DNA from: Caulobacter sp. 73W
Lineage (GTDB): Bacteria > Pseudomonadota > Alphaproteobacteria > Caulobacterales > Caulobacteraceae
Length of the DNA stretch: 64,000 bases
Reading direction: 5' to 3'
NCBI RefSeq assembly: GCF_041021955.1
Contig: NZ_CP158375.1
Coordinates: 434,001-498,000, forward strand
Shown: positions 1 to 64,000 of the stretch, piece after piece
Position numbering within the stretch: position 1 is the stretch's first letter
Layout of the letters: every line of letters begins with the position of its first letter
Notes under the pieces: model-generated
What the model saw: only the letters and a program-made list of their open reading frames with translations
The model's database searches: none
What the model was told of the DNA's origin: nothing
Translations under genes and position numbers: made by a program

Positions 1-641
1 TTGTTGCGGATGATCAGGTCCGAGACCTTCACGTCGCGTGAGTAGCAGACGTGGACCGTCCAGAACCCGGCGCGCGTCAGGTTGAGGCCCGAGACCTCCA
101 CGTTGTCGGAGTCATAGACGTGGATCAGGCGCGGGCGGCGGCAGTCATAGTCCGCGGCCCAGCGCAGACCGCGCGGGTCATAGTCCCGGCGCATGGCGTA
201 GTAGCTGTCCCAGAACGCCTTGCCGTCGCCATCGACGACGCCTTCGCCGGTGATCTTGGCGCCGCGCTGGCGATAGACGTTCAGCAGGGCCGCCGGCCAG
301 TCCATCTCCACCCCGGCCACGCGGGTGCGGATCATCGGATAGGCCGACACGTCGGTCAGGCCGCGCACGGTCGCCCCGCGCCCGATCACCAGGGTGACCG
401 CCGACTTCACGAACAGCGACCCGGTCAGATAGACGCCCGGCTTCAGCAGCACGGTCCCGCCGCCCTGGGTCGCGGCGGCGTCGATGGCCGCCTGGATCGC
501 ACGCGTGTCGATGGTCCGTCCGTCGCCCACCGCGCCGAAGTCGGACGCCAGGAAGGTGCGGCCGCCGGTCTGGGCCAGGGCCGGCGCCGCCGAAGCCAGG
601 GCTCCGCTCAGGCCCAGTTGGAGGAGAGATCGACGGTGCAT
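1..641 (-). CDS. GH28 polygalacturonase-like protein, C-terminal part missing at window edge
   Basis: The gene runs off the left edge; 213 codons from the ATG at 639-641 are visible. The N-terminus has a twin-arginine-like export signal (HRRSLLQLGLSGALASAAPALA), so the product should be periplasmic or secreted. After it comes the pectin-lyase-fold opening FGAVGDGRTIDTRAIQ and later GEGVVDGDGKAFWDSYY, the place where GH28 enzymes carry their G-x-[VI]-[DN]-G-x-G-x-x-W motif. GH28 enzymes hydrolyse alpha-1,4 links between galacturonate units of pectin; exo- and endo-acting types cannot be told apart here, and the catalytic Asp cluster lies beyond the edge. It is divergent from the GH105 gene at 818, which supports a pectin-utilisation role. 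Confidence 0.8.
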   Translation of the reverse strand, partial: MHRRSLLQLGLSGALASAAPALAQTGGRTFLASDFGAVGDGRTIDTRAIQAAIDAAATQGGGTVLLKPGVYLTGSLFVKSAVTLVIGRGATVRGLTDVSAYPMIRTRVAGVEMDWPAALLNVYRQRGAKITGEGVVDGDGKAFWDSYYAMRRDYDPRGLRWAADYDCRRPRLIHVYDSDNVEVSGLNLTRAGFWTVHVCYSRDVKVSDLIIRN

Positions 642-817
642 CGGCTGCCTTTCGGTACTCAGGAAAACGATGAAACGCCGACCCGCGCCGCCGGCCGATC
701 ACAGCCGGTTCAAGCGCCTTGAGCGTTTCCCACATTCTGTTCTTTCGTCTCACGATAGCGGACGATATGGTCAAGGCCAAGGCGGCCCCTCCCCAAGCGT
801 CGCCGGAGGAAGAACAC

Positions 818-3061
818 ATGTCCCTGCCCCGCCGCGCCGGCCTCGGCCTGTCTCTCGCCCTGACCACGACTGCGCTGCTGTCCAGCCCGGTCCTCGCGCA
901 GACGACCGCCGGCGCCCTGCCGCCCGGCGTGGAATCGGAGTGGCTGAAGGCCCGCCCGCGCCCGGCCCTGAACGTGGACGCCTCGCGCCTGCCCTCCCGC
1001 GCCGAGACCCTGGCCGCGATCGAATACGTGGCTTCCTCGCAGATCGCCGCCATGTCCAAGGAGCCGATCGCCCTGTCGACCGGCAGCAACCTGACCCAGA
1101 TGTCGTCCAACTGGGTGGCGGCGACCTTCTATGTGGGCGCGGCGCGCCTGGCGCGGGTGTCGGATGATCCGGAGACCCTGCGCTTCCTGACCGCCGTGGC
1201 CGAGCACTACAACTACAGCGTCCGCGGCGCCCGCTCGGGCCCGACCATGTTGAACGCCGACGACATCACCATCGGCGACCTCTACGAGGAGCTCTATTCC
1301 CGCCGCGGCCAGGAAGGCGTGCTGATGCCCCTGCGCCAGCGGCTGGACTGGCAAGTCCCGCACCTGAACCGCTCGGCCGAGACGCCGGCCCTGGTCTGGT
1401 GGTGGGCCGACGCGCTCTACATGGCGCCCCCGGTCCTGGCGCGGATGTCGGCCATCACCGGCGATCCCAAGTATCTGGCCGCCGCCGACAAGGAATGGCG
1501 CCGCACCGCCGCCCGCCTGTGGGTTCCGGAAGAAGGCCTCTTCCTGCGCGACGAGCGGTTCAAGGACCGCCGCAGCGCCAATGGCCAGCCGATCTATTGG
1601 GCCCGCGCCAACGGCTGGGTGATGGGCGGCCTGGCCCGCTGGCTGGAATCCATGCCGGCCGATTATCCGGACCGCGCCTACTACGTGGACATCTTCCAGA
1701 AGATGGCCGCCCGCGTCGCCACCCTGCAGCAGGACGACGGCCTGTGGCGCGCCAGCCTGCTGGATCCCAAGGCGCATCCGGAAGCGGAGACGTCGGGTTC
1801 GGTGTTCTTCGTCTACACCCTGGCCTGGGGCATCAATCACGGCCTGCTGGATCGCAAGACCTACCTGCCGCACGTGCAGAAGGGCTGGGCCGCTCTGAAC
1901 CGCACCGTCCTGCCCAACGGCCTGGTCGGCGCCGCGCAGAAGACCGGCGACCAGCCCGTCTCCACCAAGCCGGACGAGACCGGCCTCTACGCCACGGGGA
2001 CCTACATCCTCGCCGGCCTTGAGGTCATGGACCTGCACGGCCCGGTCCAGAGCCTGCCGGAAGCCGAGCCCGCCCGCGACACGCCGCAGGTCATCGCCGC
2101 CACCACCCCGACCCCGCCGGCGCCGGTCACCGTCGTCGGTGAGGAAGAGAAGCGTCGCCGCGAAGCCGAGATGAAGGCCACCGCCGCGCTCGCCTATGAC
2201 CCGGCCGTGCTGAAGCGTCCCTCGACCATCGAGCGCCTGACCCCGCCGCCGGCCGACCAGCAGGCGCCGCGCGCCGTCGTGCGCTTCGCGCCGGATCGCC
2301 TGGACGACCTGCTGTGGGAGAACGACAAGGTCGCGCACCGCATCTACGGCCCGGCGCTGGAAGCGCGCGAGTCCCCGTCGGGCTCCGGCATCGACGTGTG
2401 GGCCAAGCGCGTGCGCTACCCCTACATGGACCGTCAGCTGAAGTTCCCGAACTACCACATCGACCGTGGCGAGGGCCTGGACTTCTACGACGTCGGCCGC
2501 GGCCGCGGCGCCGGCGGCCTGGGCGTCTGGTACGACAACAAGCTGTGGACCAGCCGCAACTTCTCAAAGTACCGCATCGACAAGACCGGCGGCGACGAGG
2601 CCAAGTTCAGCGTCGACTACCGCCCCTGGCCAGTGGACGTGACCCGCAAGGTCTGGGAGACGCGCGACTTCTCGCTGCCGCTGGGCTCCAGCTTCACGCG
2701 CATGACCTCGACGCTTAGCTCCGACACCAAGGACCCGCTGGTCGTGGCCATCGGCATCTCCAAGCGCCGCAACGACGCCGGCGCGGGCTTCGTGACCAAG
2801 GACGCCAAGGGCGGCCGCCTGATGTTCTGGGAGCCGAACAATCCCGAGCACGGCAGCCTGGGCATCGCCATCCTGGTCGACCCGGCCACGGTCGAGGGCT
2901 TCACCGAGGACGCCGACAACTACCTGATCCTGGTCCGCGTCACCCCCGGCAAGCCGTTCACCTACTACATGGGCTCCAGCTGGGATCGCGGCCTCGACTA
3001 TCGCAGCCGCGCCGAGTGGGAGACCTTCGTCGGCGAGCAGCGCCTGGCCTTCAAGCCGTAA
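818..3061 (+). CDS. GH105 unsaturated uronyl hydrolase fused to DUF4861 domain
   Basis: 747 residues. The ATG at 818 is chosen because GGAGGA lies 7 bases upstream and it begins a clean Sec signal peptide (MSLPRRAGLGLSLAL...SSPVLAQ); in-frame codons further upstream lack this. Residues about 60-430 match the GH105 alpha/alpha-barrel, with WWWADALYM placing the probable general acid/base at Asp198. GH105/GH88 enzymes remove the unsaturated uronic acid left by pectate or rhamnogalacturonan lyases. After a Pro-rich linker, residues about 480-745 resemble DUF4861 (DLLWENDKVAHRIYGPAL and WYDNKLWTSRNFSKY), a beta-rich domain common in polysaccharide-utilisation loci. Divergent from the GH28 gene. 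Domain assignment is from remembered family patterns; the exact substrate is inference. Confidence 0.85.
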   Translation: MSLPRRAGLGLSLALTTTALLSSPVLAQTTAGALPPGVESEWLKARPRPALNVDASRLPSRAETLAAIEYVASSQIAAMSKEPIALSTGSNLTQMSSNWVAATFYVGAARLARVSDDPETLRFLTAVAEHYNYSVRGARSGPTMLNADDITIGDLYEELYSRRGQEGVLMPLRQRLDWQVPHLNRSAETPALVWWWADALYMAPPVLARMSAITGDPKYLAAADKEWRRTAARLWVPEEGLFLRDERFKDRRSANGQPIYWARANGWVMGGLARWLESMPADYPDRAYYVDIFQKMAARVATLQQDDGLWRASLLDPKAHPEAETSGSVFFVYTLAWGINHGLLDRKTYLPHVQKGWAALNRTVLPNGLVGAAQKTGDQPVSTKPDETGLYATGTYILAGLEVMDLHGPVQSLPEAEPARDTPQVIAATTPTPPAPVTVVGEEEKRRREAEMKATAALAYDPAVLKRPSTIERLTPPPADQQAPRAVVRFAPDRLDDLLWENDKVAHRIYGPALEARESPSGSGIDVWAKRVRYPYMDRQLKFPNYHIDRGEGLDFYDVGRGRGAGGLGVWYDNKLWTSRNFSKYRIDKTGGDEAKFSVDYRPWPVDVTRKVWETRDFSLPLGSSFTRMTSTLSSDTKDPLVVAIGISKRRNDAGAGFVTKDAKGGRLMFWEPNNPEHGSLGIAILVDPATVEGFTEDADNYLILVRVTPGKPFTYYMGSSWDRGLDYRSRAEWETFVGEQRLAFKP

Positions 3062-3182
3062 GGCGCCGCTTCCGGACGGCCTGTGCGCCCTGAAGCTGGA
3101 CGTGGGCTCCCCACTCCGGCTTCAGGGCGAAACATTCGCCGAACAAGCGAAATCTCCGAAGATTCGGGCCGTAACGGCGGCT

Positions 3183-3213
3183 TTGACCATCTTCGCTGCA
3201 CTGCAAACATACT
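3183..3213 (+). promoter_or_regulatory. possible sigma-70-type promoter of pckA
   Basis: TTGACC at 3183-3188 resembles a -35 element. CATACT at 3208-3213 could be a -10 element, but the 19-base spacing is long. It lies in the 268-base gap before pckA, about 120 bases from the start codon. This is a weak pattern-based suggestion. Confidence 0.25.
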
Positions 3214-3329
3214 GAAAGTCCGCGACTTTTTACCAAGACAGCGCTGTCATGGTTTTCGCCCCGGCTTAGGTCGCTATGTTGGCACCCAAGGCGGGCGTTA
3301 GTCCTGCCCAATGAGACGCAGGAAGTTTT

Positions 3330-5177
3330 ATGCAGACACATGGGCTGGAGGCGAACACGCCTCCGACTAAACACGCACGCCTTTTGGCGTGGGTGCAGGA
3401 CGTCGCCGCGCTGACCAAGCCGAAGGCGATCCACTGGTGCGACGGCTCCGAAGCCGAGTGGACCGCGCTGACCGACGAACTGGTCGCGCTGGGCACGCTG
3501 AAGCGCCTGAACCCCGACCTGCGGCCGAATTCCTTCTACGCCGCCTCCGATCCCCGCGACGTCGCCCGGGTCGAGAGCCGGACCTTTATCTGCTCGCAGG
3601 ACCAGGCCGACGCCGGCCCGACCAACAATTGGCACGACCCTGCCGAGATGCGCGAGACGCTGAACGGCCTGTTCGACGGCTGCATGCGCGGGCGCACCAT
3701 GTACGTGGTCCCCTTCTCCATGGGCCCGGTCGGCTCGCCGATCAGCGCCTTGGGCGTCGAGATCACCGACAGCGCCTATGTCGCCGCCTCGATGCGGGTG
3801 ATGACCCGCATGGGCAAGGCCGCCCTGGACGCCATGGGCGACGACGGCTTCTTCGTCCCCGCCGTGCACACCTTGGGCGCGCCGCTGGCCGAAGGCCAGG
3901 CCGACGTGCCGTGGCCCTGCAACGACGAGAAGTACATCGTCCACTTCCCCGAAAGCCGCGAGATCTGGTCCTACGGCTCCGGCTACGGCGGCAACGCCCT
4001 GCTCGGAAAGAAGTGCTACGCCCTGCGCATCGCCTCGGTCATGGCCCGCGATGAAGGGTGGCTGGCCGAGCACATGCTGATCCTCAAGCTGACCTCGCCT
4101 CAGAACCAGGTCCGCTACGTGGCCGCCGCCTTCCCCAGCGCCTGCGGCAAGACCAACATGGCCATGCTGCAGCCGACCCTGGACGGCTGGAAGGCCGAGA
4201 CCGTGGGCGACGACATCTGCTGGATGCGCTTCGGCGACGACGGCCGGCTGTACGCCATCAATCCGGAGGCCGGCTTCTTCGGCGTCGCCCCGGGCACGGG
4301 CGTGCACACCAACCGCAACGCGGTCGATACGCTGCACGCCAACTGCATCTACACCAATGTCGCCCTCACCTCGGACGGCGACGTCTGGTGGGAAGGCCTG
4401 ACCGCCGCCCCGCCGGAAGGCCTGACCGACTGGAAGGGCCGCGCCTGGACGCCGCAATCGGGCGAGCCCGCCGCGCATCCGAACGCCCGCTTCGCCGTGC
4501 CCGCCGGCCAGTGCCCGGTGATCGCCAGCGAGTGGGAAGACCCCAAGGGGGTGCCGATCTCGGCCATTCTGTTCGGCGGCCGCCGCGCCTCGGCGGTGCC
4601 CCTGGTGACCGAGGCCTTCGACTGGGAGCATGGCGTGTTCCTGGCCTCCAACGTCGCGTCGGAAGGCACGGCGGCGGCGGAGAACAGCATCGGCGAACTG
4701 CGCCGCGATCCCTTCGCAATGCTGCCGTTCTGCGGCTACAACATGGGGGATTACTTCAGCCATTGGCTGAAGGTCGGGGCCTCGGCCGATCCGGCCAAGC
4801 TGCCGCGCATCTACTTCGTCAACTGGTTCCGCAAGGACGAGAACGGCAAGTTCGTCTGGCCGGGCTATGGCGAGAACAGCCGCGTGCTGAAGTGGATCGT
4901 CGACCGCCTGGAGGGCCAGGCCGACGCCGTCGATACGCCCATCGGCCGCCTGCCCGCCCAGAAGGACCTGGAGCTGTCCGGTCTCGACCTGACCCAGGCG
5001 CAACTCGACCTGCTGCTGACCGTCGACCCGACGATCTGGCAGGCGGAAGCCGCCCTGATCCCGCCGGCCTACGAGAAGTTCGGCGAGCGCCTGCCCAGCG
5101 CCCTGTGGGGCCAGCTGGACGCCCTGAACGCACGCCTGGCCAAGGCCGGCCAGACCCGCGCTCTGGAAGACGCCTGA
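3330..5177 (+). CDS. pckG: phosphoenolpyruvate carboxykinase (GTP)
   Basis: 615 residues, full length for the GTP-dependent family. It converts oxaloacetate plus GTP to phosphoenolpyruvate, CO2 and GDP, the entry step of gluconeogenesis, in the cytosol. The P-loop [13 protein letters not shown] lies at residues 268-280 with the family's reactive Cys272, and GDDICWM follows at 293-299 as part of the metal and nucleotide site. These motifs separate it from the ATP-type enzyme. The ATG at 3330 has AGGAAG upstream. It is monocistronic: a 268-base gap precedes it and a strong hairpin follows. Confidence 0.96.
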
Positions 5178-5193
5178 CAGCCTGATCGAGGTT

Positions 5194-5227
5194 GGAAGGG
5201 CGGCTTAGGGGAGCCGCCCTTCCATTT
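5194..5227 (+). terminator. hairpin terminator after pckG
   Basis: A perfect 12-base-pair stem, GGAAGGGCGGCT at 5194-5205 and AGCCGCCCTTCC at 5212-5223, closes a 6-base loop and is followed by a short T tract (ATTT). It begins 16 bases after the pckG stop codon. Confidence 0.8.
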
Positions 5228-5364
5228 CCCCGACCGGGGAGCGGGTGTACTCTCCGTCGAAGCCCTTGATCCCATCCGTCGCCCAGGTCCTCCATGGGCG
5301 CCACGCCCCTGCGACCGACGAAGAAAATTGCGCGACTAATGTCGGGGGAAATGCGCGACCCTGG

Positions 5365-6465
5365 CTACTTCTCCACCACTGTCCGCTTTGGATGGACGCA
5401 AAGCGGCAGGACCAAGGTCGCTACGAAGCCGACGCCGGGCTCAACCTTGACGTCCACGCGGCCATGCCGGCCAAAGCGCGCGGCCAGCCGTCGGCGGATA
5501 TTCTCCATTCCCGTTCCTTCTCGGACCACGCCGTCGGCGGAAGGGCCGTCATCCTGAACCTTGAGGAACAGCACGTCATCCTCGCTCCACGCGCTGATAG
5601 CGATCAGGGTTTCGCGCTCGGGGTCGTTGACGCCGTGCTTGACGGCGTTCTCGATGATCGGCTGCAGGATCAGGCTCGGGACCTGGGCTGATAGAAGCTC
5701 GGCCGGAATATCGACCTCCACCTTCAGCGCCTCGAAGCGCACGCGCTCGATATCGAGATACAGGCGTTGAAGCGCGACCTCCTCTTCGAGGCGGACATCC
5801 TGCAGCGGGTCCTTGGCCAGGGCGCCGCGGAAAAAGGCTGCGAGGCGCACCACCATCTGGTCAGCCGCAGTATTCCGGCGGTCGAGGATCAGCGCCGAGA
5901 TGGCGTTCAGCGTGTTGTACAAAAAGTGCGGATTGATCTGGTAGTGCAGCGCGCGGATCTCAGCCTCGCGCGCTGTGATTAGGGCGCTGGCCAGCTGACG
6001 CTCCCGACGCTGGGCGACCCGCTCGGACTCGAAAGTCGCGACAATGGCGACCCACAGGACGAACCAGCTGGAAAAGTAAATCGTGTCCCAGACCGTCCGC
6101 ACCCAAGAGGTCTTCTTCAACTCCGGCATCATGACCGGCGTGTAGAGTTCGACGAACCGGAGGGCGCTGGAATAGGCCATGGCGAAGACCACGACGGTCA
6201 CGAACGTCGTCGCCCACAGCAGCCATCGTGATCCGCGCGACGCCCATCGCACCGCGCGCCACTGGAGGATGTTGAGGATCGCGCCGATCGCGACCACCGG
6301 AATCTCCCCCAGCCAATACTCACGAGCCAGGGGCATGCCGTTGAGGTAGTTGAGGGCGTTGGCCCAAACCTCGATCGCCAGCCAGTAGCCGATCGCCAGC
6401 GCCGGCATAACGAGCCAGTCGCGGCGACGTGCGGCCCCGCTTGCAACGAAATCTTCCGTGGTCAT
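5365..6465 (-). CDS. LytS-type sensor histidine kinase
   Basis: 366 residues. Four predicted membrane segments (roughly residues 17-41, 50-68, 81-101 and 127-145) form the N-terminal sensor. The cytoplasmic part starts with the His_kinase family motif INPHFLYNTLNAIS, placing the phospho-acceptor at His180, and ends with an HATPase region (IIENAVKHGV as N box, GTGMENIRRRL as G box). This is the kinase class that pairs with LytTR regulators, and such a regulator gene (6666-7466) lies divergently 200 bases away. The signal sensed cannot be read from the sequence. Confidence 0.9.
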   Translation of the reverse strand: MTTEDFVASGAARRRDWLVMPALAIGYWLAIEVWANALNYLNGMPLAREYWLGEIPVVAIGAILNILQWRAVRWASRGSRWLLWATTFVTVVVFAMAYSSALRFVELYTPVMMPELKKTSWVRTVWDTIYFSSWFVLWVAIVATFESERVAQRRERQLASALITAREAEIRALHYQINPHFLYNTLNAISALILDRRNTAADQMVVRLAAFFRGALAKDPLQDVRLEEEVALQRLYLDIERVRFEALKVEVDIPAELLSAQVPSLILQPIIENAVKHGVNDPERETLIAISAWSEDDVLFLKVQDDGPSADGVVREGTGMENIRRRLAARFGRHGRVDVKVEPGVGFVATLVLPLCVHPKRTVVEK

Positions 6466-6665
6466 GCTTTCGTCGCGCGATTTGGTCTGTTCGTGACGCT
6501 ACAGATGTCTCTGGATGGCCGGGCGGCGTGGGTTTTGCGACGAACGGACGAACTGGTCGATGAACGCGAATGGACTTGCGTGGGACGGCCGTCAGATTTC
6601 AACGAGTGTTTCAGGCACAGGCTTAAGGTCGGGCGAGGAGTCCGACACAACAGTTTGGAAGACAT

Positions 6666-7466
6666 ATGCTTTCTGTGATCGCGGTCGATGACGAGGCCCT
6701 GGCGCTGCGCCGGCTCGAGATTGCGATTTCGCAGATGCCCGATGCGTCGTTGATCGGTAAGGCGCGCAGCGGCCGCGAGGGGCTGGAGCTGATCCGGCAG
6801 CTGCGCCCCGATGTCGTGCTGCTGGACATCCAGATGTCCAGCTTCGGCGGCTTCGACCTGGTGGACAGCCTGGCTCCCAACGAAGTTCCGTTGATCATCT
6901 TCGTGACCGCGTTCGAAAGCTTCGCGGCCCGCGCCTTCGAGGTGAGCGCCGTGGACTATGTCCTCAAGCCGGTCGAATTCGACCGCCTCAGCGCCGCCCT
7001 CACCCGCGCCCGCCGCAACCTGCATCTGGCGACGTCCGAGCAACGGGCCTCGGAGTTGCGCGAGGTCGTCGCCCGGCTGCGGGGGCGCAACGAGGCCGAG
7101 GCGGAGCCGGACGAGAAGTACGCGAAGGAGTTCTGGGCGCAGCGTCGCGGCGACTTCGTCCGGGTGCCCGTTGATCAGTTGGATTGGGTCGAGGCGGAAC
7201 GCGACTATGTCCGCCTGCACGCGCGTGGACATTCCTACATGCTGCGGGGCACGCTCGCGACCATGGAATCCCGCCTCGATCCGGATGTCTTTGTCCGCAT
7301 CCGCCGTTCCGCCCTTATCCGCGCCGACCGCATCGAGGCGATCCGCAAGCCGAACTACGGCGACTATCGCGTGGTCCTGACCTCCGGCCGGGAGCTGCGC
7401 GTGGGCAAGACCTACCTCCGCGCCATCCGCGGCCTGATGGCGACGACCGCCGGCCTGCGCGCCTGA
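6666..7466 (+). CDS. LytTR-family DNA-binding response regulator
   Basis: 266 residues. The receiver domain occupies about residues 1-120, with acidic residues Asp8 and Asp9 and probable phospho-acceptor Asp54 in VLLDIQM; the conserved Lys is in DYVLKPVEF. The C-terminal LytTR domain, about residues 155-262, has the family pattern (VPVDQLDWVEAERDYVRLHA, then VRIRRSALIRADRI), which binds DNA through beta-strands instead of a helix-turn-helix. GGAAG lies just upstream of the ATG. Its partner kinase is divergent at 5365-6465. Targets are unknown. Confidence 0.92.
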   Translation: MLSVIAVDDEALALRRLEIAISQMPDASLIGKARSGREGLELIRQLRPDVVLLDIQMSSFGGFDLVDSLAPNEVPLIIFVTAFESFAARAFEVSAVDYVLKPVEFDRLSAALTRARRNLHLATSEQRASELREVVARLRGRNEAEAEPDEKYAKEFWAQRRGDFVRVPVDQLDWVEAERDYVRLHARGHSYMLRGTLATMESRLDPDVFVRIRRSALIRADRIEAIRKPNYGDYRVVLTSGRELRVGKTYLRAIRGLMATTAGLRA

Positions 7467-7840
7467 CCGGCGCGTCTGTTGTTCGTGCATCCGTCGGGCC
7501 CCATCCCTTGGACAACTGGAGCCCGAAGGTGAGCGCGATCTGAAGCCGAGGCGTCGGATTTTCGACGAACGACGATCATCGAGCGACCAACAGCCTGGAG
7601 CGGCTGAAGGCTTAGGCGGCCCAAGGTGATAGTTTGCAAGCGAACAAAAGCGGCCACGCTTGTTTCCAACTCAACTCCGGATATCGACGTGCAGATTGTC
7701 CACGACAAACCCGCCGCCATCATACAGGAGATGCGGCGACGCTCTCTTCGATGGAGCAGGCGGCGAAGCGTGATCTTCCTCCTGGGGATGTCGGCGTTGT
7801 TCTGGCTATCGCTGCTGATCACCATCAGCTGTGCGCGCCA
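7467..7840. other. 374-base stretch with at most one small membrane-protein gene
   Basis: Between the LytTR regulator and the VOC remnant I see no clear terminator or promoter. The only coding candidate is the short open frame ending at 7844, listed separately. Confidence 0.5.
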
Positions 7841-7844
7841 CTAG
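7626..7844 (+). CDS. possible small membrane protein
   Basis: An open frame of 72 codons if the GTG at 7626 is used, or 37 if the ATG at 7731 is used. The C-terminal half is basic (RRRSLRWSRRRS) followed by one hydrophobic segment (VIFLLGMSALFWLSLLITI), an inside-positive single-span layout. AGGAG touches the ATG at 7731 with no spacer, so neither start has a convincing ribosome site. I recognise no family. Its stop codon overlaps the stop of the VOC remnant on the other strand. It may be a real small protein or a chance frame. Confidence 0.35.
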   Translation: MIVCKRTKAATLVSNSTPDIDVQIVHDKPAAIIQEMRRRSLRWSRRRSVIFLLGMSALFWLSLLITISCARH

Positions 7845-8150
7845 GCATGAACATCCTCAGGCGCTGGTCGATACCAGGTCAATTCCAGTCTCAGCCCGTC
7901 GGTGTCCGTCAGAAAGACGCTCAACGCATCTCCGAAATCCTGGATCGCGGGCGCGGTGAGTCCAGCGGCGGCATAGCCCTGCAGGATGTCTTCGAACGTC
8001 TGCTGCGACGGCGCACTGAACGTGAAGTGGTTTAGGCCCGGACCGCCCCGCGCGTACGACCTCGGCGCGGGCGAAGGGATCCTCGTCCGGCGTGTTCAGC
8101 CGCGTGCCCGACCAGCCCGCCGCCCGCAAGGAGGTCTCGATCTCAGCCTG
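7841..8150 (-). pseudogene. VOC (glyoxalase-fold) protein with broken frame
   Basis: The C-terminal part reads in one frame as GLNHFTFSAPSQQTFED, then ALSVFLTDTDGLRLELTWYRP, stopping at 7841-7843. This is the pattern of a vicinal-oxygen-chelate domain (metalloenzymes such as glyoxalases and extradiol dioxygenases, or antibiotic-binding proteins). The matching upstream part (SLRAAGWSGTRLNTPDEDPF) lies in another frame, and the change occurs near 8040-8060. No convincing start codon is visible. It is divergent from a MarR regulator that is also broken. A sequencing indel or true decay would both explain this. Confidence 0.55.
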
Positions 8151-8166
8151 AGCGGTGAGGGGCGTG

Positions 8167-8599
8167 ATGAACGTGCCGAACGCCGCAGCGGCCAGAACCC
8201 GCTTTACAAGCTCAGAGCTCCCGTCGCTCAGCAGCTGCGGAAGCAGGCTGACGAGGCCGGCATGGCGGCGGCGGGGGTCAGCGCCGCGCAGGGCGCGGCC
8301 CTGTTCGCGATCGAACGGTCCCCGGGGCTTTCTCAGCGCGAGGTGGCCAAGGCCAGCAGCAGGAGTTGGCGGTCACCACCATGGTGTCGCGCCTGTTGGC
8401 GGCGGAGCTGATCACCCGCACGCCGCGCAGCGACGATCCGCGGACCCTGTCGCTGGATCTCACCGACAAAGGACGCAGCGCCCTCGTCCGCCTGCGCGCC
8501 GAACTCGATGCGATCAATCGCACGATCGAGGAGACGCTGGCTCCAGGCGAGATGGAAATGCTCTGCCCCGTTCTGGAACGGCTGGCCGCGAACAACTAG
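8167..8599 (+). pseudogene. MarR-family transcriptional regulator with broken frame
   Basis: The pieces join into a typical MarR winged-helix repressor. NPLYKLRAPVAQQLRKQ and GAALFAIERSPGLSQREVAKA are in one frame; AVTTMVSRLLAAELITRTPR, DDPRTLSLDLTDKG and the dimerisation helix to 8599 follow in the next. The shift falls near 8351-8360, at the repeated CAG stretch, where one base seems missing before CAGCAGCAGGAG. The best start (ATG at 8167, with AGGGG upstream) is in a third frame, so a second shift near 8190 is possible. MarR proteins usually repress a divergent neighbour in response to phenolic ligands; here that neighbour is the VOC gene. Confidence 0.6.
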
Positions 8600-8671
8600 G
8601 CCGCCCCGGACCAACTCCGGCGCGGCGAAAATACGGGGAGCCGCGCCTCACGACGCGCGGCTCCCGTCAAA

Positions 8672-9238
8672 CTAGGCGAGCACCACCACAACGACGCGGC
8701 GGTTCTGGGCGCGGCCCTCACGGTTATCGTTCGGCGCCACCGGCGCTTCGGCGCCGTAGGAGATCGAGGCCATCCGGTTCAGCGGCACGCCGCTCTTGTT
8801 CAGGAACTTGCGGACGGCTTCAGCACGGGCTTCGCCCAGCTTCTCGTTATAGTCCTCGGCGCCCGTGGCGTCGGTGTGGCCCTGGATTTCCAGATAGACG
8901 TTCTTGTTGTCAGCCTTAAGCTTTTCAGCGAACTCTGCCAGACGGGATTCCGCCTCGGGCGACAAGGCCGCCTTGTCGACCGGGAACTTCACGCTGTCGT
9001 CGGACAGGACCATCGAATAGACGAACTTGCCTTCCGCCAGCTTGCCGGCGGCGGTGGCCCGCTGCAGGGCTTCGCGGGACGTGCGGTCGAGTTCGGCGAT
9101 CTGGCCGTCATGCGCCGAGACGCGGGTCTCGACCTGACCGACCTGGGTGTTCACGTACTTCTTGGTGGCGCAACCGCTGACCGCGACAGCGCCGGCAAGC
9201 ATCGCCACGGCGATCATGCCCTTCGATTTGAGCTGCAT
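8672..9238 (-). CDS. OmpA-family outer-membrane lipoprotein
   Basis: 188 residues from the ATG at 9236-9238, chosen because GGGAGAAG lies 6 bases upstream and it starts a lipoprotein signal with lipobox VSGC (Cys23). Residues about 24-60 look like a short coiled coil (KKYVNTQVGQVETRV). The C-terminal half is an OmpA/Pal peptidoglycan-binding domain (LEIQGHTDATGAEDYNEKLG, then ISYGAEAPVAPNDNREGRAQNRRV), which contacts meso-diaminopimelate. Likely role: tethering the outer membrane to peptidoglycan. Monocistronic. It is not the pal gene of a tol cluster, as no tol gene is nearby. Confidence 0.88.
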   Translation of the reverse strand: MQLKSKGMIAVAMLAGAVAVSGCATKKYVNTQVGQVETRVSAHDGQIAELDRTSREALQRATAAGKLAEGKFVYSMVLSDDSVKFPVDKAALSPEAESRLAEFAEKLKADNKNVYLEIQGHTDATGAEDYNEKLGEARAEAVRKFLNKSGVPLNRMASISYGAEAPVAPNDNREGRAQNRRVVVVVLA

Positions 9239-9669
9239 CGAATTCTTCTCCCAGTTTTCGAGCTTGGGAGCTGGCCGTGTACTGCGACAGGCCGAGCTTC
9301 CAACATCTCGATCCCGACAGTGCAAAACGGCGCTTTAGTGGCGACTTGTTGGCGAGAGCCGCACCTAGACAGCAAATATCGACCAAATTTACAGTCACGC
9401 TTGGAGGAGACTTCGCGCGAACGCCACAGCGTCTTTGGTGTTCCCTGGATAATGCGATTTTCTTCTCGCACCACCTCGTCGCCAAGACGAAAACTTAGAC
9501 TATCCCCTATCACCTACATGTCGGCGCGCACGCTGGTCTCACCCTGAAAGAGCTCAAAAAGGTCGCAGATGCTCCAATCGCTTGCGGCGCAAGGCTCGGC
9601 TTGTTATTGCAAATCGTTCTCATAAAGCCGCGCGTCACTCGGCGCTCCTAGGACCAGCCCTCTTTCGCG
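9239..9669. other. 431-base intergenic region between divergent genes
   Basis: It should hold the promoters of the OmpA-family gene (minus strand) and the PepSY operon (plus strand). The one specific element I can point to is the Fur-box-like sequence at 9606-9624. I find no credible coding frame: the open frames here have no ribosome site and no protein-like composition. Confidence 0.6.
9606..9624. promoter_or_regulatory. candidate Fur box upstream of the PepSY/ApbE operon
   Basis: ATTGCAAATCGTTCTCATA agrees at 14 of 19 positions with the palindromic Fur consensus AATGAGAATCATTCTCATT (counted by eye). It lies 46 bases before the first start codon of the operon, a suitable place for an iron-responsive repressor. 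Confidence 0.5.
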
Positions 9670-10302
9670 ATGAGCCAAGCCAAGACCTCCAGCCAAAGCC
9701 GTTCCTTTTGGCTCAAGCATCTGCACAACTGGCACTGGATCAGTTCGGCCATTTGCCTGGTCGGCATGATTCTGTTCGCGGCCACGGGCATCACCCTGAA
9801 TCACGCCGCTCTGATCGAGGCCAAGCCGAAGGTTACCGTCAAGGAAGCGGTGCTGCCGGACGACATGATCGCCGCGCTGGCGGTCAATGCGCCCGCCGAG
9901 AAAGGTCCGCTGCAGGCGCCTGTCGCCAAGTGGATCGGCAAGACCATGAAGGTCGACGTGACGGGACGCGAAGGCGAATGGTCGGAGGACGAGGTCTATG
10001 TCGCCCTGGCCCGCCCCGGAGGAGACGCCTGGATCAGCGTCGACCGGGTCACCGGCGACATCTCCTATGAGAAGACCACGCGCGGCGTGGTCAGCTACCT
10101 GAACGACCTGCACAAGGGCCGCAACACCGGCCCGGCGTGGATGTGGTTCCTCGACGTCTTCGCGGTCGCCTGCCTCGTCTTCTGCATCACCGGTCTTTGC
10201 CTGCTGCAGATGCACGCCGGGGCGCGGCCCAGCACCTGGCCGATGGTGGGACTTGGGATCGTCATCCCCCTGCTCCTCGTCATCCTGTTCATTCATTCCT
10301 GA
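9670..10302 (+). CDS. PepSY-associated transmembrane protein
   Basis: 210 residues. An N-terminal membrane helix (residues about 22-42, with HNWHWISSAICLVGMILFAATGI) precedes a soluble periplasmic PepSY-like region (ISVDRVTGDISYEKTTRG). Two further helices follow near the C-terminus (about 157-177 and 190-208). His residues at the membrane edges fit haem-binding PepSY proteins that move electrons across the inner membrane. First gene of a five-gene run; the next begins 14 bases after its stop. With ApbE and a flavodoxin-type reductase downstream, it probably forms part of a ferric or flavin redox chain. The exact role is inference. Confidence 0.8.
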   Translation: MSQAKTSSQSRSFWLKHLHNWHWISSAICLVGMILFAATGITLNHAALIEAKPKVTVKEAVLPDDMIAALAVNAPAEKGPLQAPVAKWIGKTMKVDVTGREGEWSEDEVYVALARPGGDAWISVDRVTGDISYEKTTRGVVSYLNDLHKGRNTGPAWMWFLDVFAVACLVFCITGLCLLQMHAGARPSTWPMVGLGIVIPLLLVILFIHS

Positions 10303-10316
10303 CGGAGTACTCGCCC

Positions 10317-10832
10317 ATGCGGAAAGCCCTGCCCGCCCTGGCTCTTGGGAGCCTCGCCGCCACTCCGGCCCTGGCGGCCGACCTGAACGTGACGGTGGAG
10401 ATCCCCCGCCTGTCGGTGGCCGAGTATCACCGCCCTTACGTCGCGATCTGGCTGGAGCGCCCCGACCAGACCGCCGTCGGCACCTTCGCGGTCTGGTACG
10501 ACACCAAGCTGAAGAACAACGAAGGCGAAAAGTGGCTGAAGGATATCCGCCAATGGTGGCGTCGAGCTGGCCGTGAAATGAGCTTCCCGGTCGATGGCGT
10601 CACCACCCCGACCCGCGCGCCCGGCCGCCACACCATCAACTTCAATAGCGCCAAGGGGCCTCTGAAGGGCCTTCCGGCCGGCGAGTACATGCTGGTCGTG
10701 GAAGCCGCCCGTGAAGTCGGCGGCCGCGAACTGGTCAAGGTTCCGGTCCAGTGGCCGCCCAAGGCCGCCAAGACCACCAGCGCCAAGGGCGCGACCGAGC
10801 TGGGCGCCGTCACCGTCGTCGCCAAACCCTAA
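10317..10832 (+). CDS. DUF2271 periplasmic protein with altered flavinylation motif
   Basis: 171 residues with a signal peptide (MRKALPALALGSLAATPALAA). The rest matches the DUF2271 pattern: YHRPYVAIWLERPD, FAVWYDTKLKNNEGEKWLKD, then PVDGVTTPTRAPGRHTI. As I remember the family, this last site usually reads D-x-V-T-G-A-T and is the kind of motif to which ApbE attaches FMN. Here Asp93 and Thr99 remain, but the central Gly-Ala is Thr-Pro. The gene sits between the PepSY gene and DUF4198, with ApbE two genes downstream. Export fits a periplasmic redox carrier; whether it is flavinylated is open. Confidence 0.8.
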   Translation: MRKALPALALGSLAATPALAADLNVTVEIPRLSVAEYHRPYVAIWLERPDQTAVGTFAVWYDTKLKNNEGEKWLKDIRQWWRRAGREMSFPVDGVTTPTRAPGRHTINFNSAKGPLKGLPAGEYMLVVEAAREVGGRELVKVPVQWPPKAAKTTSAKGATELGAVTVVAKP

Positions 10833-10845
10833 GGGAGCCGAGACC

Positions 10846-11643
10846 ATGAAGAACACCCTGCGCCTGGCGCTGACCGCCGCGATCATCGCCGCCGCCCCGA
10901 TGGCGGCCCACGCTCACCGCATGTGGATGCTGCCGTCGGCCACCGTGCTGTCGGGCAATGACCCGTGGCTCACCGTGGACGCGGCCGTGTCCAACGACCT
11001 GTTCTACTTCGAGCACCAGCCGATGCGCCTGGACGGTGTAAAGGCCTTCGCGCCGGACGGCACTGAAGCCAAGATCGAGAACGCCTCGACCGGCCGCTAT
11101 CGCTCGACCTTCGACGTCCATCTGACCCAGAACGGCACCTACAAGGTGACCACCGGCGGCGACATGCTGAGCGGCTCCTACAAGGTCGGTACGGAAACCA
11201 AGCGCTGGCGCGGCGTGCAGCCGGAAATCCCGGCCGGCGCGACGGATGTGAAGGTCAGCCAGAACCAGCGCCGCCTGGAAATCTTCGTGACCAAGGGCGC
11301 GCCGACCACCACCGTCCTGGCTCCGACGGGCAAGGGCCTGGAACTGGTTCCGGTCACCCACCCTAACGACCTGTTCGCGGGCGAGGAAGCCACCTTCAAG
11401 CTGCTGCTGGACGGCAAGCCGGCCGGCGACGTGGAAGTCGAAGTGGTCCCGGGCGGCATCCGCTATCGCGACAACCTCAACGACTTCAAGGTGAAGACGA
11501 CCGCCGACGGCTCGTTCAAGGTGAAGTGGCCCGAAGCCGGCATGTACTGGCTGGAGGCCGGTGTTCGCGGCGGCGCGGCCTCCGTGCCGAACGCCGAACG
11601 CTCGGCGACCTACATCACCGTCCTCGAAGTCCTGAAGCCCTAA
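10846..11643 (+). CDS. DUF4198 periplasmic protein
   Basis: 265 residues with a signal peptide cut after MAAHA, followed at once by the His-containing start typical of DUF4198 (HRMWMLPSATVLSG), a family tied to metal uptake (nickel, cobalt, iron). A C-terminal beta-sandwich region follows (GKGLELVPVTHPNDLFAGEEA, then AGMYWLEAGVRGG). The N-terminal His may bind metal. It starts 13 bases after the DUF2271 gene and ends 46 bases before the chosen apbE start. A paralogue lies at 29999-30805 beside a TonB receptor, strengthening the metal link. Substrate not determinable. Confidence 0.85.
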   Translation: MKNTLRLALTAAIIAAAPMAAHAHRMWMLPSATVLSGNDPWLTVDAAVSNDLFYFEHQPMRLDGVKAFAPDGTEAKIENASTGRYRSTFDVHLTQNGTYKVTTGGDMLSGSYKVGTETKRWRGVQPEIPAGATDVKVSQNQRRLEIFVTKGAPTTTVLAPTGKGLELVPVTHPNDLFAGEEATFKLLLDGKPAGDVEVEVVPGGIRYRDNLNDFKVKTTADGSFKVKWPEAGMYWLEAGVRGGAASVPNAERSATYITVLEVLKP

Positions 11644-11689
11644 GGTGAAAGCCGGCGACGGCCCGTCCGTCGCCGGTTCATCCTCCCCG

Positions 11690-12682
11690 ATGAACCGTGT
11701 CCTTGTTCCTCAGATCGCCGTCGCGCCTTTGCGGCCGGCGGGTTCGCTGCTCAGTCTGGGCGGCGAGACGATGGGCACGACCTGGTCCGTGAAGCTGGTC
11801 GATGGCGGCGTCGCCTCCCGCGCGGAGATCGACGCCCTGATCACCGAACGGCTGGATCAGGTGATCGCCGAAATGAGCACCTGGGATCACGGATCCCTGG
11901 TCAGCCGCTTCAACGTCGCCGAGAGCTGCTCCTGGCACGCCATGCCGACGGCCTTCGCCAGGGTTCTGGCCTGCGCGCTGGACGTGGCCGAGGCCAGCGC
12001 AGGCGCCTTCGACCCCACCGTGGGCGGCGCCGTGGACCTGTGGGGCTTTGGTCCCAAGGTGGTGGCCGAGGCCCTGCCCTCCCCCGCTGAATGCCAGGAA
12101 GCCGTCGCCTCGATCGGCTGGCGGCGCGTTGTCATCGACGCTCTAGGCCGGCTGCAGCAGCCCGGCGGCCTGCGGCTGGACTTCTCCGGCATCGCCAAGG
12201 GCTTCGCGGTGGATCACATCGCCGACGGCCTCAAGGACCTCGGCGTTCCCTCCGCCCTGATCGAGATCGGCGGCGAGATCTTTGGCTATGGCGTCAAGCC
12301 GGACGCCCAACCTTGGTGGATCGAGCTGGAGAACGCCACCGAGGTCGAGGGCGGCCGGTTCGTGGTCGCGGCTTGCAATCTGGCCGCCGCGACATCGGGC
12401 GACTGGCGGCGGCGCTTCCGTCACGCCGGCGCCTGGTACGGCCACACGCTCGACCCGCGCACCGGCCGCCCGGTCATCGACCCCGCCGCCTCCGTCACGG
12501 TCCTGCACGACAGCTGCATGCGGGCCGACGCCGAAGCCACCGCCATAACCGTCCTCGGCGTCGAGGCCGGCCTCGACTACGCCGAACGCCGAGGTCTGGC
12601 GGCCGTGATCGTGGCCCGCTCGGCGTCCGGCTACGATGAACACATGACATCCGCCTTCGCGGCCATGCTCGACGATGAGTGA
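11690..12682 (+). CDS. apbE: ApbE-family FAD:protein FMN transferase
   Basis: 330 residues from the ATG at 11690; a GTG at 11645 is also open, and neither has a clear ribosome site. ApbE transfers FMN from FAD to a Thr or Ser of exported redox proteins. Seen: GGETMGTTWSVKL at the start of the fold, AFDPTVGGAVDLWGFG, LRLDFSGIAKGFAVD, IEIGGEIFGYG, and the C-terminal HTLDPRTGRPV and DAEATAITVLG, all typical ApbE blocks. No signal peptide is visible, so the enzyme may act in the cytoplasm or use an unrecognised start. Its stop overlaps the next start by 8 bases. Confidence 0.9.
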   Translation: MNRVLVPQIAVAPLRPAGSLLSLGGETMGTTWSVKLVDGGVASRAEIDALITERLDQVIAEMSTWDHGSLVSRFNVAESCSWHAMPTAFARVLACALDVAEASAGAFDPTVGGAVDLWGFGPKVVAEALPSPAECQEAVASIGWRRVVIDALGRLQQPGGLRLDFSGIAKGFAVDHIADGLKDLGVPSALIEIGGEIFGYGVKPDAQPWWIELENATEVEGGRFVVAACNLAAATSGDWRRRFRHAGAWYGHTLDPRTGRPVIDPAASVTVLHDSCMRADAEATAITVLGVEAGLDYAERRGLAAVIVARSASGYDEHMTSAFAAMLDDE

Positions 12683-14063
12683 TCTGCCCGCCCTGACTTC
12701 GGAACGCCTGCTGTGGGCGACCGCCGCCATCCTGGCCTATGTGCTGTTCTGCGTCGGCGTCGCCGTGCGTCGCGCCCTGCTGCGCCGTCGCGCGCGGCGG
12801 GAGGCGGACGCCCTGGCCGGCGGCGGCGAAGCGGTGCTGGTCGTCTACGCCAGCCAGACGGGCTTCGCCGAAGACCTGGCCTGGACCACCGCCAAGGCCC
12901 TCCAGATGGGCGAGGTCGGCGCCCGGGTCCTGTCCATCAGCGACCTGACCGCCGAAGACCTGGCCGGCGCCAAGCGCGCCCTGTTCGTGGCCAGCACCAC
13001 CGGCGAGGGCGACGCGCCCGATCCGGCCGCCCGCTTCGTCGGCCGGGTGATGAAGGCGCAGCCTGATCTGAGCGGCCTCAGCTACGGCTTGCTGTCCCTG
13101 GGCGACAGCTCCTACGTCCAGTTCTGCGCCTTCGGCCGTCATCTGGACGCCTGGCTGACCGAGCGCGGCGCCGCGCCGCTGTTCGACCGGGTGGAGGTCG
13201 ATGACGGCGACGAAGGCGCCCTACGCCACTGGCAGCACCAGCTCAGCGCCATCAGCGGCGTCACCGACGCGCCCGACTGGAGCCGTCCGGCCTATGAGAG
13301 CTGGCGCCTGGCAGAGCGTCGCCTGCTCAATCCGGGCAGCCAGGGCGGCGAAGCCTGGCATGTGGCGCTGGAGCCCGTCGAGGGGACCGCCGTCTGGGCG
13401 GCCGGCGACATCGTGGAGATCGGCCCCCGCCGTGGTCCGGACGAGCCGGCGGACGCCCCCGCCCCGCCCCATCGCGAGTATTCCATCGCCTCGGTCCCGC
13501 TGGATGGCCGCATCGAGCTGATCGTCCGCACCATGACCCGGCCCGACGGCGGCTTCGGCGTCGGATCGGGCTGGCTGACCAAGCATGCGAAGGTCGGCGG
13601 CGACATCGACCTGCGGATCCGCGCCAACCGCGCCTTCCACGCGCCGGAGCCCTCGCGCCCGCTGATCCTGATTGGCGCGGGCACCGGTCTGGCGGGCCTG
13701 CGGGCCCACCTGAAGGCCCGGGCCGCGGCTGGGGCCAACCGCAACTGGCTGGTGTTCGGCGAGCGCAGCGCCGCCCGGGACTATTTCCACCAGGCCGAGA
13801 TCGACGCCTGGATCGCCGGCGGCGTGCTGGAACGCATCAGCCTCGCCTTCTCGCGCGATCAGGCGGACCGGATCTATGTCCAGCATCGCCTGGCCGAGGC
13901 GGCGGACGACCTGCGGCTATGGGTGTCCCAGGGCGCGGCGATCTATGTCTGCGGAGGGATCGAGATGGGCAAGGCGGTCGGCGCGGCCCTGACCGACATC
14001 CTCGGCGCTCAGACCATGGCCGAGCTGACAGAAGACGGCCTTTATCGCCGGGACGTGTACTAA
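12675..14063 (+). CDS. membrane-anchored flavodoxin/ferredoxin-reductase-type flavoprotein (CysJ-like)
   Basis: 462 residues. One N-terminal membrane helix (about residues 12-32) anchors a flavodoxin domain (VVYASQTGFAEDLA for the FMN phosphate, ASTTGEGDAPDP, LGDSSYVQFC). An FAD/NADPH reductase unit follows (REYSIASVPLDG for FAD, LILIGAGTGLAGLRAH and IYVCGGIEMGKAV for NADPH). This is the layout of the sulfite reductase flavoprotein and cytochrome P450 reductase families. It should move electrons from NADPH through FAD and FMN to a membrane partner, here probably the PepSY protein of the same operon. The start overlaps the end of apbE, so the two are translationally coupled. Confidence 0.88.
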   Translation: MSDLPALTSERLLWATAAILAYVLFCVGVAVRRALLRRRARREADALAGGGEAVLVVYASQTGFAEDLAWTTAKALQMGEVGARVLSISDLTAEDLAGAKRALFVASTTGEGDAPDPAARFVGRVMKAQPDLSGLSYGLLSLGDSSYVQFCAFGRHLDAWLTERGAAPLFDRVEVDDGDEGALRHWQHQLSAISGVTDAPDWSRPAYESWRLAERRLLNPGSQGGEAWHVALEPVEGTAVWAAGDIVEIGPRRGPDEPADAPAPPHREYSIASVPLDGRIELIVRTMTRPDGGFGVGSGWLTKHAKVGGDIDLRIRANRAFHAPEPSRPLILIGAGTGLAGLRAHLKARAAAGANRNWLVFGERSAARDYFHQAEIDAWIAGGVLERISLAFSRDQADRIYVQHRLAEAADDLRLWVSQGAAIYVCGGIEMGKAVGAALTDILGAQTMAELTEDGLYRRDVY

Positions 14064-14066
14064 CGG

Positions 14067-14588
14067 CTACTCGTCATCCACGTGGACCTTGCGGAAGCGG
14101 CCCTGCAGATAGACCAGCGGCTCATGCGCGGGGTCGAAGCGGACGCGCAGGATCTCGCCCACGATCACCCGGTGGTCCCCGGCGTCGAAGGCCTGGCTGA
14201 TCCGGCACTCGAAGTTGGCCATGCAGTCGTCGATGATCGGCGCGCCCGTGCCCCAGGTCTCCAGGCCCACCCCGGCGAAGCGATCGTCGTCGCGCTGCAC
14301 GAACTGGCGGGCCAGGGCCTGCTGATCGGCGTGCAGCACATTCACGACGAAGGCGCCGCTGGCCTCCAGCCCCTGCAGGCTGAAGGAGTTCAGATCGACG
14401 CAGATCAAGGCCAGCGGCGGATCCAGCGAGACGGAGGCGAAGGAGTTGACAGTGAAGCCCAGCTTGCGCCCTTCCGGGCACAAGGCCGTAACGACCGTCA
14501 CCCCAGTGGTGAAACAGCCGAACGCATCACGAAGCGCCCGCGCATTGGCGAGGGCGTCCTGGTCAAGCTCGACACGGGTTCCGCTCAT
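14067..14588 (-). CDS. flavin reductase domain (NAD(P)H:FMN oxidoreductase) protein
   Basis: 173 residues, the usual size for the short flavin reductases that supply reduced FMN or FAD to two-component monooxygenases. The split-barrel flavin site is seen in FTTGVTVVTAL, GFTVNSFASVSLDPPLALIC, FVVNVL and GDHRVIVGEI. No monooxygenase gene is adjacent, so the partner is unknown. It converges with the flavoprotein reductase gene (3-base gap) and may serve general flavin reduction. Confidence 0.88.
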   Translation of the reverse strand: MSGTRVELDQDALANARALRDAFGCFTTGVTVVTALCPEGRKLGFTVNSFASVSLDPPLALICVDLNSFSLQGLEASGAFVVNVLHADQQALARQFVQRDDDRFAGVGLETWGTGAPIIDDCMANFECRISQAFDAGDHRVIVGEILRVRFDPAHEPLVYLQGRFRKVHVDDE

Positions 14589-14627
14589 GCCACCCTTTGA
14601 GACGAAAGCGTCGTCGGTCGCAAGACG

Positions 14628-15137
14628 TCAGCCGGCCTTGCTGAAAGTGGCGGCCAGGATCGTCTCGATCCCTTGCTGATCCACCGTGTCGAAGGCGGCG
14701 GGCTGGTCGGAGTCCACGTCGAACACCGCCAGCAGGTTTCCGGTGGCGTCGAACACCGGCACGACGATCTCGCTCTGCGAACGTCCATCGCAGGCGATGT
14801 GGCCCGGAAAGGCGTGAACGTCCTCGACCAGTTGGGTCAGGCCCGTCTCCGCCGCCGCGCCGCAGACGCCGCGGCCGAACGCGATGCGCAGGCAGCCCAG
14901 GGTCCCCTGGTACGGGCCAACCACCAGTTCGCGCGGCTTGAGCGGATCGACCACGTAGAAGCCGGTCCAGAAATAGTGGTCGAAGCTGTTGGCCAGCATC
15001 GAGGCCACCGTGGCCATGCGCGCGGTCAGGTTCGTCTCGCCATCAAGGACGGAGGCGACCTCGACGGCCACCTCGGCGTAGCGGGCGGCCTTGTCGGTCG
15101 AGAGGGTGAGGTCGTTGAATGCTTCAGCCATGGCCAC
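14628..15137 (-). CDS. msrC: free methionine-(R)-sulfoxide reductase (GAF domain)
   Basis: 169 residues, a single GAF domain. It reduces free, not protein-bound, methionine-R-sulfoxide using thioredoxin. The three family cysteines are Cys82 (LGCLRIAFG), Cys92 (GRGVCGAAA) and Cys116 (HIACDGRSQSEIVVPV); their spacing of 10 and 24 residues equals that of E. coli MsrC. FWTGFY and AVFDVDSD are further signature blocks. A second in-frame ATG two codons downstream is an equally possible start. Confidence 0.92.
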   Translation of the reverse strand: MAMAEAFNDLTLSTDKAARYAEVAVEVASVLDGETNLTARMATVASMLANSFDHYFWTGFYVVDPLKPRELVVGPYQGTLGCLRIAFGRGVCGAAAETGLTQLVEDVHAFPGHIACDGRSQSEIVVPVFDATGNLLAVFDVDSDQPAAFDTVDQQGIETILAATFSKAG

Positions 15138-15152
15138 GCATATAGGCAGGCC

Positions 15153-16394
15153 TCACGCCGGCGGCGAGTTCCGAATTTGAATTGGTTGCCCGAACCAGGC
15201 GACCAACTCCGAAACCAGCTGGATCTCCACCGTGAATTCCGGCCCCAGCTGCCAGGGGATCACAGCCGAGACGGTCACGCGTTGCGTCCGCCCCGCATGG
15301 GTGACTTCGGATGACACCGGCAGGTGAATGGCGTCGGGATAGGCCTTCACCCCCTCCGCCCCAACAGCGTTGAGGCCAAGGTTCACGGCGCCGTAGCCGG
15401 CGCTGGAGCTCAGCCACGAACCCGGACCGGTGTTGGCGACGTCCAGCACGGCGGTGAAGATGCGCTGTTCCGGCTCGAAGCTCTGCTCCACCAGCGACAT
15501 GCGGCCGTCGAGCTGGTCGGCGAACCGGCTGTTGGCGTCCAGCGTTCCCGCCTTGCGCAGAACGAAGACACGCTTGTCATAGCTCTGCTGCATCAACTCG
15601 CGGCCGAGCTTGTAATAGGTCCACGGAGCCAGCAGTCCGCGAAGTCCGCGGTTGAAGCCCTCAAGGCTCATGGTCACCGGATGGTCGTTGAAGATCGCCA
15701 TCTCGATGCCCACGAACCCGGCCCTCTGGGCGGCCGCCCAGATATCCTCGATGACGACATCGTTCTCGATGACCGCGAAGTCACGCATCTCGGCCTGCGA
15801 CGTCTCGGTTCGCGAATGGCGTGGTCCCGGCTCGTGGAAGATCGCCAGGCCGCCGGGCACGAGAACCCGGTGGAACTCATGCAGATAGGCGGCCTGGTCG
15901 GAGACGTGGTGGAAGCTGTCGAAGCAGATCAGCCGATCGACCGAGCCGTCTTCGAGCGGCACGGATTTTTCCTCGCGGATCGGCTCGAAGCGGATGTTCT
16001 GGGTACGCAGCAGGGGATGCTCGTCGACGAACCGTCGAGCCATATCCAGCCCGGCGTCGGAGATATCCAAGCCGATCGGTCGGCAGTTCATCATCGACAG
16101 GGCCGCGCTCAACCAGCCCGCCCCGCAGCCGAAATCGGCCACGGTCAGGCCCGGCTTGAACTTGCCGGCCTTCAGCACAGCGGCGAAACCCGACAGGGTC
16201 GCCGCCGTGTCGTTCACCTCATGGAACGGCTTGCGGAAATGGTGGTCCCACGGCCTGTCGATGGTGCGGAAATACTCGTCCGCGCGCCTGACATGGTCCT
16301 CGAAGGGATAGGCCTCGATCAACTTCTTCACGTCGATGAAGCCGGACGCGTCCGTATAGAGGTGAGCGGCTTCGAAACGGGAAGGCTGAGTCAT
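15153..16394 (-). CDS. class I SAM-dependent methyltransferase with C-terminal beta domain
   Basis: 413 residues from the ATG at 16392-16394; an ATG seven codons further upstream is open but lacks support. SAM motif I is VADFGCGAGWLSAAL, followed by GLDISDAGLD (motif II acidic residue) and the post-motif blocks DRLICFDSFHHV and LHEFHRVLVPGGLAIFHEPG, as in small-molecule or glycan methyltransferases. After about residue 280 a different, beta-rich domain follows (IFTAVLDVANTGPGSWLSS), resembling the extra domain of some polysaccharide-related enzymes. Substrate unknown; neighbours give no clear hint. Confidence 0.8.
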   Translation of the reverse strand: MTQPSRFEAAHLYTDASGFIDVKKLIEAYPFEDHVRRADEYFRTIDRPWDHHFRKPFHEVNDTAATLSGFAAVLKAGKFKPGLTVADFGCGAGWLSAALSMMNCRPIGLDISDAGLDMARRFVDEHPLLRTQNIRFEPIREEKSVPLEDGSVDRLICFDSFHHVSDQAAYLHEFHRVLVPGGLAIFHEPGPRHSRTETSQAEMRDFAVIENDVVIEDIWAAAQRAGFVGIEMAIFNDHPVTMSLEGFNRGLRGLLAPWTYYKLGRELMQQSYDKRVFVLRKAGTLDANSRFADQLDGRMSLVEQSFEPEQRIFTAVLDVANTGPGSWLSSSAGYGAVNLGLNAVGAEGVKAYPDAIHLPVSSEVTHAGRTQRVTVSAVIPWQLGPEFTVEIQLVSELVAWFGQPIQIRNSPPA

Positions 16395-16509
16395 CGGGGC
16401 TCCATAAAGCTGCACTAAAAGCGGCCCAACCCCCGCGCCGCCTACGTCCGCAAAGCCGGCGAAGCAGGGCCTTACGCAGGCGAGTGAATATCATGACGTA
16501 CTTGGGAAT

Positions 16510-16585
16510 TGGTAGGCCCGGAGGGACTCGAACCCCCAACCAGACCGTTATGAGCGGTCGGCTCTAACCATTGAGCTACAGGCCC
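16510..16585 (-). tRNA. tRNA-Ile2 (anticodon CAU, lysidine type)
   Basis: The 76-base cloverleaf is complete, with an encoded 3' CCA at 16510-16512. Acceptor 5' GGGCCTG pairs with CGGGCCT, with G-U pairs at positions 1-72 and 6-67. The D arm is GCTC-AATGGTTA-GAGC, the anticodon stem GACCG/CGGTC with loop CTCATAA, and the T arm has TTCGAGT. The anticodon is CAT, which reads as Met unless C34 is changed to lysidine. The short D loop and overall resemblance to bacterial ileX-type tRNAs favour isoleucine; elongator Met is the alternative. Confidence 0.8.
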
Positions 16586-16716
16586 CCAAGGCTGCGTCGC
16601 CGCAACCGAAGGGGCGGGTTACCATGGGCTGCACGCGGGTTAAAGCTCCGGTTCATGTTGCAACGCTCAGGTTGCGCTCGTCGTTACGGCGGACCACCGC
16701 CCTTGGAGAGACATCG

Positions 16717-17457
16717 ATGAAGACCCTGTTCCGCGCCGCCGCCCTCGGGGCGCTGCTTGTCACCGCCGGCGCGGCCTCCGCCGCCAGCGCTCAGACCGTG
16801 CTGACGGCCGCCGACGTGCAGTTCAAGGCCACGACCCTAAACCTGTCGGCCTTCGGCGAAACCCGCGTGGCGCCGGACATGGCCGCCATCACCCTGGGCG
16901 TGAACATCGAGGCCCCCACCGCCGCCGAGGCGATGAAAGCCAACGCCGCCCGCATGAGCCAGGTGGTCGCCGCCATCAAGAAGGCCGGCATCGACAGCCG
17001 CGACATCCAGACCTCCGGCCTGAACCTGAACCCGCAGTACGCCTATGAGCAGAACCAGCCTCCGAAGCTGACCGGCTATCAAGCGGCCAACCAGGTGACG
17101 ATTCGCGTGCGCGACCTGGCCAAGCTGGGCCAGACCGTGGACGCCACCGTCACCGCCGGCGCCAACACCATCAACGGCATCAGCTTCGGCCTGACCGACC
17201 CGAAGGCCGCCGAAGACGCCGCCCGCCGCGAAGCGGTCAAGGCGCTGGAAGCCAAGGCCGCGCTCTACGCCCAGGCCACCGGCTACAAGCTAGTCCGCCT
17301 GGTGTCGCTGAACGAGTTCGGCGGCTACGCGCCCGAGCCCCCGCGTCCGATGATGATGATGGCGGCCAAGCGCGAATTCGCGGACTCCACGCCCATCGAG
17401 GGCGGCGAGCTGCGGGTGCGCGTGGACGTGTCGGCGACCTATGAGGCCGCCCGCTAA
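16717..17457 (+). CDS. SIMPL-domain (DUF541) periplasmic protein
   Basis: 246 residues. The ATG at 16717 follows GGAGAG and opens a signal peptide (MKTLFRAAALGALLVTAGAASAASAQ). The remainder is one SIMPL domain: LNLSAFGETRVAPDMAAITLG, then SQVVAAIKKAGIDSRDIQTSGLNLNPQY in pieces, and the C-terminal LRVRVDVSATYEA. Family members are periplasmic or outer-membrane proteins, often linked to oxidative stress (the E. coli homologue is YggE), with no defined activity. Stands alone, downstream of and divergent from the tRNA. Confidence 0.9.
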   Translation: MKTLFRAAALGALLVTAGAASAASAQTVLTAADVQFKATTLNLSAFGETRVAPDMAAITLGVNIEAPTAAEAMKANAARMSQVVAAIKKAGIDSRDIQTSGLNLNPQYAYEQNQPPKLTGYQAANQVTIRVRDLAKLGQTVDATVTAGANTINGISFGLTDPKAAEDAARREAVKALEAKAALYAQATGYKLVRLVSLNEFGGYAPEPPRPMMMMAAKREFADSTPIEGGELRVRVDVSATYEAAR

Positions 17458-17460
17458 GCT

Positions 17461-17931
17461 TTAAAGTTTAGCCACCCGGAAGGCGGCCTCGATGCGGGTG
17501 CGGATTTCCCGCCCCGGCAAGGCGCGGTCGCCTTCCATCACCGCGACATAGACGAGGTCGCGCGCCGGACCGGCCTGGGCGACCGGGCCCGTCGCCCACC
17601 CCACCGTGCGGGCGTCTTCAAGACGGGTGTCGCAGCTGAGCGACAGCACCTCGCCCTTGGCGGCGCGCTTAAGCATGTCGGCCGCCGTGACGCTGGAGCC
17701 GTCGCAGGACGGCAGAGTCCGGCCGCAGGTCAGATGCGTGCCGTAGCGATGGACCACCGCGCCATCGCCGCCCGCTCGGGCGAACAGCACGCAAGTGGAG
17801 TCCGACCCCACCGCATTGCCGATCTCCTGGGCCAGAAGCTCGGCGTCTACGCCGGCCGGAGGCTTGGGCGCGCAGGCGGGAATGGCCAGGGTCGCCGTCA
17901 GGGCGACGGCGATGGGAAGCAAGCGGGTCAT
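17461..17931 (-). CDS. predicted lipoprotein of unknown function
   Basis: 156 residues. The N-terminus is a lipoprotein signal with lipobox IPAC (Cys20). The mature part contains four more cysteines (STCVLFAR, LTCGRTLPSCDGS, LSLSCDTR), which could form two disulfides in the periplasm. I recognise no family. Its start codon overlaps the stop of the upstream acyl-CoA synthetase gene by one base (TAATG), so both are probably one transcript with coupled translation. Confidence 0.7.
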   Translation of the reverse strand: MTRLLPIAVALTATLAIPACAPKPPAGVDAELLAQEIGNAVGSDSTCVLFARAGGDGAVVHRYGTHLTCGRTLPSCDGSSVTAADMLKRAAKGEVLSLSCDTRLEDARTVGWATGPVAQAGPARDLVYVAVMEGDRALPGREIRTRIEAAFRVAKL

Positions 17932-19745
17932 TACAGCCGGTATCCGCCTTCGACGATCTTGGTGTGGACGGCCTTGGTGATCTTCACGAAGCCCTTGGCG
18001 CCGGCGCGGAAGTAGATGGGGTCCTTGATCCTGTTCGGATCAAACCCGTCCTGCACCAGGTCGATCTTGCGGTACTTGAAGGTGCCGGTCGTCTCGATCT
18101 GCGGCTGCAGGCGCACGAACACCGGACGGGCATACACCGGCAGGTCGCGATCCACCGTCTCCGCCAGGGTCTTGATGTCGAACTCCGGTCCGACCACGAG
18201 CGAGGCCATGCCCGCGCGACCGTCCGAACCCGGAACCTCGACCCCGTAGACGTTCACTTCCTGCACGCCGTCGACGGCGGACAGGTGCTCGGCCACCTCG
18301 CTGGTCGAGACGTTCTCGCCCTTCCAGCGGAAGGTGTCCCCCACCCGGTCGACGAAGTAGAAATAGCCGTCGCTGTCGGTCCGCATCAGGTCGCCCGTGC
18401 GGAACCAGGCATCGCCCTTTTCGAAGACGTCGTGCAGGACCTTCTTCTCGGTGGCGGCCTTGTCGGCATAGCCGGTGAAGGTGGCGCGGGCGTCCTTGGG
18501 GTCGATACGGCCGAGGCACTCGCCAACCTGGCCGGGACCACACTCGATGCACAGGCCGGAGGCGCCGCGGATCGGCTCCTCGCTCTCGACGTCGAACTGC
18601 ACCAGGCGGAAGTTGAACTTCTTCTTCAGATACTTGGGCACGCGGCCCACGGCGCCGACCTTGCCGTCGAAGTTGAACATGCTGACATTGCCCTCGGTCG
18701 CGCCGTAGAACTCGAGGATGGCGGGGATGGCGAAGCGCTTCTGCATCTCCTCCCAGACATCGGCGCGAAGGCCGTTGCCGAAGGCAAGCCGCAGCTTGTG
18801 CCCACGCTCCAGCGGATGCTCGGGCTGGTTCACCAGATAGCGGCACAGCTCGCCGATATAGACGAACATGGTGCATTGCTCGGCGACGATGTCGTCCCAG
18901 AAGTGTGTGGCCGAGAACCTCTTCTTGAGGACCACCGTCCCGCCGTTCAGCAGGCCCGCTCCCACCGCGCAGAGGCCGCCCGTGGCGTGATAGAGCGGCA
19001 GGGTCATGTAGATACGGTCGGTCTCGCGCGACCCGGTCGAACCCGCGAAGCCGCGCATGTAAAGCTGGCAGCGCATGTGGGTGATCTTGGCCGCCTTGGG
19101 CAGGCCGGTGGTGCCGCTGGTGAAGATCAGCAGCGCCGTGTCCTTGGCCACCAGATCACCGCGCACGTTCTGGCGATCGGGGCGCAGTTGCGAGCAACTC
19201 TTCAGTGCGTTGACCAGATCGCGCTGGTCGCCCGACGGCGCAGACAGGGTCCATTGCTGCATCGGGCGATCGAGCTGCGACTTGATCGCGTCCACGTGAG
19301 GGGCGGTCTCGCTGTCGACGATGATGTGGCTGGCGCCCGAGATGTTCAGGCAGTGGGTCAGGGCCGGGCCGACCAGGTTGTTGTTGATCAGGGCCGTGAC
19401 GACGCCGACCTTCGCCAGGCCGTACCAGATGGCCACGTATTCCAGGCGGTTCGGCAGGTAGAGCGCCACCACCCGTCCACGCGTCAGGGACTGGCTCTTG
19501 GCCCAGTGCGCATACCGGTTCGCCAGTTGGTCGAACTCGCCATAGGTCAGCGAGCGTCCGTCGAAGCTGATGGCCTGACGATCACGGAACTTGTCGACGG
19601 ACGCTTCGATGTCGTCGCAGATCAGATTGCTGGAATCCGGCGCGATCGACTTCACACGCCCTAACGTGCGACGCAGCCCCTTGAGGAACCGCAACTCACG
19701 CTTGATCCGGGCCTTGAGTCTCAAAGGGCACGCCTCCCAAAACAC
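17931..19745 (-). CDS. long-chain/very-long-chain acyl-CoA synthetase (FATP/FadD6 type)
   Basis: 604 residues, the length of the FadD6/FATP group. It activates fatty acids to acyl-CoA through an acyl-adenylate at the inner membrane. Seen: the AMP-binding P-loop LLIFTSGTTGLPKAAKITH, the adenine motif EFYGATEGNVSMFNFDGKVGA (typical of FATP-type enzymes), WFRTGDLMRTDSDGYFYFVDR with the hinge (DRVGDTFRWKGENVST), and the C-terminal catalytic Lys in TGTFKYRKIDLV. Translation continues into the small lipoprotein gene. Fatty-acid chain length cannot be read. Confidence 0.9.
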   Translation of the reverse strand: MFWEACPLRLKARIKRELRFLKGLRRTLGRVKSIAPDSSNLICDDIEASVDKFRDRQAISFDGRSLTYGEFDQLANRYAHWAKSQSLTRGRVVALYLPNRLEYVAIWYGLAKVGVVTALINNNLVGPALTHCLNISGASHIIVDSETAPHVDAIKSQLDRPMQQWTLSAPSGDQRDLVNALKSCSQLRPDRQNVRGDLVAKDTALLIFTSGTTGLPKAAKITHMRCQLYMRGFAGSTGSRETDRIYMTLPLYHATGGLCAVGAGLLNGGTVVLKKRFSATHFWDDIVAEQCTMFVYIGELCRYLVNQPEHPLERGHKLRLAFGNGLRADVWEEMQKRFAIPAILEFYGATEGNVSMFNFDGKVGAVGRVPKYLKKKFNFRLVQFDVESEEPIRGASGLCIECGPGQVGECLGRIDPKDARATFTGYADKAATEKKVLHDVFEKGDAWFRTGDLMRTDSDGYFYFVDRVGDTFRWKGENVSTSEVAEHLSAVDGVQEVNVYGVEVPGSDGRAGMASLVVGPEFDIKTLAETVDRDLPVYARPVFVRLQPQIETTGTFKYRKIDLVQDGFDPNRIKDPIYFRAGAKGFVKITKAVHTKIVEGGYRL

Positions 19746-19857
19746 TTGTTCTCAACCTGTCGCGCACTCGACAACGGGGGGTCAAGACCGGGAAGGCTAT
19801 CAGGCGCGCGGAACCGCGCCCTGCGACATTAACAACACCCAGCGTGGCGCCAAGGGC

Positions 19858-20844
19858 TCATCCCCGACGAACGCGGGATCCTGCATAGGGGGCGAGGCCG
19901 TTGTCGCGCGGCAGGCGGAAGATCACCTCCCCGCGCCTGAAATCGATCACCACGCTTCGAAACCGGCGAAGGATGTCCACGCCGAGCACGAAGGCCGGCT
20001 CCTCGTGCATGTCCCACATGCGGAAGGTGTGCAGGTCCGCGAAGACGATGGGCAGGTTGCTGATGTCCATGCCGCCGACGGTGACCGAACGCAGCACCGC
20101 CAATTCGCCTGGAATCTGCTGCCCCGTCGGACTGATCAGCGGCGAAGGCAGGAACATGTCGTTATAGGCGGCCCGCTTCAGACGCGTGGACATCAGGCCC
20201 CGCAAGGCCGGATTGCCCACCGTGCCGTCGGCGCCGGAATCCAGGAACGCGGTGACCAAAGCGCCGCCGATGCGGGCGTTCACGAGGGTCAGCGGACCCG
20301 AGCGGTGCTGCGCCTGGACGACGATGGCCGAGGTGTCGCCAAAGGCCGGCGTACCGCCGAACTTCATGGTGGCGTTGACGAAGTCCAGGGTCAGGCGTTG
20401 AGCGGCCAGTTGGTCCATGCCGATCAGCCCCGCCGCGCCCAGCCATCGCCGCGGCAAGGAGGCCATGCGGATGTCGCGCGCCACCTTCTTGCCGAGCCGA
20501 AGTTCCGCCGCCTGAATCGAGCCCGTCGTCTCCGGCCCCACGATGGTGTTCAGCACCACCGGCCCGCGCTCAGGGAGGCCAAGCTGCGCCGCCAGCTCGT
20601 TGGAAATGGCCGAGTAGTTGGCCCCGGTGTCGATCATGAAAGGGAAAGGCCCCTGCCCGTTCACGAACACCGGCGCCGTGACGCGGTCTACGGAGTCCTC
20701 GTCGGTGCCGATGTCGAACTCCGGCCCGTGAGGCGGCGCTGACGGCGTGACCGCCGTATTGGCCCGCGCGAAACCCGCGACGCCCGACACGGCCAGGCCC
20801 CACAGGATGGCGCGGCGGCGACTGATGTCGCGCGGCGCGTCCAT
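19858..20844 (-). CDS. retropepsin-like aspartic protease, exported
   Basis: 328 residues from the ATG at 20842-20844, preferred over upstream in-frame ATGs because GGGAGA lies 7 bases before it. A twin-arginine-like signal (SRRRAILWGLAVSGVAGFARA) leads two retropepsin half-sites: FMIDTGANYSAIS near residue 70 and TAFLDSGADGTVG near residue 200. So the chain carries both catalytic Asp residues in tandem. Bacterial members of this fold are periplasmic or membrane-associated peptidases with few known substrates. The gene stands alone. An inactive, binding-only role cannot be excluded. Confidence 0.8.
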   Translation of the reverse strand: MDAPRDISRRRAILWGLAVSGVAGFARANTAVTPSAPPHGPEFDIGTDEDSVDRVTAPVFVNGQGPFPFMIDTGANYSAISNELAAQLGLPERGPVVLNTIVGPETTGSIQAAELRLGKKVARDIRMASLPRRWLGAAGLIGMDQLAAQRLTLDFVNATMKFGGTPAFGDTSAIVVQAQHRSGPLTLVNARIGGALVTAFLDSGADGTVGNPALRGLMSTRLKRAAYNDMFLPSPLISPTGQQIPGELAVLRSVTVGGMDISNLPIVFADLHTFRMWDMHEEPAFVLGVDILRRFRSVVIDFRRGEVIFRLPRDNGLAPYAGSRVRRG

Positions 20845-20992
20845 GACGTTTCTCCCAATCATCGTTCTCGTCTCTCTTGGACGAATTTGCGACAATCATA
20901 TCACGGTTCCGCCAAGCACGCTTGTGCTTGAGCGCGGCTCTTCGCCGCCCTAGCTTGCCGGCCTTTCGACCGCTTCGAGAATCCGAGATCCC

Positions 20993-21772
20993 ATGCGTAT
21001 CGCCACCTGGAACGTGAACTCCGTCAACGCCCGTCTGGAGAACGTCCTGGCCTGGTTCGAGCAGGTGCAGCCGGACGTCGCCGTGCTGCAGGAGATCAAG
21101 TGCGTAGACGAGAAATTTCCGACGGAAGCCTTTGAAAGGCTTGGCTATAACGTCGCTGTCCACGGGCAGAAGACCTACAACGGCGTGGCCATGCTTTCGA
21201 AGACGCCGCTGGAGGACGTGACCCGTGGCCTGCCGGGCGACGACACGGACGATCACGCCCGCTTCATCGAAGCGGTCACCGGCGGCGCCACCCCGGTTCG
21301 AGTTGTTGGCATCTATCTGCCCAACGGCAATCCGATCGGCACCGAGAAGTTCGCCTACAAGCTGGCCTGGATGGATCGCCTGCACCGCCACGCCAAGGCG
21401 TTGCTGACGCAGGAAGAGCGGCTGGTCATCCTGGGCGACTACAACGTCATCCCCGAGCCCGAGGACGCCGATAAGCCGGAAGGCTGGCTGGGCGACGCCC
21501 TGTTCCAGCCCGAAAGCCGCGGCGCGTTCCGGGCGCTGAAGAATCTCGGCCTTACCGACGCCTACATGCAGGTGGACGGAACGCCCGGCGGCTACACCTT
21601 CTGGGACTATCAGGCCGGCGCCTGGCAGCGAAACCACGGCATCCGCATCGACCACGCCCTGCTGTCGCCCCAGGCCGCGGACCGTCTGAAGAGCTGCGTC
21701 ATCCACCGCGACGTGCGGGGGACCGAGAAGCCGTCGGACCACGTTCCGGTCGTGGTGGAACTCGACCTCTAG
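20993..21772 (+). CDS. xth: exodeoxyribonuclease III
   Basis: 259 residues, the normal length for the ExoIII/AP-endonuclease family. It cleaves abasic DNA sites and removes 3' blocking groups in base-excision repair. Seen: MRIATWNVNSVNARL (Asn7), LQEIKC (metal-binding Glu), YNGVAMLSK, GDYNVIPEPEDADKPE (active-site Asp/Asn), GIRIDHALLSP and the terminal SDHVPVV with catalytic Asp-His. It faces away from the aspartic protease gene across a 148-base promoter region. Confidence 0.95.
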   Translation: MRIATWNVNSVNARLENVLAWFEQVQPDVAVLQEIKCVDEKFPTEAFERLGYNVAVHGQKTYNGVAMLSKTPLEDVTRGLPGDDTDDHARFIEAVTGGATPVRVVGIYLPNGNPIGTEKFAYKLAWMDRLHRHAKALLTQEERLVILGDYNVIPEPEDADKPEGWLGDALFQPESRGAFRALKNLGLTDAYMQVDGTPGGYTFWDYQAGAWQRNHGIRIDHALLSPQAADRLKSCVIHRDVRGTEKPSDHVPVVVELDL

Positions 21773-21816
21773 GGCCCTCTTCGCGGCGGCCCTGATTCGC
21801 CCTTAATCTGTCCGGC

Positions 21817-22620
21817 ATGACGGAGTTCGCCCGCCTTCTCGTGATGTTGGCCGTCGCCGCGACCGCGGTGACGTTCGCCGGCAGTCTGGCGCGCTGGCTG
21901 CTGGACGAGGACCGCCGCATCCGCCGCGCCCTGGCCAAGGTGCTGGGCGGCGCGCCGGACGCCTTCATCGTCGCCAAGGGCCGTGGACGCGGGGTGGGCT
22001 TTCGCCTGACCACCGGCCTGATCGCCACGACCTGGGACAAGGGCGGCTGGTGCCTGATCTACAAGCTGAACGAACTGGTCGGGGCAGAGCTGCTGGTCGA
22101 CGGCCAGTCGGTGGGCCGGGTGTTCCGCGACGAGCCCAAGCGGTTCCTGGACCGCACTTACGGCGAGGCGCAGAGCGTCGTCCTGCGGCTGGTGTTCGAC
22201 GACCCCAAGCACGCCGACTTCGAGCTGGATCTGTGGATTCCTTCGGACGCCGCCCTGCGCAGCGCGCCGACCGCCGCCAAGGCCGCGCAGGAGGCGAACA
22301 GCTGGCTGGCGCGGATCGAGGCGATCCTCAAGCGCGCGCCCGGCTCCCGCAATCCGCCGCCGCCCACGCCGATCGCCCGACGCGAAGCCGCGCCGCCGAC
22401 GCCCGCGCCGCAGCCGGTCTATGACGATTTCGATGATGAGGACGACGTGGCGCTCCATGAGCCCCCGCCGCCTCCGCGCCCTCAGCCTGCGCCCGCGCCC
22501 GCGCCCAAGGGCGCCAAGCCGCCGGCTCCCGCCAAGGACGCCCTGCCGCTGTTCGCGGATGTCATCGATGATGATCCGCCGTGGGACGAGGACGACGGCA
22601 AGGAGCCGCGGCTCTTCTAG
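21817..22620 (+). CDS. conserved hypothetical protein with N-terminal membrane helix and acidic Pro-rich tail
   Basis: 267 residues. One hydrophobic segment (about residues 7-26) is followed by a folded core of about 150 residues (FRLTTGLIATTWDKGGWCLIYKLNEL, split here, and LVFDDPKHADFELDLWIPSD). A low-complexity tail rich in Pro, Ala and Asp follows (PPPPPRPQPAPAPAPKG, DDDPPWDEDDGKE). I do not recognise the family. It begins 44 bases after xth on the same strand, so co-transcription is possible. The acidic tail might bind proteins or cations; this is a guess. Confidence 0.65.
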   Translation: MTEFARLLVMLAVAATAVTFAGSLARWLLDEDRRIRRALAKVLGGAPDAFIVAKGRGRGVGFRLTTGLIATTWDKGGWCLIYKLNELVGAELLVDGQSVGRVFRDEPKRFLDRTYGEAQSVVLRLVFDDPKHADFELDLWIPSDAALRSAPTAAKAAQEANSWLARIEAILKRAPGSRNPPPPTPIARREAAPPTPAPQPVYDDFDDEDDVALHEPPPPPRPQPAPAPAPKGAKPPAPAKDALPLFADVIDDDPPWDEDDGKEPRLF

Positions 22621-22626
22621 CGGCCG

Positions 22627-23544
22627 TCAGTCCTCGGCCGCCTGCTCCACCGCCAGCGCCAGGTCGAGCGCTCGCGCGGCCTCCTCGCCGGTCACCGCCG
22701 GACGCGGGCTGTCGCCACGCACCGCCGCCAGGAACTCGGCCACGCTGCGGCCCAGCGGATCCTTGCCGGCCGGGGTGTTGTTGAAGTCCTCGATCAGCGC
22801 GAACGGCGTGGTGTTGCGGAAGGTCCGCGCCAGGAAGTCGATCTCCACCTCGCCCGAGGGATAGACGATCTTCATGGTCCGCTCGCGCGCCTCGGCGACA
22901 CGGGAGACGTCGAAGGTGGCGATGAAGCCGTTCTCGAAGGTGGCCTCGGCCTTCACCCAGTCGAACAGGTCGTTGCGGGTCGCCTCGCCCTCCGCCTCGA
23001 CGGCGACGGGATCGGCCTCGCAGACCGTCAGGGCCAGGTCGATGTCGTGGATCATCAGGTCCAGCACCACCGACACGTCCAGGCTGCGGTCGGACGGCGT
23101 GCCGCGACGCACGGCTTCCAGGCGCAGGGGCTGTTCAGGAATGTCCAACAGGCCCATGGCCTGGAACACCACCCGCTCCTGGTGGCCGACGGCCAGCGGC
23201 AGGCCGCGGATCAGGGCGGCGGCGATCATCTCGTCCGCGTCCTCGGGCTCCACCGCGACGGGCTTTTCCACATAGACCGGCTTGCCCTGCTCCAGGGCCG
23301 CCAGGGCCGGACCGGCGTGATGCACGGCCGGGGTGGCGACGGTCACGACGTCCACGGCGGCGATGAAGGTGGCCAGGTCGTCGGTCGCCTCTGCGCCCAG
23401 CGGCTCGGCCAGGGCCTTGGCGCGCGCCAGGTCCACGTCGAACACCAGCGCCAGCTCGACGCCATCGAGTTCGGCGTATTTCTTGGCGTGATAGCCGCCG
23501 AACACGCCCGCTCCGGCCACGCCGGCTTTGAGAAATTTGGTCAT
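22627..23544 (-). CDS. Gfo/Idh/MocA-family oxidoreductase
   Basis: 305 residues. The N-terminal Rossmann fold binds NAD(P) (AGVAGAGVFGGYHAKKY), followed by DVVTVATPAVHHAGPALAAL and the signature YVEKPVAVEPEDADE, where the Lys of EKP is catalytic. The C-terminal domain (DLMIHDIDLAL) gives the second catalytic region. The family oxidises or reduces sugars, inositols and related compounds; the substrate is not evident. It ends 7 bases from the convergent hypothetical gene. Confidence 0.9.
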   Translation of the reverse strand: MTKFLKAGVAGAGVFGGYHAKKYAELDGVELALVFDVDLARAKALAEPLGAEATDDLATFIAAVDVVTVATPAVHHAGPALAALEQGKPVYVEKPVAVEPEDADEMIAAALIRGLPLAVGHQERVVFQAMGLLDIPEQPLRLEAVRRGTPSDRSLDVSVVLDLMIHDIDLALTVCEADPVAVEAEGEATRNDLFDWVKAEATFENGFIATFDVSRVAEARERTMKIVYPSGEVEIDFLARTFRNTTPFALIEDFNNTPAGKDPLGRSVAEFLAAVRGDSPRPAVTGEEAARALDLALAVEQAAED

Positions 23545-23648
23545 GGGCGCCTTTTAGCCGATTTCATCGACCCCGCGAACCGCTGGCGGTCCATCCGCGT
23601 ACGCGGTAAACATTTGTTTGAACGAGAACACGCCTCTGGGAGAGCGCC

Positions 23649-24650
23649 ATGACCACGTCCCGCGAAATCCGCCTGAAGAGCCGCCCGGTGGGCATGCCGG
23701 CGAAAGAGCATTTCGAACTGGCCACTGTCGAACTGGCCGCTCCGGCCGAGGGCGAGGTTCAGGTCCGCAATCACTGGATGTCGGTCGATCCCTACATGCG
23801 CGGCCGCATGTACGACCGCCCCAGCTATGTGCCGCCCTTCGAACTGGGCAAGGCGCTGCAGGGCGGCGCGGTGGGCGAGGTCATCGCCTCCAACGATCCG
23901 TCGCTGCAGGTCGGCGACACCGTCATGTCGATGTTCGGCTGGCGCGAGGCGTTCAACGCCCCCGCGAGCTCGGTGCAGAAGATCGACGCCGGCAAGCTGC
24001 CGCTGCAGGCGTTCCTGGGCGTCGCCGGCATGCCGGGCCTGACGGCCTATGCGGGCCTGCTGCGCGTTGCGGCCCTGAAGGACGGCGACGTGGTGTTCGT
24101 ATCGGCCGCCGCGGGCGCGGTCGGCTCGGTCGTCTGCCAGATCGCCAAGATCAAGGGCCACACGGTCATCGGCTCGGCCGGCGGCCCGGAAAAGGCCGCC
24201 TTCCTCAAGGAGATCGGCGTCGACCAGGTCATCGACTACAAGGCCGCACCCGACCTGAAGAAGGCGCTGAAGGAAGCCGCGCCCAAGGGCATCGACGTCT
24301 ATTTCGACAATGTCGGCGGCGATCACCTGGAGGCCGCCCTCGACGCCGCCCGCCCCTTCGCCCGCTTCGCCGAGTGCGGGATGATCTCGCAGTACAACGA
24401 GACCGGCGAACCCAAGGGCCCGTCCAACATCATGCTGGTGGTCGGCAAGAACCTGCGGATGGAGGGGTTCATCGTCTCCAACCACTACGACCTGCAGGGC
24501 GCCTTCCTGAAGGATATGGCCGACTGGATCGGGTCGGGAAAACTGAAGTGGAAGGAAACGGTGGAGAACGGCGTCGAGAACGCGCCGGAAGCCTTCGTGA
24601 AACTGTTCAAGGGCGAGAACATCGGCAAGATGCTGGTGAAGCTCAGCTAG
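23649..24650 (+). CDS. NADP-dependent medium-chain oxidoreductase (alkenal/CurA type)
   Basis: 333 residues, a zinc-free member of the MDR superfamily. GGGAGAG precedes the ATG. SVDPYMRGRMYD at residues about 43-55 is the hallmark of the leukotriene-B4 dehydrogenase/CurA/alkenal reductase branch, which reduces the carbon-carbon double bond of enals and enones. The NADPH site reads VFVSAAAGAVGSVVCQIAKIKG, and YFDNVGGDHLEAAL follows. Probable role: detoxifying reactive aldehydes. Monocistronic. Confidence 0.9.
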   Translation: MTTSREIRLKSRPVGMPAKEHFELATVELAAPAEGEVQVRNHWMSVDPYMRGRMYDRPSYVPPFELGKALQGGAVGEVIASNDPSLQVGDTVMSMFGWREAFNAPASSVQKIDAGKLPLQAFLGVAGMPGLTAYAGLLRVAALKDGDVVFVSAAAGAVGSVVCQIAKIKGHTVIGSAGGPEKAAFLKEIGVDQVIDYKAAPDLKKALKEAAPKGIDVYFDNVGGDHLEAALDAARPFARFAECGMISQYNETGEPKGPSNIMLVVGKNLRMEGFIVSNHYDLQGAFLKDMADWIGSGKLKWKETVENGVENAPEAFVKLFKGENIGKMLVKLS

Positions 24651-24957
24651 CGGGCCGATTCACCGACCTCGCGGCCGATCACGCACTTCGTGATAATGCC
24701 TGATCGCGCCGCCGGGGTGGAATTTCCGCTGAAATTACGGGCGTTAGCGATTTTTTTGCGCTGCGAAGCCCAAAAATCCCAACCAAACAGGTAGCGATTT
24801 CGTGATCGAAGTTTTACTGTAGGCGCGTCGGGGTTCTCGAACCTCTGAAGGCGTCCAGCGGAGCGGAACATCGTGCGTTACATCCGGTGTGTGAAACAGG
24901 CTCGGACGTCCTTCTTCCAGACCTCTTCCAGTCAAGCTTAGCGGACCGCAGTCGATC
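24651..24957. other. 307-base gap before opgH
   Basis: It should contain the end of the oxidoreductase transcript and the promoter and leader of opgH. A run of seven T at about 24749-24756 is the only notable simple feature and lies after no clear stem. I see no coding frame with a ribosome site and no recognisable operator. Confidence 0.5.
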
Positions 24958-26955
24958 ATGGACCAATTGAGCGATCGCGCGGTTTTCGTCGCCCCCCAGT
25001 CGGGGAATGACGACGCCTCGAACAAGGACGCCCAGCTGCGCGCCCACGACATGCCGGTGGAGACCCCGCTGGTCATGCCGGTCCGCGACCTGACCGACTG
25101 GCAGGGTGAAGCCGCCGCGACGCCGCAGAGCTCGCCGGCCGACATCACCCTGCGCCGCGTCGCCATCTTCGTGCTCACCGCCCTGCTGGCCATGGCCGGC
25201 TGGAAGGCGACCTACGACACCGTGGCCCTGGGCGGCATCACCCGCCTGGAAGCCATCTGCCTGACCCTGCTGGCCCCGCTGTTCCTGGCGCTGTCGCTGT
25301 GGTTCTGCACGGCCGTCGCCGGCTTCGTGATCCTGCTGCGCAATCCCAAGGATCCGCTCGACATCGACGAGGCCGCGCCGATGCCCAGCCTGCGCGACAA
25401 GACCGCGATCCTGATGCCGATCCATAACGAGGACGCGCAGGCGGTCTTCGCGCGCCTCCGCGCGATGGACGAATCCCTGGGCGAGACCGGCGCCAACGAC
25501 CGCTTCGACTTCTTCATCCTCAGCGACACCCGCGAGGCGTCGATCGCCCTCGCCGAGCAGGCCGCCTTCGCCCATTTCCGCCGCGAGGCCGCCAGCAACG
25601 CCTATTACCGCCTGCGCACCCAGAACACGGGCCGCAAGGCCGGCAACGTCGCCGACTGGGTCCGCCGCCACGGCGCCGCCTATGAGCACATGATCGTGCT
25701 CGACGCCGACAGCCTGATGACCGGCGAGGCGATGGTGCGCATCGCCGACGCCATGGAGCGCCACCCCTCCATCGGCCTGATCCAAACCATGCCGGTCGTG
25801 ATCAACAGCCAGACGATCTTCGCGCGCTGCCTGCAGTTCGCCACGCGCCTGTACGGCCGCGTCGCCTGGACCGGCCTGGCCTGGTGGTCGGGTTCGGAAA
25901 GTTCCTTCTGGGGCCACAACGCCATCATCCGCGTTCGCGCCTTCGCCGAGACCTGCGGCCTGCCGATCCTGCCGGGGCCCAAGCCCTTCGGCGGTCAGGT
26001 GATGAGCCACGACGCCCTGGAATCCGCCCTGCTCCGCCGCGGCGGCTGGGGCGTGCACCTGGCTCCGTATCTGGAAGGCTCCTACGAGGAGTCGCCGCCC
26101 AACCTGCTCGACTTCGCCTCGCGCGACCGTCGCTGGTGCCAGGGCAACGTGCAGCACATCCCGCTGATCGGTACGCCGGGCCTGAACTGGCTGAGCCGCC
26201 TGCACCTGGTGATCGGCTGCCTGTCCTACATCCTGTCCCCCCTGTGGTTCGCAGCCCTGAGCGTCGGCATCGTCTCGCGCCTGCTGATGCCCGACCTGAA
26301 GAAGGCCGTGTTCCAGTGGGCCGACGTGCAGGCCGCGGCCGAGGCGCTGATCAACTGGAAGGAAATCCAGGCGACGGCGTGGGCTATCATCATCACCGGC
26401 GTGCTGCTGTTCGGCCCCAAGATCCTGGGCCTGATCCTGGTCCTGCGGTCGAAGGTCGAGCGTCGCGCCTTCGGCGGCGGCAAGGCCATCGTCAAGAGCC
26501 TGGGCGTCGAGATGATCCTGTCGGCCCTGGTCGCCCCGATGCTGATGTTCACCCAGACCCGCGCCCTGGTGGAGATCCTGCTGGGCCGCGACAGCGGCTG
26601 GGCGCGCCAGCGCCGCGAAGCCGACCGCATCAGCTGGGACGAGGCGACACGCGCCATGGGCTGGATCACCGCCGCCGGCGCCATCCTGGCCTGCGCGTTC
26701 TGGTTCACCCCCGACCTGCTGACCGCCACCGCCCCTATCGTGGCGGGCCTGATCCTGGCCGCCCCGCTGGCGGTCCTGGGCGGCCACCGCGGCGTCGGCC
26801 TGAAGGTGCGCGACGCCGGCTACTTCATGACGCCGGAAGAGCGTCGTCCGCCGATGATCGCCCGCAAGGCGCTGGGCCTGAAGCCGCTGGCGCCCGAGCC
26901 CTTCCGCCAGCCGGCGACCGAGCCGGCCCGCGGCGCGCTGGAGCAGGCGTCCTAA
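24958..26955 (+). CDS. opgH: glucans biosynthesis glucosyltransferase OpgH (MdoH)
   Basis: 665 residues, an inner-membrane family 2 glycosyltransferase that polymerises UDP-glucose into the backbone of osmoregulated periplasmic glucans. Two N-terminal membrane segments (about 64-84 and 97-127) are followed by the GT-A domain: ILMPIHNED, FFILSDTREAS, DADS at 249-252 (the DxD-type metal site), FWGHNAIIR, and the RDRRWCQGN motif near residue 390 that matches Q-x-x-R-W processive enzymes. More membrane segments follow. The usual partner opgG is not beside it. OpgH homologues also influence cell size or shape in several bacteria. Confidence 0.93.
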   Translation: MDQLSDRAVFVAPQSGNDDASNKDAQLRAHDMPVETPLVMPVRDLTDWQGEAAATPQSSPADITLRRVAIFVLTALLAMAGWKATYDTVALGGITRLEAICLTLLAPLFLALSLWFCTAVAGFVILLRNPKDPLDIDEAAPMPSLRDKTAILMPIHNEDAQAVFARLRAMDESLGETGANDRFDFFILSDTREASIALAEQAAFAHFRREAASNAYYRLRTQNTGRKAGNVADWVRRHGAAYEHMIVLDADSLMTGEAMVRIADAMERHPSIGLIQTMPVVINSQTIFARCLQFATRLYGRVAWTGLAWWSGSESSFWGHNAIIRVRAFAETCGLPILPGPKPFGGQVMSHDALESALLRRGGWGVHLAPYLEGSYEESPPNLLDFASRDRRWCQGNVQHIPLIGTPGLNWLSRLHLVIGCLSYILSPLWFAALSVGIVSRLLMPDLKKAVFQWADVQAAAEALINWKEIQATAWAIIITGVLLFGPKILGLILVLRSKVERRAFGGGKAIVKSLGVEMILSALVAPMLMFTQTRALVEILLGRDSGWARQRREADRISWDEATRAMGWITAAGAILACAFWFTPDLLTATAPIVAGLILAAPLAVLGGHRGVGLKVRDAGYFMTPEERRPPMIARKALGLKPLAPEPFRQPATEPARGALEQAS

Positions 26956-27036
26956 AACAGCTTTCGGAGCGTGGCCCTCATTGGCCCGCAAGGCGTTCGG
27001 GGATAGAACCGCGCCTTGCCTCCCGGAGTGTCTGTC

Positions 27037-27930
27037 GTGTCCCGCCTTTTCAACGCCTATGTGATCGTCGACTGGAGCGCTTCGGCCAAGCCGAAGACGG
27101 GCAAGGACTCCATCTGGATCGGCGTGCTGAAGCGCGATGTGCGTTTCCGCCTGACGTTCGAGGCGCATAACCCCTCCACGCGCGCCGAGGCGATGACCGT
27201 CCTGGCGGACGTGCTGGCCGACCTGCGCCGCCGCAGCGAGCGGGTCCTGATCGGCTTCGACTTCCCACTTGGCTATCCGGCCGGCACGGCCAGGATGCTC
27301 GATCTGAAGCCGGCTGACTGGCGCGGCCAGTGGGCGTTCATGACCAAGAACGTCGTCGACAAGCCGAACAACACCAACAACCGCTTCGCCGTCGCGGCCA
27401 AGATGAACCGGCTGATGACCGACGAGGCGCAGCCCTTCTGGGGTTGCCCGGTCAACGACGCCCAGCGCTGGCTGACCACCACCAAGCCGACCGCCCGCCG
27501 CGACGACCTGCCGACCGAGCTGCGTCATGCGGACAAGGCGGCCAAGGGCGCGAAAAGCATCTGGCAGATCTTCGGCAACGGCACCGTCGGCAGCCAGGCG
27601 ATCGTCGGCATTCCGCACGTGGCCGAACTGAAGAAGGTGCTGGGCGACAAGGCCAAGATCTGGCCGTTCGAGACCGGCTGGCGCGCCATCGCCCCCGCCG
27701 ATCTGGACGGGCTGGAGGCCGTCGTCGCCGAGATCTACCCCGCCCTCGCCGACGTGAAGCCCGAAGGCGACGAGATCATCGACCGCGCACAGGTCCGCGC
27801 CGTGTGCGAGCAGTTCGCCCGCCTGGACGAAGCCGGCAAGCTGGGCGCCGCCTTCGGTCCCCAAAGCGCCGTCTCGACCGAAGTGCTGGACGCCGTCGAG
27901 CAGGAAGAAGGCTGGATCCTGGGGGTCTAG
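27037..27930 (+). CDS. conserved protein of unknown function (DUF429-like features)
   Basis: 297 residues from the GTG at 27037, chosen because CGGAG lies 8 bases upstream. The N-terminus (AYVIVDWSASAKPKTGKDSIWIG) and RVLIGFDFPLGYPAG suggest an RNase-H-like fold with acidic residues on the first and fourth strands, as in DUF429-type proteins, but the match is from memory and weak. GNGTVGSQAIVGIPHVAEL and WPFETGW are further blocks that look conserved. No signal peptide or membrane segment is seen. Followed by a REP-like hairpin cluster. Confidence 0.65.
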   Translation: MSRLFNAYVIVDWSASAKPKTGKDSIWIGVLKRDVRFRLTFEAHNPSTRAEAMTVLADVLADLRRRSERVLIGFDFPLGYPAGTARMLDLKPADWRGQWAFMTKNVVDKPNNTNNRFAVAAKMNRLMTDEAQPFWGCPVNDAQRWLTTTKPTARRDDLPTELRHADKAAKGAKSIWQIFGNGTVGSQAIVGIPHVAELKKVLGDKAKIWPFETGWRAIAPADLDGLEAVVAEIYPALADVKPEGDEIIDRAQVRAVCEQFARLDEAGKLGAAFGPQSAVSTEVLDAVEQEEGWILGV

Positions 27931-27940
27931 CCCCGATGCT

Positions 27941-28027
27941 ACCCCGCTGGGGGAGCTGTCGCGGAGCGACTGTGGGGGGCCTCCCCCTCCGGCCCTTTGG
28001 TCCACCTCCCCCAGAGGGGGAGGATTT
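27941..28027. repeat. REP-like GC-rich hairpin cluster
   Basis: Nested inverted repeats fill this gap: CTGGGGGAG at 27947-27955 is the reverse complement of CTCCCCCAG at 28006-28014. GTCGC/GCGAC at 27958-27962 and 27966-27970 forms an inner hairpin. G- and C-runs (27974-27988) and the terminal hairpin (28005-28023) complete it. This looks like the extragenic palindromic elements scattered through Caulobacter-type genomes. Other copies elsewhere cannot be checked from this window. Confidence 0.6.
28005..28027 (+). terminator. hairpin terminator inside the REP-like element
   Basis: CCTCCCCC at 28005-28012 pairs with GGGGGAGG at 28016-28023 around a 3-base loop, followed by ATTT. It would end the transcript of the gene at 27037-27930. 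Confidence 0.55.
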
Positions 28028-28032
28028 GTCTC

Positions 28033-29391
28033 CTAGAAGCTGTCGCGCCGCGTCAGCGTCTCGAAGCGCGTGCACAGGAACACCATCGCCGCCAGGCTGG
28101 CGGCGATGACGGCCCAGACGATGCCGTTCAGGCCCATGCCCATGGGCACGGCCAGGAACCAGGCCAGGGGCGTCATGATCGCCGCGTAGCTGATGACATG
28201 GGTGATGGTCGGCACCAGCACGTCGCCCCGCGCGCGCAGAGCCTGGGCCGCGACCACCTGCACCGCGTCCGCCGTGAAGAACAGGCAGGCCAGGACGATG
28301 GCCGGCGCGGTCAGGGCCAGCAGGGCCGCATCCGTGGTGTAGGCGCGGGCGATCGGCGTCGCCAGGGGCCAGATGATCACCGAGATCAGCGTCCCCGCCA
28401 GCAGCGCCACCGCGCCGCCCAGGATGCCCGCCCGCTCCACGCCGGCCCGGTCGCGCGCGCCATAGGCCGTGCCGACGAGCACGCCAGTAGCCGTCGCCAG
28501 ACCCAAGGGAACCATGAAGATCAGGGCCGCGACGTTCAGCACGATAGCCCAGGCGGCGACGGCCATGCCGCCGACCAGACCGGCCACGACGCTCATGGCG
28601 GCGAAGGCGCCGGATTCCACGAAGTAGGAAGCGCCCGCCCCATAGCCGACCTTGCGCTGTTCAGCGCCGGCGGCGCGATCACGGGGCGCGCGTTGGAAGA
28701 CGCCCAGCGCCCTCGCCTCCTTCATGCCGAAGACGCAGATCAGCATGGCGATCATCAGGAAGACGCGCGAACCGAAGGTCGCCCAGGCCGATCCCACGGC
28801 GCCCATGGCCGGAATGCCCATCACGCCGGGCACCAGCAGCAGGTTCAGGATCAGGTTCAGTCCGTTGGCGATCCACATGATCGCCAGGCCCGGCCCGGGG
28901 CGCGACAGCGCCTCCATGTAATAGGTGGCCGCCACAGAGATCAGGTAGGGCGTCAGCGACAGGGCGAAGACGAGCAGCGCCTTGCTGGCGCCGTCGGCCA
29001 GCCCCGCCTCGAGCTTCAGCGAGTGCAGCATCAGCGGCCCGGCCAGGATCAGGCCGATGGTCGAGATGACGCCCACCCAGAAGGCGTAGACGATCCCGCG
29101 CCGCAGGATCGCGCCCGTCTCGGCGCGGCGGCCTTCGCCCAGATAGCGGGCGGTCATGATCTGAACCCCGGCCAGCAGGCCGACGCCCGTCGTGACGATA
29201 GCCGCCGACGGCGCCCAGCCAAGCGCGTGGAAAGCCAGTTGCTGGGCGGAATGGTGGCCGACGACGATGGCGTCGGTCAGGCCCATCACCATGATTCCGA
29301 GGCGCGCGAGGATCACGGGACCGGCGAGCCGCAGCAGGCTCGACAGATCAGCGCGCATCAAGGTGTTGAGCATGGATCGCCCCAGAGACAA
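28033..29391 (-). CDS. MATE-family multidrug/cation efflux protein
   Basis: 452 residues with about 12 membrane segments, the size and layout of the MATE (NorM) family of inner-membrane Na+ or H+ antiporters that export cationic drugs. Family blocks seen: LLRLAGPVILARLGIMVMGLTDAIVVGHHS in pieces near the N-terminus, GLLAGVQIMTARYLGEGRR in the first half, and the equivalent GLATATGVLVGTAYGARDR in the second. The ATG at 29389-29391 is used; a second in-frame ATG six codons later is also possible. Monocistronic. Confidence 0.92.
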   Translation of the reverse strand: MSLGRSMLNTLMRADLSSLLRLAGPVILARLGIMVMGLTDAIVVGHHSAQQLAFHALGWAPSAAIVTTGVGLLAGVQIMTARYLGEGRRAETGAILRRGIVYAFWVGVISTIGLILAGPLMLHSLKLEAGLADGASKALLVFALSLTPYLISVAATYYMEALSRPGPGLAIMWIANGLNLILNLLLVPGVMGIPAMGAVGSAWATFGSRVFLMIAMLICVFGMKEARALGVFQRAPRDRAAGAEQRKVGYGAGASYFVESGAFAAMSVVAGLVGGMAVAAWAIVLNVAALIFMVPLGLATATGVLVGTAYGARDRAGVERAGILGGAVALLAGTLISVIIWPLATPIARAYTTDAALLALTAPAIVLACLFFTADAVQVVAAQALRARGDVLVPTITHVISYAAIMTPLAWFLAVPMGMGLNGIVWAVIAASLAAMVFLCTRFETLTRRDSF

Positions 29392-29495
29392 GGGCGCGGA
29401 AGGTGGCCGAGGCGGGAGGCCTTGGCAACACCTGTAGGGAAGCTGCGGCCGCCCGGTCCGAAGACGCGAGGCGGCCGCCTCCCCTCAGGAGGAAG

Positions 29496-29984
29496 TCAGT
29501 TCGAGGCCGGCTTGGTTGCGGCTTCGGCCTTCGCGACGACGGCGTCCGCGTCGGTGATCTTGCCGTTCTTGTCCTTGTCCTGCTGGGCGAAGGCGCGAGC
29601 GCCCGAGGCGTCGTATTCCGCCTTGGTCATCTTGCCGTCCTTGTCCTTGTCCAGAACGCCGAAGCGGACATGCGTCTGACGCACTTCGCGCTGGCGGTCG
29701 GACAGTTTGTCCTCGGCCGACTTGGTCGATTTGGCCAAGCGTGCGTCAAGGCGGACTTCGAACTCGGCCAGGTACTCGGCGTCCGACACCCAGCCGTCGC
29801 CATTGGCGTCGGTGGCCTTGAAGCGGGCCGTGCGGCCGGCGTCGAACTCAGCCTGGGTGACCTCGCCGTCGTGGTTGGCGTCGTAGTCATGGATGAAGGC
29901 GTTGCGCTCGTGCGGGGCGGCGAAGGCCGGAGCGGCGATCACGGTCAGCAGAGCGGCGGATAGAAGCGTGTTGCGAATGGTCAT
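29496..29984 (-). CDS. exported EF-hand calcium-binding protein
   Basis: 162 residues with a signal peptide (MTIRNTLLSAALLTVIAAPAFAA). Four EF-hand loops are visible: DYDANHDGEVTQAEF, DANGDGWVSDAEY, DKDKDGKMTKAEY and DKDKNGKITDAD. Each has Asp/Asn at the calcium-binding positions and most end in Glu or Asp. A periplasmic calcium sensor or buffer is likely. It lies 14 bases downstream of the DUF4198 gene on the same strand, so the two are probably co-transcribed. Confidence 0.88.
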   Translation of the reverse strand: MTIRNTLLSAALLTVIAAPAFAAPHERNAFIHDYDANHDGEVTQAEFDAGRTARFKATDANGDGWVSDAEYLAEFEVRLDARLAKSTKSAEDKLSDRQREVRQTHVRFGVLDKDKDGKMTKAEYDASGARAFAQQDKDKNGKITDADAVVAKAEAATKPASN

Positions 29985-29998
29985 GTCGTTTCCCTGCC

Positions 29999-30805
29999 TT
30001 ACTGGGCGGCTTCGAAGCTGAGGGTATGGGTGTAGGAGCGGTACGGCGTCTCGGCGCCCGCCGGGGACGCCGTGCGATGGCGCACGATGGTCATGTAGAG
30101 ACCGGCGTCCGGCGCGGTCAGGCTGAACGTGCCGTCGGCCGCCGTCTTGGCCTCGCCCGCCACCTTCTTGCCGTCGAACACGCCGGCGGCGCGATACAGG
30201 CGGATCAGGGCGCCGGCGAGCGGCTTGCCGTCGAACAGCAGCTGGAACTTGGCGGCCTGGCCGGCGCCGATGTCGCTGGGGTGGGTGACCGGCTTCAGTT
30301 CAAGGCCCTGACCCTTGGCCTCCAGGGCGGCCGTCGAAGGCTTGCCCTTGGTGACATAGGCTTCGGCGGTGGTGATGCTGGCCACATCGACCAGCTGAGC
30401 GCCGGCGGGGGCGCCCTCGGCCTCTTCGCCGACCATCAGCCATTCGCCCTTGGCGTCCTTGTACATCTTGCCGTTGCGGCCCTGACGCGGGCCGGTCGAG
30501 AAGCGGTAGGTGCCTTCGGTCGGGGTCGCGGCTTCCAGCACGGCCAGATCACGCAGATAGGTCGGCGTGCCGATCGGCGACTCGGCGCCCTGCGGGTTCT
30601 TGGCGAAGAAGAAGTCCGACTTCAGGACCACCTCGGCGATGAACGGGTCCTCGGTGAACGCTGACTGCAGCGTCACGTGGTTGGCCCTCGCGCCAAGCGT
30701 GAAGACGCCCGGCAGCAGATACGGCATGTGCGCTGAAGCCGCGCCTGCCGTAGCCAGAACGACGATGGCCGCGCCCGCCGACAGCGTTGATCTGAAAATT
30801 CTCAT
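29999..30805 (-). CDS. DUF4198 periplasmic protein (second copy)
   Basis: 268 residues from the ATG at 30803-30805, which starts a signal peptide (MRIFRSTLSAGAAIVVLATAGAASA) followed by HMPYLLPGVFTLG; the mature protein thus begins with His as in other DUF4198 members. Shared blocks with the copy at 10846 include GQGLELKPVTHPSDIGAGQAA. C-terminal PDAGLYMTIVRHRTAS and YTHTLSFEA complete the fold. It is divergent from the TonB-dependent receptor at 30980 with a candidate Fur box between, suggesting a joint role in metal or haem uptake. Confidence 0.85.
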   Translation of the reverse strand: MRIFRSTLSAGAAIVVLATAGAASAHMPYLLPGVFTLGARANHVTLQSAFTEDPFIAEVVLKSDFFFAKNPQGAESPIGTPTYLRDLAVLEAATPTEGTYRFSTGPRQGRNGKMYKDAKGEWLMVGEEAEGAPAGAQLVDVASITTAEAYVTKGKPSTAALEAKGQGLELKPVTHPSDIGAGQAAKFQLLFDGKPLAGALIRLYRAAGVFDGKKVAGEAKTAADGTFSLTAPDAGLYMTIVRHRTASPAGAETPYRSYTHTLSFEAAQ

Positions 30806-30862
30806 GGTCGCCCCGAAACTTTTAGGTCCGCCGGCTCCCGCCGGCCCAGCTCCGATAATGCA

Positions 30863-30881
30863 GATGAGAGTCACTTGCAAT
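30863..30881. promoter_or_regulatory. possible Fur box between DUF4198 and TonB receptor
   Basis: GATGAGAGTCACTTGCAAT matches 13 of 19 positions of AATGAGAATCATTCTCATT (counted by eye). It lies next to a GATAAT hexamer at 30853-30858, in the 174-base region between divergent genes. Weak but well placed. Confidence 0.35.
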
Positions 30882-30979
30882 TGAATCGTTGCTGAGGCAG
30901 TTAAGCGACGCCGTCGGGGCCAAGACGTGCAAACGCAGAAGGCGCGAATGCGTCTCACAAGCATCTCTTGGGGATCATA

Positions 30980-33025
30980 ATGAAGCTTCTCTCGCAGCGG
31001 TCGACGACCGCTCTCCTCGCTGGCGCATCGACACTGCTGATGGCCGCCGCCGCCCACGCTCAGGACGATTCGACCGCCAAGCTATCGCTCGGCCGCGTCA
31101 TCGTCTCGGCCGGCGCCGAGAAAGTCGCCATCGACACGCCGCAGGCCGTCACGTCCCTGAACCAGGACGATATCGACGACAGCCAGGCCTCCACCATCGG
31201 CGATATGCTGGAAGCCATTCCGGGCTTCAGCGTCCAGGGCGGCGTCAGCGCGCTAGGCCAGGGCTTCAACATCCGCGGCCTGGGCACCGGCATCGCCGAC
31301 TCCGACAGCCGGATCCTGATGCAGGTCGACGGCGTCTCGAAGTTCTTCGAGCAGTACCGCATGGGCGCGTTCTTCTCTGAGCCCGAGCTGTACAAGCGCG
31401 TCGAGGTCCTGCGCGGCCCCGCCTCCTCCACCCTCTACGGCGCCGGCGCCCTGGCGGGCGTGGTCAACTTCCAGACCAAGGACGCCTCCGACTTCCTGAA
31501 GGGCGACGACCAGTTCGGCGTCCGCGTTCGCGGCGGCTACGAGACCAACGCCAACGCGCGCTTCGGCTCGGTGATCTTCGCCGCCAAGCCGATCGAGAAC
31601 CTCGACGTTCTGGCCATGTACACGACCCGCAAGAGCGACCACTACGAGAACGGCGACGGCGTCGAGATCAATCCGTCGAACGTCGACTCCAGCTCCTACC
31701 TGCTGAAGGGCCGCTACTACATCGGCGGCGACAAGGGCCACAACATCTGGGCCAGCTACCAGAACTGGCTCAGCGACAGCACCCAGATCTACGACCAGGC
31801 CGAAGCGTTCGGCGCCACGCCGGTCCGCCGCAAGGTCGACGACGACACCGCCGTCATCGGCTACGAGAACGATTTCAACGGCTCAAACCTGTTCAACATC
31901 TCGGCGCAGGGCTCCTACGCCATGTCGAAGGTCGAACAGCGCGACACCACCTTCCTGTCGGGCGTGACCTATTCGGAGTTCTCCTACGAGACCCTGCAGG
32001 GCCGCCTGGAGAACCAGTCAAAGTTCACCCTGAGCCCGGACTGGAACGCTTTCCTCTTCGTCGGCGCCCAAGCCTACAAGCAGGAACGCCGCAATCCGCG
32101 CGTCAGCGCCACCGGCTCCGTCACCCCCGGCGCGGCGACGCACCCGGAAGGCGACATGGAGAAGTACGGCCTGTACGCCCAGGCCGAGTTCGTCTGGTCG
32201 GACAAGCTGACCATCATCCCGGGCGTCCGTATCGACTGGACCAAGCTTGAGCCCGGCGCCGGCGTGACCACCCGCACCGTCGTCAAGGACGACGCGGTGT
32301 CGCCGAAGATCGCCGCCCTCTATTCGTTCAACGACCACGTCTCGGTGTTCGGCTCGATCGCCCACACCGTGCGCATGCCGGTTCTGGACGAAATCTACAG
32401 CCGCACCAACACCGGGGCCTCGAACTTCGCCCTGAACCTGGAGCCGGAAGAGTCCGACAACTACGAAGTCGGCTTCACCCTGGCCTTCGACGGCGTAGCC
32501 CTGCCGGGCGACGCGGTGCGTCTGAAGACCACGGCGTTCCGCAACGACGTGTCCAACCTGATCACCCGGGGCACGGCGACCTCGTCGTACTTCATCAACC
32601 TGGGTGAGAGCCGCTTCGAAGGCGTCGAGATCGAGGCCGAATACGCCTCGCGCGGCGTGTTCGCCCGCGCCGGTCTGGCCTTCATCGAGGGCGAGGACCG
32701 CATCCGCAACGTGCCCCTCAACACCATCCCGGCCGACGAGCTGAACCTGACGGTCGGCTATCACTGGGCCGAGAAGGGCGTCACCGCCGGCTGGCGCGGC
32801 GAGTTCGCCTCTGACCAGAGCGAGGTCTCCATCGCCTCGGAACGGACCGCCGGCTACGGCATCCACAACCTGTTCCTGACCTGGAAGCCGCGCTCCGGCT
32901 TCCTGGAGGGCATGGATGTCCGCGCCGCCGTCGACAACCTCGGCGACACGCAGTTCCGCCGCCACCTGTCGTCCCTGGACGCGGAAGGCCGGACCTTCAA
33001 GCTGACGATCGGCAAGACCTTCTAA
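30980..33025 (+). CDS. TonB-dependent outer-membrane receptor
   Basis: 681 residues from the ATG at 30980, which opens a signal peptide (MKLLSQRSTTALLAGASTLLM...AHAQ). The plug domain follows: VIVSAGAEKVAIDTPQAVTSL, then FNIRGLGTG and VEVLRGPASSTLYGAGALAGVV. A 22-strand barrel ends in FKLTIGKTF, the C-terminal aromatic signal for outer-membrane insertion. It imports a large ligand (siderophore, haem or similar) using TonB energy. A tonB-like gene starts 5 bases after its stop, and DUF4198 is divergent. The ligand cannot be fixed; haem receptors are a close resemblance. Confidence 0.9.
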   Translation: MKLLSQRSTTALLAGASTLLMAAAAHAQDDSTAKLSLGRVIVSAGAEKVAIDTPQAVTSLNQDDIDDSQASTIGDMLEAIPGFSVQGGVSALGQGFNIRGLGTGIADSDSRILMQVDGVSKFFEQYRMGAFFSEPELYKRVEVLRGPASSTLYGAGALAGVVNFQTKDASDFLKGDDQFGVRVRGGYETNANARFGSVIFAAKPIENLDVLAMYTTRKSDHYENGDGVEINPSNVDSSSYLLKGRYYIGGDKGHNIWASYQNWLSDSTQIYDQAEAFGATPVRRKVDDDTAVIGYENDFNGSNLFNISAQGSYAMSKVEQRDTTFLSGVTYSEFSYETLQGRLENQSKFTLSPDWNAFLFVGAQAYKQERRNPRVSATGSVTPGAATHPEGDMEKYGLYAQAEFVWSDKLTIIPGVRIDWTKLEPGAGVTTRTVVKDDAVSPKIAALYSFNDHVSVFGSIAHTVRMPVLDEIYSRTNTGASNFALNLEPEESDNYEVGFTLAFDGVALPGDAVRLKTTAFRNDVSNLITRGTATSSYFINLGESRFEGVEIEAEYASRGVFARAGLAFIEGEDRIRNVPLNTIPADELNLTVGYHWAEKGVTAGWRGEFASDQSEVSIASERTAGYGIHNLFLTWKPRSGFLEGMDVRAAVDNLGDTQFRRHLSSLDAEGRTFKLTIGKTF

Positions 33026-33030
33026 GACCC

Positions 33031-33798
33031 ATGAAGTCGGCCTCCCGCATTCGCTGGATCTCGTGGACGGGCGCGGCCGGGGCTCATGGCCTCGTCGCCC
33101 TGTCCATGCTGATGGGCCTGCAGCCCACGACCCGGATGATGCAGGAGCCGATGATGATTTCCGCGGAGCTGGCGGAAGTGCGCGGCGGCGAAGTCGTCTC
33201 TCGCACCTCGTCGGCTCCGTCCCCTACCCCGACACCGGCCTCGGAGTTGGCTCCCACACCCGTGGAGCCGGAAACCAAGGCCGAACCGTTGAAACCGCCG
33301 CCGCCGCCCGAGGTTGTCCCCCTTTCCTCGGCGGTTCGGGACTCATCCCCCCGGACGGAAGCAGCGTCGGCGGCTTCGCAACCCACCCGGCAGGCCGTCG
33401 CTGACGCCGCGCCGCCGAGTTCCGGCCCGATCGCGCCGACGCCCGTCGCCGCGCCGGCCCGCCGGGTGGGAAATGCGACCGGCATGGACGTCGATGCGCC
33501 GCACGGCGCCGGCAAGGACTACGCCTCGCGCCTGCGCACCTGGCTGGAGTCGCACAAGACCTATCCTCGCAAGGCGCGCATGCGCCGCGAGGAAGGCATC
33601 GTCGAAATTCGCTTTGTCGTGGATCGCGCCGGCCATGTCCTGAACGGCGACGTGGTCCGCAGCTCCGGTCATCAGATGCTGGACGCGGAAGTCATCGCCA
33701 TGCTGGCGAGGGCTGACCCGTTCCCGCCCGCCCCGCGTCATCTGCGAGGCGAGCGGATCGAGATTTCAGCGCCGGTCGAGTTCTTCCTCAACCGGTAG
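33031..33798 (+). CDS. TonB-family energy transducer
   Basis: 255 residues: an N-terminal membrane helix (HGLVALSMLMGL, about residues 14-30), a Pro/Ala/Glu-rich periplasm-spanning linker (residues about 55-150), and a C-terminal TonB domain (YPRKARMRREEGIVEIRFVV, then SSGHQMLDAEVIAML and FPPAPRHLRGERIEI). It should couple the inner-membrane ExbBD motor to the receptor encoded just upstream. No exbB or exbD lies in the window, so it must use a motor encoded elsewhere. Confidence 0.88.
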   Translation: MKSASRIRWISWTGAAGAHGLVALSMLMGLQPTTRMMQEPMMISAELAEVRGGEVVSRTSSAPSPTPTPASELAPTPVEPETKAEPLKPPPPPEVVPLSSAVRDSSPRTEAASAASQPTRQAVADAAPPSSGPIAPTPVAAPARRVGNATGMDVDAPHGAGKDYASRLRTWLESHKTYPRKARMRREEGIVEIRFVVDRAGHVLNGDVVRSSGHQMLDAEVIAMLARADPFPPAPRHLRGERIEISAPVEFFLNR

Positions 33799-33800
33799 GC

Positions 33801-33817
33801 GGCGAGACTAGCTCGCC
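33801..33817. terminator. small bidirectional hairpin between tonB and DAHP synthase
   Basis: GGCGAG at 33801-33806 and CTCGCC at 33812-33817 form a 6-base stem over a 5-base loop between two convergent genes, overlapping the DAHP synthase stop. No T tract is present. Confidence 0.3.
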
Positions 33818-35187
33818 TTGCGCAGGCCGCCGTCACGGGCGGCCTTCAGCTTTTCAGCCATCAGGAACGCCAGCTCCAGCGCCTGCTCGCCGTTCAGCCG
33901 GGGGTCGCAGTGCGTGTGGTAGCGGTCGGCCAGGTCGCCTTCAGACAGGGCGCGAGCCCCGCCAAGGCATTCGGTGACGTTCTGGCCGGTCATCTCCAGA
34001 TGGACGCCGCCGGGGTGGACGCCCTCGGCCTCGGCCACTTCGACGAAGCCGCGAACCTCGGCCAGGATCCGGTCAAAGGGCCGAGTCTTGTAGCCGTTGG
34101 CCGCCTTCAGCGTGTTGCCGTGCATGGGGTCGGTCGACCACACCACGGTGCGGCCGGCGCGCTTGGTCGCTTCCATCAGGCGCGGCAGGCGGTCGTGTAT
34201 CTTGTCGGCGCCGAAGCGGCCGATCAGGGTCAGACGGCCCGGCTCGTCAGCGGGGTTGAGGGCGTCGATCAGGCGCAGCAGGTCGTCCGGCTCCATGGTG
34301 GGGCCGCACTTCACGCCGATCGGGTTCTTCACGCCGCGCATGAACTCGATGTGCGCTCCGTCCAGCTGGCGGGTGCGCTCGCCGATCCACAGCATGTGGG
34401 CGCTGGTGTCGTACCAGTCGCCCGAGGTGGAATCGACGCGGGTCATGGCTTCCTCGAAGCCCAGCAGCAGGGCTTCGTGGCTGGTGAAGAAGTCCACTTG
34501 ATGCAGGCCCGGATAGGTCTCCGGCGTCACGCCGATGGCCGCCATGAAGGCCAGGGATTCGCTGATCTTCTCGGACAGCTCGCGGTAACGCGCGCCCTGC
34601 GGGCTGCCGTCCACGAAGCCGAGAGTCCAGCGGTGGATGTTGTACAGGTCCGCATAGCCCCCGGTGGCGAAGGCGCGCAGCAGGTTCAGGGTCGAGGACG
34701 ACTGGGCGTAGGCCTTGAGCAGGCGCTCCGGGTCGGGGATCCGCTCCTCGGGGTTGAAGCCCATGCCGTTGATGTTGTCGCCGCGGTAGGACGGCAGCGT
34801 CACCCCGTCGATGGTCTCGATCGGCTCGGAACGCGGCTTGGCGAACTGGCCGGCGATGCGGCCCACCTTCACCACCGGCTTGCCGCCGGCGAAGGTCAGC
34901 ACCACCGCCATCTGCAGGATCAAACGGAAGGTGTCGCGGATGTTGTCCGCGTGGAATTCCTTGAAGCTCTCGGCGCAGTCGCCGCCCTGCAGTAGGAAGG
35001 CGCGGCCCTGGGCCACGTCGCCGAGCAGGCTCTTCAGACGGCGGGCCTCGCCCGCAAACACCAGCGGCGGCATCTGACGAAGCGTGCCTTCGACCCGTTC
35101 CACGGCGGCCGCATCCGGATAATCCGTCGGCACGTGTTTGGCGGGTTTGGCTCTCCAGGACTGCGGGGTCCAGCGTTGGGTCGTCAT
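33808..35187 (-). CDS. aroG: 3-deoxy-7-phosphoheptulonate (DAHP) synthase, class II
   Basis: 459 residues, full length for the plant/Mycobacterium-type class II enzyme. It condenses phosphoenolpyruvate with erythrose 4-phosphate, the first step of the shikimate pathway. Seen: [17 protein letters not shown] at the start, [14 protein letters not shown] (metal-binding Cys), [23 protein letters not shown] and [12 protein letters not shown], and [17 protein letters not shown] with metal ligands His and Glu. Class I E. coli-type motifs are absent. Monocistronic. Confidence 0.95.
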
Positions 35188-35302
35188 TGCAGCTACTCAG
35201 GAACAGAAGAAAGGCGAGGCTTCTACCCTAAACCAAACCGCAAAGCAAAAAACGTGCGCAAAATGTCTCGTTTCATCCGAAACTAACGAAAAATTTTGCC
35301 CC

Positions 35303-36505
35303 TCATACCCGTGCTTGGCGGAGAACGAGGCATATACATGCCCCAAGGACTCCCATGCCAAGCCACCATTCCTGCCAGACGCCGAAACTGATCGCTCCGA
35401 CGGTCAGGTAGGCGATCAATGCGCCGAAGCCAGCCCCCGCCTCGGCCCGACTCTCCTCGGCCCGGTTGGCAAGGGTGAAGGCGGTCCAGCAGAAGAACAC
35501 CGCGCCCAGGGCGGCGCCGGCGGCCCCAAGCTCCAGCCAAAGCTGCAAGGCCGCGTTGTGCGGATGCAGGGGGATGGCGGGATCGAAGGTGCGGCTAGCG
35601 TCGAAGCCCCAGCCCAGGGCCGGCTTTTCCAGCACTTTCGCGGCGCTGAAGGCCCAGATGTCGAGCCGTGCATCCCAAGACTGGCCGACGATCCGGTGCA
35701 GCCAGGCGAACAGGCCGTTGCGCGCCGCCTCGAGGGTCAGGATCGGCGACAGGATGAAATAGAGGGCGATGGGCGGGATGAAGGCCAGACCGCCGATCCG
35801 TCCGCCGAAACGGATGGCGGCGAAGGCGATACCGCCCAGCAGCAAGGCCAGGATGGGCGCGTCCGCCCCCAGCAGGCCCGATGCGCCGATCAGCAGCAAG
35901 CCCGCGGCCGGGGCGGCCAACTTCCAGCCGCTGCGCCAGGCGGCGACGGCGGCGGGCCAGAACAGCACCGCCAGGACGTAGATGCCCTGGGCGATGTTGC
36001 GGCGGGCGAGATCGGCGCGGATCGGGTCGCCGATCGCCTGCTTCACCGCCTGGTACAGGGCAGCGCCCAACAGGCCGTCGATGAACAGGATGAGCGCCAG
36101 AAGCCCCGTCCCCGCCGCCAGCACCGCCTGGGCGCGACGCGCTGAGCGGGCGGCCAGCTGGGCGAACGCCAGGACGGCGGAGCCATAGAGCGCCAGCTGC
36201 AGCGGCAGCTTCAGCGCGTTCTCCAGCGCCGCCTTCGGCTTGACGCCGACATAAGGGCTCCAGTCGAGCGAGATCAGCGCCCAGATGACCAACAGCAGCA
36301 AAGGAGCCATCGGCAGGATGGAGCCCCACCGCCGGCGCAGCAGCGGCAGAGCCATCACCCCCGCGACACCCATCAGCGGCGCGAAAGCCAGGGGCGCGAG
36401 GTAGCCAAGGATCGGCGTCAGGACGAGGACGAACCCGGCGGTGAAGCCCAGCCAGGCCTCTCCTCGCGTCGGGCGCGATGCGGCTTCTACGGAAACGTCG
36501 GTCAA
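35303..36505 (-). CDS. O-antigen ligase/polymerase-like membrane protein (Wzy_C type)
   Basis: 400 residues with about ten membrane segments. No ATG or GTG exists near the N-terminus; the TTG at 36503-36505 is chosen because GGAG lies 10 bases upstream and it overlaps the stop of the glutathione reductase gene (TTGA), giving translational coupling. The periplasmic loop RLDIWAFSAAKVLEKPALGWGFDASR, followed by LHPHNAALQLWLELGAAGA, is the conserved Wzy_C pattern, where His and Arg are used to join or polymerise lipid-linked glycans. Members include WaaL and Wzy; which one this is remains open. Confidence 0.8.
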   Translation of the reverse strand: MTDVSVEAASRPTRGEAWLGFTAGFVLVLTPILGYLAPLAFAPLMGVAGVMALPLLRRRWGSILPMAPLLLLVIWALISLDWSPYVGVKPKAALENALKLPLQLALYGSAVLAFAQLAARSARRAQAVLAAGTGLLALILFIDGLLGAALYQAVKQAIGDPIRADLARRNIAQGIYVLAVLFWPAAVAAWRSGWKLAAPAAGLLLIGASGLLGADAPILALLLGGIAFAAIRFGGRIGGLAFIPPIALYFILSPILTLEAARNGLFAWLHRIVGQSWDARLDIWAFSAAKVLEKPALGWGFDASRTFDPAIPLHPHNAALQLWLELGAAGAALGAVFFCWTAFTLANRAEESRAEAGAGFGALIAYLTVGAISFGVWQEWWLGMGVLGACICLVLRQARV

Positions 36506-37887
36506 GCGGCGCCCAGCTCCGGCGGCACATACTTCTCGCGCATGGTCACCAGCTCCTCGGCGGCCGTCGGGTGGACGGCGCAGGTGGAATCCCACTGGGC
36601 CTTGGTCGCGCCCATCTTCACCGCCACGGCGGCGAGCTGGATCATCTCCGGCGCATCGGGGCCGACGATATGGACGCCAACCACCTTCTGGGTCTCGGCC
36701 TCGACGACCAGCTTCATCAGGCAACGCTCCTCGACGCCCGCGAAAGCATACTTCATCGGGCGGAAGACGGTCCGATAGATATCGACCTTGCCGAATTTGC
36801 GGCGGCCGTCGGCCTCGCTCAGCCCCACCGAGCCGATCGGCGGCTGGGAGAACACGGCGCTGGCGACGTTGTCGTGATCGAAGGTGGTCAGGTTGTCGTA
36901 GAATTCGGTCTGGGCGAAGGCCGCGCCTTCGCGGATCGCGACCGGCGTCAGGTTGATGCGGTCGGTCACGTCGCCGACGGCCCAGATGCCCTCCGCCGTC
37001 GTGCGCGACTGCTCGTCGACCTTCACGGCGCCCTTCTCGTTCAGCTCCACCCCGACGGTGTCGAGGCCCAGACCGTCCACATGCGGCTTGCGGCCGGTGG
37101 CGTAGAGGATCTGGTCGCTCTCGCAGATGATGCCGTTGCCCAGATGGGCGACGAGACCGCCGGCGGTCTTCTCGATCTTTGTCGGCGAGCAACCGAGGAC
37201 GACGCGGATGCCGCGCTTCTCCAACTCGCCGGCCAGGTGCGCGCGGATGTCGTCGTCGAAGCCGCGCAGGACATTGGTGCCGCGATAGACCAGGGTCACG
37301 TCCGAGCCGAGGCCAGCGAAGATGCCGGCGAACTCCACGGCGATGTAGCCGCCGCCGACGATAACGATCCGCTTCGGCAGGGCTTCCAGATGGAAGGCGT
37401 CGTCCGAGGTGATGACGTGCTCGATGCCCGGCACTTCCTCCGGCACGGACGGGCGGCCGCCCACGGCGATCAGGATCTTCTTGGCCGTCACCGTGCGGGC
37501 GTCGTTGCCGGTGATCTCGATGGTGTGCGGACCCTTGATGGTCGCGCGGCCATGGACGATCTCGACCCCGGCGTTGTGCAGGTTGCGCACGTAGATGCCG
37601 GACAGGCGGGCGATCTCGACGTCCTTGGCCTCGATGAAGGTCTTCCAGTCGAAGGTGCTCTCGACCTTCGACCAGCCGTAGCTTTCGGCCGTCTTGAAGT
37701 GGTGGGCGAATTCGGAGGCGTAGACCATGAACTTCTTGGGCACGCAGCCGCGGATCACGCAGGTGCCGCCGACCCGATACTCCTCCGCCACGGCGACCTT
37801 GGCCCCGCTCATGGCCGCGAGGCGCGAGGCCCGGACGCCGCCGGAGCCGGCGCCGATGACGAAGAGGTCGTAGTCGTAGTCAGCCAT
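36502..37887 (-). CDS. gor: glutathione-disulfide reductase
   Basis: 461 residues. It reduces oxidised glutathione with NADPH using FAD. Seen: FAD-binding FVIGAGSGGVRASRLA, the redox disulfide GTCVIRGCVPKK (Cys43 and Cys48), the NADPH-binding IVIVGGGYIAVEFAG followed by YRGTNVLRGFDDDI with Arg residues for NADPH, GIWAVGDVTDRINLTPVA, and the catalytic HPTAAEE with His439. The Arg-containing NADP site and the CVxxGCVPKK spacing favour glutathione over dihydrolipoyl substrates. It overlaps the O-antigen ligase-like gene and follows rpiA by 44 bases. Confidence 0.94.
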   Translation of the reverse strand: MADYDYDLFVIGAGSGGVRASRLAAMSGAKVAVAEEYRVGGTCVIRGCVPKKFMVYASEFAHHFKTAESYGWSKVESTFDWKTFIEAKDVEIARLSGIYVRNLHNAGVEIVHGRATIKGPHTIEITGNDARTVTAKKILIAVGGRPSVPEEVPGIEHVITSDDAFHLEALPKRIVIVGGGYIAVEFAGIFAGLGSDVTLVYRGTNVLRGFDDDIRAHLAGELEKRGIRVVLGCSPTKIEKTAGGLVAHLGNGIICESDQILYATGRKPHVDGLGLDTVGVELNEKGAVKVDEQSRTTAEGIWAVGDVTDRINLTPVAIREGAAFAQTEFYDNLTTFDHDNVASAVFSQPPIGSVGLSEADGRRKFGKVDIYRTVFRPMKYAFAGVEERCLMKLVVEAETQKVVGVHIVGPDAPEMIQLAAVAVKMGATKAQWDSTCAVHPTAAEELVTMREKYVPPELGAA

Positions 37888-37931
37888 CGATGGCTCCCGA
37901 TCCAGTCACGCTTGAACCCACAGATAGGGTC

Positions 37932-38618
37932 TCAGGGTTGAAGGCGCACTATGCCGTCGTCGGTTCCCAGCAGGGCTTCTTCGGCGAGATCAAGGAACAG
38001 GCCGTGCTCGACCACGCCCGTGACGCTCTTCAGGGCCGCCGCCAGGGCTGAGGGGTCCGCGATCCGGCCACAGGCCACGTCGTAGATCAGATTGCCGCCA
38101 TCGGTCTTCACCGGCGCGCCGTCCTTGACCCGCAGGCGCGGCGGAATGCCGATGTCGCACTCCGACAGGGCGTCGCAGATGCGGCGGCTGGTGGAGATGT
38201 GGCCAAAGGCCACCACCTCGATCGGCAGGGCGAACTTGCCAAGGGTTTCGACCTTCTTGGCGGCGTCGGCGATGACCACGCAGCGCTTGGACGCCTCCCA
38301 GACCAGCTTCTCGCGAAGCAGGGCCGCGCCGCCGCCCTTGATCAGGGACAGGCCGGGGCCGATCTCGTCGGCGCCGTCCACGGTCACGTCGATCTCGGAC
38401 ACGTCATTGAGGTCGAGCAGCGGGATGCCCAGTTCCGTCGCCAGGGCGGCGGTGGCTTCCGACGTCGGGACGCCTTTGACGCCCGTCAGCTTGCGCGCGG
38501 CCAGCGCCTTGACGAACCAGGCGGCGGTGGAGCCGGTCCCCAGGCCAACGATCATCCCGCTTTCGACGAGTTCGGCGGCGGCTTCGCCGGAGATACGCTT
38601 CTGGTCGTCGGCGCTCAC
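37932..38618 (-). CDS. rpiA: ribose-5-phosphate isomerase A
   Basis: 228 residues. It interconverts ribose 5-phosphate and ribulose 5-phosphate in the pentose phosphate pathway. Motifs: [15 protein letters not shown] (phosphate loop), [38 protein letters not shown] in consecutive pieces (catalytic Asp, Glu and Lys), and [11 protein letters not shown]. Its start overlaps the glmU stop by four bases, and gor follows, so glmU-rpiA-gor-ligase is a likely operon. Confidence 0.95.
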
Positions 38619-39991
38619 TTCTGCGCTCCCTTCTTCTTCGCGGCCTTCAAGGCGCGGAATTTGGCGGCCCAGCCGGGCTTGGTGGTTTGTTCGGCGCGGG
38701 CCAGGGCCAGAGCGCCGGCCTCGACATCCTTGGTGATGACGGAGCCGGACGCCGTCATGGCGTTTTCGCCTACGGTCACCGGAGCCACGAGAGCGCTATT
38801 GGAACCAATGAAGGCGCCGGGACCGACGTGGGTCTCGAACTTCTCGAAGCCGTCGTAATTGCAGAAGATCGTGCCGGCGCCGATGTTGGCCTTGGGGCCT
38901 ACCGTGCCGTCGCCCAGATAGGACAAGTGGTTGGCCTTGGCCCCCTCGCCCATCTTGACCTTCTTCACCTCGACGAAGTTGCCGACCTTGGCGTCGCGGC
39001 CGATGTCGGCGCCGGGGCGCAGGCGGGCATAGGGGCCGATCTCGGCTCCTTCGTGGACCACCGCGCCCTCCAGATGGCTGAAGGCGCGAATCTGGGCGCC
39101 GCTGGCCACGCTTACCCCCGGGCCGAACACGACGTTGGGCTCCACCACGACGCCCGCCGCCAGTTCGGTGTCCCACGACAGGAAGACCGTTTCCGGCGCG
39201 GGCATGGACACGCCCCCGTCCATGGCGGCCAGACGACGGCGGCGCTGGAAAGCCGCCTCGGCGGCGGCCAGCTCGGCCTGGGAGTTCACCCCCATCACCG
39301 CCTCTTCGGAAGCGAAGGCCACGCGGGCCTGCAGGTGGGCGTCATGGGCCAGGCCGACGATGTCAGTCAGGTAGTACTCGCCCTTGGCGTTGGCGTTGGT
39401 GACCTTTGACAGCAGGTCGAACAGCACGCCGACGTCGGCGGCCAGGACACCGGAGTTGCAGTGCTTCACCGCTAGCACCGTCTCGTCCGCCTCCTTGGCC
39501 TCGACGATGCGCAGCAGGATCTGGTGTGGGGCGATGATCAGTCGGCCATAGGCGCCCGGATCGGCGGCGTCGAAGCCCAGCACCGCCACATCGGCGTCCC
39601 CGCCCCTCAGATCGAACAGCGGCGCGATCGTCTGGGCGTTCAGCATGGGGCAGTCGGCATAGGTGACCACCACATCGCCGCTGAAGCCCTCCAGAGCCTT
39701 CCTGGCGGCCAGGACGGCGTGCCCCGTGCCCTGGGGCGGGTCCTGGATAGCCACGGCGCTCTCGCCCAGGCGCTTGGCCACATGCGCGCCGACCTGCGGG
39801 CTGTGCGCGCCGCAGACGACCACGATGCGCTCGCAGCCCAGGCTTTGCGCCGCGTCGATGGCGTGGTCCAGCATGGTGCGGCCGCCGACCTTGTGCAGCA
39901 CCTTGGGCGTCGGCGATTTCATGCGCGTGCCCTGGCCGGCGGCGAGGATCACCGCGGCGCGGGGGCGGCCCTTGGGGGCGGCGGTGGTCAT
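38615..39991 (-). CDS. glmU: bifunctional GlcNAc-1-P uridyltransferase / GlcN-1-P acetyltransferase
   Basis: 458 residues, standard for GlmU, which makes UDP-GlcNAc for peptidoglycan and lipopolysaccharide in the cytosol. The N-terminal uridyltransferase has [20 protein letters not shown] (the GxGTRMxS-x(4)-K pattern) and [10 protein letters not shown], with the metal-binding Asp. The C-terminal left-handed beta-helix acetyltransferase shows hexapeptide repeats ([19 protein letters not shown], then [20 protein letters not shown]) and [12 protein letters not shown]. First gene of the minus-strand run; it diverges from gph across 56 bases. Confidence 0.96.
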
Positions 39992-40047
39992 GGCGACTCG
40001 CGCTCCTGCATTGCTTTCCCCTCGCGTTTAGCGGAAACGGCGGCCTT

Positions 40048-40743
40048 ATGCATGACCAGCTCCCGCTTTCCGGCCTGACCGTCGCTTTCGATCTCGACGG
40101 CACGCTTGTCGACACCGCGCCCGATCTGATCGGAGCGCTGAACACCGTACTCGACGAGGAGGGGCTGGCGCCCCTGCCCTACGAGGACGTCCGCCTGATG
40201 GTGGGGCGCGGCGCCAAGGCGTTGCTGGAGCAAGGCTTCGCCGCCGCCGGCGCGCCCATGGACGCGGACCGCACGCCCAAGCTGGTGGAGCGATTCATCG
40301 CCATCTACCTGGGCCGCATCGCCCACGAGAGCACGCCGTTCCCCGGCGTGATCGAGGCGCTGAAGACACTGCGGGCCGACGGGGCCAAGCTCTGCGTCTG
40401 CACCAACAAGCTGACGAACCTGTCCACGGCCCTGCTGGACGCCCTGGAGATGACGCCGCTGTTCGACGCCGTGGTGGGCCAGGACAAGGCCCCCGCCCCC
40501 AAGCCGGACGCCCGTCACCTGCTGGCCGCCATCGAGGCGGTGGGCGGCAGCACCGACCGCGCCATTCTGGTCGGCGACAGCATCGCCGACGTCGGGGCCG
40601 GCAAGAATGCCGGCGTCCCCGTCGTGGTGGTCAGCTTCGGCTACACCGAAGCGCCCGCCAAGGAACTGGGCGGCGACATCGTCATCGATCACTTCGACGA
40701 GCTGGACAGGGTGGTGCGCGCCTGGGCCAAGGGCGCCGCCTGA
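40048..40743 (+). CDS. gph: phosphoglycolate phosphatase (HAD family)
   Basis: 231 residues. HAD motif I is FDLDGTLVDTAPD (nucleophile Asp15, acid/base Asp17), motif II CVCTNK, motif III the Lys of KAPAPKPDARHLL, and motif IV VGDSIADVGAGKNAG. The cap domain of about 65 residues after motif I is of the Gph type. It removes 2-phosphoglycolate arising from DNA-repair ends or oxygenation. A hairpin terminator follows. Confidence 0.9.
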   Translation: MHDQLPLSGLTVAFDLDGTLVDTAPDLIGALNTVLDEEGLAPLPYEDVRLMVGRGAKALLEQGFAAAGAPMDADRTPKLVERFIAIYLGRIAHESTPFPGVIEALKTLRADGAKLCVCTNKLTNLSTALLDALEMTPLFDAVVGQDKAPAPKPDARHLLAAIEAVGGSTDRAILVGDSIADVGAGKNAGVPVVVVSFGYTEAPAKELGGDIVIDHFDELDRVVRAWAKGAA

Positions 40744-40744
40744 T

Positions 40745-40766
40745 CTGGCCTTGAAGGCCGGATTTT
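40745..40766 (+). terminator. hairpin terminator after gph
   Basis: CTGGCC at 40745-40750 pairs with GGCCGG at 40756-40761 (one G-T pair) over a 5-base loop, followed by ATTTT. It begins right behind the gph stop and before the opposing tRNA gene. Confidence 0.65.
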
Positions 40767-40777
40767 CAGGGAAGGAA

Positions 40778-40852
40778 TGGTGGATGCGACAGGGATTGAA
40801 CCTGTGACCCCCTCGGTGTGAACGAGGTGCTCTCCCGCTGAGCTACGCATCC
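40778..40852 (-). tRNA. tRNA-Val (anticodon CAC)
   Basis: A 75-base cloverleaf with encoded CCA at 40778-40780. Acceptor GGATGCG pairs fully with CGCATCC; the D arm is GCTC/GAGC, the anticodon stem CCTCG/CGAGG with loop TTCACAC (anticodon CAC), and the T arm ACAGG-TTCAATC-CCTGT. It reads GTG valine codons. Confidence 0.95.
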
Positions 40853-40943
40853 GCCGGCAGGAAGGGTTGCGCCTATAGCCCGCCCATTCGGCGGGGGCAA
40901 GGCGCTTTTGCGAACCTTGTCCCCAAAGCTGTGAACACCGCCG

Positions 40944-41300
40944 TCAGACGGCGATCAGGGCGACCGCCACGCGGCGTCCCTGGGTGGCCAAAACGTTGTA
41001 GAGTTTGGCCGCCGCCTCGGTGGACATGAACTCCAGACCCAGGCCCGCGGCGCGCATGGCGTCCCTCACGGCGCGCGACGGCGGCGCCATCACCGCGCCG
41101 GTGCCCAGAAGGATGAATTCGGAAACGCCCGGCCCCGCCGCGACAACGTCGGCGAAGTCCTCGGGCTTCAGGTCGGCAAGATTGCTGACCGGCCAGACAT
41201 GCGGCTGATCGCCGAGCAGCAGGAGCGAGCCGTCGTGCCGCTTGCCCTGCACGCGAAAGCCGCCGTCCCCGTAGGCGTCGATGGACGGCGGCTGACGCAT
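40944..41300 (-). CDS. Mth938/DUF498-family protein
   Basis: 118 residues. The fold is recognised from YGDGGFRVQGKRHDGSLLLL, WPVSNLADLKPEDF, EFILLGTGAVMAPPSRAVRDAM and LEFMSTEAAAKLYNVLATQGRRVAVALI in pieces, the pattern of the Mth938-like family. That family includes NDUFAF3, a mitochondrial complex I assembly factor. The position directly after yajC-secD-secF is conserved in alphaproteobacteria, so co-expression with the Sec accessory proteins is likely. Biochemical role unknown. Confidence 0.88.
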   Translation of the reverse strand: MRQPPSIDAYGDGGFRVQGKRHDGSLLLLGDQPHVWPVSNLADLKPEDFADVVAAGPGVSEFILLGTGAVMAPPSRAVRDAMRAAGLGLEFMSTEAAAKLYNVLATQGRRVAVALIAV

Positions 41301-41307
41301 GACTGGA

Positions 41308-42238
41308 TCAGGCCTTGGCCGGAGCCGCGTCGCCGGCGCCGCGATTGACGCCCCACACCAGCACTAGCGGCAAGGCGACGTAGATCGACGAATAGGTGCC
41401 GATCAGGATGCCGAAAACCAGGGTGAAGATCAGCGGGAACAGGGTCGGGCCGCCCAGGAACAGCATGCCCGCCAGCGCCAGCAGCGCCGTCGAGCCGGTG
41501 ATCAGAGTACGGGACAGACGCTCGTTCTCCGACAGGTCGATCAGGTCGCGCAGCGGCGTGACCTTGTACTTGCGCAGGTTCTCGCGAAGACGGTCGAAGG
41601 TGATGACCTTCTCGTTCATCGAGTAGCCGACCACGGTCAGCAGCGCGGCGATGGTGGTCATCGAGAATTCGATGTGCAGCGCCGAGAGCATGCCAAGCGT
41701 CAGCACGGCGTCATGAAGCACGCCCACCACGGCGGCCACGCCGAACTGCAGCTGGAACCGGATCCAGATGTAGAGAAGCATCAGGCCCATGGCGATCGAC
41801 AGGGCGGTGAAGCCCGAGCGGAAGAGCTCTCCCGAAACCTTCGGGCCGACGATGTCCACGCGCTTGAACTGGATGCCGGTGAACTTCTCGGCCAGCTGCT
41901 TCTTGATGACCTCGGCGCCTTCGATCGAGTTGACGTTCTCGGCGAGGCGGAAGCGCAGGATGGCCGCGTTGACGGAGCCGATCGACTGAACCTGCGCGTC
42001 CTCGGCGCCCATTTCACCGAGGCTGCTGCGCAGCTCGGCGATGGGGGCCGGACCAGGAGTTCTGGATTTCCATCATCGTGCCGCCGGCGAAGTCGGTGCC
42101 GAGGTTCAGCCCGCGGGTGAACAGCGACACGCCCGAGGCGACCACGAAGATGATCGACACCACGGCCAGGTACGGCGCCAGCTTCGTGAAGCGGAAGTTG
42201 GTGACGTGGGGAAGGTTTTTGATCAGGGGCCAATGCAT
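41308..42238 (-). CDS. secF: protein translocase subunit SecF, frameshifted in this sequence
   Basis: SecF with SecD forms the membrane complex that uses proton motive force to complete Sec export. The start is MHWPLIKNLPHVTN (ATG at 42236-42238), with the first membrane segment and the loop GLNLGTDFAGGTMMEIQN in one frame. From PGPAPIAELRSSLGEMG on, the rest (AEDAQVQSIGS, GPKVSGELFRSG, membrane segments 2-6, YSMNEKVITFDRLREN) is in another frame. The change lies at about 42055-42063, one base gained or two lost. All other conserved parts are intact. SecD and YajC are upstream in the same operon. An assembly error is more likely than gene loss. Confidence 0.88.
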
Positions 42239-42249
42239 GGTCGCGTCCC

Positions 42250-43848
42250 TTAAATCGGAAGTTTCTTGGGACGAGCCGAGCGGAACCACAGGCCAAGCAG
42301 GACCTGGGTGACCAGCAGCGCCGTGAACAGCGAGGTGAACACGCCCACCGACAGGGTCCAGGCGAAGCCCTTCACCACGCCGGAGCCGAACTGGAACATG
42401 ATCAGCGCCGAGATGAGCGAGGTCACGTTGGCGTCGATGATCGAGACCAGGGCGCGGCTGAAGCCGATGTCCATGGCCGATAGAGGCGGTCTGCCTGCCC
42501 GCTCCTCGTCACGCATCCGCTCATAGACCAGCACGTTGGCGTCTACCGCCACCGCGAGGGTCAGGATCATGCCGGCGATGCCGGGCAAGGTCAGGGTGGC
42601 CTGGGTCAGCGACAGGATCGCCACGAGCAGGATCACGTTCAGGAACAGGGCCAGCACCGCCGTCCCCCCGAACAGCCCGCCATAAGCCAGAAGCATGAAC
42701 ACGACCACGGCGACGAAGCCGATGGCGATCGAGATGGCGCCGGCGCGGACGGCGTCAGCCCCCAGCTCGGCGCCGACGGTGCGCTGCTCCTCGACCTTCA
42801 GCGGCGCCGGAAGGGCGCCGGCCCGCAGCAGGACGGCCAGGTCGTTGGCCGTCTGGACGGTGAAGTTGCCGGTGATCTGGCCCGAGCCGCCGGTGATCGC
42901 GGTGTTGATGACCGGGGCCGAGATGACCTTGTTGTCCAGGACGATGGCGAAACGCTTGCCGATGTTGGCGGCGGTGGCGTCGCCGAAACGACGGGCGCCC
43001 TGGCCGTTGAAGCGGAACGACACCACCGGGCTGCCCGACTGCTGGTCGAACTGCTGCTGGGCGTCGGTCAGCATCTCACCGGTGACCACGGCGCGCTTCT
43101 TGAGGACGTAGCCGGCGGTGTAGCCGTCCTCGGACGGCACATAGACTGAGCCGGGCGGAATGCGGCCGGCCGCCATCTCTTCCGGCGTGACGGTCTCGTC
43201 GACCATCTGGAAGGTCAGTTTGGCGGTCTGGCCGATGACGTTCTTCAGGCGCTCAGGATCGCTCTCACCCGCCGCCTGCACGACGATGCGGTTGGTGCCT
43301 TGGCGATTGATCGCCGGTTCCTTCGTGCCCATCTGGTCGATCCGGCGACGGATGATTTCGATGGACTGATCGACCGCCTTGGCCGCTTCGGCGTTGAACG
43401 CCGCGGCGACGAAGGTGATTTCGATACGCTGGCCCTGCAGGTTGACGTTGACGTCACGCCCGCCGGGCGTGCCGGCCAGCGGCGCGCCGACGGTATTGCG
43501 CAGGGTGTTGGCGGCCGTGTTGGCCTGGGCCGCGTCGGTGATGAACACCGAGATGCGGCCGTTCTGCTCGCCAAGGCCGCTGAACGCGATCTGTTCGTTG
43601 CGCAGGGTCGTGCGCACGTCCTCGACCATGTTGTTCAGGCGTTCGGCGCGCAGGGCCTGGGTATCCACCTCGAGCAGCAGATAGGAGCCGCCCTGAAGGT
43701 CGAGGCCTAGGTTAAGCCGCTGCTTGGGCATCCAGCCCGGCAGCGAATCCACCGTCCGTTGCGGCAGGACGTTCGGCAGGGCGAAGAGCACCCCAAACAC
43801 GAGCGCCAGGACGACGAGGACGATTTTCCAGCGTGAGAGAGCGATCAT
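42250..43848 (-). CDS. secD: protein translocase subunit SecD
   Basis: 532 residues. One N-terminal membrane helix precedes a large periplasmic region with PNVLPQRTVDSLPGWMPKQR and the signature LNLGLDLQGGSYLLLEVD. Five more helices follow, including VDANVLVYERMRDEERAG in the SecD/SecF export fold. It works with SecF and YajC to drive late translocation and release of exported proteins. It lies 24 bases downstream of yajC and 11 bases upstream of secF. Confidence 0.96.
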   Translation of the reverse strand: MIALSRWKIVLVVLALVFGVLFALPNVLPQRTVDSLPGWMPKQRLNLGLDLQGGSYLLLEVDTQALRAERLNNMVEDVRTTLRNEQIAFSGLGEQNGRISVFITDAAQANTAANTLRNTVGAPLAGTPGGRDVNVNLQGQRIEITFVAAAFNAEAAKAVDQSIEIIRRRIDQMGTKEPAINRQGTNRIVVQAAGESDPERLKNVIGQTAKLTFQMVDETVTPEEMAAGRIPPGSVYVPSEDGYTAGYVLKKRAVVTGEMLTDAQQQFDQQSGSPVVSFRFNGQGARRFGDATAANIGKRFAIVLDNKVISAPVINTAITGGSGQITGNFTVQTANDLAVLLRAGALPAPLKVEEQRTVGAELGADAVRAGAISIAIGFVAVVVFMLLAYGGLFGGTAVLALFLNVILLVAILSLTQATLTLPGIAGMILTLAVAVDANVLVYERMRDEERAGRPPLSAMDIGFSRALVSIIDANVTSLISALIMFQFGSGVVKGFAWTLSVGVFTSLFTALLVTQVLLGLWFRSARPKKLPI

Positions 43849-43872
43849 GAAGGGGTGTTCGCCTGCGGGCCT

Positions 43873-44172
43873 TTAGTCGTTGGCCGGTTCGCCGCGGGTG
43901 CGAACTTCGGTGATCATGCCCTTGACCACCTTCACGGTGACGCCCTGGGCGATCTCCACGCCGACTTCCTTTTCCTCGACGCGCACGATCTTGCCGAGGA
44001 TGCCGCTGGAGAGGACGACGTTGTCACCGCGCTTCAGGCCGGCCAGCAGAGCGGCGTGTTCCTTCATCCGCTTTTGCTGCGGGCGGATCATGAGGAAGTA
44101 GAACAGCACCACGAGCAGCAGGATCGGGGCGATCTGGATCAGGAAATCCTGGGGACCGGCGGCCGGGTTCAT
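43873..44172 (-). CDS. yajC: preprotein translocase accessory subunit YajC
   Basis: 99 residues: one N-terminal membrane helix (residues about 10-28; FLIQIAPILLLVVLFYFLMIRP) and a small cytoplasmic domain with the family signature RPQQKRMKEHAALLAGLKRGD in pieces, then VVLSSGILGKIVRVEEKEV. It is a partner of SecDF. First gene of the minus-strand run yajC-secD-secF-Mth938; the 122 bases before it face the DUF815 gene. Confidence 0.95.
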   Translation of the reverse strand: MNPAAGPQDFLIQIAPILLLVVLFYFLMIRPQQKRMKEHAALLAGLKRGDNVVLSSGILGKIVRVEEKEVGVEIAQGVTVKVVKGMITEVRTRGEPAND

Positions 44173-44294
44173 TCACGTCTCCAATATATCTCTTGCGGCT
44201 CTCCGTTCGCGGAACGTGGCCGTTTTCAGGTCGGCGGAAGCTATGCGCTCGCCTCCCCTTTTGCAATGAGCGGTCGGAGGCTTATAGCCACACC

Positions 44295-45134
44295 ATGAGC
44301 CAGGACCTTTCCCCCATTCTCGCCCGCATCGCCGAAGCCCTCGAACGGATCGCCCCCGCGACCGCCTCGCAGGCCGATTTCAGCGGCGCCCGTCTGTTCC
44401 GCCATGATCCGGAGACGGGCGGCTTCCTGCCGGCCCCGGACTATCCCATGCCGGTGGACCTGCTGGTCGGCGTCGACCGGCAGAAGGAGAAGTTCCTGCA
44501 GAACCTGCAGCGCTTCGCCAGCGGCCTGCCGTGCAACGACGTCCTGCTGTGGGGCGTGCGGGGCACGGGCAAGAGCTCCATGGCCAAGGCGGCGTTCATG
44601 GAGGCGGCCAAGGCCCAGCCGGTCCTGAAGCTGGTGGAAGTGGATCGCGACGCGGTGACCGCCCTGCCCGCCCTGTTCGACGAGCTGCGCGGCCGGTCGG
44701 AGCGCTTCGTGGTCCTTTGCGACGACCTATCGTTCGAGGACGGCGCGGCGGCGGCCAAGGCCCTGAAGTCTGCCCTGGAAGGCGGCGTGTCAGGCCCGCC
44801 GGAGAATGTGCTGTTCGTGGCGACGTCCAACCGCCGCCACCTGATGCCCCGCGATCACGTGGAGGGCCGCGGCGCCATCGCCGCCCAGGAAGACGCCGAG
44901 GAAGAGATCAGCGTCTCGGACCGCTTCGGCCTGTGGCTAGGCTTCCCGCCCATGGACCAGCCGACCTACCTGGAGGCGATCCGCGTCTATTCGGAACGCT
45001 TCGGCCTGAAGGTCGAGAACCTGGAGCGCCGCGCCCTGCAATGGTCACAGCTCCGCGGCTCGCGTTCGGGCCGCATCGCCTGGCAGTTCGTCCGCGACCT
45101 GGCGGGCGAGCTTGGGGTGAAGCTGAACCCGTAA
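44295..45134 (+). CDS. DUF815-family AAA ATPase
   Basis: 279 residues. The ATG at 44295 is used since the upstream extension of the frame is not protein-like. Walker A is WGVRGTGKSSMAKA (near residue 93), Walker B VVLCDDLSFED, sensor 1 LFVATSNRRHLMP, and the C-terminal part GFPPMDQPTYLEAIRVYSER. The DUF815 group are small AAA-type ATPases of unknown biochemical role, common in alpha- and betaproteobacteria. It converges with dipM (3-base gap). Confidence 0.9.
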   Translation: MSQDLSPILARIAEALERIAPATASQADFSGARLFRHDPETGGFLPAPDYPMPVDLLVGVDRQKEKFLQNLQRFASGLPCNDVLLWGVRGTGKSSMAKAAFMEAAKAQPVLKLVEVDRDAVTALPALFDELRGRSERFVVLCDDLSFEDGAAAAKALKSALEGGVSGPPENVLFVATSNRRHLMPRDHVEGRGAIAAQEDAEEEISVSDRFGLWLGFPPMDQPTYLEAIRVYSERFGLKVENLERRALQWSQLRGSRSGRIAWQFVRDLAGELGVKLNP

Positions 45135-45137
45135 GGC

Positions 45138-47186
45138 CTACTGCGGCAAGACCAGGGTCGGGTTGATCGGCCGCGCCTTGTCCTTCGGGGACGGGGCGTA
45201 GCGGACCTCGAAATGCAGCTGCGGCTCGGCCACGCCGCCGGTCGAGCCGGCCTGGCCGATCTGCTGGCCCTGCGCGACCTGCTGGCGCATCTTCACGTCG
45301 GTACGGCCCAGGTGCGCATAGGCCGTGACCCAGCCGTCCGCATGCTTGACCAGCACCAGGTTGCCGAAGCCAGGGACCTGGTCGCCGGAATAAACCACCT
45401 CGCCCGCCGCGGCGGAGCGCACGGCCTCGCCGGCGTTGGCGCGGATGTTCAGACCGTCATTGCGCTGCGAGCCGGCCTTGGGGCCGAAGTCGGACAGGAT
45501 CTCGCCGGTCAGCGGCCACACGAAGCGGCCCTTGCCGGCGGCGACGATCTCGGTCTCGCTAAGGGCGGCCGGAGCGTCGGCGATCTGCGGCCGCGAAGAC
45601 GTCGCCGGCGGCGTCGCGGGGCGGGTCGGCGTGCCGCTATACGGTTGCGGCGTCGAAGGCAGGGCGGTCTCGCGGCTGGGCGTCGTCGCCGGAGCCGGGG
45701 TCGTTTCGCGAACCGGCGACGGGGTGGACGCGGTCGGCTTGGGGACGCCGCGATCACGAGAGCCGTCCGGCAGGATCAGGCGCTGGCCCGAACGCAGCTT
45801 GGCCGTGGTGCGCAGGTTGTTCTCGGCCGCCAGGGCGCGGGACGTGACGCCGAAGCGTTGGGCGACCACCGCCAGGGTGTCTCCGCTTTCGACCACATAG
45901 GCCTTGGCGCGGGTGGCTTCGCCCTTCAGGCGCTGGCCGACGGTCAGGCGATAAGGCGACTTCAGGCCGTTCAGGCTGGCCAGCTCGCGGCGGCTCATGC
46001 CCATGCGGTCGGCGATCTCGTCGAGATTGTCGCCCTTCTTGACCGTGTAGCTCTTGGCCGGACCATCGACCGTGATGACGCGGCCGCCGCCGGGGGCGCT
46101 GGAGGTTTCGGTCGTCTCGGCGACCGGCTCCTCGCGAGACGGGCGGACCTGGTTCGGACGGCTGGTGACGGGCGCGGGACGCGCGGCCTCCGGCTCCGCA
46201 CGGGCGGGGGTCGGGCCGCCCTGCCCCGGGATGGTCAGCTTCTGGCCGACGCGCAGGCCGGTGCTGGCGGAGATGCCGCTGGCCTCGGCGATCGCGGCCG
46301 GGGTTGTGTCGTACTTGCGGGCCAGGGCGAACAGGGTGTCGCCGGCCGAGACCGTATGGGTGCTGGCCGCGGCGCTGCGTTCCGGCGCCCGGCTGGGGGT
46401 CGAGGTCGAACGAGCCGGCTCCGCGCCGCCCGGGACCTTCAGGGTCTGGCCGGCGTTCAGGCGGTAGGGCGAGCGCAGGTCATTGGCGGCCGCCAGATCC
46501 TTGATCGACACGCCTTGGGCCTTGGCGATGGTGGCCAGGGTGTCGCCGCGCTGAACCTTGTAGGAGCCCGTGGTTTCGGAGCTGACCGAACCGCGCAGGC
46601 CGCCCGCCGTACCCGGCACCTTCAGCTTCTGGCCGGCGTCCAGACGATAGGGCGAACGCAGGCCGTTGGCTTCGGCCAGAGCGTCCTGGGTCACGCCCAG
46701 CGCACGGGCGATCGAGGCGAGGTTCTCGCCGCGCTTGACCACATATTCCGAGGCCGGCGTCTCGCGGACGGCCGAACCGCTGCGGCGGCTGCGCGTCTGG
46801 GCCAGGGCGATCTCGAATGCGCCGTTGTCGGGCGCCTGGCTGGCGCGGGCCGGTTCCAACGGCGCGAGTTCACGGCTGCTGACGGGGGCCGGGGCGCGGA
46901 CGGTGCTCGGAGCGGCGTCCGGAATGGCGCTGCTGGTGATGCTGGAGCTGGAGCCGAAAACCTGCGCCGGAGGCGCATAGGACGGGGCGGAGGCCGCCAC
47001 CGCTTCGGCCGGCGAGGGATTGCGGATCGGGAAGTTCGGCTTAGGCATGCGCAGGCCTTCGCCGCGCGGCGCGTCCTGCGTGATGGGATAGCGCGGGGTC
47101 TGGGCCGTAGCCGCGCCAGCGAGCGCGGCGGACAGCGCCATGAGACTTGCGGCGATCAGCGTGCTGCGGGGTTTGCTGTCCGTCAT
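45138..47186 (-). CDS. dipM: DipM-type LysM / degenerate LytM division protein
   Basis: 682 residues from the ATG at 47184-47186, which starts a signal peptide (TLIAASLMALSAALAGAATAQ). Five LysM domains are seen, starting at YVVKRGENL, YKVQRGDTL, HTVSAGDTL, YTVKKGDNL and YVVESGDTL. A C-terminal LytM/M23 domain (GRFVWPLTGEILSDFGPKAG to the end) follows. The zinc site is degenerate: NDGLNIRA stands where active enzymes have HxxxD, although LHFEVRY is kept. This is the form of NlpD, EnvC and Caulobacter DipM, which activate autolysins rather than cut peptidoglycan. A CtrA-type site lies 51 bases upstream; pcm and surE precede it. Confidence 0.82.
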   Translation of the reverse strand: MTDSKPRSTLIAASLMALSAALAGAATAQTPRYPITQDAPRGEGLRMPKPNFPIRNPSPAEAVAASAPSYAPPAQVFGSSSSITSSAIPDAAPSTVRAPAPVSSRELAPLEPARASQAPDNGAFEIALAQTRSRRSGSAVRETPASEYVVKRGENLASIARALGVTQDALAEANGLRSPYRLDAGQKLKVPGTAGGLRGSVSSETTGSYKVQRGDTLATIAKAQGVSIKDLAAANDLRSPYRLNAGQTLKVPGGAEPARSTSTPSRAPERSAAASTHTVSAGDTLFALARKYDTTPAAIAEASGISASTGLRVGQKLTIPGQGGPTPARAEPEAARPAPVTSRPNQVRPSREEPVAETTETSSAPGGGRVITVDGPAKSYTVKKGDNLDEIADRMGMSRRELASLNGLKSPYRLTVGQRLKGEATRAKAYVVESGDTLAVVAQRFGVTSRALAAENNLRTTAKLRSGQRLILPDGSRDRGVPKPTASTPSPVRETTPAPATTPSRETALPSTPQPYSGTPTRPATPPATSSRPQIADAPAALSETEIVAAGKGRFVWPLTGEILSDFGPKAGSQRNDGLNIRANAGEAVRSAAAGEVVYSGDQVPGFGNLVLVKHADGWVTAYAHLGRTDVKMRQQVAQGQQIGQAGSTGGVAEPQLHFEVRYAPSPKDKARPINPTLVLPQ

Positions 47187-47236
47187 CGCTGAACCTTCTT
47201 TCAACTCACACAATCCCTACTCGTGCCGCGACAGCG

Positions 47237-47251
47237 TTAAGCCCGCGTTAA
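47237..47251. promoter_or_regulatory. CtrA-type binding site TTAA-N7-TTAA before dipM
   Basis: TTAA at 47237-47240, seven bases (GCCCGCG), then TTAA at 47248-47251: an exact full site for the cell-cycle master regulator CtrA. It lies 51 bases upstream of the dipM start codon, a usual position for direct control. In a GC-rich sequence two TTAA words at this spacing are uncommon. Confidence 0.6.
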
Positions 47252-47270
47252 GCACAACCAAACCGTCGGC

Positions 47271-47295
47271 CGCTCGCGACGTTTTCTCGCGAGCG
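47271..47295 (-). terminator. hairpin between pcm and dipM
   Basis: CGCTCGCGA at 47271-47279 and TCGCGAGCG at 47287-47295 form a perfect 9-base stem over a 7-base loop, behind the pcm stop and 20 bases before the CtrA site. No T tract, so it may be an attenuator-like structure or a factor-assisted terminator. Confidence 0.4.
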
Positions 47296-47326
47296 ATTCC
47301 CGGCCGTCCAAGAGGCGGAAAGCGCC

Positions 47327-47995
47327 CTAGAGCTCGCGCGCCACGCCGTCGAGCAACGGGACGAAGCGAACGTCACACAGGACCTCGACCGTGAAGCCCC
47401 CCTGCCCGTCCCCGGCATAGCGCCGAAGGCTCTGGACAGGCCCCTTGCCGATCGGCGCGACGAGCACACCGTTGGGCTTGAGCTGGCTGAGCAGCGTCTT
47501 GGGTTCATCTGGCGCCGCCGCCGTGACCAAAATGCGGTCAAAAGGCGCCTGTTCGGCCCAGCCCTCGCCGCCGTCGCCGAATTTGGTGATCACATTGGTG
47601 AGACCCAAGGTCGAGAAGCGGCTCTCCGCCTCCTTCATCAGGGTCCGATAGCGCTCCACCGTGTAGACCAGCCGCGCCAGCTTCGAGAGGATCGCGGTCT
47701 GATAGCCGGAGCCGGTGCCGATCTCCAGAACCCGCGAACGCGGCTCCAGGGTCAGGGCCTGGGTCATCAGCCCGACGATGAACGGCTGGCTGATCGTCTG
47801 CCCGCAGGCGATCGGCAGGGCCGAATCCTCCCACGACCGTTCCTTGAACAGGTCGGGGGTGAACAGATCGCGCGGCGTCTTCTCGATGGCGTTCAGCACG
47901 CCGGGCTCGGTCACCCCCTGCGAGCGCAGGGCCAGGATGAGCCGCGCCATCTGGGTTTCGGCGGCGTCAGCAGCAGTCTTGGGAGCCTTGGCCAT
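47327..47995 (-). CDS. pcm: protein-L-isoaspartate O-methyltransferase
   Basis: 222 residues. It repairs age-damaged proteins by methylating L-isoaspartyl residues with SAM. Seen: TPDLFKERSWEDSALPIACGQTISQPFIVGLM in pieces, the SAM motif VLEIGTGSGYQTAIL, and FGDGGEGWAEQAPFDRILVTAA. The start overlaps the surE stop (ATGA), the classic surE-pcm pair of stress-survival genes. Confidence 0.95.
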   Translation of the reverse strand: MAKAPKTAADAAETQMARLILALRSQGVTEPGVLNAIEKTPRDLFTPDLFKERSWEDSALPIACGQTISQPFIVGLMTQALTLEPRSRVLEIGTGSGYQTAILSKLARLVYTVERYRTLMKEAESRFSTLGLTNVITKFGDGGEGWAEQAPFDRILVTAAAPDEPKTLLSQLKPNGVLVAPIGKGPVQSLRRYAGDGQGGFTVEVLCDVRFVPLLDGVAREL

Positions 47996-48783
47996 CAGCC
48001 CGCCTTCACTTTCGGAATGGCGCCGCCGAGCAGGCCCTTCATCTGGTGGACCGTGTCGTGGTGCGTCAGATCGATATGAAGCGGCGTCACCGAGATGCGC
48101 CCCTCATACACCGCCTTGATATCGGTGCCGTCTGACGGACGCGAGGGCTCGTTGCGGAAGCCCATCCAGTAATAGTCGCGGCCGCGCAGGTCGGTGCGGC
48201 GCTCGGCGTGCATGATCGAGGCGTCGCGGAAGCCCTGCTTAGTGACCTCCACCTCGGTCACCTGGTCGGCCGGCGCATCAGGGAAGTTGATGTTGACGAT
48301 CACGTCCTTGGGCCAGCCCAGCTCCACCAGGCGCTGGATGATGCCGGGGGCGTGCTCGATGGCGGTGTCGTAAAGCGCACGCTCGCTGTCATGGAACACC
48401 CGCAGGGCCTGGCTGAGAGCGATCGCAGGGACGCCCAGGGCCATGCCCTGGATCGCGCCGGCCACGGTGCCGCTCATGGACACGTCCTCGCCGATGTTCT
48501 GGCCGCGGTTGACGCCCGACAGGATCAAGTCCGGCGGGCCGTCCATCAGGTCCTGAACCGCCAGCATGACGCAGTCGGTCGGCGTGCCGGCCACGGCGAA
48601 CTTGCGCGGCTCGATCCGGCGCACCCGCAGCGGGGCGGTCAGGGACAGGGCCCGGCCGACGCCCGACTGCTCCGTCTCCGGCGCGCAGATCCAGACATCG
48701 TCCGTCAGGGTGAGCGCGATGCGCTCCAGCGCCTGCAGGCCTTCGGCGTGAATGCCGTCGTCGTTGGTCAGCAGGATGCGCAC
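47995..48783 (-). CDS. surE: 5'-nucleotidase SurE
   Basis: 262 residues with a GTG start at 48781-48783. SurE dephosphorylates nucleoside monophosphates and short polyphosphate. Metal-site motifs: MRILLTNDDGIHAEG (Asp8 and Asp9), CAPETEQSGVGRALSLT (with the Ser), and LSGVNRGQNIGEDVSMSGTVAGA in pieces (Asn ligand). It ends inside the pcm start and lies 5 bases after serS on the same strand. Confidence 0.95.
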   Translation of the reverse strand: MRILLTNDDGIHAEGLQALERIALTLTDDVWICAPETEQSGVGRALSLTAPLRVRRIEPRKFAVAGTPTDCVMLAVQDLMDGPPDLILSGVNRGQNIGEDVSMSGTVAGAIQGMALGVPAIALSQALRVFHDSERALYDTAIEHAPGIIQRLVELGWPKDVIVNINFPDAPADQVTEVEVTKQGFRDASIMHAERRTDLRGRDYYWMGFRNEPSRPSDGTDIKAVYEGRISVTPLHIDLTHHDTVHQMKGLLGGAIPKVKAG

Positions 48784-48788
48784 GCCGA

Positions 48789-50079
48789 TCAGCCCCCGAT
48801 GTGCGTCAGGCCGCCCATGTAGGGCTGCAGGGCCGAGGGGATGGCGATGCGGCCGTTTTCGTCCTGGTAGTTCTCCAGCACGGCGACCAGGGTGCGGCCG
48901 ACCGCCAGGCCCGAACCGTTGAGCGTATGGACGAAGTGCGTGCCCTTCTCACCGGTCTTGCGGAAGCGGGTGTCCATGCGGCGGGCGGTGAACTCGCCAT
49001 AGTTCGAGCAGGAGCTGATCTCGCGATACATGCCCTGCGACGGCAGCCAAACTTCCAGGTCGTAGGTCTTGCGCGAGCCGAAGCCCATGTCGCCGGTACA
49101 GAGCAGCATGGTGCGGAACGGCAGTTCGAGGCGCTTCAGCACCTCTTCGGCGCAGGTGGTCATCCGCTCGTGTTCCTCGCCCGAGGCTTCGGGCGTGGTG
49201 ATGGCGACCAGTTCGACCTTGCTGAACTGGTGCTGGCGGATCATGCCGCGGGTATCGCGGCCGGCGGAACCCGCCTCGGCGCGGAAGCAGTTGGTCAGGG
49301 CGGTCAGGCGAAGCGGCAGCTCCTCCTCGGCCAGGATCTGCTCGCGGACGATGTTGGTCAGGGTGACCTCGGCCGTCGGGATCAGGTAGCGATCGTCCGT
49401 GGTCTTGAAGAGGTCGTCCTCGAACTTCGGCAGCTGGGTGGTGCCGAACAGGGCCGGCGCCTTCACCAGGACGGGCGGATTGACCTCGGTATAGCCATGC
49501 TCGGTCACCTGCAGGTCCAGCATGAACTGGCCGATGGCGCGTTCCAGGCGGGCGATCTGCCCCTTGAGCACCACGAAACGCGAGCCGCTCATGCGGGCGG
49601 CCGCTTCGAAGTCCATGCCGCCGAGAGCTTCGCCCAGATCGACGTGATCCTTCACGGCCGACAGCTTGCCGGCGGGCGGGTTGGCGGGGTCGCCCCAGCG
49701 GCGCTGCTCGACATTGCCTTCCTCGTCGTCGCCCTTTGGCACGTCGGGATAGGGAATGTTAGGCAGGCCGGCCAACAGGTCGTGCAGTTCCGCGGCCTTC
49801 TCGGCCTCCACCGCGCCCTGCTCGGTCAGAACGCCCTTCAGCGCCTCCACCTCGGCCATCAGGCGGGCGGCTTCGGCCTCGTCCTTCTTGGCCTTGGCGG
49901 CGCCGATCAGCTTGGAGGAACTCATTACGCTTGGCCTGGGCTTCCTGGACGGCGGTCTGGGCTGCGCGCAGGGCGGCGTCCAGGGCGACGGCTTCGGCGG
50001 CCTTGCCGGAGAAGCCTTTCGCGGACCACACCGTCTCGAACTGGTCGGGGTTTTCGCGGATGGCCTTGATGTCGTGCAT
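48789..50079 (-). CDS. serS: seryl-tRNA synthetase, frameshifted in this sequence
   Basis: The start is [15 protein letters not shown] (ATG at 50077-50079). The N-terminal tRNA-binding coiled coil begins in one frame up to QAKRNE; then [21 protein letters not shown] and all the rest lie in another, so one base is gained or two lost near 49915-49925. The catalytic core is intact: class II motif 2 ([21 protein letters not shown] in pieces), serine-site residues, and motif 3 ([20 protein letters not shown]). SerRS is essential, so an assembly error is the likely cause. Followed by surE-pcm-dipM. Confidence 0.9.
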
Positions 50080-50167
50080 CGGTCTTCTCGGGCAAGCGGG
50101 AGAGCCGCTTTCCTTAAGGCGCGTTGCTCAGGGCGCCAACCCGCAGAAACGCTCCGAAAGCAGACTC

Positions 50168-51061
50168 TTAGGTGCTGACCAGGTCCTGGCCGGCCTCGTC
50201 CTCGATCCGCCGGTTGCGGGCGATAAGCCACACGCACCAGATCGAGATTTCGTAGAGCAGGCAGATCGGGATCGCGAGCATGAGCTGGCTGATCGGATCG
50301 GGCGGCGTGACGATGGCCGCGACCACGAAGACGCCGACGATGGCGTAGCGGCGGCCAGTGCGCAGCATCTCGGCGTTCACCAGGCCCGCCAGACCGGCCA
50401 GGGAGAGCACCACCGGCAGCTGGAAGCACAGGCCGAAGGCCAGCAGCAGCGAGGTCACCAGGGTGAAATAGTCCGACACCTTGGGCAGCAGCTCGACCGA
50501 GATATTGCCCGCGCCGACGATCTGCTGGCTCAGGGAGAACCACAGAACAAACGGCAGCATGACGTAATAGACCAGCGTCGCGCCCAGCATGAACAGCACC
50601 GGCGAAGCGAGCAGGAACGGCAGGAACGCCTTGCGTTCCTTCTTGTACAGACCCGGCGCCACGAAGCGATAAAGCTGGAAGGCCAGGACCGGGAAGCAGA
50701 TCGCCACGGCGCCGAAGGCCGCCAGCTTCAGCTTGGTGAAGAAGAACTCCAGCGGCGCGGTGAAGACCAGCTTCAGAGCACCCGGAGCCAAGGGCGGGAT
50801 GTCCTTGAGCCCCAACAGGGCGAAGAACAGGTCGAAGGGGCCGTGCTTGCCGCCGCTCGCCTTCTGGGCGGCCATCAGGCCGGCGGCGACCTCGAACGGT
50901 CGCAGCAGGAAGACATAGAGGGTGTCGGCGAAGGCGAAGCAGAGGCCGAAGCCGACGAACAGCGCCGCGACGCAGATGATCAGGCGGTTGCGCAGCTCGA
51001 CCAGATGATCCAGCAGCGGCGCGCGGGAAGCCTCGATCTCGTCGTCGTTGTAGTCGCTCAT
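50168..51061 (-). CDS. tatC: twin-arginine translocase subunit TatC
   Basis: 297 residues with six membrane segments. TatC recognises twin-arginine signal peptides of folded proteins. Typical blocks: [18 protein letters not shown] at the N-terminus with the key Glu, [32 protein letters not shown] in pieces, and [14 protein letters not shown]. The start overlaps the tatB stop by four bases. Confidence 0.96.
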
Positions 51062-51582
51062 GACTTGGCCTTCGCAGCCTTGGCCGTCTTGGCGGCGGCC
51101 TTCTTCGGCGCGGCTGCTTTCTTGGCCGGAGCCTTGGCGACTGCCGCCTTTGAGGCCGCGGCCTTCTTCGGCGCGGCCTTGCGCTTGGTCTTGGCCGGCC
51201 CGGGCGTCGGCTCGATGGCCGCGGGCTCGTTCTGGGCGGCGAAGCTGGTCGGCGGGAAGGACATGCCGCTGTCCTTCAGACTGGCGTCGATGTCGTTGAA
51301 CACCTGATCGACGTCGGCGTCCTTGGCCGCTTCCGCCGCGCTCTTCACCGGGTCGGTGAACTGGCCGGCGCGCATGGCGGCCACTTCCTTGCGCAGCTCG
51401 TCGAGCTCCGACTGGCGGGCCATTTCGTCAAAGGATGCGCGGAATTCGTTGGCCATGCCGCGCAGACGCGCGACGAACTGTCCAAGCTTGCGAAGCAGGA
51501 CAGGCAGGTCCTTGGGGCCGACCACGATCAGAGCGACCGCGGCGATGACCATAAGTTCGGAAGCGCCGATCTCGGGAAGCAT
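51058..51582 (-). CDS. tatB: Sec-independent protein translocase subunit TatB
   Basis: 174 residues. A single N-terminal membrane helix ([22 protein letters not shown], with the invariant Glu and Gly-Pro hinge) leads to an amphipathic helix ([20 protein letters not shown]). A long low-complexity tail rich in Lys and Ala (about residues 120-174) is typical of alphaproteobacterial TatB. It forms the receptor complex with TatC. Confidence 0.95.
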
Positions 51583-51635
51583 AACGGCCTTAGAGGCGTC
51601 ATCGCGCGAACCCGCAAGCCCGCGCGATGGAAAAA

Positions 51636-51842
51636 CTAGCTACGCAGCTCTTCTTTTTCCGCTTCGGTGCGCGGAAGCGGCTTGGAATCGGCCGGCTTGT
51701 CGTCGTCCTTCAGGCCTTCCTTGAAGGCTTTGATGCCCTTGGCGGCGTCGCCCATGATCCCGGACAGCTTGCCGCGGCCGCCGAACAGCAGCGCCACGAC
51801 CGCGATCACGATCACCCAGTGAATCCAGCTCATCGAACCCAT
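51636..51842 (-). CDS. tatA: Sec-independent protein translocase subunit TatA
   Basis: 68 residues from the ATG at 51840-51842, preferred over a start seven codons earlier because GGGAG is spaced about 10 bases from it and TatA proteins usually begin [26 protein letters not shown] gives the membrane helix and Phe-Gly hinge; an amphipathic helix with [18 protein letters not shown] follows. It forms the translocation pore. First gene of tatA-tatB-tatC. Confidence 0.95.
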
Positions 51843-51974
51843 GACGAGTATGCTCCCTAACATCGGGGCCCATCCTATGGGCCGCTCCGACGGAACCGTG
51901 CGTTTCGCACAGAATATAGGCCTTGGCGAGGCGTAAGCGAAGCCCTGCGTCCTTCCGCGCCCAGCGTGTGGGGA

Positions 51975-52625
51975 CTACGGCTCTTCCTCACCCAGGAAGT
52001 CCTGCGCGAACTCGGGCGTCTCGCCCTCGTCCAGCGGATCCTCGATTTCCCCGTCCCGCAGGCCAGTGGGATCGGGCACGGAAAAGCCCGGCGGCAGGTT
52101 CAGGTCGAGCAGGCCGGCGGCCTTCATCTCCGCCATGCCAGGCAGGTCGGCCAGATTGGCCAAGCCGTAGTGCTCCAGGAAGGCGTCCGTGGTGCCGAAG
52201 GTAACCGGGCGGCCCGGCGTGCGGCGACGGCCGCGCATGCGGACCAGGCCCAGCTCCAGCAGGACGTCCAGGGTGCCGCGGCTGACCTGGACCCCACGCA
52301 CGGCCTCGATCTCGGCGCGGGTGACCGGCTGGTGATAAGCGACGATGGCCAGGGTTTCCTGAGCGGCCTTGGACAGGCGGCGCGGCTCCTCGCGCTCCTC
52401 GGTCATCAGGTAGGCCAGGTCGGTCGCCGTGGTGAAGCGCCAGCGGTCCGCCACGCAGACCAACTCCACGCCCCTGCCCTCATAGCGGCGACGCAAGGCT
52501 TCAATCCCGGCCGCCACGTCGGCGCCCTCGGGCAGGCGGCGAGCGAGATCCGCCTCGCTGATCGGCTCGGCCGCCGCGAACAGCAGGGCCTCGATCGCCC
52601 GTTCGATCAGAAGTTCATCCATCAC
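51975..52625 (-). CDS. scpB: segregation and condensation protein B
   Basis: 216 residues. Two winged-helix domains are recognised by IEALLFAAAEPISEADLARRL, then EPRRLSKAAQETLAIVAYHQPVTRAEIEAVRGV in pieces and RRTPGRPVTFGTTDAFLEHYGL. ScpB dimers with ScpA bridge the SMC heads for chromosome compaction. The start overlaps the scpA stop by four bases. An acidic tail ends the chain. Confidence 0.94.
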   Translation of the reverse strand: MMDELLIERAIEALLFAAAEPISEADLARRLPEGADVAAGIEALRRRYEGRGVELVCVADRWRFTTATDLAYLMTEEREEPRRLSKAAQETLAIVAYHQPVTRAEIEAVRGVQVSRGTLDVLLELGLVRMRGRRRTPGRPVTFGTTDAFLEHYGLANLADLPGMAEMKAAGLLDLNLPPGFSVPDPTGLRDGEIEDPLDEGETPEFAQDFLGEEEP

Positions 52626-53452
52626 AGCAGCGTCGGTTCAGCCGCCGGCATTTCGCGGCGGCGCAGGTAGATGTCCTGGAAGTGCTCAAGCTGACGGGCC
52701 TCCAGCCCGCCCTCCTTCACCAGCTCCAGGCTGGCGGACAGGGTAGAGGCCACGAACGAGGCGCGGCTGGGCCCCTCTTCGCCCTGCGCGCCCTTGGGCG
52801 GGGCGACGGTGTCCAGGGTGGTCCAGCCCTCCATCTCCGGCAGCAGGGCGCGGAGGCGGTCGCGGGCTTCTTCCAGGGCGTAGGCGGTGGGCGGCTGCGG
52901 CGCGTACCGCCGGCTTTCCTCGCGCTTTCGCTGCGTGATGTAGGCGCTCATCAGACTGTAGAGGTCGCCCTCCAGCCGGGTCGAGGGCACGACCTTGATC
53001 GCCTCCGGGTCGCCGCGCGGGAAAATGTCCCGCTTCAGCAGCGGACGGCTGTTCAAGGCGTCGACGGCCTTGCGCATCATGTCGAGCTTGGCCAGGCGGA
53101 AGGCCAGCTGCGCGGCCATCTCCTCCGCCGGCGGCTCCTCGCCCTTGGGCCGTTCGGGCTTGGGCAGCAGCAGGCGCGACTTCAGGTAGGTCAGCCACGA
53201 GGCCATGACGAGATAATCGGCCGCCAGCGAGAACCTCAGGCGGCGCGCCTGATGCACGAAGGCCAGGTACTGTTCGGCCAGCTTGGTGATCGACAGCTTC
53301 AGCAGGTCGACCTTCTGGCTGCGCGCCAGAGCCAACAGAACGTGCAGCGGGCCTTCATAGCCATCGATGTCGATGACCAAAGCGACGCCGTCCTCGGCCG
53401 CCTCAGCCGCCGCATCGAAATCGAAGGTCGGCTGGAAGCTGCGGTCGTTCAT
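52622..53452 (-). CDS. scpA: segregation and condensation protein A (kleisin)
   Basis: 276 residues. The N-terminal kleisin region has FEG-type YEGPLHVLLALARSQKVDLLKLSITKLAEQYLAF in pieces and ADYLVMASWLTYLKSRLLLPKPE; the C-terminal winged helix includes LEALLP-like and LELVKEGGLEARQ blocks. It closes the SMC ring together with ScpB. The start overlaps the nagZ stop by four bases, so nagZ-scpA-scpB are coupled. Confidence 0.94.
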   Translation of the reverse strand: MNDRSFQPTFDFDAAAEAAEDGVALVIDIDGYEGPLHVLLALARSQKVDLLKLSITKLAEQYLAFVHQARRLRFSLAADYLVMASWLTYLKSRLLLPKPERPKGEEPPAEEMAAQLAFRLAKLDMMRKAVDALNSRPLLKRDIFPRGDPEAIKVVPSTRLEGDLYSLMSAYITQRKREESRRYAPQPPTAYALEEARDRLRALLPEMEGWTTLDTVAPPKGAQGEEGPSRASFVASTLSASLELVKEGGLEARQLEHFQDIYLRRREMPAAEPTLL

Positions 53453-54471
53453 CCCGCCAGCGTCCTGGAGACCGCGCTTTCGAAGCGGGCCCGTTCCTCG
53501 GCCAGATCAAACGGTTCGGGCCGGATCGCCAGACGGTTCATGGCCGCCTCTGCGCGCTTCTTGGCCTTGCCGAACAGGGGGCGGCAGCCGGCGACCACCG
53601 CCTTCATCTCGGTCATGTCGCCGTTGCAGTGGAGGACGACATCGCAGCCGGCGGCCAGGGCGGCGCGCGACCGCGCCTCGAACGAGCCCTTCAAGGCTTT
53701 CATCGACAGGTCGTCGCTCATCAGCAGGCCTTCGAAGCCCAGCGAATGGCGGATGGTCTGGGTGATGACGCGCTTGGAATGGGTCGCCGGGCGACGCCAA
53801 TCGAGCGCGTTGTAGATGACGTGCGCGGTCATCGCCATCGGCATGTCCGACAGGGCGCGGAACGGCGGGAAGTCGCGGGCTTCCAGCTCCTCCAGGCTCG
53901 CATCGACCACCGGCAGCTCTTCGTGGCTGTCGGACCTAGCGCGGCCGTGGCCGGGAATGTGCTTGATTACCGGCAGGACGCCGCCGGCGATCAGTCCCTC
54001 GGCGGCGGCGCGGCCCAGGCGCGCGACCTGGTCCGGATCGTTGCTGTAGGCGCGGTCGCCGATGATCTCGTGGCCGTCGGGAGCCGGCACGTCCAGCACC
54101 GGCACGCAGTCGACATTGACGCCGATGCTGGTCAGGTCGTGCGCCATCAGCCGCGCGCCGAGGCGGACCAGCTCGCGGGCCGCCAGCGGGTCGTTGTGGC
54201 AAATCTCGGCATAGGCCCGCGCCGGCGGATAGCGCCGCCAGTGCGGCGGCTGCAGGCGGGCGACGCGGCCGCCCTCCTGGTCGATCAGGATCGGCGCGTC
54301 AGGACGCTCGATCGTCTCGCGAAGCTCGGCGGTGAGCCGCCGCACCTGGTCCGGCGTCTCGATGTTCCGCTTGAAGAGGATGAAGCCCCAGGGCCGCTCG
54401 GCCCTGAAGAAATCCTTCTCATGGCGGGTCAGGCGCGTGCCGGCGCAGCCCAGGATGCAGGCGTGGCTCAC
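53449..54471 (-). CDS. nagZ: beta-N-acetylhexosaminidase NagZ
   Basis: 340 residues, a single-domain GH3 enzyme that removes GlcNAc from muropeptides during cell-wall recycling in the cytosol. Seen: LIDQEGGRVARL, the NagZ-specific loop KHIPGHGRARSDSHEELP (Lys170 to Pro187, with the catalytic Asp181 and His183 dyad), and LLMSDDLSMKAL with the nucleophile Asp. It lies 10 bases after the SPOR gene and overlaps scpA. Its product can also act on AmpR-type beta-lactamase signalling. Confidence 0.95.
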   Translation of the reverse strand: MSHACILGCAGTRLTRHEKDFFRAERPWGFILFKRNIETPDQVRRLTAELRETIERPDAPILIDQEGGRVARLQPPHWRRYPPARAYAEICHNDPLAARELVRLGARLMAHDLTSIGVNVDCVPVLDVPAPDGHEIIGDRAYSNDPDQVARLGRAAAEGLIAGGVLPVIKHIPGHGRARSDSHEELPVVDASLEELEARDFPPFRALSDMPMAMTAHVIYNALDWRRPATHSKRVITQTIRHSLGFEGLLMSDDLSMKALKGSFEARSRAALAAGCDVVLHCNGDMTEMKAVVAGCRPLFGKAKKRAEAAMNRLAIRPEPFDLAEERARFESAVSRTLAG

Positions 54472-54481
54472 CTTGCCTCCG

Positions 54482-55258
54482 TCACTTCACGAAGCAGGAC
54501 TTCCCGGCGCCCTTCAGGGCGTCGCAGAAGGCCTGGGCTTCCGACCGCGAGGCGAAGCCGGTGACCGAGGTGCGGAACAGGGTCTTGCCGTCGCGTTCGA
54601 TCTGCTCGACGCGCTTGCCCTTGCCGGCCGCGGCGCCCGGCGCGATGCGCGCGGCGTCGTTCCAGCCCTTGTCCGCCAGGGCGGCCGAGGAGAAGGCGCC
54701 GATCTGGACGGCGGCCGCGCCACCGGAAGCGGCGGGAGCAGCCGTCGTGGCGGCTGGCGGCGTCACGACCTTGGCCGGAGCGGGCGGGGGCGCCGCAGCG
54801 GGCGGCGCCTTGGTCGGCGCGGGCGGCGGAGCGGCGGGCGTCGTGGGCGCGGTCTGGGCCGGCGGCAGGCCGGCCGACTGCACCGGAGCGGTGGACGGCG
54901 CGGGGCGCGGTTGGGGCTCTTCCGGCGGCGGCGCGAAGTTCGGGGTCGCCCCCTCCTCCGCCTGACCTTCGGAGCGATAGATCTGCAGGCCGGCGGCCGG
55001 ATCGGCCGGCTGGGCGTCAAGCGGCGCGGGCCCCTTCATCTGGCCGGCGGGCTCGCCCACGGGCTGCGGCGCCTCGTTCGGGGCGCGCACGCCGCCGCGA
55101 TAGATCAGGGCGATGGCCACGATCAGGGTCAGCAGCACCACGCCGCTGATGATCAGGGTCAGCGGAAAGGGGCGCGACCCGCGCACCGGACGGCGCGCGT
55201 CGAAAGCCAGGGGCTCGTCGGTATGGGGCGTGTAGGCGCCGCGCTCGGGATCAGACAT
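54482..55258 (-). CDS. SPOR-domain membrane protein
   Basis: 258 residues: one membrane helix (about residues 34-54; LTLIISGVVLLTLIVAIALI), a long Pro/Ala-rich periplasmic linker, and a C-terminal SPOR domain (VQIGAFSSAALADKGWNDA, then RTSVTGFASRSEAQAFCDALK). SPOR domains bind denuded glycan strands at division sites, so a septal role in the periplasm is likely. The position before nagZ is conserved in related bacteria. The sequence does not tell which division step it serves. Confidence 0.9.
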   Translation of the reverse strand: MSDPERGAYTPHTDEPLAFDARRPVRGSRPFPLTLIISGVVLLTLIVAIALIYRGGVRAPNEAPQPVGEPAGQMKGPAPLDAQPADPAAGLQIYRSEGQAEEGATPNFAPPPEEPQPRPAPSTAPVQSAGLPPAQTAPTTPAAPPPAPTKAPPAAAPPPAPAKVVTPPAATTAAPAASGGAAAVQIGAFSSAALADKGWNDAARIAPGAAAGKGKRVEQIERDGKTLFRTSVTGFASRSEAQAFCDALKGAGKSCFVK

Positions 55259-55360
55259 CGAACCAGGAACTCCAGGAAACCAGCGCGGAGCGCAAGGCGA
55301 ATCACACGCGCGTCGCAGCAGTTTATCGAAGGCCCGGCGGCTCCTGAACCGGCGGTTTCG

Positions 55361-56539
55361 CTAGTTCCAGACGTCCAGATGGAACAGCCGGCGGTGCTCT
55401 TCGATGGCGAAACGGTCGGTCATGCCGGCGATGTAGTCGCACACCACCCTGGCCCGACCGGCCTCGTCGCCGTTCTGCGACCGGATGAACCACTCGGTCG
55501 GCAGGACGTCGGGCTCGGCCATGAACAAGCTGAACATCTCGGCCAGAATGCGGCGCGCCTGGCTGCGGGTCCGGTTCACTTTCCAGTGGCGGTACATCCG
55601 CGTGTAAAGGAACTCCCGCAGGCGGGCGAGGTCCTCGGCCATGTCGGCCGAGAACGACACCAGGGCGTGATCCATGGCCCGCACGTCATTGGCGCTGGCG
55701 ATGTGGCCGGCGGCGGCGCGCTGCAGGGTTTCGCCCATGACGTCGTCGATCATGGCCCCGATCATGCGGCGCACGGCCTCCATGCGGGTCAGGTCGGCGT
55801 TGAGGTCCGGACGCTCCGAGCGGACGGCCGCCAGGATCGGGCCGATCAGCGGCACGTCCATCAGCTCGTCCAGGGTGAACAGCCCGGCCTGCAGGCCGTC
55901 GTCCACGTCGTGGTTGTTATAGGCGATGTCGTCCGACAGAGCCGCCACCTGGGCCTCGGCCGAGGCCCAGCCGCCCAGCTCCAGGTCGTAGCCGGCGTTG
56001 AAGTCGACGACGGCCTTCCAGGACGGCTTGCCCAGCTTCGAGGTGACCGGGCCGTTGTGCTTGATGACCCCTTCCAGGGTCTCCCAGGTCAGGTTCAGGC
56101 CGTCGAAATCGGGATAGCGGCGCTCAAGGTCGGTGACGACGCGGAAGGTCTGGACGTTGTGGTCGAAGCCGCCCCACTGGGCCGCCTGCTTTTCCAATTC
56201 GTCCTCGCCGGCGTGACCGAACGGCGGGTGGCCCAGGTCATGGGCCAGGGCGATGGTTTCGGCCAGGTCGTGATCAAGTCCCAGTCCCGCCGCCAGGCTG
56301 CGGGCGATCTGCGCCACTTCCAGCGAATGGGTAAGGCGAGTGCGGAAGTGATCGCCCTCGTGGGCGACGAAGACCTGGGTCTTCTCCTTCAGTCGGCGAA
56401 AGGCCGTGGTGTGGATGATGCGGTCGCGATCACGCGCGAACGGGGTGCGCGTACGGCTGTCGGCCTCGGGGAACCGGCGGCCGCGCGATTTGGCGGCGTC
56501 TTCTGCGTAGGGAGCCCGGTACGGCGCGGAGGACGACAT
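55361..56539 (-). CDS. dgt: dGTP triphosphohydrolase-like protein
   Basis: 392 residues. An HD-domain phosphohydrolase that cleaves dNTPs to nucleoside and triphosphate. Metal ligands: His71 in [18 protein letters not shown], His100-Asp101 in [20 protein letters not shown], and the later Asp in [16 protein letters not shown]. The N-terminal [19 protein letters not shown] is the usual Dgt start. Divergent from erpA across 83 bases. Confidence 0.93.
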
Positions 56540-56622
56540 GTTCTGCCTCGATGATTGCCTGTCGCCCCTTTCGAAAGGGCGACGACTTGCTCATATAGGG
56601 AAAGCGTTAGTTTTCCACAGCC

Positions 56623-56955
56623 ATGACAGACATTCCGGTCACCCTTTCCGAACCCGCCGCCCGCCGCATCCGCGCCATCTCCGAACAGGAAGGCGCGCCC
56701 GTGATGCTGCGCGTCGCCGTCGAAGGCGGCGGCTGTTCCGGCTTCCAGTACCAGTTCGATCTGGTGCGCGAGGCGGGTGAGGATGACCTGAAGATCGAGC
56801 GCGACGGCGCCGCCGCCCTGGTGGACGTGGTTTCGCTGGCCCTCTTGAAGGGCTCGGAAATCGATTTCGTCGATGAGTTGGCCGGGGCGGAGTTCCGCAT
56901 CCGCAACCCGAACGCCAAGTCCAGCTGCGGCTGCGGCGTCAGCTTCTCGATCTAG
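56623..56955 (+). CDS. erpA: iron-sulfur cluster insertion protein ErpA
   Basis: 110 residues, an A-type Fe-S carrier. The three cysteine ligands are Cys38 (GGGCSGFQYQF), Cys102 and Cys104 (SSCGCGVSF). It passes [4Fe-4S] clusters to target enzymes. The length and lack of isc genes nearby favour ErpA over IscA. Convergent with infA. Confidence 0.9.
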   Translation: MTDIPVTLSEPAARRIRAISEQEGAPVMLRVAVEGGGCSGFQYQFDLVREAGEDDLKIERDGAAALVDVVSLALLKGSEIDFVDELAGAEFRIRNPNAKSSCGCGVSFSI

Positions 56956-56962
56956 CGCAGGA

Positions 56963-56982
56963 GGGAGGCGCGGGTCGCCTCC
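56963..56982. terminator. hairpin between erpA and infA
   Basis: GGGAGGCG at 56963-56970 pairs with CGCCTCCT at 56975-56982 (last pair G-T) over a 5-base loop, between two convergent genes. No clear T tract. Confidence 0.45.
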
Positions 56983-57002
56983 TCCCCCGGAAAGACCGCT
57001 TC

Positions 57003-57275
57003 TTAGCGACGACGTGCCGGCGGACGGCCCGGGCCACCGCCCAGACGCGGACCTTCGGTCTTGTGACGGAAGGTGATCCGCCCCTTGTCGAGGTCGTAGG
57101 GGGTCATCTCGACCGTCACGCGATCGCCAACCAGCGAACGGATCTTGTTCCGCTTCATGCGGCCCGCCGTGTAGGCGAGGATAACGTGGTCGTTGTCGAG
57201 TTGAACACGGAAGCGGCCTTCCGGCAGCAACTCCGTGATGACGCCTTCAAACTCGATGAATTCTTCCTTGGCCAT
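57003..57275 (-). CDS. infA: translation initiation factor IF-1
   Basis: 90 residues. OB-fold protein that binds the ribosomal A site during initiation. Signature: [20 protein letters not shown], then [35 protein letters not shown] in pieces and RITFRHK. It is longer than the usual 72 residues because of a basic Gly/Pro/Arg tail ([14 protein letters not shown]), a feature of some alphaproteobacteria. Confidence 0.95.
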
Positions 57276-57307
57276 GTGGCTCCGGGGGTTTGGTTAGTAA
57301 TGACGAA

Positions 57308-57338
57308 AGCGCGCCGAAGCTCAACGCTTCGGCGCGCT
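57308..57338 (-). terminator. strong hairpin terminator after csp gene
   Basis: A perfect 13-base stem (AGCGCGCCGAAGC at 57308-57320, GCTTCGGCGCGCT at 57326-57338) with a 5-base loop lies between csp and infA. On the minus strand TTTCGTCATT follows. Confidence 0.7.
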
Positions 57339-57388
57339 CGGCTGTTTCGAGCGCGGGCGCGCTTACCACGCCCACTCCTGAAGGCCTA

Positions 57389-57598
57389 TTAAGAAGCCTG
57401 CAGGTTCACAGCGGCTTCCTTGCCGCTGCGACGATCGCGTTCCAGCTCGTAAGTGACCTTTTGGCCGTCATTCAGCGACCGCAGGCCAGCGCGCTCCACC
57501 GCGCTGATGTGAACGAACACGTCCTTACCGCCGTCATCCGGTTGGATGAAGCCGTAACCTTTGGTCGTGTTGAACCACTTAACAGTGCCGGTAGCCAT
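57389..57598 (-). CDS. cspA: cold-shock-domain protein
   Basis: 69 residues from the ATG at 57596-57598. A single cold-shock OB fold with both RNA-binding motifs, [11 protein letters not shown] (RNP1) and VFVHISAV (RNP2), after [12 protein letters not shown]. It binds single-stranded nucleic acid and acts as RNA chaperone. The upstream 200 bases hold no other gene and may form the regulatory leader usual for csp mRNAs. Which of the several csp paralogues this is cannot be told. Confidence 0.93.
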
Positions 57599-57810
57599 CT
57601 CAGCTCTCCGTTTAGATAAATTGGCGCGGTGAGGAGAAGCCCCACCAACGGTCGAAGTCTGAATGGTCGGCTTCTGGGCGATCCGCGCGCGGTAACGAGA
57701 GCGGAAGATAGAAACGGCGCGACAGATATCGATCGCGCGAAAAGTATGTGTGCCGGGCAAAATTGTCTAGAGGGCCGGGTTGTGCGGCAAATACGCCAAG
57801 ACAACCGTCT

Positions 57811-58152
57811 TCAGGACAACGAAAACGCCGCGAGATCAGTCCGCCAGGCGGCAACGCGGTCCTTCAAGGCGTTGGCCAATTCATAGGGCGACAGGCCTTC
57901 CTGATCGATCACTTCCAGCACCTCATAGCGGAAGGCCGCCTCCCCCTCCGCCTTCCAGCAGGCTTGGAGGTTCCGGTCGGTATGCGAGCCGAGGCGAAGG
58001 CTGAACCACAGGCTGTTCTGCTGGGCGTCGAGGTTGCGCGAAACCCCGACCCAGACCTTTTCCCCCGCCTCACAACGCAGGGCGAACACCCCGATCCGCT
58101 TGGGCATCTCCTTGTAGGCCTGGACCAGGGCTTTGCGACGCTCGTTGTTCAT
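57811..58152 (-). CDS. GIY-YIG nuclease-family-like protein
   Basis: 113 residues from the ATG at 58150-58152, whose first bases overlap the stop of the DUF2239 gene (ATGA). MPKRIGVFALRCEAGEKVWVGVSRNLDAQQNSLWFSLRLG, in pieces, resembles the VYxIxxxxxxKxYVGxSxxL core of GIY-YIG-like domains, but the GIY and YIG tripeptides are altered, so nuclease activity is doubtful. YEVLEVIDQEGLSPYELANALKDRV is the C-terminal block. Pairing with DUF2239 suggests a shared role, not yet defined. Confidence 0.7.
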   Translation of the reverse strand: MNNERRKALVQAYKEMPKRIGVFALRCEAGEKVWVGVSRNLDAQQNSLWFSLRLGSHTDRNLQACWKAEGEAAFRYEVLEVIDQEGLSPYELANALKDRVAAWRTDLAAFSLS

Positions 58153-58715
58153 GCCTCGCCGCCCCTCGCCAGGGTCAGGACGTGATCGCGAAGGTCGACG
58201 GGCCAGGAGCCCAGCTCCGCCTCCAGCTTGCCCAGGTCGCCGGCGAACAGCGCCCGGCTGCCCTCCTCGAACCCCGGCAGGTCGCCGCCGAGCGCGGACA
58301 TGATGCGATAGGCCGCCTCGTGCGCACGGCGATCCTGACCGTCGCCCGCGGCCCGCGCCGCTTCGACCAGTCGCCGCAATGCGACCGAGGCGCCGCCCGG
58401 CTGCTCGGCCAGCCATTCCCAGTGACGGGGCAGCAGCGTGACCTCACGCGCCACCACGCCCAGCTTCGGACGCCCCCTGCCCCGGTGCGGCTCGGGTTCG
58501 GCATAGCGTTGCCGGACGTCCTCCTCATCACCGCGCAGCTCGATGTCGACCAGACGCCCCGAACGATCGAAGGTCAGCACGGTCTGGTTCGGATCGACCT
58601 TCAGCGCCCGCCAGACCGCGACGGCGACATCGGCCAAGGGGCCAGTCGCCACCCGACGCTGGCCGGCGAAGGCGGTGCAGATCTTTGGCTTGTCAGGAGA
58701 AGTCGCGTTGCTCAT
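58149..58715 (-). CDS. DUF2239-family protein
   Basis: 188 residues. The block GRGRPKLGVVAREVTLLPRHWEWLAEQPGGAS, in pieces, is the part I associate with DUF2239, found in many proteobacteria and actinobacteria without known function. The N-terminal part (CTAFAGQRRVATGPLADVAVAVWRAL) precedes it. No signal peptide or membrane segment. Translationally coupled to the GIY-YIG-like gene, and 52 bases from the end of the octapeptide-repeat gene. Confidence 0.8.
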   Translation of the reverse strand: MSNATSPDKPKICTAFAGQRRVATGPLADVAVAVWRALKVDPNQTVLTFDRSGRLVDIELRGDEEDVRQRYAEPEPHRGRGRPKLGVVAREVTLLPRHWEWLAEQPGGASVALRRLVEAARAAGDGQDRRAHEAAYRIMSALGGDLPGFEEGSRALFAGDLGKLEAELGSWPVDLRDHVLTLARGGEA

Positions 58716-58767
58716 GCGCGACTTTTACCCGGGCGAAATATCCGCTGTCAATATCTCCCGGGTAATA

Positions 58768-61700
58768 TCACCCGAAGAACGGATTGATCCCGATCGCCTC
58801 CAGCTGCGCCGGGCTCATGCACTCGTTCAGCTGATAGGCGGTGAACTTGTTGACCTGGGCGTTGGTCATGGAGCCCAGCTGATGCGTGCTCATCTGCTGG
58901 AGCTGCTCCTTGGTCAGCCCCGGAATCTGGGCCGGCATCAGGTAGCCGATCTGGGTCGTGCTGAACTGCCCCATCACGGTCGGCGAGAGCTGGCCGATCT
59001 GGGTCGGGGTCAGCGCCTTCATCTGGGACGGCGAGAAGCCGCCGATGTCGGCGATGTCGAAGGCTCCCAGCTGAACGCCGGACAGCCCCGCCATCTGGTC
59101 GCTGCTCAACTTGCCGATCTGCGAGGTGCTGAACGCGCCGATCGCCGTATTGGAGAAGGCGGCGATCTGCGTCGCCGAGAAGGCGCCGATCTGGGTGATG
59201 CTGAGCTCGCCCACATCCTCAGGGGTGAAGCCGCGGATCTGGGCCGCCGAGAGGCTGGAGATCTGGCCGCCGGACAGGGCCGCCACCTGGGTCGCCGTCA
59301 GGGCCGAAATCTCTTCCGCCGAGAAGGACGCCAATTGCGAGCCGCTCAGACCGGAAATCTGGGTGCTCGTGAACTCCGCCATGTCGGCGACGGTCAGTGC
59401 TTCCAGCTGCGAGGCCGACAACCCCTGGATCTGGGCTTGAGACAGGGCGCCGAAGCGGGTGGCGTCCATGCCCACGACGTTCGCGGCGGACAGCGCCCCG
59501 ATCTGGGCGGCAGAGAACATCCCCACCTGGCCGCTCGTCAGGGCGTTGAAGTGCGTGGCGCTGAGGCTGCCGATATGCGTCGTCGTCAGGCCAGCGATCT
59601 GGGAGTTGTCCAGCGACGCCACTTGGGTCGACGTCATGGCCGCGAAGGCGTTGGCGGAGATCCCGCTGATCTGCGACGGGGTCAGGGCGTCGAGCTCAGT
59701 GATCGACAACCCGGCGATCAGCGTATCCGACAGCCCGCCGAACTGCGTCCCGGTCAACTGGCCGAGGCGGTTGCGGATGTGCCCGCTTTCCAGCGCCTGC
59801 ACCTGGCTGGTGGAAAGGCCGCGGATCTGGGTGGACGACAGAGCGGCGAACTCGGTGCTCGTCATCTCCCGCAGGTTGGTCGCATCGACCGACCCCAGCT
59901 GCGTGGGGCTGAGCGCCGACAGCTGGGTGATGGTGAACTCCTCGAAATCGGCCAGGGACAGGCTGGCGATCTGGGTCGTGCTCAGCCCGCCGATCTGCGC
60001 GGTCGACAGCACGGCCACCTGCGTCGCCGTCAGGGCCGACAGAGCCGTGGCGTTGAGGGCCCCGATCTGGCTGTTCAGCAGCGCGGCGATCTGGGTCCCC
60101 GGCATTCCGCTGACCTGGGTCGCGGTCATCGCGCCGACCTGGGTGGTCGTCAGGCCCGTGAGCTGCGTCTTGGTCAGGCGGGTGATCTGAGTGACGTCCA
60201 GACTGGCGATCGCGGTCGTGGAGAAGCCGCCGACCTGGCTGGCCGACAGCGACGCGACCTGGGCGGCGTTGAACTCCAGCACGTCCTCGGGGCTGAGGCC
60301 GCCGATCTGGGTGGTCGTCAGCCCCTTCATCTGGGTGGTGGTCAGGGTGGCGATCTGCGTCGCGTCCAGCTCCGCGATTGCGGCGGACGACAGAGCGCTG
60401 AGCTGGGTGGCCGTGAGCGAGGCGATCTGGGTCGTGGTCAACGCCCCAATGGCGGTCTCGCCCATCGCCGCCAACTGAGTGGTCGTGAGGCCCTTTACCT
60501 GAGTAACCGAAAGCGCCGCGACCGCGGTGGGCGAAAGGCCGGAGATATTGGTCGCCGAGAACGCGGCCATCTGAGTGGGCGTGAAGGCGGCGAGCTGCGT
60601 GGCGGTGAACTCGCCGAAATCCTCGACGCTCAGACTCTTGAGCTGCGTCGCCGTCAGGCCGCCGACCTGCGAGGTCGTCAGCATCGCCACCTGAGTGGCG
60701 TTCAGACTGGCGAAGGCGGTGGTCGATAGCGCCGCGACCTGAGAGGGCGTCAAGGCGGCGAGTTGCTCGTCGGACAACTGCCGGAAGGCGTCGGCGTTCA
60801 AGGCCGCGAGCTGGGTCGGCGTCAGAGCGTTGAACTGCGTCACGCTCAACGCGTCGATATCGGTCTTGTCGAAAAGGGCCAGTTGCGTGGCCGTCAGGGC
60901 ACGGACCTGTGTCGTGCCCAGCGCCGCCAGTTGGGAAGCGTCGAAGTCCGAGACCCCCGTGACGGAAAGAGCCGAGATCTGCGCTGCCGACATCGCGGCG
61001 ATCTGGGTGGTCGTGAAGGAGGTGACGTCGTCCCGATCGAAACCCTTCATCTGGGTCGCCGTCAGGCCGCGAATCTGGGTGACGGTGAGGCCCGACAGCT
61101 CCTCGGGCGTCAATGATCCGATGTTGGTGGCCGACAGGGCCGCCAACTGCGCGCTGGTGAAGGCCGCGATCTGCTCGGAGTCGAACTCCGCGAAATCGTC
61201 CTCGCTCAAGCTGCGGAGCTGGGCGACGGAAATGGCTCGGACCTGGGTGGCGGACAGCGAGGCGACCTGCGCCGCGGTCAGCTCGGCCAGGGCGGATGTG
61301 GACAGGCCCGCGATCTGGCTTGGAGTCAGGTCGGCGATCTGATCGCTGTCGAACAAGGGCGTCAGAACCCCGACCTGAGCGCCGCTGAGCGCCGCCATCT
61401 GGGTGCTGGTGAACTCCCCGATGTCCGCCGCGTCCAACCCGCGGAGCTGGGTGGTGGTGAGCGCCTTGAGCTGGCTCGCCGACAGCACCTCCACCTGGGC
61501 CTGGTTGAGCGCCGAAATCGCGGTGGGCGAAAGCTGGGCGATCTGCGACGGCGCCAGAGCCGCGATCTGGGTCGGCGTAAGGGCGGCGATGCCGCTGACG
61601 TCAATGTCCTTCAGCTGGTTGGCGCTCAACGCCTTTAGTTGGGTGGTGGTCAGAGGGGCGGTGCTGCTGAGGACCGCCAGCCCCTCCGGGGTCAGGGCGT

Positions 61701-62979
61701 TGATCTGAAGCCCCGTCATCACGTTGATCTGTTCGGCGGTGAACTCGCCCAGATCCTCGATCGTCAGCCCCTTCATCTGCGACGCACTGAGCGCGCGAAT
61801 CTGGGTCGTGGTCAGGGATGCGATGTCTTCCTCAGATAAGTCCGACAGGGCCGTGACCGAAATCTGCATGATCTGCGCCGTGGTCAGGGCCCGCAGCTGC
61901 GTGATGTTGAATTTCTCGAAGTCGGCCACATCCATCGACTTGATGTGAGGGATGCCGAGCCGGCCGATCTGGGTCACCGTCAGGCCGGCGATCTGATCCT
62001 CGGTCAGGCTACGGAACTGAGTGGTGGTGAGCGCCCCGAATTGAGAAGGATTGAGGCTGGAGATCTGGTCAGCCGAAAAACTCTTGAAGGCCTCCTCGGA
62101 CAGTCCAGAAATCTGAGCCATCGAAAGGGCTCCGATCTGGGTCGAACTGAAGCGCGCGAGCATCGTCGGCTCGATCACGCCCATCTGAGCGACCGTCAGC
62201 CCCTTCATCTGGGTCACGTTCAGCGCCGCCAGCTGACCTTCGCTGAAGGAGCTGAAGAGTTCCGGCGTCAGGCTTCTGATCTGCGCGGCGGACAGCTGCT
62301 GAATCTGCGTGGCTGTGAATTCGGCGATGTCGTCGACCCCCAGCGCATTGAGTTGCGTGGCGGTGAGGGTCTTGAGCTGGGTTTCGTTCAGGCCGGCGAT
62401 CTGCTCGGCGCTCATGGCCGAAAGACCCGCGCCAGTCAGCCCGCGAAGCTGAGTGGCCCCGAGCTGGCTCACCTGTTCAGCGGAAAACTCGCTGATGTCG
62501 TCCTCCGACAGCCCCTTCATCTGTGAGGCGGCGATGGATCGAAGCTGCGTCGCGGACAGCGCGGCGATCTGTTCGCGTGTGAGAGCGGAAAAGCCCGTTT
62601 CCGTGAAGGCGCTGATCTGCGCGCCCTTGAGCCCCGCGATCGCGCCTACGTCGACGGACGCGATCTGATTTTCCGTCAGCGCCCGGATCTGGCTCTGGTT
62701 TAAAACCGCGAGCTGCCCCGGACTGAAGGTGATGCCCGTGGCAAGACGCGGAATCTGGATGCGCGTCAGCGCCTTCACCTGCTGAGGCGACAGAGTGGCG
62801 AACTGCTCCGCGCTGACGGCTTCGATCGCGCTGCTGTTGATCGCCGCGATCTGGGACGGCGTCAGCAGCTTGAACTCCGACGGCGGCAGCTCCTGGAAGA
62901 ATCCGGGCCCCAACGCGGCGATCTGGCCCGGCGTCAGCCTGTTGATCGGCGGAGTGTTCGAAACCGACGAAATGGTCAT
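58768..62979 (-). CDS. giant octapeptide-repeat protein of unknown function
   Basis: 1403 residues. After a 14-residue head the chain is 168 octads of the form [LF][ST]xxQ[ILV]x[AG] (for example LTTTQIAA, FSATQIAA), interrupted by only four short segments of 6, 6, 12 and 4 residues at 79-84, 437-442, 539-550 and 1071-1074. A 17-residue tail (CMSPAQLEAIGINPFFG) ends it; 14+1344+28+17 gives exactly 1403. I see no tryptophan and a single cysteine (Cys1387). No signal peptide, membrane segment, RTX motif or anchor is visible. The ATG has no strong ribosome site (AGG at about -16). No secretion gene is nearby. I do not recognise a family and assign no function. Confidence 0.85.
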   Translation of the reverse strand: MTISSVSNTPPINRLTPGQIAALGPGFFQELPPSEFKLLTPSQIAAINSSAIEAVSAEQFATLSPQQVKALTRIQIPRLATGITFSPGQLAVLNQSQIRALTENQIASVDVGAIAGLKGAQISAFTETGFSALTREQIAALSATQLRSIAASQMKGLSEDDISEFSAEQVSQLGATQLRGLTGAGLSAMSAEQIAGLNETQLKTLTATQLNALGVDDIAEFTATQIQQLSAAQIRSLTPELFSSFSEGQLAALNVTQMKGLTVAQMGVIEPTMLARFSSTQIGALSMAQISGLSEEAFKSFSADQISSLNPSQFGALTTTQFRSLTEDQIAGLTVTQIGRLGIPHIKSMDVADFEKFNITQLRALTTAQIMQISVTALSDLSEEDIASLTTTQIRALSASQMKGLTIEDLGEFTAEQINVMTGLQINALTPEGLAVLSSTAPLTTTQLKALSANQLKDIDVSGIAALTPTQIAALAPSQIAQLSPTAISALNQAQVEVLSASQLKALTTTQLRGLDAADIGEFTSTQMAALSGAQVGVLTPLFDSDQIADLTPSQIAGLSTSALAELTAAQVASLSATQVRAISVAQLRSLSEDDFAEFDSEQIAAFTSAQLAALSATNIGSLTPEELSGLTVTQIRGLTATQMKGFDRDDVTSFTTTQIAAMSAAQISALSVTGVSDFDASQLAALGTTQVRALTATQLALFDKTDIDALSVTQFNALTPTQLAALNADAFRQLSDEQLAALTPSQVAALSTTAFASLNATQVAMLTTSQVGGLTATQLKSLSVEDFGEFTATQLAAFTPTQMAAFSATNISGLSPTAVAALSVTQVKGLTTTQLAAMGETAIGALTTTQIASLTATQLSALSSAAIAELDATQIATLTTTQMKGLTTTQIGGLSPEDVLEFNAAQVASLSASQVGGFSTTAIASLDVTQITRLTKTQLTGLTTTQVGAMTATQVSGMPGTQIAALLNSQIGALNATALSALTATQVAVLSTAQIGGLSTTQIASLSLADFEEFTITQLSALSPTQLGSVDATNLREMTSTEFAALSSTQIRGLSTSQVQALESGHIRNRLGQLTGTQFGGLSDTLIAGLSITELDALTPSQISGISANAFAAMTSTQVASLDNSQIAGLTTTHIGSLSATHFNALTSGQVGMFSAAQIGALSAANVVGMDATRFGALSQAQIQGLSASQLEALTVADMAEFTSTQISGLSGSQLASFSAEEISALTATQVAALSGGQISSLSAAQIRGFTPEDVGELSITQIGAFSATQIAAFSNTAIGAFSTSQIGKLSSDQMAGLSGVQLGAFDIADIGGFSPSQMKALTPTQIGQLSPTVMGQFSTTQIGYLMPAQIPGLTKEQLQQMSTHQLGSMTNAQVNKFTAYQLNECMSPAQLEAIGINPFFG
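58822..62937 (-). repeat. 24-base coding repeat array (168 units)
   Basis: DNA encoding the octads of the giant protein, units of 24 bases, with four phase breaks. Units are similar in protein but vary in codons, so the array is old or under amino-acid selection instead of being a fresh expansion. Seven units (168 bases) form a higher-order period. Confidence 0.8.
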
Positions 62980-63132
62980 GAGGCGAAGGGACCTGATCCA
63001 CAGCCTGGCGCGATCGAGAGTCCGGGAGCTTTCGCTCCTGGCCCCTAGCAGCCCCCGCCGCCCTCCACGTGGCGACGGCGACTGAGCGCCCGATCATCAT
63101 CGACAGCCGAACAAGCCCCTGACCCTGCCCGA

Positions 63133-63158
63133 CGCGAACCGGCGATACCGGTTGCGCG
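63133..63158 (-). terminator. hairpin between YdcZ-type gene and repeat gene
   Basis: CGCGAACCGG at 63133-63142 and CCGGTTGCGCG at 63148-63158 pair over a CGATA loop with one bulged base. It lies between the two minus-strand genes; no T tract. Confidence 0.35.
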
Positions 63159-63222
63159 CGTCGAACCTAGCTGATTCCCGCAGTAGTCGTGACTATTAGG
63201 CTTAATCGGTCAGAGAGTGCTG

Positions 63223-63672
63223 TCAGCCCCGGCGAACGAGCACGACGCCGCCGATCACCAGCGCCAACCCCGCGACGCGGGTCAGATTGACCGGCCTTGC
63301 CGCCACGCCGAAGCCCCCGAAATGGTCGACGAGCACGCTGATCAGAAGCTGTCCGGCGACGAACAGGGTCATGGCCGAGGCGACGCCGATGCGGGGGATG
63401 GCGTAGGCCGCCGCGACCACGAAGACCGCGCCATAGAGGCCGCCCATCCAGGCGTACCAGGGCGCCGCCGCCGTGGCCCCGTAGTCCGGCCGCACGCGCA
63501 GCACCAATACGGCGATCAGCAGGATCAGGGTCCCGCCGGCGAAGGACATCAGCGCCGCGTTGACCGGACTGTTCAGCGGCCGGGCCAACAGCGCGTTGGT
63601 CGGCGCCTGGATCGCGGCCAGGCCTCCGCCGACGAGGCAGCCGATGATCGCGAAGACCAGGGACTTTGGCAT
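63223..63672 (-). CDS. YdcZ/DUF606-family membrane protein (DMT superfamily)
   Basis: 149 residues with about five membrane segments. The conserved opening LVFAIIGCLVGGGLAAIQAPTNALLARPLNSPVNAALMSF, in pieces, and WYAWMGGLYGAVFV, GQLLISVLVDHFGGFG are the DUF606 signature. Half-size drug/metabolite transporter type; members usually act as dimers. Substrate unknown. It starts 7 bases after the upstream FAD oxidoreductase gene, so they are likely co-transcribed. Confidence 0.88.
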   Translation of the reverse strand: MPKSLVFAIIGCLVGGGLAAIQAPTNALLARPLNSPVNAALMSFAGGTLILLIAVLVLRVRPDYGATAAAPWYAWMGGLYGAVFVVAAAYAIPRIGVASAMTLFVAGQLLISVLVDHFGGFGVAARPVNLTRVAGLALVIGGVVLVRRG

Positions 63673-63679
63673 CCGGTTC

Positions 63680-64000
63680 TTAGTCCTTCAGATAGGTGAG
63701 CGCGCCAAGGGCGGCGGCGCGCCCCGTCGCGAAGCAGGCTTGAAGCAGGTAACCGCCGGTAGGCGCTTCCCAGTCCAGCATCTCGCCGGCCAGGAAAACT
63801 CCGGACCGGGCCTTCAGCATCAGGTCGTCGTCGAGGCTGTCGAGACCGACGCCGCCGGCCGTCGAGATCGCGCGATCCATAGGCGCACAACCGATCAGCC
63901 TGATCGGCGCCGCCTTGACCAGCAGCGACAAGGCGACGGGCGTCGCGGGCAGGTTCACGCCGGCCGCCTCGCGCAGCAGGCCGATGGCGGCGGGCGACAG
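63680..64000 (-). CDS. HI0933/YhiN-type FAD-binding oxidoreductase, C-terminal part
   Basis: Only the last 106 codons are in the window; the 5' part lies beyond the right edge and the frame is open to it. APMDRAISTAGGVGLDSLDDDLMLK, in pieces, then GVFLAGEMLDWEAPTGGYLLQACFATGRAAA is the typical C-terminus of HI0933-like flavoproteins, where GE-x-LD and TGGY-x-LQ hold the FAD. The family oxidises or reduces unknown substrates. Followed at 7 bases by the YdcZ-type gene. Confidence 0.88.
   Translation of the reverse strand: MSPAAIGLLREAAGVNLPATPVALSLLVKAAPIRLIGCAPMDRAISTAGGVGLDSLDDDLMLKARSGVFLAGEMLDWEAPTGGYLLQACFATGRAAALGALTYLKD

Follow-up and report, generated by a model that had tools for sequence, protein, structure and literature searches.

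The octapeptide array and its coding status

The window, i.e., the 64,000-nucleotide stretch of the Caulobacter sp. 73W genome analyzed here, carries on its reverse strand (58768..62979) a coding sequence that starts with ATG and encodes a 1403-aa octad-repeat (ALTTAQ) protein, referred to below as the A-type or window-type paralogue. Our own segmentation of the protein yields 172 octads whose phase is broken at four internal points, the residues outside the octads being 1–6, 79–84, 437–442, 539–542, 1071–1074, and 1387. The initial annotation had reported 168 octads, with phase breaks 6, 6, 12, and 4 residues long; the two parsings agree, and the difference in octad number comes down to the treatment of the ends plus one doubtful octad.

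All features within the gene lie on the same strand. An N-terminal element (residues 1–93; 62701..62979), delimited by segmentation and the break motif, comprises nine octads followed by a conserved phase break and FSPGQLAVL. This first break, identified in the same way, is the six-residue LATGIT (79–84; 62728..62745), while segmentation placed the others at LSSTAP (six residues, 437–442; 61654..61671), LTPL (539–542; 61354..61365; 12 residues in the earlier count), and RLGQ (four residues, 1071–1074; 59758..59769). Past the last regular octad there is a C-terminal cap (residues 1387–1403, CMSPAQLEAIGINPFFG; 58771..58821), which was set by segmentation and has low pLDDT (mean of 60 in the last block).

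Residue identity at a lag of 8 is 0.254 vs. a mean of 0.09 and a maximum of 0.105 in 200 shuffled sequences, and the exact motif [LF][ST]xxQ[ILV]x[AG] occurs 45 times vs. a mean of 0.26 and a maximum of 2 in 1000 shuffles. Since all five constrained positions are satisfied in 45 of the 172 octads and at least four in 107, the original description of the octads as near-perfect appears generous, although the repeat itself stands. As also noted there, the protein has no Trp and a single Cys; its pI is 4.33. Inspection by eye gave no sign of a signal peptide or anchor.

The frame is real and under selection. Comparison with two orthologues, which differ in length by at most one residue, gave dN/dS values of 0.136 and 0.113 over 1402 and 1403 codons, and the whole frame is intact in L017 and L018. 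Together with the lag-8 identity, dN/dS bears out the earlier reading of a long coding array with strict 8-residue spacing. The G+C content of the gene by codon position is 0.58/0.50/0.89, and a consensus scan found no promoter-like or terminator-like sites. Arrays broken into several frames were observed in relatives L078, L085, L086, L098, L129, and L153. The spacing had also been called rare; its strictness holds but its uniqueness does not, as a homologue search revealed octad-repeat open frames of 1100 to >5000 residues in many proteobacterial genomes.

Family assignment

The initial annotation knew of no named family for the array, but one exists. Pfam family PF20080 (ALTTAQ_rpt) matches the protein over its whole length in 51 stretches, with 498.6 bits (E 1.5e-153) against a curated cut-off of 26.4 bits, and the tandem octads of the protein are in register, as in a PF20080 repeat. 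By its own terms, the initial annotation would have been refuted by a match to a described repeat family whose function is known. PF20080 is indeed a described family; no function for PF20080 or ALTTAQ was found in the open-access literature searched, nor any report of a Caulobacter octapeptide repeat. The protein shares the 8-residue register with the family, while the Pfam model itself covers a 38-residue stretch and holds neither the superhelical period, nor the N-terminal break element, nor the links to GT41 and type I secretion described below.

NCBIfam gave no match to the protein. Other Pfam matches (CAAP1, LRR_EndoS, Sigma70_r4_2, and others) were considered composition artefacts of a repeat, and so were the LRR receptors among the PDB sequence matches. 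A phage origin was also rejected: lookalikes exist in PHROG 15773 (E 2e-9) and in a BFVD phage protein (39% over 107 columns, E 1.4e-3), but a tblastn search with residues 1–993 against 50,697 phage records returned no match, which counts against such an origin.

Predicted fold and superhelical period

Structure prediction, proposed in the initial annotation as a check, points to one short helix for nearly every octad. AF2 models of residues 1–540 and 860–1403 reached mean pLDDT values of 85.9 and 86.5 (input alignments of three rows each; pTM 0.62), and in their secondary structure nearly every octad consists of a short helix, mostly of 4–6 residues, plus a turn. Each octad of the window protein is thus predicted to form one short helix and a turn.

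Among solved chains, 9zem ("HeliScrew4") matches best (phmmer E 3.7e-16, profile E 3.1e-15), and in the reverse direction the letters of 9zem score 99.3 bits on PF20080 (E 8.7e-29). With relative L110 as the query, an LRR receptor outranks 9zem. Both the sequence relationship to 9zem and the predicted helix per octad place the window protein with the alpha-helical screw (HeliScrew) fold, a likeness in sequence and predicted helix pattern. Like the window protein, HeliScrew4 has continuous octads (LTPEQIAAL...); it is, however, an apparently designed chain of 120 residues and ~13 octads, whereas the window protein has 172 octads, breaks, and caps. A 2025 preprint describes an alpha-helical screw, confirmed by X-ray and called new, as a super-secondary structure obtained by folding random tandem repeats (PMC12822642). 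9zem is probably this design, and the predicted helix per octad would agree with the "tightly wound alpha-helical screw" mentioned in that preprint (PMC12822642). Nothing on HeliScrew by name was found in the open-access literature searched.

Among the best 50 structure matches listed (library to 2026-04-08) 9zem was absent, which is no evidence for a different fold. Mesothelin resembles the models as an array of short helices (7ued_M; Foldseek E 3.1e-4, probability 1.00), with TM-scores of 0.16–0.40, an rmsd of ~9–13, and identities of 12–16% (matches with E up to 1e-3); HeliScrew4 itself matches the Mesothelin model only below that model's cut-off. For the armadillo/HEAT solenoids (beta-catenin, importin alpha) Z fell within the range for a common arrangement; their repeat is ~40 residues long vs. 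8 in the octad protein.

The sequences of the relatives conceal a period close to 24 octads for every 7 turns (~3.43 octads, or 27.4 residues, per turn). Of 72 long arrays, 53 give a signal in the band near 3.43 octads per turn that exceeds each of 100 octad shuffles, and 48 of these 53 peak at 3.40–3.46. A free period search on the window protein did not find this period, but the fixed-frequency test gave 0.210 vs. 0.003 ± 0.036, a value reached by none of 400 shuffles. All 14 window-type proteins present the period at octad positions 1, 2, 5, and 6; at positions 3, 4, 7, and 8 the superhelical signature is weaker in this group. At ~3.43 octads per turn, 172 octads would correspond to about 50 turns.

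Paralogues, GT41 and type I secretion

The source genome carries three octad-array genes, one of which encodes a 2,280-aa paralogue (L019) and directly precedes the GT41 (O-GlcNAc-transferase-like) gene of the genome; no second GT41 was found there. At the level of the genus, the GT41 subfamily is present in exactly 31 of 75 Caulobacter genomes, the same 31 that carry PF20080 arrays, and in none of the other 44. The C. vibrioides control genome is positive for PF20080 and GT41 alike. A GT41 gene lies within 6 kb of 34 of the 42 large Caulobacteraceae arrays and 8 of the 19 arrays of other families, compared to 1 of 40 control regions; when the four loci supplying the seed GT41 or exporter proteins are left out, the figures are 38/81 arrays vs. 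1/40 controls. GT41-linked arrays are also richer in Ser+Thr, with a median of 0.286 (n = 41) against 0.2475 (n = 42); this is weak evidence, given the relatedness of the loci and the weight of the window-type group on one side of the comparison.

Outside the Caulobacteraceae, ABC and HlyD genes adjoin 10 of 19 arrays (7/16 without the seed loci) and none of 40 controls, an assignment for which nine neighbor proteins were checked against Pfam. Such relatives, with neighboring ABC/HlyD/TolC genes, recall the giant adhesins secreted by type I systems, and in L100 the octads are fused to VCBS/cadherin-like domains. Those adhesins carry VCBS/RTX domains, whereas Pfam and NCBIfam revealed no RTX, VCBS, or known C-terminal secretion signal in the window protein. 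No report tying GT41 to type I secretion and a repeat protein was found in the open-access literature searched.

Neither GT41 nor ABC/HlyD genes adjoin the array in any of the 14 window-type loci. These loci fall into two groups at two genomic locations: DUF2239 and YdcZ genes, rejected as operon partners, adjoin the gene in only four, and the other ten lie elsewhere. The window-type C-terminal tail was matched in 23 genomes (16 at E 4.8e-9 or better), all of which carry the GT41 subfamily. The N-terminal break element is common to the window protein and the GT41-linked paralogues. Of 83 repeat proteins, 50 carry its strict motif in their first 140 aa, and the remaining 144,278 residues contain it only twice, although it misses L019, where the element is visible by eye, and includes one chance match (L098, residue 3). 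A profile test for shared termini (N-terminus best in 19/69, C-terminus best in 5/69) carried no information, since every octad stretch gives a score in it; the phase-break motif was therefore used instead.

Proposed function

We lean, by a modest measure, toward the window-gene family being an exported, glycosylated, screw-shaped rod of PF20080 type, located on the surface of the cell or within the matrix. Successive octads would wind into a continuous alpha-helical screw, giving a long, thin, acidic rod or spring. For the family as a whole, the most likely course is that the rod would be made in the cytoplasm, its Ser/Thr-rich faces O-glycosylated by the GT41 encoded with the largest paralogue, exported through a type I secretion system without a cleaved signal, and displayed on the surface or within the matrix, where the glycoprotein would have a structural or adhesive role. 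Since the window gene has no GT41 or exporter neighbors, its glycosylation and export are proposed by paralogy, which the shared N-terminal element supports: the window copy may be glycosylated in trans by the single GT41 of the genome, exported, perhaps through an RsaDE-like system, and surface-located or adhesive in role.

It seems unlikely, though this is the best placed of the alternatives, that the screw never leaves the cell and works there as a ruler or a platform for interactions, a cytoplasmic scaffold comparable to armadillo or HEAT proteins and regulated by GT41. Rather improbable is an exported but unglycosylated window-type paralogue that diverged, lost the use of GT41, and simply forms an anchor or tip for the same surface layer; the lack of an adjoining GT41 in 14/14 loci, the lower Ser+Thr content, the weaker signature at positions 3, 4, 7, and 8, and the two genomic locations would fit it, yet GT41 is present in 23/23 genomes with the window-type tail and the N-terminal break element is as in the GT41-linked paralogues. 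A functionless low-complexity or decaying expansion is very hard to credit, for although repeats grow and shrink easily and the six relatives named above have split arrays, dN/dS is 0.11–0.14 over 1402 and 1403 codons, the frame is whole in L017 and L018, and the superhelical period persists in 14/14 window-type proteins.

Returning to the exported, glycosylated rod, we tentatively suggest, as a possibility somewhat short of an even chance, that the alpha-helical screw is a natural giant-scale fold, used by proteobacterial proteins of ~500 to >5,000 residues with tens to hundreds of octads each, tuned so that 24 octads make 7 turns, and served by a dedicated cytosolic GT41 and in several lineages by a type I exporter. 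Such proteins would make up a class of glycosylated surface screws not described before. If so, PF20080, an apparently designed crystal fold, and a GT41 subfamily would come together as a single system, testable in an organism amenable to genetics. The value of ~3.43 octads per turn, derived from sequence, predicts the structure in precise terms. In Caulobacter, the 31/31 and 0/44 co-occurrence points to a candidate substrate of a bacterial O-GlcNAc-transferase-like enzyme. Finally, a fold obtained from random repeats would also turn out to be widely used by evolution.

The window gene and its family

The octad gene, on the minus strand at 58768-62979, encodes 1403 residues from its ATG, and the window corresponds to C1:434001-498000 of a 4.0-Mb, single-contig genome. 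Our own dynamic-programming segmentation yielded 172 octads, with residues 1-6, 79-84, 437-442, 539-542, 1071-1074 and 1387 skipped, and independently reproduced the octad parse of the initial annotation, end effects apart. Residue identity at lag 8 reached 0.254, a level that none of 200 shuffles approached (maximum 0.105), and the strict octad motif ([LF][ST]xxQ[ILV]x[AG]) was present in 45 copies against at most 2 in any of 1000 shuffles, at least four of its five positions being satisfied in 107/172 octads.

The frame is a gene under selection. The whole protein is also encoded in C. segnis strain FS (L017, 89% best-segment identity) and in an uncultured Caulobacter (L018, 87%), with dN/dS of 0.136 (dN 0.069, dS 0.505, 1402 codons) and 0.113 (dN 0.079, dS 0.706, 1403 codons), respectively; G+C by codon position is 0.58, 0.50 and 0.89. 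An antisense open frame of 728 aa (58543-60729, plus strand) overlaps the octad gene and is a trap for annotation. Such overlapping plus-strand frames are probably a by-product of the repeat.

The initial annotation knew of no named family for the protein, a view that did not survive a Pfam profile search, in which it matched PF20080 (ALTTAQ repeat) with E 1.5e-153; NCBIfam returned zero matches up to E 1. It is a new member of an already described family. With the own genome included in each count, PF20080 was detected in 26/61 genomes of the genus (E <=1e-3), in 52/299 Caulobacteraceae genomes from 8/22 genera (E <=1e-7), and in 6/385 and 21/398 genomes sampled from the class and the phylum, respectively (both E <=1e-6). 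The named C. vibrioides control genome was also positive, and on this ground, together with the relatives L017 and L018, the genus of the window is taken to be Caulobacter. By tblastn the repeat was found in 57/72,556 plasmids, chiefly of Rhizobium, Shinella and Cereibacter, and in 0/50,697 phage records. The own genome carries three octad genes, namely the window gene (A) and its paralogues B (L019:7902-14744, 2280 aa) and C (L020:8236-11619, ~1127 aa). Octad arrays are spread over several frames in L078, L085, L086, L098, L129 and L153, caused by either assembly error, decay or frameshifting. The arrays of family f197 (L109, L110, L112) are extremely basic (pI 10.7-10.9) and show the same period of 3.43 octads despite this; among the proteins computed outside f197 most are acidic (pI 4-5), and L075 has pI 8.4.

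Fold and pitch of the array

AF2 was run on residues 1-540 and 860-1403 with an alignment of the window, L017 and L018 proteins only, giving mean pLDDT of 85.9 and 86.5, respectively, and pTM of 0.62. In the model nearly each octad forms one short helix, the pattern is interrupted at the phase breaks, and pLDDT falls below 50 at residues 1-8. By far the best solved-chain match was 9zem, 'HeliScrew4' (phmmer 3.7e-16; runner-up an LRR receptor, 1.2e-5), also in the profile search (3.1e-15; runner-up 0.0037). With the relative L110 as query, an LRR receptor came first (1.4e-11) and 9zem second (1.8e-10). In the reverse test, the aligned letters of HeliScrew4 scored 99.3 bits on PF20080 (cut-off 26.4). 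A preprint (Yang et al., DeGrado; PMC12822642) reports a crystal-confirmed alpha-helical screw, described there as new; judging by its name, 9zem would belong to that work. The structure searches with Foldseek and VIA gave the superhelices of mesothelin and armadillo, with middling scores. A literature search found no report of the octad fold identity, pitch or GT41 association.

Self-similarity of arrays in relatives from several families peaks at octad lags such as 7, 10, 14, 17, 24, 31, 34, 38 and 48, near-integer multiples of 24/7 = 3.43 octads. In a periodogram of positions 3, 4, 7 and 8 (band 0.28-0.305, 100 octad-order shuffles per array), 53/72 arrays beat all shuffles, 48 of them at 3.40-3.46 octads per turn; the band peak was the top peak in 32/53, some other peak being higher in 21/53. 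The 19 arrays that did not pass include the window protein, whose value in the free periodogram was reached by 28/100 shuffles, and the 13 other window-type proteins. When the frequency was fixed at the 7/24 shown by its relatives, the window protein scored 0.210 over all eight positions against 0.003 +- 0.036 (0/400 shuffles); positions 1, 2, 5 and 6 likewise gave 0/400, and the value at positions 3, 4, 7 and 8 was reached by 11/400. In each of the 14/14 window-type proteins positions 1, 2, 5 and 6 gave 0/400, while all eight positions gave 0/400 in 4/14 and 1-35/400 in the rest. Recent internal duplications boost the signal in some relatives, e.g., L101 (lag 24 identity 0.875). The period is present in the sequences of the octad family and can be read as the twist of a screw written into them; the window protein is a selected natural octad array with such a helical-screw sequence.

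GT41 and exporter neighbours

A GT41 gene lies directly 3' of B (Glyco_transf_41, E 7.1e-79). Neighbours were counted at 85 loci (2/87 dropped). The set combined 80 fetched stretches holding arrays or their flanks with four plasmid loci and the three loci of the own genome, and the same genomes supplied 40 stretches as controls. The octad family is genetically associated with GT41: a GT41 gene was found within 6 kb of 42/85 array loci vs 1/40 controls (Fisher p 3.8e-8), and of 38/81 after removal of the four loci that supplied seed proteins (L019, L075, L076, L078; p 1.0e-7), p-values serving as a guide only because the loci are related. By type, the counts were 34/42 for other, large Caulobacteraceae loci, 8/19 for other families, 0/14 for window-type and 0/10 for short C-type loci. 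Outside Caulobacteraceae the family is also associated with type I exporters, ABC + HlyD genes lying beside 10/19 other-family loci vs 0/66 Caulobacteraceae loci and 0/40 controls at the score cut-offs used; weaker ABC-type matches are present in both array loci and controls. Three of the seed loci had suggested the exporter idea, and without the four seed loci the other families retain GT41 at 5/16 and ABC + HlyD at 7/16. Pfam assignments of nine neighbour genes fitted.

Eight of the 42 large arrays have no GT41 neighbour (L079, L085, L088, L090, L091, L093, L097, L117), a low-score ABC-type gene lying near L088, L090, L091 and L097. In the non-Caulobacteraceae genome G503 a GT41 gene lies between two octad genes (L105:1-4088 and 6236-14443, minus strand), and in the 2.0-Mb genome G441 octads are fused to VCBS and cadherin-like domains (L100:8558-11989, plus strand).

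Of 75 Caulobacter genomes, exactly those 31 that have PF20080 arrays carry the GT41 subfamily to which B's neighbour belongs (53-100% identity at the best match), against 0/44 of the others; 14 genus genomes were tested in the family-wide search only, at E 1e-7, and five of the negatives belong to its unlisted remainder. More distant GT41-like genes (28-47% identity) also occur in 14 array-free genomes, and no second GT41 was found in the own genome.

The window gene and the proposed GT41/export system

Window-type genes were found in two genomic settings unrelated to each other (4 loci in one, 10 in the other), which makes none of the adjacent genes a likely partner. The GT41 subfamily is present in 23/23 genomes matching the window-type tail (16 at E <=4.8e-9). 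An N-terminal phase break, F...Q[LI] with Q 7 or 14 residues before, occurs in the first 140 residues of 50/83 array proteins and is common to window-type, large and short ones, typically as QIP..L....F[SD]xxQL near residue 76-90; across the 144,278 residues outside these N-terminal stretches the strict pattern appears just twice. It was found in 0/10 arrays adjoining type I exporters, among which the L115 and L078 pieces may lack the N-terminus. The own genome encodes an RsaD-like ABC protein (47% identity to the Pseudomonas exporter), adjoining an HlyD-like gene and genes resembling an O-antigen exporter (names assigned by eye), but the peptidase-type ABC has no near counterpart there (33%). 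About 2.4 kb from C lies a gene for an RTX protein whose C-terminal end carries an RsaA N-terminal domain (L020:3657-5807, plus strand; PF19198, E 3.3e-67), possibly a second S-layer-type anchor protein.

We are highly confident in coding, family and one helix per octad taken alone. Slightly better than an even chance is given to the full reading, a selected octad screw linked to GT41 and exporters, in which the window-gene copy would be glycosylated in trans and exported, and may have a surface or matrix role.
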